From: Candidatus Acetothermia bacterium
GTDB lineage: Bacteria; Bipolaricaulota; Bipolaricaulia; Bipolaricaulales; Bipolaricaulaceae
Assembly: GCA_003566155.1 (NCBI GenBank)
Contig: PXEP01000027.1
Location: forward strand, 1-41,791
DNA length: 41,791 nt
Reading direction: 5' to 3'
The translations under genes and the position numbers were made by a program. Positions within the stretch are counted from its first letter, which is position 1. The number at the start of each line of letters is the position of its first letter. The notes beneath the pieces are model-generated. The model was not told where the DNA came from. It was given only the letters and a program-made list of their open reading frames with translations, and did no database searches. Positions 1-41,791 of the stretch are shown piece by piece.

Positions 1-3000
1 ACGAACGAGGATTTCGCAGAGCTCGCCTCTCGGGCGGGCGACCGTGGGATCAACCTGATCCTGGACGGTGTGTTCAACCACGTGGGCGATGACTCGCGGT
101 ATTTCGATCGCTACGAGCAGTGGCCCCAAGACGTGGGCGCCTACGAGTACTGGTCACGCGTGTACGACCTTGTCCACGCCCAGGAGCTGCCCTATTACGA
201 GGCTGAGGAACGAGTGCGCGCTGAGTTCGTGGACCAAGGGCACAAGGACTTCACATTTACCGAGTGGTTCGAGATCCGTCCCGAGAAGGTCGGGGAGGGA
301 CTGGCTCCATACGGGGGAGAGCGGTATGACTACGATGCGTGGTGGGATCTGGAGAGTCTCCCCGAAATCAGGGCCCCCGGCGGCAGCGAACTCAACCTGG
401 ACTCGTTTGCCGATTACATCATCCGCGATGATGACTCCATAACCCGTCGATGGATCCGCGCCGGAGCCAGCGGTTGGCGGATCGATGTGCCTATGGAGAT
501 AGCCGATGAGTTCTGGGTCGAGCTCCGCAAATACCTCAGAGGAGATCACGGATTGGCCGAGGTCCCGTACGGCGAACCTGTGCTCATATCTGAGGAGTGG
601 GGCGACGCCAGCCATTACCTGCTCGGGGACAGCTTCGACTCCACCATGAACTACCGCTTACGGTCAGCCCTACTTGAGTTTCTCACCGGGGGTACCGCGC
701 ACACCTTCCATGCCCAGGTCATGAGCATCATGGAGGACTACCCACAGCAGGCGTTCTACGCCCTGATGAACCTCCTTGGGTCCCACGATACGGCACGGGT
801 CCTCACCGAACTGGGCTACGTGGACCGTGATCTCTTCTCCGACCGCGATCGCGTTCGAAGGATGTCCGACGAGCAGATCGAGGCCGCCAACGAGAAGGCC
901 ATCCACAGGCTCAAACTGGCCGCCACGTTCATGTTCTCCTTCCCTGGAGCCCCCACGATCTTCTACGGGGACGAACTAGGGTTGGCTGGAGACGACGATC
1001 CGGAGTGCCGCCGCCCCATGCCCTGGGACCGGGCAACCGAGGACAATGAACTCCTTCAGCACTTCCGGAAGCTGAGTGCGATGCGCGAATCGCACCCCGT
1101 GTTGCGTACCGGAACGCTGGTTCCGCTACACGCGGAGGGAACGACCTATGCCTTCGGGAGAGAGCTGCTGGGAACCGAGGATGCCCTGGGTCAGAGCGCG
1201 TACGAGCTCCCCGGCCGAGGTGAGAAGCTCCGTGTTGAGGACCACAACGCGCTGGCAGTCGTGGCAATGAGCCTTTCAGGAGCGGATGAGCTTTCGATCG
1301 AGATCTCGGAGCTTTCCCGAGACGGGGTGGCGTTTACGGATCAACTGTCCGGAGCGCGCTATACCGTACGGGACGGCACGCTCACCCTGTCGCTCCCCGA
1401 GCTGGGAGCCGCGGTGCTAATCAGCGATCCTGGGCAGGACCTAACCCCGCCTCTCGCCCCGCGGGAGCTTCTCGGGGAAAGCCAAGATCGAGCCGCTGCC
1501 TTGCGGTGGGATGCCCCGCCCGATGCACTGGCGTTCAACGTGTATCGCACTTCGGTGCCCGGCGGCCACTACACGTTGGTCGGAGAAGGACTGGAGAAAA
1601 CGGAGATGGTCGACGACGGGTTGCAGAACCTAACCCGTTACTACTACACGGTCACAGCAATCGACGAATCGGGCAACGAAAGCCAGCTGTCAGAACATGT
1701 ACGTGTGATCCCGGGACCGGCGATCACGCAGGCCGAGGTCAGTCAGTTCACGTTCCACGGCAAGGAGCACCTACTCCAAGTGAACACACAGGTGCCGCCG
1801 GTCCAGGCGCGAGTGACCGTGCCGGAGCTGCCCGAGGGCAAAGCGGACACCGAAGCGCTATTGGCCCGTGTCTACTTCGGACAGTCCGAAGTCCCAGGCG
1901 ATTGGGACTGGGAAAAGGCTGTCTACGTGGAGGCCCGAGACGGGGAATACCTGTTCGAAGGATCGTTTGTGCCAGACAGGCCCGGCCGCTGGTATGTCAC
2001 GGTGGGCTTTTCCACCGACCTTGGCCAGAGCTGGACGCTGGCACGGTATCCGGACGACACATTCCCCTCCTTCGAGGGGGTACTCACCGACGAGGAGCCC
2101 GCACCAGCAGCACCTGAACTGGCCTGGGCTCGTCCATTACGAAGGCTTGATGCTCCCAGCCATGTGGTGCTCGAGTTCCGCCATCCCCAGCCGGAGGAGA
2201 TCGAGTACCTGGAGGTCCTCCGCCGCGTAGGGGTGGGAGAGTGGGAAACGCTGGCCACGCTGGAGCCCAGCGCCCGGACGTACACGGATGAGGAACTTGT
2301 GTACGGTGAACACCATGCCTATCTCGTGCAAGCCGTGGACCGGTGGTTCCAGCGCAGCGTGTCGCTGGCGCGCGAGGTGAAACCCGAGGTCATACCTCCA
2401 CGCGTGTCAGCCATTTCCCTCTCCCCGGGCGAGGTCGATCCATCGGTGGACGGCGCGGTGGACGAGGAGGAGTGGGAGGCTGCAGCGTCCCTCCCCGGCG
2501 ATGGAAAGCTCATCCAGGCGCAGATCGGATATGGCAGCCGACACCTGTTCGTACGGGCGGATCCGGCCGTTCCGCCCAGCGAGCTAATTGGCGAGGACTA
2601 CAGTTTGGTTCTGTACATTGGGCCCCATACAGGCGCAGAAAGCGGCGATCCGGTGAACACGCAGACACGATTCGCCGAAAGCTCCCTGGGGATGCCCCTC
2701 ACACAGCTGATACAGCTGCAATTCAAGAACGTCGATGCACAGGGCCGTGGGTACGTGTTCCCCTATGTTGCTGACGGCATGGGCGGCTGGCGACCCACCG
2801 GACGCTTCCAAGATCTCCCCGAGCGCATCGCGCGTGTAGGGGAGACGATCGAGTACCAGATCCCATTGGAGGTACTGGGCCTGGATCGCTCAGAGGAGAT
2901 CTCCCTATGGTCCCGACTCACCATCGAACACGACGGAGAGCTTGTCGGAACTGCGCCCGCGCAGCCGGCAAGTCTGCGGATACCGCCGCTTGTGACCGGG

Positions 3001-3693
3001 GACGTGGTGGCGGAGTTTGCCGATCCCGAAGGCGACGACCACGGGATCGGCACGTACGAGTATCCCACGGCCGGCGTGTTCGACCAGGAGGGCTTGTTCG
3101 ATCTCGTGCGGTACACCGTGCTCGAGGAAGCCGAAGAGTGGATGCTGGCACTTCAGTTCGCCGCCCTGCCCAATCCATGGGACGGCCCGCTGGGCTTCAG
3201 CCACCCCTTGGTCCACATCTACCTGGACGTGGAACCCGGAGGCCGAACGGCCATGCATCCCGCGGGGGAGGCGATGCGGGTGCGGTTCTCCGAGGACCAT
3301 CCGTGGAACTACTTCCTCAGGATCGCCGGCTGGCCGGGCTACGGGCGGCACTTGTTCACGGCGGAGGAGGAGCGACACCTGGTAGACGTTTCCGCTGATC
3401 CTGCCCGTAGTACAGTCTATGTCCGGATTCCCAAGCGGCTCGTGCCCAATGTCTGCGGCGGCCACTACGTGCTGGTGGCGTCCCAGGACGGGTACGGGCC
3501 TGATTACATCCGACCCATCGCCGACGAACCACGTGACTGGACGGGCGGTGGAAGTCCCGCCCCCGACGTGGCCCCGTGGGCGTACGACTACCTGGCCCCC
3601 GAGGGCTGGACCCAGGAGGAACTCCTGGGAGGATACGACGAACAGGCCGGCACGTACGCCGAACTCCTGCCGGTCATCGTGGAATGCGAGTGA
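1..3693 (+). CDS. GH13 amylopullulanase-like secreted glycosidase, 3' part (5' end outside window)
   Basis: The reading frame is open from the first base, so the gene starts upstream; 1230 residues are inside. GH13 regions are visible: DGVFNH (window codons 22-27), the nucleophile in GWRIDVP (D162), the acid/base in ISEEW (E198) and GSHD (D263). The barrel and its beta domain end near codon 470. A fibronectin III-like domain follows (about 480-570), a domain like those N-terminal or linker modules of pullulanases (about 572-695), a second FN3-like segment (about 703-800), and a C-terminal region with a DGAVDEEEW start and a DPEGDDHG motif typical of the glucodextranase/amylopullulanase C-terminal domain. 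Such proteins act outside the cell on starch, glycogen or pullulan. It is followed by malEFG, which fits import of its products. Exact specificity cannot be read. Confidence 0.88.
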   Translation, partial: TNEDFAELASRAGDRGINLILDGVFNHVGDDSRYFDRYEQWPQDVGAYEYWSRVYDLVHAQELPYYEAEERVRAEFVDQGHKDFTFTEWFEIRPEKVGEGLAPYGGERYDYDAWWDLESLPEIRAPGGSELNLDSFADYIIRDDDSITRRWIRAGASGWRIDVPMEIADEFWVELRKYLRGDHGLAEVPYGEPVLISEEWGDASHYLLGDSFDSTMNYRLRSALLEFLTGGTAHTFHAQVMSIMEDYPQQAFYALMNLLGSHDTARVLTELGYVDRDLFSDRDRVRRMSDEQIEAANEKAIHRLKLAATFMFSFPGAPTIFYGDELGLAGDDDPECRRPMPWDRATEDNELLQHFRKLSAMRESHPVLRTGTLVPLHAEGTTYAFGRELLGTEDALGQSAYELPGRGEKLRVEDHNALAVVAMSLSGADELSIEISELSRDGVAFTDQLSGARYTVRDGTLTLSLPELGAAVLISDPGQDLTPPLAPRELLGESQDRAAALRWDAPPDALAFNVYRTSVPGGHYTLVGEGLEKTEMVDDGLQNLTRYYYTVTAIDESGNESQLSEHVRVIPGPAITQAEVSQFTFHGKEHLLQVNTQVPPVQARVTVPELPEGKADTEALLARVYFGQSEVPGDWDWEKAVYVEARDGEYLFEGSFVPDRPGRWYVTVGFSTDLGQSWTLARYPDDTFPSFEGVLTDEEPAPAAPELAWARPLRRLDAPSHVVLEFRHPQPEEIEYLEVLRRVGVGEWETLATLEPSARTYTDEELVYGEHHAYLVQAVDRWFQRSVSLAREVKPEVIPPRVSAISLSPGEVDPSVDGAVDEEEWEAAASLPGDGKLIQAQIGYGSRHLFVRADPAVPPSELIGEDYSLVLYIGPHTGAESGDPVNTQTRFAESSLGMPLTQLIQLQFKNVDAQGRGYVFPYVADGMGGWRPTGRFQDLPERIARVGETIEYQIPLEVLGLDRSEEISLWSRLTIEHDGELVGTAPAQPASLRIPPLVTGDVVAEFADPEGDDHGIGTYEYPTAGVFDQEGLFDLVRYTVLEEAEEWMLALQFAALPNPWDGPLGFSHPLVHIYLDVEPGGRTAMHPAGEAMRVRFSEDHPWNYFLRIAGWPGYGRHLFTAEEERHLVDVSADPARSTVYVRIPKRLVPNVCGGHYVLVASQDGYGPDYIRPIADEPRDWTGGGSPAPDVAPWAYDYLAPEGWTQEELLGGYDEQAGTYAELLPVIVECE

Positions 3694-3703
3694 AGGAGGT
3701 GAT

Positions 3704-3745
3704 GTGCCGGAAGTACAATTGCAAGAGCGAAAGGCGACCCGCTAG
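3704..3745 (+). other. Possible short leader ORF with very strong ribosome site and small hairpin before malE
   Basis: Directly after the amylase stop codon there is an AAGGAGGTGAT sequence (3693-3703), an almost full complement of the 16S rRNA tail. It is followed by GTG at 3704, opening a 13-codon frame that stops with TAG at 3743-3745. That stop lies in the loop of a 6-bp inverted repeat (CGACCC 3735-3740, GGGTCG 3745-3750). An overlapping ATG frame (3702-3794, 30 codons) is the alternative. malE has its own separate ribosome site. The peptide is not recognised and may be meaningless. Confidence 0.2.
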
Positions 3746-3786
3746 GGTCGAAACATGGATGACCACTGTAAAGGAGGGAACGCATT

Positions 3787-4989
3787 ATGCGTAAGGGCAT
3801 CAGTTTGCTGCTGAGCTTGACGCTTACCGTAGGGTTGGCGTCTATGGGGCTGGCCAGCACGCCAGGCGTGCTGACCATTTGGGCGGACGACACCCGCGCG
3901 CCCGTGTTCGAGGCGCTGGGCGAGGAGTACACCGCCGCCACAGGCATTCCGGTCGAGGTTTTCGAGATCCCCTTCGACGACATTCGGGGGGAACTGGCAA
4001 CAGCGGGGCCCGTAGGGGAAGGGCCGGACATCATCATCGGCGCCCATGACTGGGTGGGTGAGTTGGCCGCCGACGGACACCTGATGGAACTGGAGCTCCC
4101 GGCGGGCCTGGCCGAGGAATTCGACCCGGCCACCCTAGAGGCCTTCTCCCAGGTCGGCCCCCTGTACGGCATTCCCTATGCTCGAGAAGGGATCGCCCTG
4201 GTCTACAACAAGGGTTTGATCGAGGAGGCGCCCGAGACCTGGGATGAGCTCGTTGCGTTCGCCCGGGAGTTCACCAATCCCGGCGTGCCCCAGTACGGGT
4301 TCGTCGTACAGAACCCTGACCCCTACCATTCATTCCCCTTCATCTCCGCCCTGGGAGGGTACATATTCGGCTTCGACGAGGACGGGGTCATGGACCCATG
4401 CGATGTCGGTCTGGACAACGAGGGCGCCATCACCGGAGTGGAGTACATGGTCGAGCTGTTCGAGGAAGGCCTGCTCCCGGCCGGAATCGGCTATGACGAG
4501 TGGCTAGGCCTGTTTGAGGAAGGTCGCATCGCCATGGCCATCACCGGTCCGTGGGCCGTCCCGTCCATGCAGGCAGCCGGCCAAGAGGTAGGCGTGGCCC
4601 CGATCCCATTGATCGAAGGGCAGCGCCCGCTGCCGCTCATGGGCGTGCAGGGTGTTATGGTGTCCGCGTACACGGAGAACCCCGCCCTGGTGGAGGACTT
4701 CCTGTTTGAGTACTTCGTGACCCAAGACGCCATGCTCGCTATGTACGAGCAGGATCCGCGGCCGCCGGCGTACTTCCCCGCGGCCGACGCCATCGTCGAC
4801 GACCCCATCCTGGAAGGGTTTATCGCAGCCACCGAGGGCGCCACACCGATGCCGGGCATCCCGGAGATGGCCGCCGTGTGGGGCGCGTGGACCGACGCCA
4901 TGGAACTGATTGGGCTGGGCGAGCTCTCCGCCGAGGAGGGGCTGACCCAGGCCGCCGACGACATCCGCGACACACTGGACTGCGAGTAG
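3787..4989 (+). CDS. malE: Maltose/maltodextrin ABC transporter substrate-binding protein
   Basis: A 400-residue protein with an N-terminal signal peptide (residues 1-23, MRK then a hydrophobic run ending GLA) and no lipobox cysteine, so it is probably a free or otherwise retained extracytoplasmic protein. The mature start (LTIWADD) and the segment GPDIIIGAHDWVGELAADG match the MalE family closely. It binds maltodextrins and delivers them to MalFG. The start ATG has AAAGGAGGG ten bases upstream. The gene stands between a secreted glucan hydrolase and malF, malG and an intracellular GH13 enzyme, which supports the substrate. No MalK-type ATPase is found in this part of the window, so the ATPase must be encoded elsewhere, as is common for carbohydrate transporters with a shared MsmK-like subunit. 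Confidence 0.93.
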   Translation: MRKGISLLLSLTLTVGLASMGLASTPGVLTIWADDTRAPVFEALGEEYTAATGIPVEVFEIPFDDIRGELATAGPVGEGPDIIIGAHDWVGELAADGHLMELELPAGLAEEFDPATLEAFSQVGPLYGIPYAREGIALVYNKGLIEEAPETWDELVAFAREFTNPGVPQYGFVVQNPDPYHSFPFISALGGYIFGFDEDGVMDPCDVGLDNEGAITGVEYMVELFEEGLLPAGIGYDEWLGLFEEGRIAMAITGPWAVPSMQAAGQEVGVAPIPLIEGQRPLPLMGVQGVMVSAYTENPALVEDFLFEYFVTQDAMLAMYEQDPRPPAYFPAADAIVDDPILEGFIAATEGATPMPGIPEMAAVWGAWTDAMELIGLGELSAEEGLTQAADDIRDTLDCE

Positions 4990-5003
4990 GCGTACAATAG
5001 ATG

Positions 5004-5037
5004 CGGCGGGGAGCGGGGCCGACCCCGCTCCCCGCCG
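5004..5037 (+). other. Very stable hairpin between malE and malF
   Basis: A perfect 15-bp GC-rich inverted repeat (5004-5018 with 5023-5037) closes a 4-base loop CCGA. No T-run follows, so it is not a standard intrinsic terminator. It lies 14 bases after the malE stop and ends six bases before the malF ATG. A 3' stabiliser that keeps malE mRNA abundant relative to malFG is the likely role (inference from the well-known malE-malF situation in enterobacteria). Confidence 0.75.
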
Positions 5038-5043
5038 GCAGTC

Positions 5044-6606
5044 ATGACTAGGCTGAGCGGGTTACTGCGAACCTCGGCACCCCAAGCGGTGCTGAAGATA
5101 GCTGGCCTGGGCGTTCTGGATGCCTTGGCGCTCTTTTGGTGTATTCTGTTTGTCGCCCAAGGGAACTGGCTGTTCCTCGGCCTGGTGAGCGGAGGGACGC
5201 TCGTACTGAATGTGCTCGCCCTATCCCGGAAGAGCTACCCGTTCCGTTACCTCGCACCGGGCTGGCTCTTTTTGATCCTCATGGTCGTCTACCCGATGGG
5301 CTACAACGTCTACATTTCGGTCACGAACTACGCCACTGGCCACTACCACCACAAAGAAGACGCCATCAAGCTTATCACCCGCCGGGAGTTCACGCCTCCG
5401 TCGCCGCTTTCCTTTTCCTTGGCCGCGTTCGGCACTGAGCGAGAGCTCTACGCGGTCCTCTTGGAAGGGGAGGAGCGCCGGTATGTGGCGTTCCCCGATG
5501 GCACGCTTTCCGATCCGGAAGAGCACGAACTCGTGGACGAGGACGGCGATGGACGCATCGACGAACTCGACGGCCGGGCGCGCCTGCAGGGACCGGCGCT
5601 AACACCCCATCTAGGGCAACTCCAGGCCATACGGATCCCCTACGAAAGGGGGTGGCTGCGCATGGCCACCTTGCGGGAATTCCGTAAGCGCCTCCCCCAA
5701 TACGTGTACGACGAAGAGCGCGATGTGATGGTGGATCAACGAACAGGCATGGAATATGCTGCCGCCGAGGACCGCTTCATCGGGCCGGAAGGCGAACGGT
5801 TGGACCCCGGCTGGCGGGTGTACGTAGGTTTGGAAAACTACGCCCGATTCTTCGCCGACCCCCGCTACCATGGGGCGTTCCTCCGGGTGATGGGCTGGAC
5901 GTTCGCATTCGCCATCCTCAGCGTGGCGTTCAGCTTCGCCCTTGGGCTGGCGCTGGCCAATCTCCTCAACGACTCCCAGCTTCGATTTCGCAAGCTCTAT
6001 CGGTCCCTTCTGATCATCCCCTATGCCCTGCCCGCCGTCATCTCCATCCTCATCTGGAGGGGCTTCTACAACGTCGAGCTGGGCCTGTTTAACCAAATCC
6101 TGTCCAACACGTTCAACATAACGGTACCTTGGTTGCGCAATCCCTTCTGGGCGCGCTTTTCCATCATCCTGACCAACGTATGGCTGACCTATCCGTACAT
6201 GCTGCTCGTGTCGCTGGGAGCGCTACAGTCCATCCCGGGCGAGCTGTATGAGGCCGCCCGCGTGGACGGAGCCGGCGGCTGGCAGAGGTTCCGCAACATC
6301 ACGTTCCCGCTTCTCATGATCACCGTGGCACCCCTACTGATCGGTTCGTTCGCTATCAGCTTCAACAACTTCACCCTCATCTGGCTGCTTACCGAAGGGC
6401 GACCGGCGGTGGAGGTCGGCGCCCGGGCGGGGTCTACGGACATCTTGCTCTCGTATGCCTATCGGCTGGCGTTCGAGGGGGCACGGGGAAACGAATGGTC
6501 GATGGCCGCGGCACTTTCGATCATGATCTTCGTGATCGTGATCATCGTCTCCGGAGTGAGCTTCCTCCGGACAAAGGCATTGGAGGATATCTCTGGTGGG
6601 CTCTAA
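5044..6606 (+). CDS. malF: Maltodextrin ABC transporter permease MalF
   Basis: 520 residues. Membrane segments occur near residues 17-60 and 75-100, followed by a large extracytoplasmic loop (about 100-275) that corresponds to the MalF P2 domain contacting MalE, and then the core permease segments. The EAA loop is EAARVDGAGGWQRF, the site that docks the ATPase. The loop holds a DxDxDG-type calcium-binding sequence (residues 165-176). The ATG at 5044 has no recognisable ribosome site; the strong malE-malF hairpin sits immediately upstream. The 3' end overlaps malG by 11 bases, so the two permease genes are co-translated. Confidence 0.93.
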   Translation: MTRLSGLLRTSAPQAVLKIAGLGVLDALALFWCILFVAQGNWLFLGLVSGGTLVLNVLALSRKSYPFRYLAPGWLFLILMVVYPMGYNVYISVTNYATGHYHHKEDAIKLITRREFTPPSPLSFSLAAFGTERELYAVLLEGEERRYVAFPDGTLSDPEEHELVDEDGDGRIDELDGRARLQGPALTPHLGQLQAIRIPYERGWLRMATLREFRKRLPQYVYDEERDVMVDQRTGMEYAAAEDRFIGPEGERLDPGWRVYVGLENYARFFADPRYHGAFLRVMGWTFAFAILSVAFSFALGLALANLLNDSQLRFRKLYRSLLIIPYALPAVISILIWRGFYNVELGLFNQILSNTFNITVPWLRNPFWARFSIILTNVWLTYPYMLLVSLGALQSIPGELYEAARVDGAGGWQRFRNITFPLLMITVAPLLIGSFAISFNNFTLIWLLTEGRPAVEVGARAGSTDILLSYAYRLAFEGARGNEWSMAAALSIMIFVIVIIVSGVSFLRTKALEDISGGL

Positions 6607-7510
6607 AGCAGGCAGAAGCTTTGCCCCGATCGGGCGGATCCTGCGTTGGGGTATGCGCGGTCGGTCTCCCCGTTGGTGGATGGGGAGGCTGGTCCGTAAC
6701 CTCTTGATCTGGGTCGCGCTTGCCTTCGCTCTGTTCCCAGCGCTGTTTGTGCTGGGCACCTCGTTCGGCCCCACCCAGAGCCTCAGCGCTGCACGCATGA
6801 TTCCCCTCAATCCCACCACGGCGAACTACTACACCCTGCTCACCAACACCGCGTTCCCCTACTGGCTCCGCAACACGATCCTGGTTGCCGGAAGCACATC
6901 GATATTGAGCGTGTTTTTGTGCGCCCTTGGGGCTTATGCGTTTTCCCGATTTCGCTTTACCGGCCGCCGACCAGCGCTTCTGACCATGCTCCTGGTGCAG
7001 ATGTTCCCCCAGACCTTGGCCATGGTCGCGATCTACCTGCTCTTGTTCTGGCTGGGAGGGTATATCCCTTGGCTGGGGCTCAACACCCACCCGGGACTGA
7101 TCCTCGTGTACCTAGGTGGCGCAATGGGGTTCAACACCTGGTTCATGAAAGGGTACTTCGACACCATACCCCGCTCGCTCGAGGAGTCGGCCATGGTGGA
7201 CGGCGCGTCGCCGTTCCAGGCGTTTGTGCGCATTGTCCTCCCGCTCGCACGGCCGATCCTGGCCGTGGTGTTCATCATCCAGTTCATCACGTTGTACTCG
7301 GAGTATCTGTTGGCCAGCGTGGTCCTGCGGGGGGAAAGGATGTACACGTTGGCCGTAGGGCTCCACCTGTTTTTGGGGGACCAGTTCCGCACCCGCTGGG
7401 GGAGCTTCGCCGCAGCAGCGGTATTGGGAGCGGTTCTGATCCTGGTCATCTTCTACGCGCTTCAGAATCAGATCGTATCAGGGCTGACCCGCGGCGGCGT
7501 GAAGGAATGA
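6596..7510 (+). CDS. malG: Maltodextrin ABC transporter permease MalG
   Basis: 304 residues starting at a GTG inside the end of malF. About six membrane segments, the first at residues 33-55. The EAA loop reads EESAMVDGASPFQAF and is followed by a conserved hydrophobic segment, as in the BPD_transp_1 fold. It forms the membrane channel with MalF. Its TGA overlaps the ATG of the next GH13 gene (ATGA at 7507-7510), so transport and intracellular hydrolysis are translationally coupled. An internal ATG (near 6650) is possible but would leave no coupling to malF. Confidence 0.93.
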   Translation: MGSKAGRSFAPIGRILRWGMRGRSPRWWMGRLVRNLLIWVALAFALFPALFVLGTSFGPTQSLSAARMIPLNPTTANYYTLLTNTAFPYWLRNTILVAGSTSILSVFLCALGAYAFSRFRFTGRRPALLTMLLVQMFPQTLAMVAIYLLLFWLGGYIPWLGLNTHPGLILVYLGGAMGFNTWFMKGYFDTIPRSLEESAMVDGASPFQAFVRIVLPLARPILAVVFIIQFITLYSEYLLASVVLRGERMYTLAVGLHLFLGDQFRTRWGSFAAAAVLGAVLILVIFYALQNQIVSGLTRGGVKE

Positions 7511-8874
7511 CCGTTCCGCCTTGGGTGCAAGACGCGGTCTTCTACCAGATATTCCCCGATCGCTTTCGCAATGGAGATCCCTCGCTCCGGCCGCCCAACG
7601 CTCGGCCCTGGGGAGATCCGCCGACCAGCGACAGCTTCTTCGGAGGTGACCTGCGGGGAATCTCGCACGGGCTGGACCACATCTGCGGCCTAGGGGCGAC
7701 AGCCCTGTACCTGACACCGGTATTCGCCTCTCCTTCCAACCACAAGTACGATACGATCGATTACTACAGCGTGGATCCTCAGTTCGGGGACGAACACACG
7801 CTGCGCGACCTCGTCGGCGAGGCCCACGCGCGGGGTATGCGGGTGGTACTGGATGGGGTGTTCAACCACTGCAGCCTGGAGCATCCCTTGTTCCGAGACG
7901 TGCGAACCAAGGGGCCGGCTTCCTCGTACTGGGACTGGTTCACAGTATACGGGGACCGAATCGTACAACAGCCGGAGCCCAACTACGCCTGCTGGGGCGG
8001 GGTACGCACGATGCCCGAGTGGAACCACGATCACCCCGAGGTGAGCGACTACCTACTCGATGTAGTCCGGTACTGGATTAGAAGCTGCGACATCGACGGC
8101 TGGCGGTTGGACACGGTGGAATACCTCCCCCCGGATTTTGTCCTCAAGGTGCGTCAGGCAGCCAAAGAAGAAAAGCCGGACGCATTTGTGTTGGGCGAGG
8201 TGATGGGCACGGCGGCCTCGTGGTTCAAACACAAGGCGATCGATGGCACCATGCACTATAGGCTATGGGAAGCGTTGGTCGGCTTTGCCGCCCAAGGGTC
8301 CCTCGACGGTACCGCCTTCTCCCGGTTCGTGCGCTTCATGTGGAGGAGCTACCCTCCGCGGAACGGACGCGCATGCTACACCTTGCTTGGAAGCCACGAC
8401 AAGGCCCGTTTCCTCACCCTAAGCGGAGGTGACGCACGCCGACTGCGGTTGGGCGCAGCGCTCCTGTTTGCCCTTCCCGGTGCCCCGGCCGTGTACTATG
8501 GCGATGAGGTGGGGCTGGAGGGCGGGGGCGACCCCGACTGCCGCCGCTGTTTCCCGTGGGACACAGAGCAGTGGGACCAAGACACGCTGGAACTGTTCCA
8601 AAGACTGATCACCCTACGCCATAAGACTCCGGTGCTTCGCCGGGGATCCCTCACTTTGGGAGCGTGCACCGGCAAGGTGGCTTCGTTTGTCCGCCGGATG
8701 GAAGGACAAACGGCGGCCATAGTGGCAAACGGCGGGACAACCGTTGTTCGCGCCCCGTCGCCGGGGCCCGGCCCGTGGCGAGACGTCCTGGAAGGAGCCA
8801 GGTTCACCGAAAGGCAGCTATCGCTGCCCCCGCTGGGATTCAAGATTCTCGTGCAAGGCGCCGATACAACTTGA
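7507..8874 (+). CDS. Intracellular GH13 maltodextrin hydrolase (neopullulanase / cyclomaltodextrinase / alpha-glucosidase type)
   Basis: 455 residues with no signal peptide, so cytoplasmic. The N-terminus (QDAVFYQIFPDRFRNGD) is the start of a GH13 barrel without the CBM34 domain that usual cyclomaltodextrinases carry. Catalytic residues: DGVFNH region I, nucleophile D202 in GWRLDTVEY, acid/base E231 in VLGEVMG, and D298 in GSHDKAR. A short C-terminal beta domain ends FKILVQG. The start is the ATG overlapping malG's stop. It would cut imported maltodextrins to glucose and short sugars. Its last 35 bases overlap the 3' end of the convergent glgA. Which bonds it prefers cannot be told from sequence. 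Confidence 0.9.
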   Translation: MTVPPWVQDAVFYQIFPDRFRNGDPSLRPPNARPWGDPPTSDSFFGGDLRGISHGLDHICGLGATALYLTPVFASPSNHKYDTIDYYSVDPQFGDEHTLRDLVGEAHARGMRVVLDGVFNHCSLEHPLFRDVRTKGPASSYWDWFTVYGDRIVQQPEPNYACWGGVRTMPEWNHDHPEVSDYLLDVVRYWIRSCDIDGWRLDTVEYLPPDFVLKVRQAAKEEKPDAFVLGEVMGTAASWFKHKAIDGTMHYRLWEALVGFAAQGSLDGTAFSRFVRFMWRSYPPRNGRACYTLLGSHDKARFLTLSGGDARRLRLGAALLFALPGAPAVYYGDEVGLEGGGDPDCRRCFPWDTEQWDQDTLELFQRLITLRHKTPVLRRGSLTLGACTGKVASFVRRMEGQTAAIVANGGTTVVRAPSPGPGPWRDVLEGARFTERQLSLPPLGFKILVQGADTT

Positions 8875-10255
8875 GGTATGCCTCGGCCGACCTTCGCCAG
8901 GAGTAATCCCCCCGCATCCCCTGCTGCACGATGTCGTTCCACCGCGGTTGTTCACTCCGGTAGACCTCCACGGCCCGTTCCAGGGCAGCGGCCAACGCCT
9001 CCGCCCGGTACTCCGCAAACGTAAATCCATTGCCTGCTTGCCCTTCTCGAACCGTGTCCGCCAGCCCTCCGGTGGCACGGACCACGGGAACCGTGCCATA
9101 GCGCAGCGAATAGAGCTGGTTTAGCCCACAGGGCTCGAAGCGCGAGGGCATCAAGAACATATCGCTCCCGGCCTCGACTCTATGGGCCAGGGGCTCGGAA
9201 AACCCTATGAATACGGCAATTTGCCCCGGAAATCGCGCTTGGGCCTCCTGCAAGCCTTGTTCGTAGCGGGGTTCACCGGTGCCCAACACCACAAGCTGGA
9301 TCCCTAGCCCCATGAGGCGGTCCAGTTCCTCTAGGACAAGGTCAAGACCTTTCTGTTCGGCTAACCGAGTGACCATCCCCACCACCGGCCGCCTGGGATC
9401 GTCTTCCAGACCCATCACACGTTGCAGACTGGCTTTGTTCACCGCCTTGCCCGAGAGGTCATCCGCCGAATACGGCTCCCAAAGGTAAGGATCCGCCTCC
9501 GGATCCCAGGTATGTTGATCAATTCCATTCAGCACTCCGAACAAGTCTTGCGCCCGGGCTCGGAGGGCCTCTTTCAGTCTGCCTTCCTGCTCCAGGATTT
9601 CCCGGGCATAGGTGGGGCTCACCGTGGTGATCATGTCGGACCCCTTGATCCCGCCTTGAAGCAGGTTTAGCTGATCTTCCTGCTTGATGTACTCGCGCAA
9701 CTCTCCGGGCAAGCCTGTGACACCCTCCTGTTCCAAGGAAAACGTGCCCTGGTGCGCCAGGTTGTGTATGGTGAGCATCGAACGCACGCCGGAAGGACCT
9801 GCCCCCGCGCGCACGAACAGAGGGATCAACGCCGTGTGCCAGTCATGGGCGTGTATGACCTGGGGGATCCAGCCGACAGCCTCCGGCACTGCCAAGGCCC
9901 CGCGCGACAGAAACGTGAACCGCTCCAGCGAGTCGGGATAGTCTCCGCCCCCCTCGCCGTAGATCTGCGGACGGTCGAAGTAGGGGTCGTTGGACAGTAG
10001 GTACAGCGGGACTTCGCTCCCCGGAAGTCGCGTCTCCAAGACCGTGCAGGAGATCTCCTGCTCTCCCACAGGAACAACGATCGTCGCCGCCGGGCGGACA
10101 TCCACCTGCTCCCGTACTCCTCGGTAGCAGGGCATGGCCACCGCCACCTCGACGCCCAGGTCGGCCAGCGCCGGGGGCAGCGCGGCCATGACGTCGGCCA
10201 AACCGCCCACCTTGGCCAAAGGAGCTACTTCGGCACCCACCATAAGCACCTTCAT
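8840..10255 (-). CDS. glgA: Glycogen synthase (ADP-glucose:glucan glucosyltransferase), GT5
   Basis: 471 residues, the usual length. The N-terminus has the nucleotide-sugar motif KVGGLADV (from K15), and the C-terminal half holds the family block PSRFEPCGLNQLYS followed by TGGLADTV, which contains the catalytic glutamates of the E-x7-E motif. It adds glucose from ADP-glucose to the end of glycogen. I chose the ATG at 10255 because GGAGGTG lies six bases before it; the upstream in-frame codon at 10288 lacks a ribosome site. It converges on the GH13 gene and overlaps it by 35 bases. The 129-base stretch upstream (10256-10384) contains a small CAGCAG/CTGCTG hairpin but no clear promoter. Confidence 0.95.
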   Translation of the reverse strand: MKVLMVGAEVAPLAKVGGLADVMAALPPALADLGVEVAVAMPCYRGVREQVDVRPAATIVVPVGEQEISCTVLETRLPGSEVPLYLLSNDPYFDRPQIYGEGGGDYPDSLERFTFLSRGALAVPEAVGWIPQVIHAHDWHTALIPLFVRAGAGPSGVRSMLTIHNLAHQGTFSLEQEGVTGLPGELREYIKQEDQLNLLQGGIKGSDMITTVSPTYAREILEQEGRLKEALRARAQDLFGVLNGIDQHTWDPEADPYLWEPYSADDLSGKAVNKASLQRVMGLEDDPRRPVVGMVTRLAEQKGLDLVLEELDRLMGLGIQLVVLGTGEPRYEQGLQEAQARFPGQIAVFIGFSEPLAHRVEAGSDMFLMPSRFEPCGLNQLYSLRYGTVPVVRATGGLADTVREGQAGNGFTFAEYRAEALAAALERAVEVYRSEQPRWNDIVQQGMRGDYSWRRSAEAYLKLYRRLARES

Positions 10256-10384
10256 ATCCCACCTCCGCTTGATCATCACAGCAGGCAAACTGCTGCCCTA
10301 CCCGCCGGTCCGGCAACGCCGCGGTTGCTCTCTTGTACGGATGCCTCGGCTGGCTGCAACCAGACGACCATAAGAACTGCCAAC

Positions 10385-10909
10385 CTACCGATTGACCTCC
10401 AGCCGCACCACATCGCGCACCCAATAGGCGCCGGCCGATTCTGCTCCGTATTCATCGTTGCTTACCCGGCCGTCCTCAGGGAGCACCACGATCCGCGGCC
10501 CCTCCTCCCACGCCGGAGGAGCGACGCCGTCCTTGGCGTACGCCAGCACCACAGGATAACGGGGATCGTTCATCCGCTCGCGGGACAACGAAAGCCGGTA
10601 TCCGTCACTGGCAACCACGGTCACGCTTTCCGGCTGGAGCTCAGGGTACAAGTGGGCCAGGAGTTCCAATAGCGGCACCCCCCTGTATCGAGCAGGCGTA
10701 GACCAATTCTCGAACTGATTCTGATATGAGCCCTCTTGTTCCAGCGCAGGCAAGGCACGTAGCTCCGAGAGGGATAGTCCGACCTCCTCCGGGCCGACTA
10801 CGGTAACCAGCGTCTCCTGGGGCGAACCGGACCGCAATACAGCCAGCCCACCCAACACAAGGAGCACGCCCACGAACACCCCCCACCGAACAGGGCGCCT
10901 TATGGCCAC
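10385..10909 (-). CDS. Membrane-anchored single SUOX-like (oxidoreductase molybdopterin-binding fold) domain protein
   Basis: 174 residues: a basic N-terminus and one membrane anchor (about residues 8-26), then one extracytoplasmic domain. The pattern YRGVPLLELL, VTVVASDGYRLSLSRE, VVLAYAKDG, GPRIVVLPEDG and YWVRDVVRLEV follows the sulfite-oxidase (SUOX) fold of the PF00174 type. No cysteine is present in the domain, so the cysteine ligand of molybdenum in true sulfite oxidases is missing and enzyme activity is unlikely. GTG at 10909 was chosen because AGGAGG lies six to seven bases upstream and it overlaps the ecfT stop by ten bases; ATG at 10936 is the alternative. Last gene of the ECF operon; a ligand-capture or accessory role is inferred. 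Confidence 0.72.
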   Translation of the reverse strand: MAIRRPVRWGVFVGVLLVLGGLAVLRSGSPQETLVTVVGPEEVGLSLSELRALPALEQEGSYQNQFENWSTPARYRGVPLLELLAHLYPELQPESVTVVASDGYRLSLSRERMNDPRYPVVLAYAKDGVAPPAWEEGPRIVVLPEDGRVSNDEYGAESAGAYWVRDVVRLEVNR

Positions 10910-11679
10910 CGTGTACCTCCTCCACTCATAAACCATCCCACCAACGCCAACACAAGAAGCGAAAGAGCAATAACCAGTCTATCCCTCCACATCCACGGCA
11001 CCTCTTCCAGCGTGGTTCGCCGGCGGCGCGAGCCAAACCCCCTCGCCTGCATAGCCAGCGCCACTCCCTCGGCGCGGGCCAACGCCGACGCCAGTACCGG
11101 CAGCACCGTCCACCTTACATGGGAAGCCAGCCGCCATGGCCGCAAGCGCAACCCGCGCACTCGCTGTGCCTCGCGAACCCGGAAGTACTCGTGGCGAAAA
11201 AGCGGCAGAAATCGAAGCGCCAGAACCAACACGTACGTGTACCGGTAGGGAAGGCAACTGCCTGACAGCGCCGAGGCGAACTCCTCGGGACGGGTGGTGG
11301 CCACGAACAGCAAGCTCCCGCCCAACACGCCAAGGAACCGCAGCGCCATCTCGCCTCCCATCTGCAACCCCTCAGCGGTCACTGTGAGTGGTCCGAGTGT
11401 GGCCACGGTGCTCCCCGATACCACAACGGCCTGCAACACAAACAGAAATCCGCCGAAGGTGATCGCGGCGTGGAATGCCCTTCGGCGGGCAAGGCGTCTC
11501 CGCCCGATCACCATCGGAAGCAAGGCCAATGCCCCCTTAGCCACCAGGCCTGGAGCGGACAACACGGCCGCGGCGTGCGCGCACAGCAGGGCGAACTTGG
11601 CCAGCGGGTGGAACGTGGGCTGCTGCGCCCGCTCCATCGCCCATTCCATACCTTCCCCAGCGCGAAGCCGCACTACCAC
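10900..11679 (-). CDS. ecfT: ECF transporter transmembrane component EcfT
   Basis: 259 residues with four to six hydrophobic segments and the two cytoplasmic coupling regions of EcfT/CbiQ proteins. The second ends with the sequence ALAMQARGFGSRRR, containing the A-R-G motif that docks in the ATPase groove; the first lies near FRVREAQRVRGLR. EcfT transmits ATP hydrolysis to the substrate-binding S subunit. It starts with GTG inside the 3' end of the ATPase gene (7-base overlap, GGGAGGAG upstream) and overlaps the downstream SUOX-like gene. In YkoEDC-type systems this subunit is called YkoC. Confidence 0.88.
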   Translation of the reverse strand: MVVRLRAGEGMEWAMERAQQPTFHPLAKFALLCAHAAAVLSAPGLVAKGALALLPMVIGRRRLARRRAFHAAITFGGFLFVLQAVVVSGSTVATLGPLTVTAEGLQMGGEMALRFLGVLGGSLLFVATTRPEEFASALSGSCLPYRYTYVLVLALRFLPLFRHEYFRVREAQRVRGLRLRPWRLASHVRWTVLPVLASALARAEGVALAMQARGFGSRRRRTTLEEVPWMWRDRLVIALSLLVLALVGWFMSGGGTRWP

Positions 11680-13085
11680 TGCTCCTCCCAGTACTCAGGG
11701 GTGAACACCTGCTGGCCTTCTCTTCGCAGCTCCGCGAACACCTCATGCGTGGGTCCCAAATGGGTCCGCCGCCCCAGGAACAACACGCGATGTGCCAGTC
11801 GCGCCAACAACGGCAAGCGGTGTGACACAAGGACCACCGCCACCCCCGCGCGGCTAGCCTCGCTGATCTGCCGGGCCACCCAGGCAGCGTTGGCATGGTC
11901 CTGCCCGATAAACGGCTCGTCCATGAGCAAGACCCGCGGCCGGCCCGCCAACGCCAAGGCCACCGTCAGCCGCCTGCGTTCCCCGATGCTTAGTCGCAGA
12001 GGATGCTCGGAGGCCAACCCTTGTAGGGAAGCTTTCTCCAACCAGGCTTCCGTTTGATGAGCCTTGCATCCATTCAATGCAAATTCCTCGGCCACGGAGG
12101 GAGCAAACAGCTGATGGTGGGGCATCTGAAACACCATCCCCAGAAGACCGCGCCTCTCCCCAAGACCAAGCGCAGCCGGGTCGCGCCCTTCCACGCGCAC
12201 AGTCCCCCGCTGGGGAGCAGTCAAGCCCGCCAGAAGGCGGAGCACAGTAGATTTTCCGCTCCCGTTTGGGCCGGCCACCCCCAGCACCTCCCCCGGAGCA
12301 ACGGCGAACGAAAGCCCTCTCAGAAGCTCCTCCCCTTCAGGGTAGGAAAAGCGCAGACCCCGCGCCTCGAGTATGCCTGCGCCACCCGGAGCACAGGTAG
12401 CCCAGGGCACATCCCCCTCCCGGGCCGGGTACTCTGAGTCCAGGCATACGATGCGGGGCCGAAGGGACCACAGGGGCCCCAGGCGATGCTCGGCCATCAA
12501 CACGCCCCTGCCCTCCGTCGCCTGCCTGGCAAGGATGTAGAGCAGATCCTGTGCCCCCTGCGGATCGAGGTGCGCTGTTGGTTCGTCCAGAAGCAGAACT
12601 CCCGGCTCCAGGGCCAGCGCTGCAGCCAGAGCGGTGCGCTGTTTTTCCCCCCCGGACAGACTCCAGGTAGCCCTCTGAGCCAGCGGCGCCAGCCCCGTGG
12701 CCGAAAGCGCCCGATCCACCCGCGCGGCGATCTCACGCCGGGTCAATCCGAGGTTCTCCGGCCCGAAGGCTACTTCGTCGCGCACTCGCAGCGTGCACAA
12801 GCCGGCCTCGGGATCCTGCTGCACCAATCCCAGTCGCTGCCCTCGGCGGGCGAGGCTCCGGGGAGCGGGAGCCCCGTCCAGCAACACTTCCCCGGTTACC
12901 TCGGCAGGAACGCCCTCCGGTATGTAGCCCAAGGCTGTGTGCAGCAAGGTGCTCTTGCCCGAGCCAGAACGCCCTGCCAACACTACCGTCTCTCCCCGTT
13001 CCAATCCGCATGTGAAGTCCTCCAGCACGGGAGCCGACCGGGTGGGAAAACGCACCGTCAGCCGCCGTACCTCGAGGGCGCTCAT
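11673..13085 (-). CDS. ECF transporter ATPase, two fused ABC domains (YkoD-like)
   Basis: 470 residues holding two complete ABC ATPases in one chain. Domain 1: Walker A GRSGSGKST (39-46), Q-loop about 89, signature LSGGEKQR (143-150), Walker B VLLLDEPT (163-170), H-loop AEH (198-200). Domain 2: Walker A GPNGSGKST (272-280), signature LSIGERRR (365-372, second G replaced by I), Walker B VLLMDEP (385-391). After Walker B the second domain reads FIGQD instead of the usual D-loop, so the two sites are probably not equivalent. Fused ATPases are typical of the YkoEDC class of ECF transporters. The ATG overlaps the S-component stop by four bases. Confidence 0.9.
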   Translation of the reverse strand: MSALEVRRLTVRFPTRSAPVLEDFTCGLERGETVVLAGRSGSGKSTLLHTALGYIPEGVPAEVTGEVLLDGAPAPRSLARRGQRLGLVQQDPEAGLCTLRVRDEVAFGPENLGLTRREIAARVDRALSATGLAPLAQRATWSLSGGEKQRTALAAALALEPGVLLLDEPTAHLDPQGAQDLLYILARQATEGRGVLMAEHRLGPLWSLRPRIVCLDSEYPAREGDVPWATCAPGGAGILEARGLRFSYPEGEELLRGLSFAVAPGEVLGVAGPNGSGKSTVLRLLAGLTAPQRGTVRVEGRDPAALGLGERRGLLGMVFQMPHHQLFAPSVAEEFALNGCKAHQTEAWLEKASLQGLASEHPLRLSIGERRRLTVALALAGRPRVLLMDEPFIGQDHANAAWVARQISEASRAGVAVVLVSHRLPLLARLAHRVLFLGRRTHLGPTHEVFAELRREGQQVFTPEYWEEQW

Positions 13086-14116
13086 CTGATTTCCACGCTG
13101 ACCACGTCTCTCACCCAGAGACCCCCCGAGTGGCCGGGGGCGATCAGCCGTAGGCGGCCATCGTTCCTCACCAAGATGACCTCACTTCCTTCAGAAACGT
13201 CGGTAAGTGCAAAACTCGCCTGGTAGCCGTCGCGGCCGCGGACCACTACCTCGGCCGCGTCCGGCGAAGGACCTGCCGCACTGATGATCCGGCCAACAGG
13301 CACCCCGGTGTACGGCCGCTCCTCCTCATAGGCGATCGCTCCGGCGAGCTCCGCTACAACGGTCACCTCCTGGTGTTCCCATTCCTCGTAGGAGAACTCC
13401 AGCGGCTGCTCCACCGCCCCGTAGATGCGGGCCGAGGCACCCCCGCCGAACGGCTGCCACACGTTCAGGTAGTAGTACCCGCCACCGGCCACGACAGCCA
13501 ACGCTGTTCCCAACGCCATCCAGGTGCGGGCCCGCCCCGGGCGTTTCACCGGGGAGCGGAACAGTCCGGCCCGCGACAGCGCGCCGAGGAGGTCGTAGGC
13601 CAACCAACCGCCCAGCAACGCCCCGGACAGGCCCGCCAAACCGGCCATGAACAGAATGTACGTGGCGGGGATGCCCGCGAAATAGAGAGCCTGAAAGACG
13701 AATACGTTCGACGCGGCAGCTCCCATCCCGGCCGCCGCGTACGTCCACAGGGCGGGGCGGGGGTTAAGCGAGAGTCCCAGATCCACCACCGCCCCTTGGA
13801 CAGCAGACACCAGTACGATGACCACCCCGTGGGTCCCGCCCATGAGGAATTCCACCAACCCTTTTGCCACGCCAGTGAGGGTTCCCGCGCCGAAGCGCCG
13901 GGTTAGCCCTGCGGCGAGGAGGGGCCAGAGAACGTGCAGTCCAGCCAGTATTTGACCGGCCCCGAACGGAACCCCCAAGACTCGGTTGATCAAATTCCCT
14001 AGATAACCGACATATGCGGACATGACCCCGCCAACCGCGGCCATGGCCGCCGCAAGGACGAGCTGGCGCACTGTGAAGCGGCCTAGTCCTGTTTGATGGC
14101 AATCCGCTTGACCCAC
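13082..14116 (-). CDS. ECF S component (YkoE-like) fused to an extracytoplasmic SUOX-like domain
   Basis: 344 residues. Residues 15-195 hold about six hydrophobic segments; the block GLHVLWPLLAAGLTRRFGAG, followed by a VEFLMGG turn and later GLSGALLGGWLAYDLL, resembles YkoE, the S component implicated in uptake of thiamine-pyrimidine (HMP) precursors. A seventh membrane segment (about 205-227) then leads to a C-terminal domain (235-344) with YTGVPVGRII, VVRGRDGYQASF and GLWVRDVVSVEI, the same SUOX-like pattern as in the neighbouring genes and again without cysteine. S components normally lack such a domain. Start GTG overlaps the preceding gene by 34 bases. The YkoE match is from memory; the substrate is unproven. 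Confidence 0.75.
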   Translation of the reverse strand: MGQADCHQTGLGRFTVRQLVLAAAMAAVGGVMSAYVGYLGNLINRVLGVPFGAGQILAGLHVLWPLLAAGLTRRFGAGTLTGVAKGLVEFLMGGTHGVVIVLVSAVQGAVVDLGLSLNPRPALWTYAAAGMGAAASNVFVFQALYFAGIPATYILFMAGLAGLSGALLGGWLAYDLLGALSRAGLFRSPVKRPGRARTWMALGTALAVVAGGGYYYLNVWQPFGGGASARIYGAVEQPLEFSYEEWEHQEVTVVAELAGAIAYEEERPYTGVPVGRIISAAGPSPDAAEVVVRGRDGYQASFALTDVSEGSEVILVRNDGRLRLIAPGHSGGLWVRDVVSVEIR

Positions 14117-15519
14117 GGCACCCTCTCCATGTCCTTAGTGGATTCGGCCTGAGCATCCCACACAAACGTCACCGGCCCCCCGTCTTCGGTCGACAAAAAC
14201 CTTCCTTCCCGCTTCAACGCCAGCAGGTAGCGATCATCGCGGGCCAGTAGCTCCGAGGGAACTTCCGCCCGGTGTCCCTCGCGCCCTTCGATGACCACCG
14301 TGTACCCCGTCTGGGCAAGCCGATCGTTGAAGTGCTCATCGTCGTAGTGAATGCCGCGCTCCTCAGGCGGATACCGCTCATCGTCGACGTAGGCCACGAG
14401 GCGCCATAAAGGAAGACCCGTGTAGGAATAGCTTTCCCCCCCGGGCCCCTCTCCTTGCACCGAATATGTCTTGCAGGGACAACCTACCCCCGCCTCTAAT
14501 ACCTCTCGCGAAAGCTCCCGCTCCACATGACCCTCCAGGTGCAAGCGGTAAGGTTCATACACTCCCTCCACCTTCACCCGCACGATCATTTTCCCCGAGC
14601 GTGCCGCTTCGAACCGGGGGATTTCCGAACCTATCCTCACCAAACGGAAATGCCCAGGGTCGAACGGCATGTACTCCCCGTCCTCCATGAATGCCAAGAT
14701 CCAGCGGCTGTCCTCGTCCTCGAGCTCACCGTAGCTGTAGAGCATGCGGTAGCCGTCTTCGGCCACGGCCTCCACCTGCGCATCGTCCGGCCAGTTACCA
14801 AGCAGCACCGTCAACGGAACACCCGCCCACTTCCGCTCCACTTCCGCGCCTATGGCCGGGACATAGGTTCCCCGGCCCACCACCACCTCGTGCGAAGTCA
14901 CCAAATCGCGGAGCGTGAATCGATGCAACTTTGGAGCAACCACTTCGACTTTGGCTATCTCGGCCCAGGGGACAGTATCCAGCGTCTCCGGAAGGCTCAT
15001 CGTGCTTCCATCCCATTCATCAAGCACCCACGCGACATCGCTCACCAATATGCCGTCAGCCAGGGCAGCCGCCTCACAGTCATCCGTGTCCAAGGACAAC
15101 GTCTCCCTCACCTGCTCCACTGAGACGTGGCCGTCCTCAGGGAAGAACACAAGGGCCGGGCCTCCCGGCCACTCAGCGCCGTCACGTAGAAAGGCGATCA
15201 CCGGCTCGCCCAGCGCGGACTGCCCCAGGGCAACCTCCGAGGGCACGGTACACCTCCTTCCATCAGCCGCAATGACGTGCACCGCCCGTCCTCCCAGTCC
15301 TCCCATCGCTTCCAGCACCACCGAGAGGGAGATGCCCCGGTAGCTGTAAGCGGCTCCATTCTGGCCAGCGGTTAGCATCTCTTCCTCCCACGGCCAGACA
15401 CCCACCTCCGGATGCAGGACCACTAGCCTCTCCCCTATCTCAAGGGTCACCGTAGCCGCGCCGCCGCCGAACGCAGCGACCACCATACCCAGCAGTACAC
15501 ACAAAGCTTTCACGCTCAT
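14083..15519 (-). CDS. Secreted protein of three tandem SUOX-like domains
   Basis: 478 residues starting with a signal peptide (MSVKALCVLL... ending near AAA, residues 1-23) and then three repeats of about 140 residues. Each has the pattern Y-(S/T)-G-(I/L)-P/S-L, a DGxR or EDGYR strand, a strand ending in (F/M)xxDG or LKREG, and a closing V-(A/K)-x-(V/I)-x-(V/I) strand, the signature of the SUOX fold seen in the two neighbouring proteins. Cysteines exist (for example CPC in repeat 3) but not at a recognisable Moco-ligand site. The ATG at 15519 overlaps the regulator's stop (ATGA) and has GGAAGGAGGA upstream. Likely an extracytoplasmic binding partner of the ECF transporter; this is inference. 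Confidence 0.7.
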   Translation of the reverse strand: MSVKALCVLLGMVVAAFGGGAATVTLEIGERLVVLHPEVGVWPWEEEMLTAGQNGAAYSYRGISLSVVLEAMGGLGGRAVHVIAADGRRCTVPSEVALGQSALGEPVIAFLRDGAEWPGGPALVFFPEDGHVSVEQVRETLSLDTDDCEAAALADGILVSDVAWVLDEWDGSTMSLPETLDTVPWAEIAKVEVVAPKLHRFTLRDLVTSHEVVVGRGTYVPAIGAEVERKWAGVPLTVLLGNWPDDAQVEAVAEDGYRMLYSYGELEDEDSRWILAFMEDGEYMPFDPGHFRLVRIGSEIPRFEAARSGKMIVRVKVEGVYEPYRLHLEGHVERELSREVLEAGVGCPCKTYSVQGEGPGGESYSYTGLPLWRLVAYVDDERYPPEERGIHYDDEHFNDRLAQTGYTVVIEGREGHRAEVPSELLARDDRYLLALKREGRFLSTEDGGPVTFVWDAQAESTKDMERVPWVKRIAIKQD

Positions 15520-16181
15520 TCCTCCTTCCAAGGCAGCGTTCGGATCGCGGCAGGGGGGATGGCCACGTGCACTTCCTCGCCGGAAGGCATCTCCCATTCA
15601 TTCACTAGCAGCGCATTCAGTTCGACCCCCCGACAGGCAAGCACGATGTTGGTTAGCTGACCCAACTTCCGCGTCTTCACCGGCCGAGCCCGCAATAGAT
15701 TCGCTTCCGTCATCACAGGGTCACCACCCACAAACACCACCACGGCCTCCGGGGGAATCACCACCGTCAACTTGTCCGCGGCCGCAAAACTGACTGCTCT
15801 AAGCCTCTCTTGACCTAACGCAACAACCACCCTGGCCGCATCCCGCTCGGTCACCCTCGCCACAAAGGTGTTCTTACGCCATAGATCCGGGTGGTGTGGG
15901 GAGAAGTCCTCCCTTCCGCCAAAGCTGAGGCGGCCGGCCCACAGAAGCGACTCCAACAACTCTTTAGACGTCCCCCCAGCAACAAGCAGATCCGCAAGCG
16001 ACAGTTCAAGGACTTCCGCCAATGCCCGCAACTCCGGCAGTGGGGGCGGAGGCCGATCGCCCTGTTCAATCCTCCACAGACGCGAAGCATCCATTCCCAC
16101 CCTGCGCGCCGCGTCTCGCAAGGTCATTCCCCGCGCCACACGCGCAGTGCGTACCAGTGTGCCAAACTCCGGAACGGCCAT
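15516..16181 (-). CDS. XRE-family transcriptional regulator with TOBE-like C-terminal domains
   Basis: 221 residues. Residues 5-60 form a Cro/CI helix-turn-helix (TLRDAARRVGMDASRLWRIE, then QGDRPPPPLPELRALAEVL). The C-terminal half contains two stretches with the TOBE/Mop pattern, the clearer one starting EANLLRAR and ending EEVHVAIPPAAIRTL. TOBE domains often bind molybdate, tungstate or other small ligands in regulators and transporter ATPases. The ATG at 16181 was chosen, not the ORF start at 16211, because a consensus promoter occupies 16190-16218 and would place the RNA start at or just before that ATG (leaderless mRNA). First gene of the ECF operon and probably autoregulated through the palindrome at 16204-16219. 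Confidence 0.75.
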   Translation of the reverse strand: MAVPEFGTLVRTARVARGMTLRDAARRVGMDASRLWRIEQGDRPPPPLPELRALAEVLELSLADLLVAGGTSKELLESLLWAGRLSFGGREDFSPHHPDLWRKNTFVARVTERDAARVVVALGQERLRAVSFAAADKLTVVIPPEAVVVFVGGDPVMTEANLLRARPVKTRKLGQLTNIVLACRGVELNALLVNEWEMPSGEEVHVAIPPAAIRTLPWKEE

Positions 16182-16189
16182 AGTGGTGC

Positions 16190-16218
16190 ATGCTAGCCCT
16201 GTTGTTGTCAATTGTCAA
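16190..16218 (-). promoter_or_regulatory. Sigma-70-type promoter of the ECF operon (leaderless)
   Basis: On the minus strand TTGACA (16218-16213) is followed by a 17-base spacer and TAGCAT (16195-16190). The ATG of the XRE gene begins only eight bases after the -10 box, so the transcript should start at or within a few bases of the start codon. There is no ribosome site, in agreement with a leaderless message. Confidence 0.75.
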
Positions 16219-16219
16219 C
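16204..16219. promoter_or_regulatory. Palindromic operator candidate overlapping the -35 box
   Basis: The 16-base sequence GTTGTCAATTGTCAAC is an inverted repeat with 14 of 16 positions symmetric (GTTG-N-CAATTG-N-CAAC). It covers the -35 box of the XRE gene promoter. XRE regulators commonly bind such sites next to their own genes, so autorepression is inferred. The site is about 40 bases upstream of the -35 of the divergent thi promoter and might affect that too. Confidence 0.6.
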
Positions 16220-16259
16220 GCAGCCCTGGCATCGCTCAGTTCAACCGAGCCCGCCGCGG

Positions 16260-16287
16260 TTGCGCAGTGGACCACAGCCCCTATACT
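16260..16287 (+). promoter_or_regulatory. Promoter of the thiamine operon
   Basis: TTGCGC (16260-16265), a 16-base spacer, and TATACT (16282-16287). RNA would start near 16294, a few bases before the P1 stem of the TPP riboswitch. Confidence 0.6.
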
Positions 16288-16299
16288 GTTATGAGAAGC

Positions 16300-16390
16300 G
16301 GTAACTAGGGGAGCCTGTAGGGCTGAGAGGAGGTCACGGACCTCGACCCTTGGAACCTGACCTGGGTAATGCCAGCGGAGGAAGGTTACC
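16300..16390 (+). ncRNA. TPP riboswitch (THI box)
   Basis: The conserved THI-box elements are all present: GGGGAGCC, CTGAGAGG, ACCCTTGGAACCTGACCTGG, GTAATGCCAGCGGAGGAAGG. The P1 stem is formed by GGTAAC (16300-16305) and GTTACC (16385-16390). The thiL ATG begins at 16391, the very next base. The only ribosome site, GGAGGAAGG (16377-16385), is part of the conserved aptamer. Ligand binding should therefore hide the ribosome site directly, without a separate expression platform. Controls thiL and the downstream uptake genes. Confidence 0.95.
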
Positions 16391-17284
16391 ATGCGCCGGC
16401 GAATCCCATACCTGGGTCGGGTGTGGGAGACAGTGGATGAATGGCAGCTACTTGAGAGAATCGCGCGGCGCGTCCCCAAAGCGGGCGACGATTGTGCTGT
16501 GGTGCCGTGGAGAACCACGAACCTGTTGTTTACCTTGGACATGCTCCACCGGACAACGGATTTCCCTACTGGGACAACCCCTTACACCATCGGGTGGCGA
16601 TCGGTCGCCGTATCTTTGTCCGACATAGCAGCGATGGGAGGTGTCCCGCTGGCCGTACTGCTGGGGCTCTCCGTTCCGGAGTTCGATCCTGCTTTCACCG
16701 ACGAGGTACTGTCCGGAGCGCAAGACTGCTGTATGGCCGCCGGGAGTGAGCTGGCAGGCGGTGATCTGGATTCGTCTGAGGAGCTATTCCTTTCCTCGTG
16801 CGCATTGGGGGAGTGCGCGCGCCCCGTGCTCCGCCGAGGAGCCCAACCAGGAGAGCTGGTCTGCATAACGGGACCTCTGGGGGCTACTGCGCAAGCACTG
16901 CACCTTATGGACGACGGGCAGGCGGAGGCGGCAAACACGCTGCTTAGGTTCGCTCCCCGTACGTCTGAGGGGCAGCGGATCTCGAAGGTTGCCTCCAGCA
17001 TGATCGATATCTCCGACGGGTTGGCCCATTCGCTACACCTGCTGGCTGAAGCCTCGGGAGTAGGGTTCCGTGTGGAGAGCGAACGAATCCCATGGGTCCC
17101 CGGCTTGCAAGATCCCGCTTTTAGCTATGGAGAGGATTTTGAGCTGCTGTACACAGTGCCAGAGCGGCTCCACCGTCCGCAGCTGGGAACGGCAATTGGT
17201 CGGGTAACCAACAGTGGGGTGTATCTCTCCGGTCCCGATGGGGTCCCCCCCCTCCCCGACCGGGGGTACAGCCATGGCCGGTAA
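16391..17284 (+). CDS. thiL: Thiamine-monophosphate kinase
   Basis: 297 residues, slightly shorter than the usual 310-330. ThiL features: GDDCAVV near residue 32 (metal-binding aspartates), a TLDMLHRTTDFP segment corresponding to the family's D-x-L-V-E-x-x-H-F, GWRSVAVSLSDIAAMGG, ITGPLGATA and the ISDGLA motif. It phosphorylates thiamine monophosphate to TPP. The ATG immediately follows the riboswitch P1 stem and has its ribosome site in the aptamer. The 3' end overlaps the next gene by 11 bases. Confidence 0.92.
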   Translation: MRRRIPYLGRVWETVDEWQLLERIARRVPKAGDDCAVVPWRTTNLLFTLDMLHRTTDFPTGTTPYTIGWRSVAVSLSDIAAMGGVPLAVLLGLSVPEFDPAFTDEVLSGAQDCCMAAGSELAGGDLDSSEELFLSSCALGECARPVLRRGAQPGELVCITGPLGATAQALHLMDDGQAEAANTLLRFAPRTSEGQRISKVASSMIDISDGLAHSLHLLAEASGVGFRVESERIPWVPGLQDPAFSYGEDFELLYTVPERLHRPQLGTAIGRVTNSGVYLSGPDGVPPLPDRGYSHGR

Positions 17285-18275
17285 ACTGTCCCGGGAGGTG
17301 CTGGAGCGGCTCGTCCTGGCCAAGGGTACGCTGCGGAAGGACGTCTTGTGGGGCCCTCGCGCTGGAGGCGATTTTGCGGCAGTAGAACTGGACGAGGAGA
17401 GGGCTCTGGTCACAGCGTGTGATCCCTTGGCCGCGTCCCCACAACTGGGCTGGGCTCGCTCGGGCTGGCTGGCGTTTCACCTGGTGGCCGTCGATGTCGC
17501 CGTATCGGGAATAGCCCCGGCGTACATCTGCGCGGGATGGACCCTGCCTGCGAACATCCCCGACGACGCGCTGGGAGAACTCCTGGAAGCCTTCCGGAGA
17601 GAGGGCAACCGTTTCGGGGTCGAGGGAGTGGCCGGGCACACGGGACGGTACACCGAAGTCAACTACCCATGGGTGGGAGCGGCGACCGCAGTGGGCATCG
17701 GCCCGCGCAGCGCGCTGCGACTGCCGTCCACAGCCCAGCCGGGGGATGCCCTCTTGCTGTGGGGAAGGCCCGGCCTGGAAGCGGCTGTATTATTGTGCTT
17801 AACCAGTCGTAGAATGGTTCCCGCAAAGATTGTGCGCTGGGCTGAGGATGAGTTCTACAACCTGTCATCGCTATCCCCGGCCCTGGAGGCAGCAGGGACA
17901 GAGGGCCTCCGCTGCATGCATGACATCACAGAGGGCGGTGTCATCGGGGCAGCGGCGGAACTGTCCTCAGCCATGGGACGTGGGCTCACATTGAACACGC
18001 AAGCTATCGCTGCGGACCCCCAGGTACTGACAGCATTGGAGCCGCGTGGGCTGTCCCCGCTAACCGTCACCAGTTGTGGTTCGTTGCTGGCGGTGGCCTC
18101 CCCGTCGGCTGCCAAGCGACTCGCCGGCAGGGGGTTTCAACTCGTGGGAGAAGTACGAGCGGACGACGAGCTGCTGGAACAGCGCCAAGGCCAGACAAAG
18201 CCGCTTGTCCCCCCGGAACATGATCCGTTCTGGGATATCTACACGGAGGAAGTCTCGAGAAAGGAGGGAACATGA
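17274..18275 (+). CDS. PurM/AIR-synthase superfamily protein of unknown role (ThiL/HypE-like)
   Basis: 333 residues from the ATG at 17274, which lies in the end of thiL. It has an N-terminal half with GGDFAAV, LVTACDPLAASP and AVDVAVSGIAP, and a C-terminal half with HDITEGGVIGAAAELSSAMG, all features of the PurM ATP-binding fold shared by AIR synthase, HypE, SelD and ThiL. It lacks the C-terminal cysteine motif of HypE and the SelD N-terminal cysteine or selenocysteine, so it is neither. Position inside a TPP-riboswitch operon between thiL and thiB suggests a thiamine-related phosphotransfer, perhaps on imported thiamine. The function is not known. Confidence 0.8.
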   Translation: MAGKLSREVLERLVLAKGTLRKDVLWGPRAGGDFAAVELDEERALVTACDPLAASPQLGWARSGWLAFHLVAVDVAVSGIAPAYICAGWTLPANIPDDALGELLEAFRREGNRFGVEGVAGHTGRYTEVNYPWVGAATAVGIGPRSALRLPSTAQPGDALLLWGRPGLEAAVLLCLTSRRMVPAKIVRWAEDEFYNLSSLSPALEAAGTEGLRCMHDITEGGVIGAAAELSSAMGRGLTLNTQAIAADPQVLTALEPRGLSPLTVTSCGSLLAVASPSAAKRLAGRGFQLVGEVRADDELLEQRQGQTKPLVPPEHDPFWDIYTEEVSRKEGT

Positions 18276-19297
18276 GACGCTCGATTATTGTGCTGGTTGG
18301 ATTTGTGTTGGCCATAGGTTTATCGAGTACGGCGGACGAGCTTCTCGTCTACACATATGACTCGTTCGTTGCCTGGGGGCCGGCCCAGGAGATCAAGGAG
18401 AAGTTCGAGGAGACCCACCCGGGCACGGAGCTCGTCTGGATTGCACCGGGCGACTCTTCTGAGATGTTGTCGCGCCTCCTCGGAGAGCTGGAGCTGGGGT
18501 TGCCTACCGCAGACGTGTTCTTGGGCGTCGCCGATGTGGAGGTACACCGGGCGTTGGCCCATGAGGCATTTCTGGGCCTAGAGCCGCGGCTCATTCCAAA
18601 CCTCCAGTACGTACCCGAGGACATCCGCCTGGAAGAGGATGCATATGTCGTCCCCTACGACTACGGCTACGTGACTTTTGTATACGACGCCGACGCCTTG
18701 CCCGCCGAACACGTCCCCACGACGCTGGAGGACCTGTTACACCCGGAGTTAAAGGGCAACATCGTCCTTCAGGACCCCCGGACATCGTCCCCCGGTCTTT
18801 CGTTCTTGTTGTGGACCATCGCCCATTTCGGTGACGGTTGGACCGACTTCTGGCGGGAACTCCTTCCCAACGTGCTGACGGTGACCAAGGGCTGGACTGA
18901 ATCGTTTGAGATGTTCGAAGCCGGAGAGGCGCCGATCGTCGTCTCATACGCTACCGACGAGGCTTACTCGTACATCGTCCACGGTGACCTCCGCTACCGG
19001 GTCTTGACCCCGGGTGGCGAAGGCTATCGCCAGGTGGAGTACATGGGCGTCGTCAGGACAACCGATAGCCCAGAGCTTGCCCACTCGCTGCTTGACATCG
19101 TGCTCTCACACCAGATACAAGAGCTCATCCCCACCAGCCAATGGATGTTCCCGGCTAACCAGGACGCCGACACGCCCGAGGATTTCCAACAGTACGCCAT
19201 CATCCCTGAGAACCCTGTGGCCCTGGATCTGGACATCGTGGAGGAGCACTTGGAGGAATGGATAAGCGAGTGGCAGCGGATTCTGATCGAAAGCTAG
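18272..19297 (+). CDS. thiB: Thiamine ABC transporter substrate-binding protein
   Basis: 341 residues. A signal peptide (about residues 1-20) is followed by ELLVYTYDSFVAWGPAQEIK, the very characteristic mature start of ThiB/TbpA, which binds thiamine, TMP and TPP. Other family features are ADVFLGV, VPYDYGYVTFVYD, LEDLLHPELKGNIVLQDPRT (a close family match) and SYATDEAYSY. The ATG overlaps the previous gene by four bases (ATGA), with AAGGAGGG upstream. It delivers the ligand to ThiP. Confidence 0.93.
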   Translation: MRRSIIVLVGFVLAIGLSSTADELLVYTYDSFVAWGPAQEIKEKFEETHPGTELVWIAPGDSSEMLSRLLGELELGLPTADVFLGVADVEVHRALAHEAFLGLEPRLIPNLQYVPEDIRLEEDAYVVPYDYGYVTFVYDADALPAEHVPTTLEDLLHPELKGNIVLQDPRTSSPGLSFLLWTIAHFGDGWTDFWRELLPNVLTVTKGWTESFEMFEAGEAPIVVSYATDEAYSYIVHGDLRYRVLTPGGEGYRQVEYMGVVRTTDSPELAHSLLDIVLSHQIQELIPTSQWMFPANQDADTPEDFQQYAIIPENPVALDLDIVEEHLEEWISEWQRILIES

Positions 19298-20967
19298 TCA
19301 CTTACCGCTGGGCGGGGTGGGCCCTGGCGCTTGTGCCATTGGCCTTCCTGGCCGTGGCGTTCTTCTCCCCACTGTGGGAGGTGCTGCGCCGGGGCCTGCT
19401 CGTTCAGGGGCAGTGGAGCACCGATCTTCTGAGAGCAGTTCTAACCGACCAGTATGTTCGGCACCTGCTCAACTTCACCCTCCAGCAAGCCCTGCTTTCG
19501 ACTGTACTGTCCTTGCTGCTAGGGTTCCCTCTGGGATGGCTGCTTACCCGGTACAGTTTCCCCGGCAAGGGGACCTTACGGGCGCTGACCCTGGTCCCGT
19601 TTGTGCTCCCCCCGATCACCGTAGCCCTGGGTTTCGTATTGTTCTTTGGGCACGCCGGCCACCTGAATCGCGCCCTGATGTGGCTTTGGGGACTGTCCGA
19701 GCCTCCCATTCGCTTGCTGTACTCCCTATGGGCGATCGTGTTGGCGCATGCCTTTTACAACGCCCCGGTGGTGGCCCGCTTCGTAAACGTGGCTTGGGAG
19801 GCCCAAGACCCAGCGCTCACCGAGGCCGCCCGTATGCTAGGGGCTGGCCGGGGGCGATCGTTTATCACCGTCACGATTCCCGGCCTGTTCCCCGCGGTGC
19901 TGTCCGCTATGGCTCTGGTATTCGTTTTGTGCACCTTGTCGTTCGCTATACCCTTGGCCCTGGGAGGGGCAAGATACGCTACAGTGGAGGTAGGAGTGTA
20001 TCTGCTGGCCCGGGTGTACGTGGATCTGCCCCGCACAGCAGCGTTGGCCGCTGTGGTCCTCGGAATCTCGCTTATGCTTACCTATCTATACCTACGCGGC
20101 GGCGGACTGTTCCATACGTTGAGCTCCGCCGATAGACGCCAACCCACCGTACCCCTGGTCAGCCGAAGCCACCCGGCCCGGCTGTTGTGGCTAGGATACC
20201 TCGTCCCGGCTGCGGTGGTCTTCCTTGGGCCCATCGGGGCAGTGATCGCCGACTCATTCCTCCGAGCCGCGCCTGGAGGCACCGCTCCGACGCTCCACTG
20301 GTACAGTCTCGCCCTGTCTCCCGACACTAGCCCTTTCCTGGGCGCCTCGCCCTTGGGGAGCATAACCACCAGCATCGCTGTGGCCAGCGCCGCTGCTGCA
20401 GGAGCGCTTGCCCTCGGGCTGGCGATCAGCGCCAGCCTCCGCACTGTGCGTTCCCGTGTCCTGGAGACAGTGCTGATGGCCCCGCTGGGCGTCTCTTCAG
20501 TGGTTATGGGCCTGGCATTGCTTTTGGCCTTTCGTCGACCGCCCCTTTCCTACCTCCCCCCGGGGCCGTGGCCACTTGTGCTCGCCCATGTGCTGATCAT
20601 CTACCCGTTTGTCGTTCGTTCGATCCGCCCCGTTTGGCAGTCCCTGGACCCGGCATTGGTTGAGGCTGCGCGGACCCTGGGGGCCAGCCGACGCGAGGCG
20701 TTTCGCAATGTTGAGCTCCCCTTGCTCAGGCCGGCGATGCTGGTTGCAGGCGCGCTGGCGTTTGCCTTGTCGTTGGGTGAGATGACGGCAGCGGCTATGC
20801 TCGCCCGGCCGGGGCTTAACACCATCCCCCTGGCGATATACCAGTTCCTCTCCGCCCGTCGGTTCGGGGCTGCATCAGCCATGGCCACCGTGCTCATGGT
20901 CGTCACGGCGGTAGCCATCTTGCTGTGGGAGCGCCTGGGGCGCATAGGAGAGGCGACACAGCAATGA
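19258..20967 (+). CDS. thiP: Thiamine ABC transporter permease, two-domain
   Basis: 569 residues with about twelve membrane segments in two homologous halves, as in ThiP and iron FbpB-type permeases. EAA loops are EAARMLGAGRGRSF (first half) and EAARTLGASRREAF (second half), the contact points for the two ATPase subunits. It starts in the last 40 bases of thiB with the ATG at 19258 (MDKRVAADSD), a basic N-terminus before the first membrane segment. Its TGA overlaps the ATG of the ATPase gene. Confidence 0.92.
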   Translation: MDKRVAADSDRKLVTYRWAGWALALVPLAFLAVAFFSPLWEVLRRGLLVQGQWSTDLLRAVLTDQYVRHLLNFTLQQALLSTVLSLLLGFPLGWLLTRYSFPGKGTLRALTLVPFVLPPITVALGFVLFFGHAGHLNRALMWLWGLSEPPIRLLYSLWAIVLAHAFYNAPVVARFVNVAWEAQDPALTEAARMLGAGRGRSFITVTIPGLFPAVLSAMALVFVLCTLSFAIPLALGGARYATVEVGVYLLARVYVDLPRTAALAAVVLGISLMLTYLYLRGGGLFHTLSSADRRQPTVPLVSRSHPARLLWLGYLVPAAVVFLGPIGAVIADSFLRAAPGGTAPTLHWYSLALSPDTSPFLGASPLGSITTSIAVASAAAAGALALGLAISASLRTVRSRVLETVLMAPLGVSSVVMGLALLLAFRRPPLSYLPPGPWPLVLAHVLIIYPFVVRSIRPVWQSLDPALVEAARTLGASRREAFRNVELPLLRPAMLVAGALAFALSLGEMTAAAMLARPGLNTIPLAIYQFLSARRFGAASAMATVLMVVTAVAILLWERLGRIGEATQQ

Positions 20968-21998
20968 GTTTTCTTGTCCTATCAGGTATCGACAAGCGAT
21001 TTGGTTCCGTTGTCGCAGTGGACAACCTAGAGCTTGAGGTTGATCAGGGGAAGCTCGTCGCCATCATCGGTCCTTCTGGATGCGGGAAGACAACAACCCT
21101 GCGGATTATCGCCGGACTGGAAAGGGCGGACGCTGGCCGTGTCTACTTACGGGGTAAGGACGTCACATCGCTGCCTCCCGAGGCCCGCACGGTGGGCCTT
21201 GTGTTCCAAAGCTATGCGCTCTTCCCCCACATGACTGTGGAGAGCAACGTGGGCTACGGACTGCGAGGGACTACTCGCCGTGACCGCAAGCGGCGTGTGG
21301 CAGAGCTTCTGCGCCTGGTTGGGCTTGAGGAACACACAAGGAGACGTCCCCATCAGCTTTCGCAAGGGCAGAAACAACGGGTAGCGTTGGCCAGGGCATT
21401 GGCGCCTCAACCCGACGTGCTGCTGTTGGATGAGCCCCTGGCTGCCCTGGACGCTGCCCTGCGCATAAGCTTGCGCAGCGAGCTTAAGTCCATGCTGCGC
21501 CAGCTGGGGGTTACCTCCCTATACGTAACACACGACCAAGCAGAGGCTCTTGCTCTGGCCGACCGGTTGGCCGTGATGCACGCCGGCGCGCTGGAACAAC
21601 AGGGCTCGCCGCAGCAGGTGTATAGGCAACCCCAAACTCCGTTCGTGGCACGGTTCGTAGGTCGGGCCAACCTTTGGCCTGTGCGGATAACGGAAGTGAG
21701 CAACGGCCAAGCCGTGGTGCATGCCGGTGGTGAGATGTTCACCGCACCGGCTGGTCAGATGCGAGAAGGAGACAAGGCATATCTCTTCTTCCGGCCGGAG
21801 GATGTTCAGCCCGGCAGCGGTATCCCCTTCCAGGTTAAACAGGCCGAGTATCAAGGTGACAGATGGGAGGTGCAGGCACGGCGCGGGGCGTTGGAGGTCC
21901 TCGTGTACTTACCCGCTGATGCTCCTCCGGAGTCCGAGCTTGAGCTTGCCTTCCCTCCGTCGACCCTCAAGTTGCTCTCCCGAGAAACCGACCGTTGA
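20964..21998 (+). CDS. thiQ: Thiamine ABC transporter ATP-binding protein, long PotA-like form
   Basis: 344 residues: an ABC ATPase with Walker A GPSGCGKTT, signature LSQGQKQRVALARAL (LSQGQ instead of LSGGQ), Walker B VLLLDEPLAALD and H-loop THDQ. Residues about 240-340 form a TOBE/MOI-type regulatory tail (NLWPVRITEV, FFRPEDVQPG), which the 230-residue enterobacterial ThiQ lacks. The ATG overlaps the thiP stop (ATGA). By position it energises ThiBP; by sequence alone it could equally be called a PotA/FbpC-type ATPase. Confidence 0.88.
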   Translation: MSFLVLSGIDKRFGSVVAVDNLELEVDQGKLVAIIGPSGCGKTTTLRIIAGLERADAGRVYLRGKDVTSLPPEARTVGLVFQSYALFPHMTVESNVGYGLRGTTRRDRKRRVAELLRLVGLEEHTRRRPHQLSQGQKQRVALARALAPQPDVLLLDEPLAALDAALRISLRSELKSMLRQLGVTSLYVTHDQAEALALADRLAVMHAGALEQQGSPQQVYRQPQTPFVARFVGRANLWPVRITEVSNGQAVVHAGGEMFTAPAGQMREGDKAYLFFRPEDVQPGSGIPFQVKQAEYQGDRWEVQARRGALEVLVYLPADAPPESELELAFPPSTLKLLSRETDR

Positions 21999-22025
21999 CT
22001 TGAGCGGCCACGCTGCTAGCATAAT
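21995..22025 (+). promoter_or_regulatory. Promoter candidate for the lipoprotein gene
   Basis: TTGACT (21995-22000) is followed after 16 bases by TAGCAT (22017-22022), with CATAAT overlapping at 22020-22025. The -35 box overlaps the thiQ stop codon. The TAGCAT -10 is the same as in the XRE gene promoter. Confidence 0.45.
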
Positions 22026-22040
22026 CATCGGAGGGACACG

Positions 22041-23039
22041 ATGAGAGTCCGCAAATGGTTGCTGAGTATAATTGGGTTGGCAGGCGCCCTGGCGGCGCTG
22101 ACTGCGTGCGGCGGCGGAGGCTTCGAACTGAGTACCCCGGTGGAACAAGCCCAGCTTGTTCAGGGGGAAAGCACAGAGATGCAACTGAAGCTTGACCGTC
22201 ACGGAGGGTTCACCGCTGCGGTGGACCTGAATGTGGAAAACCTCCCCGATGGCGTTTCCGCCACCCTGGATCCCCGGTCCACAGAGGGAACGGAAAGCTC
22301 ACTGCTATTGGAGATCGCGCAGGACGCCCCACCGGGCAGCTACACGCTGACCATCCGCGGCCAAAGCGGCCGCCTAGACAAGGAAATGGGCCTTGCTTTG
22401 CGCATTGACCCGCGGCCGGACTTCCAGGTTTCCCTGGAACCAGCGGAGCTTGACCTTGAGCAGGGAGAAACAGCAGCGGTCTCCGTAGACACAGTCCGCC
22501 AAGGCGGGTTTGCCGAGGAAGTTTCCCTCCGACTGGACGAGACAAGCGAACGACTGGTTGTCGAAATGGTAACCGAAAACGACACGGCGACCCTGTACGT
22601 GGAAACACCCAGAGACCTTCCGGAGGGAGCGTACAGCGCGACGGTGGTCGGTCGGTCCGACCAGCGGGAGCGCAGCGCGCAACTCGTAGTGAGGGTGACG
22701 GAGGTGGCCGGTTTTGACCTGAGGGTTGATCCCGGCGGTGCCCAGCTTGCGCGAGAGGAAACCTCCGAACTCACGATCTCGGTGGACCGCTGGGCCGGTT
22801 TCGATGCCCCAGTGCACCTGGCGGTCGCCGCCGGGCTGCCAGCCGGCATGGATGCTACGTTCGAGCCCAACCCTGTAGAGGAGGACACAAGCACCTTGCG
22901 GCTGACCGCCCACTCAAACGCTCCTCTGAGATCGTTCACCATCACCATCCGCGGCAGCGCGGACGACACGGCTGACGAGATACCGTTGGACATCGTGGTC
23001 ATCGGTCAACGTCCCGAAGAGACAGAGGACAACGACTGA
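22041..23039 (+). CDS. Lipoprotein with three Ig-like repeats, function unknown
   Basis: 332 residues. A type II signal peptide ends with the lipobox LTAC (cysteine 23) and a GGGG spacer. Three repeats of about 100 residues follow (about 27-125, 127-222, 224-320), each starting FxL/FxVxLxP, with an E-(S/T)-(T/A)-x-(M/V/L)-x-(L/V/I) strand, a G-G-F or W-A-G-F turn, and a closing GSYTLTIRG, GAYSATVVG or RSFTITIRG strand. This resembles the Ig-like repeats of surface lipoproteins of unknown function. The tail is acidic. GGAGGG precedes the ATG. No enzymatic motif is seen; a surface scaffold or binding role is only a guess. Confidence 0.75.
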   Translation: MRVRKWLLSIIGLAGALAALTACGGGGFELSTPVEQAQLVQGESTEMQLKLDRHGGFTAAVDLNVENLPDGVSATLDPRSTEGTESSLLLEIAQDAPPGSYTLTIRGQSGRLDKEMGLALRIDPRPDFQVSLEPAELDLEQGETAAVSVDTVRQGGFAEEVSLRLDETSERLVVEMVTENDTATLYVETPRDLPEGAYSATVVGRSDQRERSAQLVVRVTEVAGFDLRVDPGGAQLAREETSELTISVDRWAGFDAPVHLAVAAGLPAGMDATFEPNPVEEDTSTLRLTAHSNAPLRSFTITIRGSADDTADEIPLDIVVIGQRPEETEDND

Positions 23040-23064
23040 CCGCGGCCTCCAGACCAGGGCCGAA

Positions 23065-25146
23065 CTAGCCTAGAGTGGCCGGATCCACATCCAGCTTCGC
23101 TCCCCGAGGTATCTCGGGTAGGGCTTCGGCCAACCGGTGGGGGAGATCATCGGCGCCACGGACAAGCAGTTGTTGCCTAGCTACCCCCCGTCGGGGAGGG
23201 ATCCGTGCCGGACCAAGCACCTCTAGTCCGGCAGCAGCTAACTGTCCGGCGATTGTTCTGGCCCGAGCAACGCACCCCTTGCCTTCCACTGTGAGCTTGG
23301 CCAGTCGGGAGAACGGAGGATAGCCAAGCGCCCGGCGATACTCCAGCTCTTCCGCGTAGAAACCCTCGTAGTCTTCGTCCACCGCGCATCGCACGCTATA
23401 GTGCTCGGGCTGATCGGTCTGCACGATCACCTCCCCCTCGCCTTCGCCGCGCCCGGCCCTACCTACCGCTCCCGCCAGCAGCTGGTAGGCCCTCTCCCCG
23501 GCACGGAAGTCGGGCACGGACAGCAAGGCATCCACATTGACCACGCCGACCAGTGTGATTCCCGGGAAATCAAGCCCCTTGCTCACCATCTGGGTGCCCA
23601 CCAGGATCCTGATCCTTCCCGAAGCCACAGCGGCCAGTACGTCTCCCTTGCCAGCCACCGTATCCGAATCCAGTCGCGCCACCTCTTCCCCGGGAAACAA
23701 CCGCCGCGCCTCCTGCTCCACCCGCTGGCTTCCCACACCGAACAGGCGAAATCCACCCTTCCCGCACGATGTACAGACAGGCTGCCCCTCGGTCCTTCCA
23801 CACACGGGACAGCGAAACGTGCGCTCGACAAGGTGAAACACCAACGCCAGCTCACAATCCGGGCACCGAAGCGGTGTGCCGCAAGTACGGCATGACGCTC
23901 CTGTGAAATAACCCAGCCGACCGGACAGAAGCAGCACCTGTCCGCCTTGTGCTACGTGTCGCTCCATCGCCTCTTGGAGTTCCAATGAGAGTACAGCGTC
24001 CCCCGAAGCTACCGTCCGCACCACAGGTTTGCGCCCCGTAACCCGCTCCGTAAGCCGCGCCAAGCCCAGCTGCCCATTCTGCGCTCGGTAATAGGTCTCC
24101 ACCGATGGTGCCGCCGAACCCATTACCACACCCAGGCCCTCGTGCTCCGCACGTAGACGGGCTACTTCTCGGGCATCGTAGTAGGGGGCCATCAGCTCTT
24201 GCTTGTACTGGCTCTCCCCTTCCTCGTCCAGCACGATGAGCCCCGGCCGCCGCAATGGGAGAAACACCGCCGACCGTGTACCTAAGATCACCTGGGCCCC
24301 CCCTGCCAGCGCCTTGCGCCATACCCTCCACCGTTCGCCGGGCGACAGCTCGCCAAAGTAATGATCCGGACCGTCCTCTAGCACGGCAGCCGCTCGTGCT
24401 GACAACTGCGGCAGAAGAGAAACCTCGGGGGCGAGGAGCAATCCCCCGCCGCCACGTTGCACCGTCGAGGAGAGCGCCCGCAAGTACACCTCCGTCTTAC
24501 CGGCTCCAGCCGGCCCGACCACCAGGACCGAGCCGCCTTGGGAGGACACGTCCCTCGCCATCTCCACAGCTGCCTCCTGCTCCTGTGTAAGCCGGGGGGA
24601 GCGGTACTCCTCCTTCAGCGGGAAGGAGAACGGGAATACCTCCGGACGCACCAGACCTTTCTCCACAAGTCGCGACACGGGAGCCGCCGACACACCCGCC
24701 CGGCGCAAGAGTTCCCGCTGGTCCAACGGGCCGTCCCGCAATACCCCCAGGACGGACGCCTGCGCGGGCGCTCGCTTGCCCAGACGCTCGATTTCTGCTG
24801 GGACCCTCTCCTCAGGCATGCTCAACGCCAACCTTCGGCGCCGAGCACCGGCTTCCCGCGGCAGCAAACGCCCCAGGCAGAACCCCAGGGACACCCTGTC
24901 CTTGTCCGCCACCTGGGAGAACCACTCCAGATGGACTGGGGGAATGACTTGTCCTGAACTGGCCTGTACTGATTGCAGCGGGCCCTCGTACGTCGAGGTG
25001 TCGGTCACCGCAACCACTACCCCCCACACCTGTCGTTTTCCTAAGGGAACTCGAACCCGGTGGCCCACCTGGACATCGACCCCCGAGGGCACCCGGTAAT
25101 CCAGAGGTTCCCCCTTAGGGATGGGGACTGCGACCCGGGCGATCAC
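23065..25146 (-). CDS. priA: Primosomal protein N' (replication restart helicase)
   Basis: 693 residues. N-terminal DNA-binding domain (RVAVPIPKGEPLDYRVP), winged-helix linker, helicase Walker A GPAGAGKTEVY, motif II as DEEGE (usually DEEH), motif III as GSAAPS (usually GSATPS), motif V GTQMVSKGLDFP, and VGRAGR at the end of motif VI. Eight cysteines in four C-x2-C pairs bind two zinc ions (CRTC, CPDC, CPVC, CTSC). I chose GTG at 25146, which overlaps the upstream gene's TGA (GTGA) and has GGGAG five bases before it; the ORF extends to 25191. It reloads the replisome at stalled forks. The changes in motifs II and III are unusual. Confidence 0.93.
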   Translation of the reverse strand: MIARVAVPIPKGEPLDYRVPSGVDVQVGHRVRVPLGKRQVWGVVVAVTDTSTYEGPLQSVQASSGQVIPPVHLEWFSQVADKDRVSLGFCLGRLLPREAGARRRRLALSMPEERVPAEIERLGKRAPAQASVLGVLRDGPLDQRELLRRAGVSAAPVSRLVEKGLVRPEVFPFSFPLKEEYRSPRLTQEQEAAVEMARDVSSQGGSVLVVGPAGAGKTEVYLRALSSTVQRGGGGLLLAPEVSLLPQLSARAAAVLEDGPDHYFGELSPGERWRVWRKALAGGAQVILGTRSAVFLPLRRPGLIVLDEEGESQYKQELMAPYYDAREVARLRAEHEGLGVVMGSAAPSVETYYRAQNGQLGLARLTERVTGRKPVVRTVASGDAVLSLELQEAMERHVAQGGQVLLLSGRLGYFTGASCRTCGTPLRCPDCELALVFHLVERTFRCPVCGRTEGQPVCTSCGKGGFRLFGVGSQRVEQEARRLFPGEEVARLDSDTVAGKGDVLAAVASGRIRILVGTQMVSKGLDFPGITLVGVVNVDALLSVPDFRAGERAYQLLAGAVGRAGRGEGEGEVIVQTDQPEHYSVRCAVDEDYEGFYAEELEYRRALGYPPFSRLAKLTVEGKGCVARARTIAGQLAAAGLEVLGPARIPPRRGVARQQLLVRGADDLPHRLAEALPEIPRGAKLDVDPATLG

Positions 25147-26039
25147 TCGTTCTCCCGGCGCCGCAGGTAATGCAGCACGCCACGAACGCACATTTCCAGT
25201 TCGGCTTCCCGGGCGTGATCGTTGTAGGGCCAGCGCCTGAGTTCTGGGTCCGCCAACAGCCGGCTGACCGCTGCGCCGTCATCGCGGCCCGCCTCGCACC
25301 AGACGTCCTCCACCCGCTTCACCCAGCTACGCAGCACAGCGAGGTACGCCCGGAGGGCATCGCCTCCTTCATAGTTGGGACCAAAATGCGTATACAGAAT
25401 GGCACTCGGCTCCAACGCCGCCAGACGTGCCAAGCTGGATTCCCATAGAGACAGCTCGAAGTTGGGAGGCGGCGTGGTGGGAAGCAACCCTCCCTCCCTC
25501 CAAATGCCTGCGGCATCCCCCGAAAACAGCCATTTCCCCTCCTCCTCCAGGTAACACAGATGGTGCGGGGCATGCCCCGGAGTCGCTATCGCCGTGAGAC
25601 GCATGCCACCCAGGTCGAAGGTATCTCCGTCGCTGGGGGTCACGATCCGCCGATCGTGGATGGGCTCCGCCGTGCCGTAGCTTTCAGCCATCCTACCCGT
25701 GGCCTTCTTCACCGAGGCTAGCAGTCGGCTAGGGTCCGCCAAATGCTTAGCCCCGCGCGCATGGACCGCAACCTCTGCCTTCGGCATGTGCCAGAGCAAC
25801 GTTCCTGCCCCGCCGGCGTGGTCCAGGTGCACATGAGTTACGAATATCCACCGCACCTGCTCAGGGCGGATCCCGATGCTTCGCAACCCCGAAAGAACCC
25901 GAGGGGCCTCGACGGAAGTGCCCGTTTCCACCAACGCCGGATGGCGACCACCAAGCACATATACACTTCCGTAGCGCAGAACACCAAATTGCTTAACATC
26001 CAGCATCCATAGCCGTTCAGCAAGCCGCTGCACGTCCAC
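25143..26039 (-). CDS. MBL-fold metallo-hydrolase
   Basis: 298 residues with the metallo-beta-lactamase metal motif THVHLDHAGG (residues about 68-77), the later histidine in TPGHAPHH, the aspartate in FSGDAAG and a C-terminal histidine in LYTHFG. These coordinate two metal ions. The subfamily resembles glyoxalase-II-like or lactonase-like hydrolases; the substrate cannot be inferred. GTG start with GGGAGG close upstream; a second GTG at 26033 would have better spacing. It lies in an operon-like run with priA (4-base overlap) and a permease. Confidence 0.85.
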   Translation of the reverse strand: MDVQRLAERLWMLDVKQFGVLRYGSVYVLGGRHPALVETGTSVEAPRVLSGLRSIGIRPEQVRWIFVTHVHLDHAGGAGTLLWHMPKAEVAVHARGAKHLADPSRLLASVKKATGRMAESYGTAEPIHDRRIVTPSDGDTFDLGGMRLTAIATPGHAPHHLCYLEEEGKWLFSGDAAGIWREGGLLPTTPPPNFELSLWESSLARLAALEPSAILYTHFGPNYEGGDALRAYLAVLRSWVKRVEDVWCEAGRDDGAAVSRLLADPELRRWPYNDHAREAELEMCVRGVLHYLRRRENE

Positions 26040-26054
26040 TGGCCTCCCTTCCTA

Positions 26055-27344
26055 TCACTGAAGCCAATTCCACCATCCAACGAGGACCGCTGTGCCCAGG
26101 GCGCATCCCAACACAGCCACCGGCAATCCAGACTTCAGCCAGCTGCCTATTGCGATAGGCCTGCCGTCCCGTTCGGCCACGCTGAGGACGGCCATGTTCG
26201 CCGCTGTGCCCAGCGGGGTCCCGTTGGCACCGAATCCGATCCCCCACACAAGCGCCCACCACAGTGGATCAAGCGGCACGTCTAGAACGCCCAAGCTTCG
26301 CACAATAGCGATCAAGATGATCGCCGCCGGTATCGCGCTTATCGTCCATGCTAGAACGCATCCCAGCCACAGAAGTGCCACCGCCACGGCAACCGGATGG
26401 GGCGCTAACACCACCACCCCCTCCGCCAGCAGCCCGAATGCTCCGCTGGCCTCCAGTCCTCCCACCACGATGAACAAGCCGCTCAAGAACAGGATCAGTT
26501 CCCACTCCACCCCCGCCAATAGCTCGTGAATAGCCGGACGCAACACGAGACTCGCTACCGCCACCCCGATCAGGGCGACCAATCCGGGGGACAACCCAAT
26601 GTACTGATGCGAGACAAACAGGGCGATCACCAAACCGAGCACTCCTGCCAGCTCCTCGGTGCTTCGCGCGTCGGTCAGCGCAGCCCAAGGGTTCATCGCA
26701 GCCAACCCTTCGGTATCCCGCTCTCCCCCCCAGAGCTGACGCCGGTGCGAGAGAAGCAGAAAACCCAGTGTCACCAGGACAGCCACGAGAGCCAGCGGGG
26801 CAGAACGAACAAGAAAATCATTGAACCCAAATCCAGCAGCCGAGCCGATGAGGATGTTCGGCGGATCGCCAACAAGCGTGGCCACACCGCCGGTGTTCGC
26901 TCCCAGTACAGTCCCCAGAAGAAAGGGCAGCGGAGAGATAGCCAGCACATCCGCGATCGACAAAGCAACGGGAGCCATGGTGACCACCGTGGTTAGGTTG
27001 TCCAAAAACATCGACAGGAAAGCTGCCACTATTCCCAGCGCAACCAGCAGCACCCATGGCCTACCCCGCGTCAACTTGGCCACCCCTACCGCAACGAACT
27101 GGAAGAAACCCGTCCGGTGCAATAGCCCTACAACGGCCATCATCCCGAACAGAAGCCACATCGTATCGACGTCTATCGCGTCAAGGGCCTCTTCCATGGG
27201 GAAGAAATCGAGCACCGTGCCGGCAACCATCATTGCCACCGCGCCGACCAACGCGGCTACCGCACGGTGCACATGTGCAGAGAACATGAGTCCGTAGGTG
27301 GCCACGAAAATCGCCGAAGCGATTGCAAGTGCCAACCAGTCCAC
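26055..27344 (-). CDS. ArsB/NhaD-type (ion transporter superfamily) permease
   Basis: 429 residues, almost entirely hydrophobic with about eleven to twelve membrane segments. The paired motifs FLDNLTTVVTMAPV and ANTGGVATLVGDPPNILIGS are those of the ArsB/NhaD/P-protein group, repeated more weakly as GFGANGTPLGTAANM in the second half. The family moves anions such as arsenite or dicarboxylates, or exchanges Na+ and H+; which applies here is unclear. No arsenic resistance gene is near. GTG start, 32 bases downstream of the Nudix gene. Confidence 0.85.
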   Translation of the reverse strand: MDWLALAIASAIFVATYGLMFSAHVHRAVAALVGAVAMMVAGTVLDFFPMEEALDAIDVDTMWLLFGMMAVVGLLHRTGFFQFVAVGVAKLTRGRPWVLLVALGIVAAFLSMFLDNLTTVVTMAPVALSIADVLAISPLPFLLGTVLGANTGGVATLVGDPPNILIGSAAGFGFNDFLVRSAPLALVAVLVTLGFLLLSHRRQLWGGERDTEGLAAMNPWAALTDARSTEELAGVLGLVIALFVSHQYIGLSPGLVALIGVAVASLVLRPAIHELLAGVEWELILFLSGLFIVVGGLEASGAFGLLAEGVVVLAPHPVAVAVALLWLGCVLAWTISAIPAAIILIAIVRSLGVLDVPLDPLWWALVWGIGFGANGTPLGTAANMAVLSVAERDGRPIAIGSWLKSGLPVAVLGCALGTAVLVGWWNWLQ

Positions 27345-27376
27345 ATCGCCCCCAGTCTACGCGTGCGGGGCTCGCC

Positions 27377-27814
27377 TTAGTTGCCCTGACGGGTGTTGGG
27401 GGCCGCCAAAGCGGCCTCCGCTCGACGCAGAAGTTCCTGCTGCTCCGGATAGGTCAGTTGGGCCAACGCTTGTTCATACGAAAGCCACATGATCTCCTGG
27501 ATCTCCCCAGGAAGGGCCTCGCCCTCTTCGTCAGTGCGCGCCAGAAACAGGACGACCTTTTTGTCAACGGTCCGTCCCCTCCGGCGAAAACGATACTGGA
27601 GCAGTTCTTGAAACGAGGGCACCGGTTCCAGGCGGGTAATCGCCACCTCTTCGGCGACTTCTCGCCGGGCGGCAGCTTGAGGAGCTTCTCCAGGTTCCAA
27701 CCTACCTTTGGGGAACCCCCACGCCCCGCCTCCCCTGTTCTTCACGATCAAATATTCACGCTGTCCCTGAACTTCGCGGAACAGGATGAAACCCGCCGCC
27801 CGTTCTGTGGTCAT
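27377..27814 (-). CDS. Nudix hydrolase, probable diadenosine tetraphosphate (Ap4A) hydrolase
   Basis: 145 residues with a Nudix box GRLEPGE-x7-REVAEEVAI, in which the usual glycine near the end is alanine. The N-terminus (ERAAGFILFRE) and WGFPKGRLEPGE are typical of asymmetric Ap4A hydrolases. It stands ten bases behind rpoB, where rpoC is normally found. ATG at 27814 was chosen over GTG at 27820; neither has a ribosome site, so coupling to rpoB termination is likely. Confidence 0.87.
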   Translation of the reverse strand: MTTERAAGFILFREVQGQREYLIVKNRGGGAWGFPKGRLEPGEAPQAAARREVAEEVAITRLEPVPSFQELLQYRFRRRGRTVDKKVVLFLARTDEEGEALPGEIQEIMWLSYEQALAQLTYPEQQELLRRAEAALAAPNTRQGN

Positions 27815-27823
27815 GTTCACTAT

Positions 27824-30800
27824 CTACAATATATCCAGCTCCCGGCCTTGTCCATCGTACGCCTTCGGCGAAAGCGCCAGGCATTGGAGTTCCCTCCACA
27901 GAACCTTGAACGACTCCGGAATGCCAGGCTTAGGGAAGTCCTCCCCTCGAAGGATGGCCTTGTAGAGCTGCACCCTTCCTTTGGCATCGTCGCTCTTGAC
28001 GGTGAGCATCTCCTGGAGCAAGGCGGCAGCCCCGTAGGCTTCCAGAGCCCACACCTCCATCTCCCCCAACCGCTGTCCGCCCGATTGGGCCTTCCCACCC
28101 AGCGGTTGCTGAGTGATGAGCGCGTATCGACCCGTGGCTCGAGCGTGGATCTTGTCCGCCGCGATATGTTCGAGCTTCAACAGGTACATCGAACCCACGG
28201 TCACCCGCGCCTTGTACGGCTCACCTGACCTGCCATCGCGCAGCACGACTTTGCCGTCGCCCGCTTCGCCGTCATCGAGACCGTGCTCCCGCTGCGCCTT
28301 GCTAAGCTCAGCCAGAATCCTCTGCTCACTTGGGCCGTCGAACACCGGACAGGCCACGGTGTCGCCCCGCAGCTTGGCCGCCCAACCCAGATTGGCCTCG
28401 AATATCTGCCCCAGATTCATCCGTGAGGGCACGCCCAGAGGGTTGAGAACTACATCCACCGGCGTGCCATCCGGCAGCAGAGGCATGTCCTCTGCGGGCA
28501 GGACCTTTGAGATCACACCTTTGTTGCCGTGGCGCCCGGCCAGTTTGTCCCCCTCGGCTATCTGTCGCCGCTGGGCCACATAGACCTTTACCAGCTCATT
28601 GATCCCCGCATCCAGTTCATCCCCTGCCTCGCGAGAGAACCTCTTCACGCGAATCACAGTTCCCGTGCCGGTTATCGGCGGCATCTTGTAGGATGTATTG
28701 CGGTAGTTGCGCATTCGCTCGCCGAATATGGAGCGAAAGATCTTCTCCTCAGGCGTGGGCTCCGCCTCCCCCTTGGGCGTGATCTTCCCGACCAGCACAT
28801 CGCCGGTATGGACCTCCGTACCGACACGGACTATGCCATACTCATCGAGATTGCGCAGATCCTCCTTGGATAGGTTCGGTATGTCAGCAGTGATCTCCTC
28901 CGGGCCGAGCTTGGTTTCCTCAGCGCGGACCTCGAATTCTTGCACGTGCAGCGAGTCCATCATATTCTCTCGCACAAGGCGCTCGGAGACCACAATCGCA
29001 TCCTCGTAGTTGAATCCTTCGAACGGCATGAACGCGACCAACACATTGGTCCCCATGGCCAGGTCTCCCCCCACAGTGGAGAGGGAGTCGGCTATCACAT
29101 CGCCCCGCTGCACCTTGTCCCCCGATTTGACCAACGGACGATGGTGCAACGCCGTATCCTGGTTGGACCGCTCAAAGTTGAGCAAGCGATAGGTTCGCTT
29201 GCCCTTCCTCCCTCGCACGATCACCTGCTGTGCATCCGCGTAGTCGACCGTGCCAGCTTCGTCTGCCAACAAGACGGATCCGGAGTCACGGGCAACCTTG
29301 TTCTCCATTCCCGTGCCCACGATTGGCGCCTCAGGACGGAGCAGAGGTACAGCCTGCCGCTGCATGTTCGCCCCCATCAGCGCCCGGTTGGCATCGTCGT
29401 GCTCCAAGAACGGGATCAACGATGCCGAGGCTCCGACAATGGTTCGTGGGGAAACCTCGATGAAGTCAACATCCCCCGGTGACGCATACACCACCTGTTC
29501 GCGACCAGTCCGCACCGGCACGCGTTCGGCCACAATCTTCCCTTGTTCGTCCACCTCAACGGTGGACGGGGCAATGCGATAGTGTTCCTCGTCGTCGGCC
29601 ATTAGATACTCAAGCCGCTTTGTTACTCGCCCGTCCTTCACCTTCACGTAAGGAGCTTCCAGGAAGCCGTATTCGTTGACCCTTGAGTAGACAGCCAACG
29701 AAGTAATCAGACCGATATTCTGCCCTTCCGGGGTTTCGATCGGACAGATTCGTGCGTAGTGCGAAGGATGGACGTCACGAACTTCGATCTTCGCCCGGCG
29801 GGCCGACGCAGCGCCACCCAGTGCCGACAGCCTCCGTTTGTGGGTCAACTCCGCCAACGGATTGGTCTGTTCCAAAAACTGGCTCAACCGGCCCGTGTAA
29901 AACAGGGGGTTGATCGCCGCCTGAACCGTCCTCGCCGATACGATCTTTCTGATAGCGTCCTTGTCCTCTGGATCGTAACGTGACAGCTTGTCCTGGGCGA
30001 TCCGGACCATTCGCAGCAGCCCCGCGCGCATAGCCCCCTGTGCCTGCTCACCTGGCAATCGGACCCGCTTGTTTCCCAAGTGGTCCTTCTCATCGAGCAC
30101 GTTCGGATCAGATGGCGCACGCAGCAGCAGTTCCACCGCCTGGACAATATCATCCGGCGTCAGGTGCACTTCCTCGTGGTTCAAACCGAGCTTGCGGTTG
30201 AGTTTGAACCGACCAATAGGTGTAAGCCTGTAGGTCTCCTCGTTGAAATACAAGCTCTTGAGGTAGTCCAGCATCTGGCCCAGCGCAGGTCGATCGCTGG
30301 GTCGGAACTTGTAGTAGATGAACCGCACCGCATCCTCTTGGGTGGTCGTCTTGTCCTCGTCCATCGACTTCTTGATCGCCGGATGGACAACCCGCACGTC
30401 ACCCTTCCCCGACCGAACAACTGCCTGCGCGTTCTTGGCTGTTAGCTCCGTCCCCGGCTCCCATGTCTCGTCTCCCACCTGAACCTGTTCGGCAAGCAAT
30501 GCACTGCGCCACTCGCCCACTCGGTCCAGCAGTTCGTCAGCCGGGATCTCCAGCGAAAATCGAGACAGGATATCCTGAGTTTCCATGCCCAGTGCTTTCA
30601 AAAGTGCGGTAACCGGCACTTTCCCCCGGCGGTCAAGATTTGCCCTGGCCGTCCACCGCCGCACGTCCAGGTCCACCTCCAGCCACGCACCCAGTTCGGG
30701 CAGGAAGTGGGCCCGGTACAAGTGAGGCTCCTCCCGCGTGACATACAGTCCCGGGGAGCGGGTAAGCTCGTTGACCAACGCGTTCTCCGTCCCGTTGATG

Positions 30801-31150
30801 ATGAATGTCGCCCGCGGGGTCATCAGCGGAACATCCACCAGGTATAGCTCGGTCTCCCGCACCAGTTTGCCGTCGGCGTGCAACCGAGCCATCACCTTGA
30901 GAGGGGCGGCGAGGGTCAGTCCCTTATCCCGGCACTCCCACTCGTCATACCGCGGCTCCCCGAGATGTGGATCCGCCAGCTCCATATACAGTCCCTCCCG
31001 ACCCGGCGACCGAATCGGGGAGAACTCGGCAAACACTGTCGCGATCCCCTGGGTAAGAAACCGTTCGTAGGATCGCTTCTGGTCCTCCGCCAGATCAGGC
31101 GGTTGTATCCATTCTCGGGATTCTCCGTACCAAAGCCTGGGCATAGGCAA
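27824..31150 (-). CDS. rpoB: DNA-directed RNA polymerase beta subunit
   Basis: 1108 residues, complete and compact, without lineage-specific insertions. Conserved blocks run in order: the RLSQFLEQTNPLAELTHKRR rifampicin region, EVRDVHPSHYARICPIETPEG, GANMQRQAVPLL, FEGFNYEDAI, GDKLAGRHGNKG and GGKAQSGGQRLGEMEVWALE. Next to the rifampicin region the normally invariant GPGGLxRERAG is replaced by GGAASARRAK, one residue shorter, and the residue equivalent to E. coli D516 is E. Only TTG (31150) and ATG (31144) are available as starts; the sole good ribosome site lies upstream of a hairpin. rpoC does not follow. Confidence 0.98.
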   Translation of the reverse strand: MPMPRLWYGESREWIQPPDLAEDQKRSYERFLTQGIATVFAEFSPIRSPGREGLYMELADPHLGEPRYDEWECRDKGLTLAAPLKVMARLHADGKLVRETELYLVDVPLMTPRATFIINGTENALVNELTRSPGLYVTREEPHLYRAHFLPELGAWLEVDLDVRRWTARANLDRRGKVPVTALLKALGMETQDILSRFSLEIPADELLDRVGEWRSALLAEQVQVGDETWEPGTELTAKNAQAVVRSGKGDVRVVHPAIKKSMDEDKTTTQEDAVRFIYYKFRPSDRPALGQMLDYLKSLYFNEETYRLTPIGRFKLNRKLGLNHEEVHLTPDDIVQAVELLLRAPSDPNVLDEKDHLGNKRVRLPGEQAQGAMRAGLLRMVRIAQDKLSRYDPEDKDAIRKIVSARTVQAAINPLFYTGRLSQFLEQTNPLAELTHKRRLSALGGAASARRAKIEVRDVHPSHYARICPIETPEGQNIGLITSLAVYSRVNEYGFLEAPYVKVKDGRVTKRLEYLMADDEEHYRIAPSTVEVDEQGKIVAERVPVRTGREQVVYASPGDVDFIEVSPRTIVGASASLIPFLEHDDANRALMGANMQRQAVPLLRPEAPIVGTGMENKVARDSGSVLLADEAGTVDYADAQQVIVRGRKGKRTYRLLNFERSNQDTALHHRPLVKSGDKVQRGDVIADSLSTVGGDLAMGTNVLVAFMPFEGFNYEDAIVVSERLVRENMMDSLHVQEFEVRAEETKLGPEEITADIPNLSKEDLRNLDEYGIVRVGTEVHTGDVLVGKITPKGEAEPTPEEKIFRSIFGERMRNYRNTSYKMPPITGTGTVIRVKRFSREAGDELDAGINELVKVYVAQRRQIAEGDKLAGRHGNKGVISKVLPAEDMPLLPDGTPVDVVLNPLGVPSRMNLGQIFEANLGWAAKLRGDTVACPVFDGPSEQRILAELSKAQREHGLDDGEAGDGKVVLRDGRSGEPYKARVTVGSMYLLKLEHIAADKIHARATGRYALITQQPLGGKAQSGGQRLGEMEVWALEAYGAAALLQEMLTVKSDDAKGRVQLYKAILRGEDFPKPGIPESFKVLWRELQCLALSPKAYDGQGRELDIL

Positions 31151-31153
31151 ACA

Positions 31154-31173
31154 GGGCCGCCCTAAGGCAGCCC
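31154..31173 (-). other. Hairpin between the rpoB ribosome site and its start codon
   Basis: On the minus strand GGGCTGCC (31173-31166), loop TTAG, GGCGGCCC (31161-31154): an 8-bp stem with one G-T pair. It is not followed by a T-run. The strong ribosome site AGGAGGTG (GGAGG at 31182-31178) lies just before it. Without the hairpin the distance from GGAGG to the TTG start is 7 bases; in linear form it is 27. A second, weaker hairpin (31203-31220) lies between it and rplL. Confidence 0.75.
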
Positions 31174-31223
31174 TTCACCTCCTCTTATCTCAGTCCGCCG
31201 CAGGGCCACCTACTGGGCCCCCT

Positions 31224-31601
31224 TCACTTAAGTTCAGCCTCGGCCCCGGCCTCGACAAGTTTCTTCATGACTTCGTCTGCATCGTCGGGGGGCAGCCCCT
31301 CCTGAATCGTGGCCGGCAGTTGATCGACCAATTCCTTGCATTCCTTGAGGCCCTTGCCCGTGAGCTCCTTGACCACCTTGATCAACTGGATCTTCTGCTG
31401 ACCAGCGCCGGTCAACACTACATCCACAGTGGACTTCTCTTCTTCAGCCTCACCGTCACCGGCCTGTGGGGCAGCGGCCACCGCAGCAGGGGCGGCGGCC
31501 TGAGCGGAAACGCCGAACCGCTCTTCTATGGCCGACACCAGCTCCGCCAGTTCCTTGACTGTCATCTCCTCGACAGCCTGAAGTATTTCCTCCTTGGACA
31601 T
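31224..31601 (-). CDS. rplL: 50S ribosomal protein L7/L12
   Basis: 125 residues, normal length. N-terminal dimerisation helix pair, an alanine-rich hinge (about residues 33-50) and the C-terminal factor-binding domain with QQKIQLIKVVKELTGKGLKE and the ending VEAGAEAELK. It forms the ribosomal stalk that recruits EF-Tu and EF-G. Directly after rplJ (4 bases apart). Confidence 0.98.
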   Translation of the reverse strand: MSKEEILQAVEEMTVKELAELVSAIEERFGVSAQAAAPAAVAAAPQAGDGEAEEEKSTVDVVLTGAGQQKIQLIKVVKELTGKGLKECKELVDQLPATIQEGLPPDDADEVMKKLVEAGAEAELK

Positions 31602-31605
31602 CAGG

Positions 31606-32130
31606 TCACTCCTTTTGCGCCTTTTGCTTTTTCACCTCGGACAGGGCAACCGCGAATTTGCGGAGCACCCCAGCCATAGCCACAGCCAACCCTTGAATCG
31701 GACCGTTCAGCGCACCCGCCAACCGCGCGTGCAATTCCTCCTCAGACGGGAGTGTGGCCACCCATTCCACTTGTTCCGCGGGGATGGGCTCCCCCGCGAA
31801 CAGTCCGGCCTTAATATTAAACGACTTGTACTTCCGTGCACACTCCCTGGCCGCTCGGAACGGCGCCGTAGGATTGTCGCTTCCCACCACCAGGCCATTG
31901 GGACCGTGCAAGTGTTCCAGCAAGTAGTCAACGCCAGCCTGCTGGACTGCGATGCGGGCAAGTGTGTTCTTGATCACCTCAAACTGCACACCTTGTTGTC
32001 GCATTGCCCGCCGCAGCTCCACCATCTCGGGAGCCGACAGGCCAAGGTAATCCACCACCACCACCCCACTGGCCTGGGATAGTCTCTCCTTTAACTCCTC
32101 TACATGTGCGATCTTCTCCGGCCTCGCCAT
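31606..32130 (-). CDS. rplJ: 50S ribosomal protein L10
   Basis: 174 residues. Starts [17 protein letters not shown] with the family pattern [17 protein letters not shown] and ends in the lysine-rich helix that binds L7/L12 dimers. Base of the ribosomal stalk. Its partner rplL follows. The 29 bases between rplA and rplJ are too short for the long L10 leader known from other bacteria. Confidence 0.97.
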
Positions 32131-32159
32131 CGTCTCTCCTTACCCGCCCCCTACACGTT

Positions 32160-32864
32160 CTACGCGCTCTGCGCAGCCGATATCAGCGCCGACTCGTCCA
32201 CCGCGATCCCGGGTCCTACGGTGGAGGAGATAGAAACCGTTTTCACATACTTGCCTTTAAAACCGTCCGGTCTCCGTTCGAGGACCGCTTTGGTTAACGC
32301 CAGCAGGTTCTCCTCCAGCTGGTCGGCTTCAAATGTAACCTTCCCGAAAGGCGCGTGCACAATGCCTGTGCGGTCGGTTCTGAACTCAATCATCCCCGCC
32401 TTCAACTCTCCCACCATGCGCCCGACGTCTTGCGTAACGGTATCTGTCTTCGGGCTGGGCATCAGTCCCCGCGGACCAAGGATCTTGCCCAGGCGGCCTA
32501 CGACAGGCATCATATCAGGGGTCGCCACAACGCGATCGAACTCCAACCACCCTTCCTTCTGGATCTTCTCCGCCAGCTCCTCGCCGCCCACGTAGTCCGC
32601 CCCTGCCTCTTCTGCCTCACGGATCTTCTCCCCTTTGGCAAAAGCCAACACCCGCACCTCCCTGCCGGTGCCGTGCGGAAGGGCACATGTCCCACGAATC
32701 ATGTACTGAGAGGGATTGACCCCCAGGTTGTACGCGGCATCCGCCGTTTCCGGGAACTTGGCTGTGGCTGACTGCTTTATGAGTTCAATGGCTTCCCGCG
32801 GGGCATACTTCTGCTCCCCCTCCAGCAACGAAACAGCCTGCTGATAACGTCGACTCCGTTTCAC
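32160..32864 (-). CDS. rplA: 50S ribosomal protein L1
   Basis: 234 residues, usual length. Family blocks [60 protein letters not shown] and a C-terminal TVGPGIAVD. Binds 23S rRNA at the L1 stalk and often represses its own operon. It starts with GTG overlapping the rplK TGA (GTGA), a coupled pair. Confidence 0.98.
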
Positions 32865-33289
32865 CTTTTCACCTCAATCCCCGCGTTTCTCGCAGTACCC
32901 AGAACCATCTCCACCGCAGCATCGAGGTTATCAGTGTTCAGGTCAGGTAGCTTGCGCTCGGCAATCTTTCTCACCTGCTCCATAGATACCACGCCGACCT
33001 TCTCCCGCTTTGGATCCGAAGAGCACTTGTCCACGCCGGCCGCACGTTTCAGGAGCACCGGGACCGGAGGCCTCTTCAATTTGAAATCGAACGTCCGATC
33101 CTGGTACACGAAGATCTCCACGGGGATGATCAACCCCGGCTCCTCGTTCTTGGTCGCCTCGTTGAACCGCTTACAGAAGTCCATGATGTTGACCTTTTTT
33201 TCGCCTAGCGCCGGTCCCACAGGCGGCGCCGGGTTCGCCTGACCAGCCGGGATCTGTATCTTTATCTTCGCTACAACGTTCTTCGCCAT
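32861..33289 (-). CDS. rplK: 50S ribosomal protein L11
   Basis: 142 residues from the ATG at 33289 ([20 protein letters not shown]), which has GAGGAGG upstream; the ORF extends further but that part is not conserved. Blocks [21 protein letters not shown] and a C-terminal rRNA-binding domain with [20 protein letters not shown]. Part of the GTPase-associated centre of the ribosome. Confidence 0.98.
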
Positions 33290-33299
33290 CCGTTCCTCC

Positions 33300-34409
33300 T
33301 CACACCTTCTCGATCCCGTCGAAACTGAGCCGCACCGGGGTCTCCCGACCAAAGATCTTCACCGTGACCACAACTTCTTCGGCGTCTTTGTCGATCTCTT
33401 TGATCTCTCCAGTGAAATCGGCAAACGGCCCCTCGACAATCTGCACGACCTCACCGACCTCGAACTCCACTTCCACCTTGGGGCGCCTGCTCTCGGACAC
33501 CGGGATCTCAGCCAACCCCGCCTTGCGTTGGATGAACTGCATCTCTTTACCTTCAATGGGCAGCGGGTGCATCCTCGAGCCCACATAGCGGATGACTCCG
33601 TCCAGACCCGCTATAAGCTCCCGCATCTGCTCTTCATCCAGCCCCATCTTGGTGAACACATACCCGGGGATCAAACGTCGCCGCTCGATCCGCTGCACGG
33701 TGACCAATCTCTTTTCTTTGTACTCCTTGACCTTCAACAGTCCCGTAGCCCGCGAGTAAAGCTTGTGCTCCCGTTCGATCTCCGCCCCCGCCTCTAACCT
33801 CACACCTTCCTTCAATCGAGGTGGAATGTACGACTCGGGCATAATCCGCACCTCGTCAGTCCCATCCTCATACCGCAGTGCCACCCGGCGGACCCGCTCC
33901 CGCTCCACGACCTGGCCCCGCACCTCCACCATAAAGCGGTCCGATGCGTCACGCGTAAGCGGCATCCCCGGGCGCACGCGCTCGCCGACGCGGACGTCTC
34001 TCCGCAAACCGTGCCCCTGAGGGATCAAATACTCAACCTCGCTTCGGTTCGGCAACTCCACCACCACACGCCATAGCGATTCCACCGATTGTACCTGCGC
34101 CAGTTTCTCCAGATGCCTGGGCGGCCGTCGGGCCAGCAAGTCCCCGCGCTGCACGCGCTCATTCGTTTTCACCATGAGGTCGTACTCATAGGGGACGCGG
34201 TACTCCGTCGCTCTCCCCCTCCGCGACCTAGAAGTGATCACTTCTTCTACGGGGACGAAGAACAGTTCCTGCTCCTGTTCTCCATTGCCGGGAATGGGCG
34301 TGAAATATCGTTCCAAACCGAGCTGGCGCACCCGCTCTTCTAGCTGGCGCTTGACCCGTAGCTCAGATCCCGCATAAGTTTGTATAGCATACCACTTCTT
34401 ACGCTGCAT
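33300..34409 (-). CDS. nusG: Transcription termination/antitermination factor NusG with large insertion
   Basis: 369 residues, about twice the usual 180. The NGN domain is split: its first part ([20 protein letters not shown], residues 5-60) and second part ([12 protein letters not shown], from about 244) flank an inserted domain of about 170 residues rich in beta-strands and charged residues. The KOW domain is at about 313-345 ([20 protein letters not shown]). The same arrangement is known from Thermotoga maritima NusG. It binds the polymerase clamp and links to Rho or the ribosome. Located between secE and rplK as usual. Confidence 0.97.
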
Positions 34410-34418
34410 AGCCCAAAC

Positions 34419-34622
34419 CTAGGCTGCTTTTCCCGTGATCTGAAGGAGGAAATGCACACCCCGACGGAAGACCACGTCCAACAGCCCCAGATACGCCGCC
34501 AGTATCACCGTCATCAACAGGATCAACACTGTGAACGTGATCACTTCCTTACGGGAAGGCCAACTCACCCGCTGAGCCTCCCCACGCACCGATGCGAAGT
34601 ACTTCCGAACCCTCTCGATCAT
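34419..34622 (-). CDS. secE: Protein translocase subunit SecE
   Basis: 67 residues from ATG 34622, with GGGAGG upstream; the longer ORF would run into tRNA-Trp. The amphipathic motif RVSWPSRKEVITFT is followed by one membrane segment (about 32-55). Single-spanning SecE clamps the SecYEG channel. Between tRNA-Trp and nusG, the conserved order. Confidence 0.97.
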   Translation of the reverse strand: MIERVRKYFASVRGEAQRVSWPSRKEVITFTVLILLMTVILAAYLGLLDVVFRRGVHFLLQITGKAA

Positions 34623-34637
34623 TATGCTGTGCCTCCC

Positions 34638-34713
34638 TGGCAGGCCCGGGAGGATTTGAACCCCCAACCTGCGGATTTGGAGTCCGCCACTCTGCCAATT
34701 GAGCTACGGGCCT
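34638..34713 (-). tRNA. trnW: tRNA-Trp (anticodon CCA)
   Basis: A 76-base cloverleaf with acceptor AGGCCCG/CGGGCCT, anticodon loop CTCCAAA, T-loop GTTCAAATC, discriminator G and an encoded 3' CCA. It lies between rpmG and secE. Confidence 0.97.
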
Positions 34714-34722
34714 GCGTGGTGA

Positions 34723-34893
34723 TCAAACCTCCTTGTCCTCTTTGTGCGAGGTATGCTGCCTGCACCACGGACAGTACTTACGCAACGCGATCTTATCCCG
34801 CATGGTGTTCCGGTTACGCTGCGTACGATAATTTCGTCGTGAGCAGTCCGAACACGCCAACGTCACCTGCAGCACTACCTCTTTCTTTGCCAT
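34723..34893 (-). CDS. rpmG: 50S ribosomal protein L33
   Basis: 56 residues ([17 protein letters not shown]...). Two C-x2-C pairs (CSDC at 14-17 and CPWC at 41-44) form a zinc ribbon, so this is the zinc-binding form. [11 protein letters not shown] and [11 protein letters not shown] are family features. Start ATG lies one base after the tuf stop codon region (AAGTAAAATGG). It is followed by tRNA-Trp and secE, the usual neighbourhood. Confidence 0.95.
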
Positions 34894-34894
34894 T

Positions 34895-36109
34895 TTACTT
34901 CAAGATCTTCGTGACAACACCCGCACCTACAGTGCGACCACCCTCGCGAATTGCGAAACGCAGGCCTTCTTCCATGGCGATGTGCTTGAGCAACCGGCAG
35001 TGGAGGTTGTCCACGTTGTCGCCAGGCATCACCATCTCTACTCCCTCGGGCAGATGCGCTTCACCGGTCACATCCGTCGTCCGGAAGTAGTACTGCGGCT
35101 TGTATCCAGTGAAGAACGGGGTGTGTCGCCCCCCTTCCTCCTTGGACAAGATGTACACCTGCGCCATGAACTCGGTGTGCGGAGTTATGGAACCCGGCTT
35201 GGCCAATACCTGACCACGCTCCACTTCTTCCTTCTCTATCCCTCTCAACAATACCCCTGCGTTGTCACCGGCGATCGACTCATCCAGGGTCTTGTTGAAC
35301 ATCTCTAGGCTCGTGGCCACTGTCTTGCGCACCTCATCGGTAAGCCCAACGATCTCCACTTCCTCGCCAGGGCGTATGCGACCTCGCTCCACCCGGCCGG
35401 TGACCACCGTTCCACGGCCCTTGATGGAGAAGATATCCTCGATGGGCATCAAAAACGGCCGATCCTCTTCGCGCTCCGGTAGCGGGATGTAGTTGTCCAG
35501 CGCCTCCATCAACTCAGAGATCGGCTTGGCATCTTCGGCCTCAACTGAATCCGCCTGCAATGCCTTGAGCGCGGAACCGCGGACAACGGGGATCTCATCG
35601 CCAGGGAAGTTGTAGGCGGAGAGAAGCTCGCGCACCTCCATTTCCACCAGATCCACCAGCTCTGGATCGTCCACCGCGTCCACCTTATTCAGAAACACCA
35701 CGATGGCCGGCACGTTGACTTGGCGGGCCAACAGCACGTGCTCTCGCGTCTGAGGCATGGGCCCGTCGGCAGCCGACACCACCAGGATCGCCCCGTCCAT
35801 CTGTGCCGCACCGGTAATCATATTCTTCACGTAATCGGCGTGGCCGGGACAGTCGATGTGCGCAAAGTGTCTGTTAGCAGTCTGGTACTCCACGTGCGCC
35901 ACGTTTACCGTGAGGATTTTCGATTCATCACGGCGGAACAGCTTGGCATCCGCCTTGGCGACTTCATCATACGCCCGCGCGGTGGCCAACCCCTGCATGG
36001 ACAGGATCTTAGTCATCGCCGCGGTCAACGTCGTCTTGCCGTGGTCGATGTGTCCGATAGTCCCCACATTGACGTGTGGCTTAGTCCGTACAAATTGCTC
36101 CTTCGCCAT
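34895..36109 (-). CDS. tuf: Elongation factor Tu with unusual switch I
   Basis: 404 residues. Domain 1 has GHIDHGKTT (P-loop), [32 protein letters not shown] and GSALKAL; domains 2 and 3 are standard, ending [14 protein letters not shown]. The exception is switch I: where EF-Tu normally has NAPEEKARGITIN, this protein has a segment about five residues longer ending DESKILTVN. The magnesium-binding threonine is kept but the preceding RG is KI. The frame is open and uninterrupted, so no frameshift explains it. GGAGG precedes the ATG. Delivers aminoacyl-tRNA to the ribosome. Confidence 0.97.
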
Positions 36110-36183
36110 CCCGCAACCTCCTTGTCTTTCTCTCCTCGCATTTTTGCATGCTTAAGTCTTGGCGACCGCGACTTCACTAGCGC

Positions 36184-36259
36184 CTGGAGCCCGCGGGCGG
36201 ATTCGAACCGCCGACCTTCCCGTTACCAACGGAATGCTCTACCAACTGAGCTACACGGG
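36184..36259 (-). tRNA. trnT: tRNA-Thr (anticodon GGT)
   Basis: 76 bases, acceptor GCCCGTG/CGCGGGC, anticodon loop TTGGTAA, T-loop GTTCGAATC, discriminator T and encoded CCA. Third tRNA upstream of tuf. Confidence 0.97.
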
Positions 36260-36302
36260 CGGCCACCACTAGTGTACCGCCCTGCCTTCCTGTCTCGCAA
36301 GG

Positions 36303-36389
36303 TGGTGGAGGGGGAGGGATTCGAACCCCCGAAGGCATGATGCCGCCGGGTTTACAGCCCGGTCCGTTTGGCCACTTTGGTACCCCTCC
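36303..36389 (-). tRNA. trnY: tRNA-Tyr (anticodon GTA)
   Basis: 87 bases with a long variable arm, acceptor GGAGGGG/CCCCTCC, anticodon loop CTGTAAA, T-loop GTTCGAATC, discriminator A and encoded CCA. Confidence 0.97.
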
Positions 36390-36400
36390 TTGCTTCGGTC

Positions 36401-36476
36401 TGGAGCCAGTGGCCCGAGTCGAACGGGCAACCCTCCGCTTACAAGGCGGATGCTCTACCACTTGAGCTACACTGGC
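36401..36476 (-). tRNA. trnT: tRNA-Thr (anticodon TGT)
   Basis: 76 bases, acceptor GCCAGTG/CACTGGC, anticodon loop CTTGTAA, T-loop GTTCGACTC, encoded CCA. First tRNA after the promoter of the tRNA-tuf-ribosomal operon. Confidence 0.97.
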
Positions 36477-36489
36477 CAGCCGGTCGAGA

Positions 36490-36518
36490 ATTCTATGGAG
36501 CGGGTCATAGCCTGTCAA
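36490..36518 (-). promoter_or_regulatory. Strong promoter of the tRNA-tuf-rpl-rpoB transcription unit
   Basis: On the minus strand a perfect TTGACA (36518-36513), a 17-base spacer and TAGAAT (36495-36490). RNA would start near 36483, a few bases before tRNA-Thr(TGT). Confidence 0.85.
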
Positions 36519-36535
36519 GGTCCGCATGCCGATCG

Positions 36536-36946
36536 TTACAACCCCTGCAGGGCGAACAACCACAGGTGTCGCTCCCGGGGGCCGTCGAACTCACAGAAGT
36601 ACACTCCTTGCCAGGTCCCCAACTTGAGTTTGCCTTCCTTGACAGGGAGAACCACCGACGGGCCCATGAGGGCGGCCCGAAGGTGAGCCGGCGAGTTCCC
36701 CTCCGCATGACGGAAGGATAGCTTTGGTACCATGGCCGCAAGCCCCCGGGAAATGTCAGCTCCTACATCGGGATCGGCCGACTCGTTCACGGCCACCGAA
36801 GCCGTGGTGTGAGGGCAGTAGACCATGACGGCTCCGTTATCCAACCCCAGTCGGGATAGGTGGTGTTCCACCTCATTTGTGACATCCACCACTTGCTCTT
36901 TTTCTGTTGACCTCACCTGTATTTCCACCTGTTGCCCGGCAGGCAT
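36536..36946 (-). CDS. yjbQ: YjbQ family protein (UPF0047, secondary thiamine-phosphate synthase type)
   Basis: 136 residues. Conserved blocks VYCPHTTASVAVNESADPDV, HAEGNSPAHLRAALMGPSV and WQGVYFCEFDGPRERHLWL define the family, with the histidines of a small active site. Members weakly complement thiE mutants, hence the annotation, but the true role is unsettled. The ATG overlaps the CBS gene's TGA (TGATG); GTG at 36949 is equally possible, with GGAGG upstream of both. Confidence 0.92.
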   Translation of the reverse strand: MPAGQQVEIQVRSTEKEQVVDVTNEVEHHLSRLGLDNGAVMVYCPHTTASVAVNESADPDVGADISRGLAAMVPKLSFRHAEGNSPAHLRAALMGPSVVLPVKEGKLKLGTWQGVYFCEFDGPRERHLWLFALQGL

Positions 36947-37503
36947 CACTCCAGAGCCTCCTCCAGCGCACGGCTCAGCTGCTGCCGCTCGGCCACTCCG
37001 CGCACATGCAGGATCATCTCTCCCTGTTCACCCTGGGTTACGGCCACCAACTCCGCCCCGTGCTCAGCCAACACGCCCAACGCGCGGTAGATCTCCTCCG
37101 TGTTGCGAAGCGTCACCCTTATCCGAGTTCCCGGCTCCCCAAATCCGCACATTCGCGCTAACGCACGCATGAGCGCTTGTCGGGTCAGCACACCGACCAG
37201 TTTGCCCTCTTCCACCACAGGGAGAAGCACGTATCGCTCCTGCAACAGTACCACTGCTCGTTCGAGCGGATCATCAGGGGAGAGCACCACAGTCGGCGCA
37301 GCGGCCAGCTTTCCGGCAGGTAGCTCATGGCTGGGAGCCGAGGCCAGGGCCTTGCGGGTCAGAAACCCAACCAGTTGACCGTCCTCCTCCACGACCAACA
37401 CCAGAGCCAGTCCCGCCTCATCGGCCAGCTGCTGTGCCTCGGACACCGGAGCATGTGCACTCACGGTAGGGGGATCTCGTTGCAGCCAATCCCTAATCTG
37501 CAT
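36946..37503 (-). CDS. CBS-domain pair protein with C-terminal ACT-like domain
   Basis: 185 residues. Two CBS motifs: about 1-55 (LVLVVEEDGQLVGFLTRKAL) and 62-115 (LPVVEEGKLVGVLTRQAL), which together usually bind adenosine nucleotides. The remaining part (about 122-180, RIRVTLRNTEEIYRALGVL...) resembles an ACT-like ligand fold. Its start lies in the end of the EF-G-like gene (11-base overlap). A cytoplasmic sensor of energy state is a reasonable guess; the target is unknown. Confidence 0.85.
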   Translation of the reverse strand: MQIRDWLQRDPPTVSAHAPVSEAQQLADEAGLALVLVVEEDGQLVGFLTRKALASAPSHELPAGKLAAAPTVVLSPDDPLERAVVLLQERYVLLPVVEEGKLVGVLTRQALMRALARMCGFGEPGTRIRVTLRNTEEIYRALGVLAEHGAELVAVTQGEQGEMILHVRGVAERQQLSRALEEALE

Positions 37504-39436
37504 CTTCGGTCGCGCTGGCCATCGCCACTACTTTTTCCTGGATCTGGCTAGGAACGAAGTCGTACCGCAAAAACTCCATCTGGTACGTGGCCCGCCCTTG
37601 GGTCATAGACTTCAGATCCAGCGCATAAGAGAGCACCTCCGCCAGCGGGACCTCAGCTTTGACTTCGGTCCGCCCTGAACCCGATTCCATTCCCAATATG
37701 CGGCCTCGCCGGGAGTTCAGGTCGGAGATGATGTCTCCCGTGTGCGCCTCCGGTGTGAACACGCTTAGCATCATCACCGGCTCCAGCAAGGTCGGGGTCG
37801 CCTGTTCCGCCGCCGCTTTGAATGCAGTGCGTGCAGCGATCTTGAACGCCATCTCCGATGAATCCACCGGGTGGTACTGGCCGTAGAACACAACCGCCCG
37901 GACGTCCTCAACCGGATACCCCGCTACAATGCCTACCTCCAGGGCCTCACGGACCCCTTTCTCCACACCGGGGATGAACTGCTGAGGGATGACGCCGCCC
38001 TTGGTCTCATCGACGAACTGGAAGCCTTCACCCCGTTCCAGGGGTTCTATCCTGAGATGAACCTCTCCAAACTGGCCCCTTCCGCCTGTCTGCTTCTTAT
38101 GACGATGCTGGGCGGTAGCCTCTTTGCGTATGGTCTCCCGGTAGGGGATCTTGGGGACGCGGTATTCCACGTCCACCCCGTAGCGGTTGCTAAGCCTCTC
38201 CGCTAAGACGTCCAGCTGCAGATCGCCCATCCCCGAGAGGATGGCCTCTTTGGTCACCGGATCCCTACGATAGCCCAACGTGACCTTGGTGGTAACAAGA
38301 TCACGCAAGACCATGCTCATTTTCTCCTCGTCCGCTTGCGCCTTGGGCGCAACAGCTCGGGAGAACACGGGCTTTGGGAAAGGGATTTCCGGCTCGGGTT
38401 CAGCCTCAGCGGACCCGGCCAGCGTATCGCCAAGCACAAGGTCCTCCAACTTGGTGAGCGCTACGACATCTCCCTCCCCGGCGGCCTCCACTCGCTCGAG
38501 TTTGGTCCCTTTGTGGGCCATGATGTCCCTGAGCTGTACCTTCTCGCCGCTACGGACGTTGACCAGTGAAGCGCCTTCTCTGACCTCTTTTCCCAGCACC
38601 CGGGCAAAGGAAAGCTTTCCCAGGTAAGGATCCATCGTCATGGAGAACACTCTGAGCCTCGGTTCCTGCGGGTAGTTCCGTTCAGGGGCAAAGCCCAGCA
38701 CGTGCTCCAGTAGCTGAGGGACCCCTACGCCCGTTTCAGCGGAACCCCACACAACAGGGACAATACCTCTGGACTCAATGCCCATGCGCAATGCGCTGGT
38801 GAACTCCTTTTCATCGATCTCCTCATCCGCCAGCACCTTCTCCACCAGCGCGTCATCAAATGTAGCCACTTCCTCGAGGAGGGAGGACTTTGCCTCGTCC
38901 AGACGACTCTGGAGTTCATCAGGCACGCTGTCGTTTCCGCCGAGAAGCCCGACAACACCGTTCAGTTCAGATCCCACCCCCATAGGGAGCTGCACCGGCC
39001 AGAACACATCCCCCAGTTGCTCACGCAGCTCTCGGAGCACGTTATCGGGGTCCACATCGGGCTTGTCCATCATATTCACGAACACCATCGTAGGCCGATC
39101 AAGCTGCTCCAGGATTGTCCACGCTTGCTCGGTAACTACCTCCACCGGCTTCTCCGCACTGACCACCAGCACAGCCAAGTCGGCAGCAACCACACCTTTG
39201 TATATCTCCTCCGCGAACTCTCCCAACCCTGGGGTGACAAGAATGGTGACTTGCGTCCCCTTCCATTGACATGCCCCCATCGCCAAGTCGATGGAATAAC
39301 CTCTCCGCCGCTCCTCAGGGGACTCGTCGAACGTCGCCTCGGCAACGCCTTCGCCCATGTCCAACAGCGCCTTCGCCAAAGTAGTCTTGCCGGAACCAGA
39401 ATGCCCGACCAGACATACGCTTCGTGTTTGCCCCAT
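37493..39436 (-). CDS. Elongation factor G-like protein (FusA2 type)
   Basis: 647 residues from ATG 39436; the upstream in-frame codons are not conserved. P-loop GHSGSGKTTL replaces GHIDHGKT, switch I reads DESPEERRRGYSID, the DTPG motif is VTPG, and NKxD is NMMD. Domains II to V follow normally (TGGRGQFGEVHLRIEP, GYPVEDVRAVVFYGQYHPVDSS, LNSRRGRILGM). This is the EF-G paralogue group whose role is uncertain, not the main translocase. With D and K changed in two G-motifs, GTP use may be altered. It heads an operon with the CBS protein and yjbQ. Confidence 0.9.
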   Translation of the reverse strand: MGQTRSVCLVGHSGSGKTTLAKALLDMGEGVAEATFDESPEERRRGYSIDLAMGACQWKGTQVTILVTPGLGEFAEEIYKGVVAADLAVLVVSAEKPVEVVTEQAWTILEQLDRPTMVFVNMMDKPDVDPDNVLRELREQLGDVFWPVQLPMGVGSELNGVVGLLGGNDSVPDELQSRLDEAKSSLLEEVATFDDALVEKVLADEEIDEKEFTSALRMGIESRGIVPVVWGSAETGVGVPQLLEHVLGFAPERNYPQEPRLRVFSMTMDPYLGKLSFARVLGKEVREGASLVNVRSGEKVQLRDIMAHKGTKLERVEAAGEGDVVALTKLEDLVLGDTLAGSAEAEPEPEIPFPKPVFSRAVAPKAQADEEKMSMVLRDLVTTKVTLGYRRDPVTKEAILSGMGDLQLDVLAERLSNRYGVDVEYRVPKIPYRETIRKEATAQHRHKKQTGGRGQFGEVHLRIEPLERGEGFQFVDETKGGVIPQQFIPGVEKGVREALEVGIVAGYPVEDVRAVVFYGQYHPVDSSEMAFKIAARTAFKAAAEQATPTLLEPVMMLSVFTPEAHTGDIISDLNSRRGRILGMESGSGRTEVKAEVPLAEVLSYALDLKSMTQGRATYQMEFLRYDFVPSQIQEKVVAMASATEDAD

Positions 39437-39455
39437 TAGAAAATCACCCCAACGG

Positions 39456-39505
39456 TTGCTTAGAGAATGCCGATGCAGTATATCCTGGGCTGGGGAGACG
39501 GGCAA
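39456..39505. promoter_or_regulatory. Two divergent promoters sharing one -10 region
   Basis: Plus strand: TTGCTT (39456-39461), 17 bases, TATATC (39479-39484), toward the DUF47 gene. Minus strand: TTGCCC (39505-39500), 17 bases, TATACT (39482-39477), toward the EF-G-like gene. The two -10 boxes overlap in AGTATATC, so the two polymerases should exclude each other. Confidence 0.5.
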
Positions 39506-39517
39506 AAGGAGGGGACA

Positions 39518-40165
39518 ATGCGCCTCCGTTGGGGCAAAGCATCACAAGTCAAAGAGCTGGTGGGTCAACACGCCCAAGCGGTGGAGGATACCGTTCATAG
39601 TATGGCGGCTGCCATGCGCGCCTACCTGGACGGCAAGTCTTGGGAGGAGATGGACGAGCTGGCGGTGGCCACCCACCGCCAAGAGGGGAAGGCGGACGAT
39701 CTTCAGCGCAAGACCGAGCTAGAACTGGCCCGGGGTGCGCTCCTGGCCGGGTCTCGCCAGTCTTTGCTTCGTGTGGTCGCGTACGCGGACAGGATAGCCA
39801 ACTCGGCGGAGGAATCGCTCAGCTTCCTCGTCTTGCAGCGCATTCGGATTCCGGACCTCCTCCATCCCATCATCAGGGAGATCGTGGAAGCGACCGTAGA
39901 ACAGGCTGGCTCCGTACGTGCAGCCATAGTGGGCCTGGTGGAGGGGGATGAGGAGACCACGAAACATGTGGAAGCAGTCGATCACAAAGAGGGTCAAGTG
40001 GACGAGCTGGAGCGCAGGGCTATCAGTAGGCTATTTTCCACGGACCTGCCTCTATCACAGAAGATCCTTGTCCGACAGTTCGTGGAGCACCTGGTGGAAA
40101 CATCTGATCGAGGAGAGGATGTGGCGGACATGATCTTGATCGCCCTCGCGGCGCGAACAGCATGA
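39518..40165 (+). CDS. DUF47 / PhoU-like protein (first of two)
   Basis: 215 residues from ATG 39518, chosen because GGAGGGG lies just upstream; the ORF extends 51 bases further without a ribosome site. An all-helical protein with ADRIANSAEESLSFL and HLVETSDRGEDVADMILI, the E/D-rich metal-binding helices of the PhoU-like DUF47 family. Such proteins usually accompany PiT-type phosphate transporters, which are not in this window. Confidence 0.88.
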   Translation: MRLRWGKASQVKELVGQHAQAVEDTVHSMAAAMRAYLDGKSWEEMDELAVATHRQEGKADDLQRKTELELARGALLAGSRQSLLRVVAYADRIANSAEESLSFLVLQRIRIPDLLHPIIREIVEATVEQAGSVRAAIVGLVEGDEETTKHVEAVDHKEGQVDELERRAISRLFSTDLPLSQKILVRQFVEHLVETSDRGEDVADMILIALAARTA

Positions 40166-40247
40166 TTGGACTGGACACCAAACCTCGTCGCCCAGACGGA
40201 GCTGCACTCATGCGGTCGGCCGAGCTTCCCAGATCAAGGAGGAGCTG

Positions 40248-40913
40248 TTGGACGTAGGCTGGCTTTTCCGATACTGGAGAAGGGCCTCGCTCACACCACT
40301 GCGTGAGCATGCTGCCGCTGTGGAAGACGCAGCGGAGGAGTTGGGCAAGCAGCTGCGGGCATGGCTGCGCAACGAACAGGTGGACGCAGAACTTGTTAGC
40401 GCGAGGGAGCACGCAGCGGATCTGGCCAAGCGCAACGTCCGTGTCGCCCTGACCAGAGGTGGCCGGTTGCCGGTCCATCGGTCGGCACTATTCCAATTCG
40501 TGTGGTATCAAGACGAAATAGCGGACCTGTGTCAGGATGCCGCACTGTTGATGGCCCTCCGCCGGCCAGAGATGGATGTGGAACTGGAAGACGAGTTCGG
40601 CGCCCTCGGCGAAGCCGTCATCCGTGCCGTACACGCTCATCACTTGGCGATAGAAGAACTGGAGCAGCTGTTCCGCCGTGGTATCACTCCTCAGCTCCGC
40701 AAGCGTGTGGCGGAGAACGTGGACCGCATTAACCAGCTGGAACATGAGTCCGACCTCAGAGAGCGCTCTCTGGTTGCAGCGATTTACGCCCGAGAAGCGC
40801 TGGGGGACTTCAACCGCTACCACTTGGTACAGCTGGTCCTGATGCTGGGGGGGATCGTCGATCAAGCCGAAAACGCTGCCGGAGCTCTTCGGGTTATGAT
40901 CTCCGGGCGGTAG
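40248..40913 (+). CDS. DUF47 / PhoU-like protein (second of two)
   Basis: 221 residues starting with TTG (GGAGG five bases upstream), 82 bases after the first copy. All-helical, with FVWYQDEIADLCQDAALLM, VDRINQLEHESDLRERSL and a C-terminal MLGGIVDQAENAAGALRVM helix. The E/D-x3-D/E patterns place it in the DUF47 family, more divergent than the first copy. Possibly the two form a heteromeric pair. Confidence 0.82.
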   Translation: MDVGWLFRYWRRASLTPLREHAAAVEDAAEELGKQLRAWLRNEQVDAELVSAREHAADLAKRNVRVALTRGGRLPVHRSALFQFVWYQDEIADLCQDAALLMALRRPEMDVELEDEFGALGEAVIRAVHAHHLAIEELEQLFRRGITPQLRKRVAENVDRINQLEHESDLRERSLVAAIYAREALGDFNRYHLVQLVLMLGGIVDQAENAAGALRVMISGR

Positions 40914-40956
40914 TCTGTCAGCGAGACTTAACGCAGCATGGAACATACCCCGGCCT

Positions 40957-41364
40957 TCAGTCCACCCCCGCACGACCCTTCAGCCCTTCGATTGTGGTAC
41001 GGCCGACGCCTGAGACCTGGGACAGTTGATCCACAGAGGCAAAATGACCTCTCGTCTCCCGGTGTTCCACGATGCGCCGGGCAAGGACGGGGCCGATCCC
41101 CGGAAGCTCCTGCAACTCAGCTACCGACGCCTCATTGATGTTGACAAGGGGTGCAGGGCGAACGGATACCTCCACTACCCGTCCAACCCGCACCGGACTC
41201 CACCGAGGTTGCGCCGGTGCGGACGGAGGTAGCAGGCGCAACCCGGCGTAGGCCAATATCCCGAATACCAACAGTGCCGCCGCCCAAAGGCGGAACACGT
41301 CCACTCCAGCGCTTGCTGCGCCTCCCGGTCCTTTGTCGCCACACCTGGTCCGCCGCCAGAGCAT
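40957..41364 (-). CDS. comEA: ComEA-like helix-hairpin-helix DNA-binding protein
   Basis: 135 residues: a short cytoplasmic N-terminus, one membrane segment (about 23-45), a proline-rich linker and a C-terminal HhH pair starting VNINEAS with ELPGIGPVLARRIVEHRE and VSGVGRTTIEGLKG. This is the membrane-anchored DNA receptor of competence. Start ATG has GGAGGTGGG upstream. Here the usual comEC partner is not in the window. Confidence 0.9.
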   Translation of the reverse strand: MLWRRTRCGDKGPGGAASAGVDVFRLWAAALLVFGILAYAGLRLLPPSAPAQPRWSPVRVGRVVEVSVRPAPLVNINEASVAELQELPGIGPVLARRIVEHRETRGHFASVDQLSQVSGVGRTTIEGLKGRAGVD

Positions 41365-41639
41365 TTCCCACCTCCGCGGCCGCCGCCGAGGCTGATCGGT
41401 TTTCAGATAGCGGCATGGCCCTCCATGTACTCTACCGTGTACAGCCGGTATATAACTCTCTTTGCTTCCTTATGGTAGCAGCTATATTCGCCGTTAGCCC
41501 ACATGCACTAGTAGCCCCTGGTCAGCGGCCCGCACTACCCCCCTGTCTAAGAGACCCTCTCGCTAGGCATAACAAGTTCGTCGGTCCTTGACAGGTGAAG
41601 AAGGGGAAACTGACCCGAGGGAAACAACTTCCTCAGTTC
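41365..41639. other. Intergenic region between comEA and the riboswitch, no gene seen
   Basis: 275 bases with no credible gene on either strand; a rightward open frame (41151-41591) is mainly a shadow of comEA. AT-rich patches (TATATAAC near 41450, CTATATTC near 41483) and a TTGACA at 41588-41593 could be promoter parts, but no well-spaced pair was found. It must contain the rightward promoter for the riboswitch transcript. Confidence 0.5.
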
Positions 41640-41704
41640 GGGGCACTGAAGGGCAAACCGTCCGAAAGGACGGGACGCAAAGCTGCGGGCCTACGGGTGA
41701 AACG
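41640..41704 (+). ncRNA. Partial c-di-GMP-I-like (GEMM) element
   Basis: The 5' half of the GEMM motif is clear: GGGCAAACC, hairpin CCGTCC-GAAA-GGACGG, GGGACGCAAAGC and GGGCCTA. The 3' half (the GCCGGG(C/T)TACCG strand) is not present before the next element starts. It is either a truncated copy or depends on the 3' half of the second copy. Confidence 0.55.
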
Positions 41705-41780
41705 AACGCGAAAAAGGCAAACCCGGAGCGATCCGGGGACGCAAAGCCACGGGTCTCACCGAGACCGCCGGGCTACCGCG
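41705..41780 (+). ncRNA. c-di-GMP-I riboswitch (GEMM)
   Basis: All conserved parts appear in order: AAAAAGGCAAACC, a CCGG-stem hairpin, GGGGACGCAAAGCCACGGGTCT, the CACC loop, GAGACC and GCCGGGCTACCGCG. It lies at the right edge and reads rightward, so the regulated gene is outside the window. Such switches often control motility, pili, surface or competence genes. Confidence 0.88.
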
Positions 41781-41791
41781 CTTTGCACCTA

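Follow-up and report, generated by a model that had tools for sequence, protein, structure and literature searches.

Among metal ECF systems, extracytoplasmic parts of the CbiN and NikN/NikK/NikL type are known. Like the locus described here, CbiMNQO and NikMNQO with NikK/NikL are ECF systems with extracytoplasmic accessory domains, but those domains have other folds and the ligands are metal ions. Given these precedents, a premise of the original prediction for this locus, that ECF importers use no extracytoplasmic binding protein, was too strong.

With respect to the transporter itself, the closest described system is YkoEDC, the thiamine ECF importer of Bacillus subtilis, which shares with our locus a homologous S component (5EDL), a double ATPase and EcfT, encoded in one dedicated operon (group I). 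The thiamine pocket of YkoE comprises Tyr46, Trp49, Glu77, Gln95 and Asp131, with Trp49 stacking thiamine (PMC5037267). The SUOX fold is shared with molybdoenzymes such as sulfite oxidase and YedY/MsrP and, without the Mo-ligating Cys, with PruR (7KOS, 7RKB), a periplasmic pterin-binding protein that acts as the signalling partner of DcpA/DTB regulators. PruR binds small pterins, and in its published structure the site is truncated and thought to be too small for Moco (PMC13259868). ModABC, TupABC, WtpABC and MOT1 have a regulatory context and neighbourhood in common with some copies of the system; they are unrelated proteins, however, and import oxyanion rather than cofactor. No description of an ECF transporter linked to molybdopterin, Moco uptake or tungstate came up in searches of an open-access library, in keeping with the earlier failure to match the arrangement to a described system. 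Uptake of exogenous Moco was, as of 2022, yet to be examined or observed outside C. elegans (PMC9793310); how pterins cross membranes is listed as unknown in a 2026 review (PMC13259868).

An ECF operon with extracytoplasmic SUOX-fold domains

The window analysed here is a 41,791-nucleotide contig of a Candidatus Acetothermia bacterium (Bipolaricaulota; PXEP01000027.1). Six overlapping or abutting minus-strand ORFs were confirmed at positions 10385–16211, so that every part of the predicted six-gene operon is present at the expected place; of the span first proposed, 10385–16219, only the outer end needed correction, since the ORF for the XRE-family regulator (15516–16211) stops at 16211. The remaining genes encode SUOX3, a secreted protein of three SUOX-fold domains (14083–15597); S-SUOX, a fusion of a YkoE-type S component with a SUOX domain (13082–14116); a cbiO-type double ATPase, EcfA-EcfA', with two ABC_tran domains in Pfam (11673–13085); an EcfT of the CbiQ family (10900–11679; CbiQ/EcfT, 1.5e-27); and SUOXa, a membrane-anchored, PruR-like single SUOX-fold domain (10385–10936). 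With a dedicated EcfT, two ATPase domains and an ECF-fold S component in a single operon, the locus is a predicted group I ECF transporter, for which ATP-driven substrate uptake would be the expected activity.

Gene order is identical in about 20 relatives, which argues that the arrangement is not a product of chance. Some 25 Bipolaricaulota genomes have the system, and Bacillota, Thermoplasmata and Asgard archaea also encode full-length S-SUOX fusions. All 80 loci on genome contigs contain the fusion and 76 of them additional SUOX-domain genes, while every YkoE-type S gene found among 100 relatives sits in a genome carrying the system (a carrier). In 13 genome-contig loci, all Bipolaricaulota-type, the operon starts with the gene for the XRE regulator. 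In a sister species (G001/L035), SUOX3 is missing from the same operon. Two small secreted SUOX-like proteins encoded elsewhere in the genome were rejected as parts of the system, one lying beside sugar ABC genes (L002) and the other beside unrelated genes (L004).

S-SUOX and SUOXa keep the pterin-contact residues of PruR and lack the metal-ligating Cys

In S-SUOX, the S component (residues ~14–185) is followed by an extra helix (195–220) and an extracytoplasmic C-terminal SUOX-fold domain (~228–343). Both halves were recognized by Pfam (YkoE-type ABC_cobalt, PF09819, 1.5e-15; PF00174, 6.8e-6) and by family profile, whereby the S part matched YkoE 5EDL (3e-13) and the tail sulfite dehydrogenase 2XTS (1.6e-5); Foldseek with the AlphaFold2 model (pLDDT 82) returned YkoE 5EDL (TMt 0.78), SUOX enzymes and PruR. 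SUOX3, which has a signal peptide (~27–50) and an invariant CxC (C373/C375) in its third domain, scored above the PF00174 cut-off as a whole protein (8.3e-7) with no single stretch significant, and SUOXa, with a TM segment at 16–34, reached only 0.015. Once family alignments were used, the predicted fold was firm: the best PDB match of both profiles was PruR, annotated as 'pterin binding protein', albeit weakly (E 0.006 for SUOX3 and 0.06 for SUOXa), SUOXa matched SUOX enzymes by hhalign at 1.9e-6, and the SUOX3 model (pLDDT 77) found sulfite oxidase and PruR (TMt 0.72) in Foldseek. The fold results, on which the original proposal could have failed, support the SUOX-fold domains put forward in it. 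A viral fold search found nothing.

The PruR contact residues D/N102, Y104 and W160 correspond to D296, Y298 and W334 in 79–81 of 81 S-SUOX fusions and to D111, Y113 and W172 in 12 of 12 SUOXa single domains, invariant across phyla; the pterin-contact Trp is absent from all three domains of SUOX3 (alignment A2). The metal-ligating Cys column aligns with G259 of S-SUOX and N73 of SUOXa, and no Cys equivalent to the invariant Cys64 of same-clade enzymes was present in alignments A1 and A4 or in domain 2 of A2. Loss of this Cys sets the domains apart from SUOX molybdoenzymes and led us to reject a role as catalytic molybdoenzymes; enzyme partner genes are absent. In contrast to PruR, the domains belong to an importer and occur in tandem or fused to the S component or to a phosphoesterase; no DcpA/DTB regulator was found in the operon or the compared loci.

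Most thiamine-pocket residues of YkoE are not conserved in the S component

Of the YkoE pocket residues, Trp49 is replaced by H61 and Asp131 by Q142 (each in 80 of 81 aligned S-SUOX sequences), and Tyr46 by A/S58; Glu77 is kept as E89 (80/81) and Gln95 roughly so (Q/E107). A TPP riboswitch is located in the window at 16297–16400 on the plus strand (RF00059, 68.4 bits), where it belongs to a divergent thi operon outside the system and not to the ECF operon; none was found in the Bacillota or archaeal loci scanned. Among the loci compared, thi genes adjoin the system only in the window's genus (the window and G001).

Regulation and gene neighbourhood

The XRE regulator (HTH_31, 8e-15) carries a C-terminal ModC/ModE-like tandem TOBE (Mop-type) region, with columns 117–235 of its family profile matching the TOBE region of ModC 3D31 at 1e-6. 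This bears out the TOBE-like character proposed for it, and the protein is presumed, from its sequence, to be a molybdate/tungstate-responsive regulator of the operon. In Bacillota, the homologous genes fall within the Moco/Tuco riboswitch (RF01055) regulon: 15 sites at 13 loci lie directly before S-SUOX or SUOX genes, three more at least one gene upstream of a SUOX gene, and four before Tup-type transporters; scans of the window and of archaeal loci revealed none. Because this riboswitch also controls oxyanion transporters, it cannot by itself separate cofactor from metal. P3 was absent in all 13 RNAs inspected, which makes them the proposed tungsten type: the P3-lacking variant has been linked to the tungsten cofactor (PMC2408646). 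As a lead from the literature alone, the system may account for the P3-lacking Moco RNAs that Regulski et al. noted as possible exceptions in Syntrophomonas wolfei, where they precede putative Moco-utilizing 'sulphite oxidase' genes (PMC2408646).

Neighbouring genes include MoeA, ModABC, TupA/TupB and MOT1. A calcineurin-like, putatively extracellular phosphoesterase, fused or neighbouring, is present in 48 of 71 loci and a kinase-like gene in 24.

Nearly all carriers have tungsten enzymes and, outside Bacillota, nearly all lack MoeA

AFOR, the tungstopterin enzymes, were detected in 60 of 61 carriers tested (24/24 Bipolaricaulota; 36/37 others). Among Bipolaricaulota, MoaC, MoaE and MoeA were found in 1, 0 and 1 of 24 carriers, as against 32, 18 and 33 of 76 non-carriers (Fisher p = 3e-4, 0.005 and 2e-4, respectively), most genomes compared being MAGs and the window's own 83% complete. 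The exclusion between system and biosynthesis held at genus level (p = 4e-4) and in family f2 (0/18 versus 7/15, p = 0.0015) but was not significant within family f1 (p = 1). Archaeal carriers contained MoeA in 1 of 18 cases, compared with 61 of 120 in class Thermoplasmata (p = 0.002). MoeA is retained in 25 of 32 Bacillota carriers, where import would thus supplement synthesis.

Neither MoaC/MoeA nor S-SUOX is present in a number of AFOR-positive Bipolaricaulota genera (g5 and g12 among them, with the one-contig genomes G005 and G015 in this set), so AFOR can be supplied in another way. In AFOR-positive genomes with neither route, a SUOX profile search placed a SUOX3 orthologue at the end of a contig, or close to it, in G004 and G007, which may be carriers whose locus was not assembled. 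It found SUOX3 as an orphan in G012 and G018, but nothing convincing as a second importer in the g5 genomes.

Candidate ligands

Taken together, the operon is probably a group I, YkoE-type ECF importer of a pterin-based W/Mo cofactor, most likely in its tungstopterin ('Tuco') or molybdopterin form, serving salvage. AFOR co-occurrence, the loss of MoaC, MoaE and MoeA, the riboswitch, the Mo/W neighbours, the pterin-site residues and the phosphoesterase and kinase-like genes all favour such a ligand over thiamine, and strongly support the molybdenum, tungsten or molybdopterin idea raised originally. The thiamine precursor raised beside it was not supported. Import of thiamine or HMP, as by YkoEDC, would suit a YkoE homologue adjoined by a thi operon in the window and G001, but is very improbable: the His and Gln replacing Trp49 and Asp131 are invariant, Tyr46 is replaced too, the TPP riboswitch sits on the divergent operon, and Mo/W-cofactor regulation and neighbours, including RF01055 in Bacillota, stand in place of TPP. 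As a ligand, thiamine itself is rejected on these grounds of pocket, riboswitch location and neighbourhood, and the fused SUOX domain, extra helix and secreted SUOX partners have no counterpart in YkoEDC.

Import of tungstate or molybdate, with the SUOX domains capturing the metal oxyanion, fits the TOBE-like regulator, the riboswitch and the Mod/Tup neighbours. It is nevertheless unlikely. Carriers that lack MoaC, MoaE and MoeA would gain nothing from the oxyanion alone; TupABC, ModABC or MOT1 already adjoins the system in several loci; the families of the S component and of the SUOX domains are ones with organic ligands (pyrimidine/pterin); and the phosphoesterase and kinase-like genes would be left without a role. 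A pterin precursor (cPMP or metal-free MPT) or other free pterin, completed by the cell, would be consistent with the conserved PruR-site residues, the small pterins bound by PruR (PMC13259868) and MoeA in Bacillota carriers; we likewise doubt it, because MoaE and MoeA are absent from Bipolaricaulota carriers, and MoeA from archaeal ones, so that the known route offers them no way to complete a precursor. A reading of the SUOX proteins as redox enzymes or PruR-like signalling proteins that are only co-regulated with the transporter scarcely merits credence: PruR offers a precedent (PMC13259868), G017 has a SUOX3-like protein in a mod-moa cluster that lacks ECF genes, and an orphan SUOX3 occurs in g12, but these stand against the covalent joining of a SUOX domain to the S component in 80 of 80 loci, the confinement of YkoE-type S genes to carriers, the lost Cys and the missing DcpA-type partner. 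Fold and strict co-occurrence, the two grounds on which it could have been refuted, give good support to the core idea that SUOX-fold domains serve an ECF importer.

For import of the cofactor, the following route is envisaged. The secreted and anchored SUOX-fold domains would bind the cofactor reversibly outside the cell, and the phosphoesterase, where present, would trim phosphate or nucleotide. The tethered SUOX domain of S-SUOX would then take over the ligand and pass it to the membrane pocket of the S component, for import by EcfT and the double ATPase; the kinase-like neighbour may re-phosphorylate it inside. In Bacillota the operon stands under a Moco/Tuco riboswitch, a role probably filled by the XRE-TOBE regulator in Bipolaricaulota.

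Implications for cofactor exchange

By the usual view, the Mo/W-pterin cofactor is synthesized and consumed within one cell. The operon is probably the first candidate for a prokaryotic system that takes this cofactor up ready-made. With rather less assurance, we lean towards its being the first recognized prokaryotic importer of the intact pterin-bound W/Mo cofactor, replacing the whole Moa/Moe pathway in tungstopterin-dependent Bipolaricaulota, Thermoplasmata and Asgard lineages and implying cross-feeding in anaerobic communities; the complete salvage route would combine a phosphoesterase outside the cell with relay domains that bind pterin and, possibly, a kinase inside it. If true, this widespread, riboswitch-controlled ECF system would be the transporter for the W/Mo cofactor and would explain organisms with tungsten enzymes but without MoaC/MoeA, and the supposedly non-exchangeable cofactor would become a new currency, akin to a vitamin, within anaerobic consortia.

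Structure and conservation of the operon

Six minus-strand ORFs, each overlapping or abutting the next from 16211 down to 10385, encode in order an XRE regulator, a secreted 504-aa protein, a 344-aa S component with a tail, a double ATPase, EcfT, and a 183-aa anchored protein. The genome (1.93 Mb, 83% complete) has Bipolaricaulota/Acetothermia MAGs as its closest named relatives. Family searches supported EcfT, the ATPases, the YkoE-type S component, and PF00174 (SUOX/Oxidored_molyb) domains. The S-component family profile matched YkoE (5EDL) at 3e-13 and that of its tail matched sulfite dehydrogenases; for the secreted triple-domain protein (SUOX3, 14083-15597) and the anchored single domain (SUOXa, 10385-10936), the top PDB match was, weakly, the PruR pterin-binding proteins. 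The SUOX fold originally predicted was borne out by AlphaFold2 models searched with Foldseek, the SUOX parts matching sulfite oxidase, YedY, and PruR, and the membrane part YkoE. By family profile, the C-terminal part of the regulator (XRE-TOBE) resembles the TOBE region of ModC.

A signal peptide is present in SUOX3, and SUOXa is anchored through its N-terminus. In the S component, an extra helix (195-220) precedes the SUOX tail; assuming that the ends of the six-helix core face the cytosol, as they do in YkoE, the tail would lie outside. The third SUOX domain of SUOX3 contains a CxC motif (C373/C375), invariant in 20/20 homologues, which is a possible metal or dithiolene site.

The S component–SUOX fusion (S-SUOX) was found in 24 genomes among 100 relatives, counting the window's own genome and fragments, and no PF09819-type S component turned up in these genomes outside the carriers. 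The gene order was identical in about 20 loci; SUOX3 is absent from the operon of the sister species G001 and is thus dispensable. A wider scan covered 84,980 species; of the 127 relatives it returned, 80 were kept. The bacterial ones came from Bipolaricaulota and Bacillota (Syntrophomonadaceae, Desulfotomaculaceae, Thermovorax, Anoxynatronum, and others), the archaeal ones from Thermoplasmata and related euryarchaeal MAGs and from Heimdall-, Hermod-, and Thorarchaeota. In a tree, Bipolaricaulota formed one strongly supported group and Bacillota one moderately supported group, with archaea as the remainder; XRE-TOBE was limited to Bipolaricaulota-type loci. The predicted association of SUOX domains with ECF genes held across this set: the fusion was present in 80/80 loci and another SUOX-domain gene lay nearby in 76/80, the other four being two contigs of ~3 kb, a locus with assembly gaps (L126), and that of G001 (L073).

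Accessory genes included a calcineurin-like phosphoesterase, mostly SUOX-fused, in 48 of 71 loci (non-Bipolaricaulota or late-listed), and, in 24 loci, a RIO/APH-type kinase-like gene that scores near the cut-offs and usually abuts EcfT. Large secreted SUOX proteins of Bacillota (L107 12700-17007, L142 4921-7149) bear PKD and Shr-like HID domains, or SLH domains, and may display several SUOX domains at the cell surface. Several Bipolaricaulota keep a small secreted SUOX-like protein (L002 1312-1830, L202 2889-3392, L204 2338-2916), flanked by a sugar ABC binding protein and a zinc-type alcohol dehydrogenase. In G017, a genome without the ECF genes, a secreted SUOX3-like protein lies in a ModA–SUOX–ModC-like ATPase–MoaA–MoaC–MoaE–MoeA–MogA-like cluster (L196, contig C4, 5084-13788).

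Tungsten enzymes and cofactor synthesis

The tungstopterin enzyme domain AFOR_C was detected in 24/24 Bipolaricaulota carriers and 36/37 other carriers tested. Among the 100 relatives, MoaC was present in 33, MoaE in 18, and MoeA in 34, and among the 24 carriers in 1, 0, and 1, respectively, G003 being the sole exception. Fisher tests for MoeA depletion in carriers gave p = 1.8e-4 overall, 0.005 among AFOR-positive genomes, and 4e-4 by genus. Within one family (f2) the genera split cleanly (MoeA in 0/18 carriers vs 7/15, p = 0.0015); in a second (f1) the exclusion pattern was not significant. Archaeal carriers had MoeA in 1/18 vs 61/120 in a sample of class Thermoplasmata (p = 0.002).

Genera g5, g12, and some other Bipolaricaulota are AFOR-positive, yet neither MoaC/MoeA nor S-SUOX was found; in members of g5 and g12, including the near-complete genomes G005 and G015, MoaE was likewise not found. 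When searched with a SUOX profile, G004 and G007 each yielded a SUOX3 orthologue located at or close to the end of a contig; these two may be hidden carriers. The same search gave an orphan SUOX3 in g12 and nothing telling in g5 genomes.

Riboswitches and regulon neighbours

An Rfam scan over 36 Bacillota loci identified 23 Moco/Tuco riboswitches (RF01055). At 15 sites, spread over 13 loci, the ORF that follows is SUOX or S-SUOX (gaps 32-427 nt); another three lay upstream of a SUOX gene with at least one gene between, and four preceded Tup-type substrate-binding genes. The P3 stem was missing in 13/13 RNAs displayed, a variant linked to the tungsten cofactor by Regulski et al. (PMC2408646). 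The remaining riboswitch (L101 13215-17016) precedes another ECF S component (PF12822), which adjoins a xanthine-dehydrogenase-type molybdoenzyme and may mark a second ECF transporter in the Mo/W regulon. In Pelotomaculum (L107), S-SUOX is preceded by MoeA and ModABC; in L133 its neighbours are TupA, TupB, MOT1, and an ATPase. At the window edge, two adjacent c-di-GMP-I-type aptamers (RF01051 and RF03167) occupy 41642-41781 (plus strand).

Ligand and proposed mechanism

The neighbouring thi operon had been read as hinting at a thiamine precursor. This operon (16391-21998, plus strand; ThiL, an AIR-synthase-like protein, and a ThiB/ThiP/ThiQ-like ABC transporter) is divergent and led by its own TPP riboswitch (16297-16400, plus strand), so it is regulated separately, and among the carrier loci compared thi genes adjoin the ECF operon only in the window's genus; this weakens the hint. 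Its second AIR-synthase-like protein is closest to HypE/ThiL/SelD, well below their cut-offs. Compared with the YkoE pocket (PMC5037267), Trp49, Tyr46, and Asp131 align with His61, Ala/Ser58, and Gln142 in S-SUOX, whereas Glu77 is retained and the Gln95 position is Q or E.

PruR contacts its pterin through D/N102, Y104, and W160 (PMC13259868). The equivalent positions in S-SUOX, D296/Y298/W334, are conserved in 79-81 of 81 sequences; those in SUOXa, D111/Y113/W172, do not vary among single domains drawn from three groups. The PruR pocket itself has been described as too small to hold Moco (PMC13259868), which leaves the form of the ligand less certain. True SUOX enzymes from the same clade always have the Mo-ligating Cys; its position is occupied by G259 in S-SUOX and N73 in SUOXa.

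Of the other ligands originally proposed, a molybdopterin-type cofactor is favoured by RF01055, AFOR, MoeA loss, and the PruR residues. Tungstate is a weaker guess, as the metal oxyanion alone could not replace the missing MoaC/MoaE. Since most Bipolaricaulota and archaeal carriers lack MoeA, the complete cofactor would be a likelier ligand than cPMP or metal-free MPT, judged from these sequence features.

Taken together, these features fit a system that salvages a pterin-bound metal cofactor, most likely in its tungsten form. SUOX domains would capture the cofactor outside and, being unable to ligate the metal through Cys, could release it; a phosphate or nucleotide might optionally be trimmed off. 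The cofactor would be handed to the SUOX domain of the S component and then to the membrane pocket, imported at the expense of ATP, and possibly re-phosphorylated inside the cell. In Bacillota, where 25/32 carriers retain MoeA, the system would add to synthesis.
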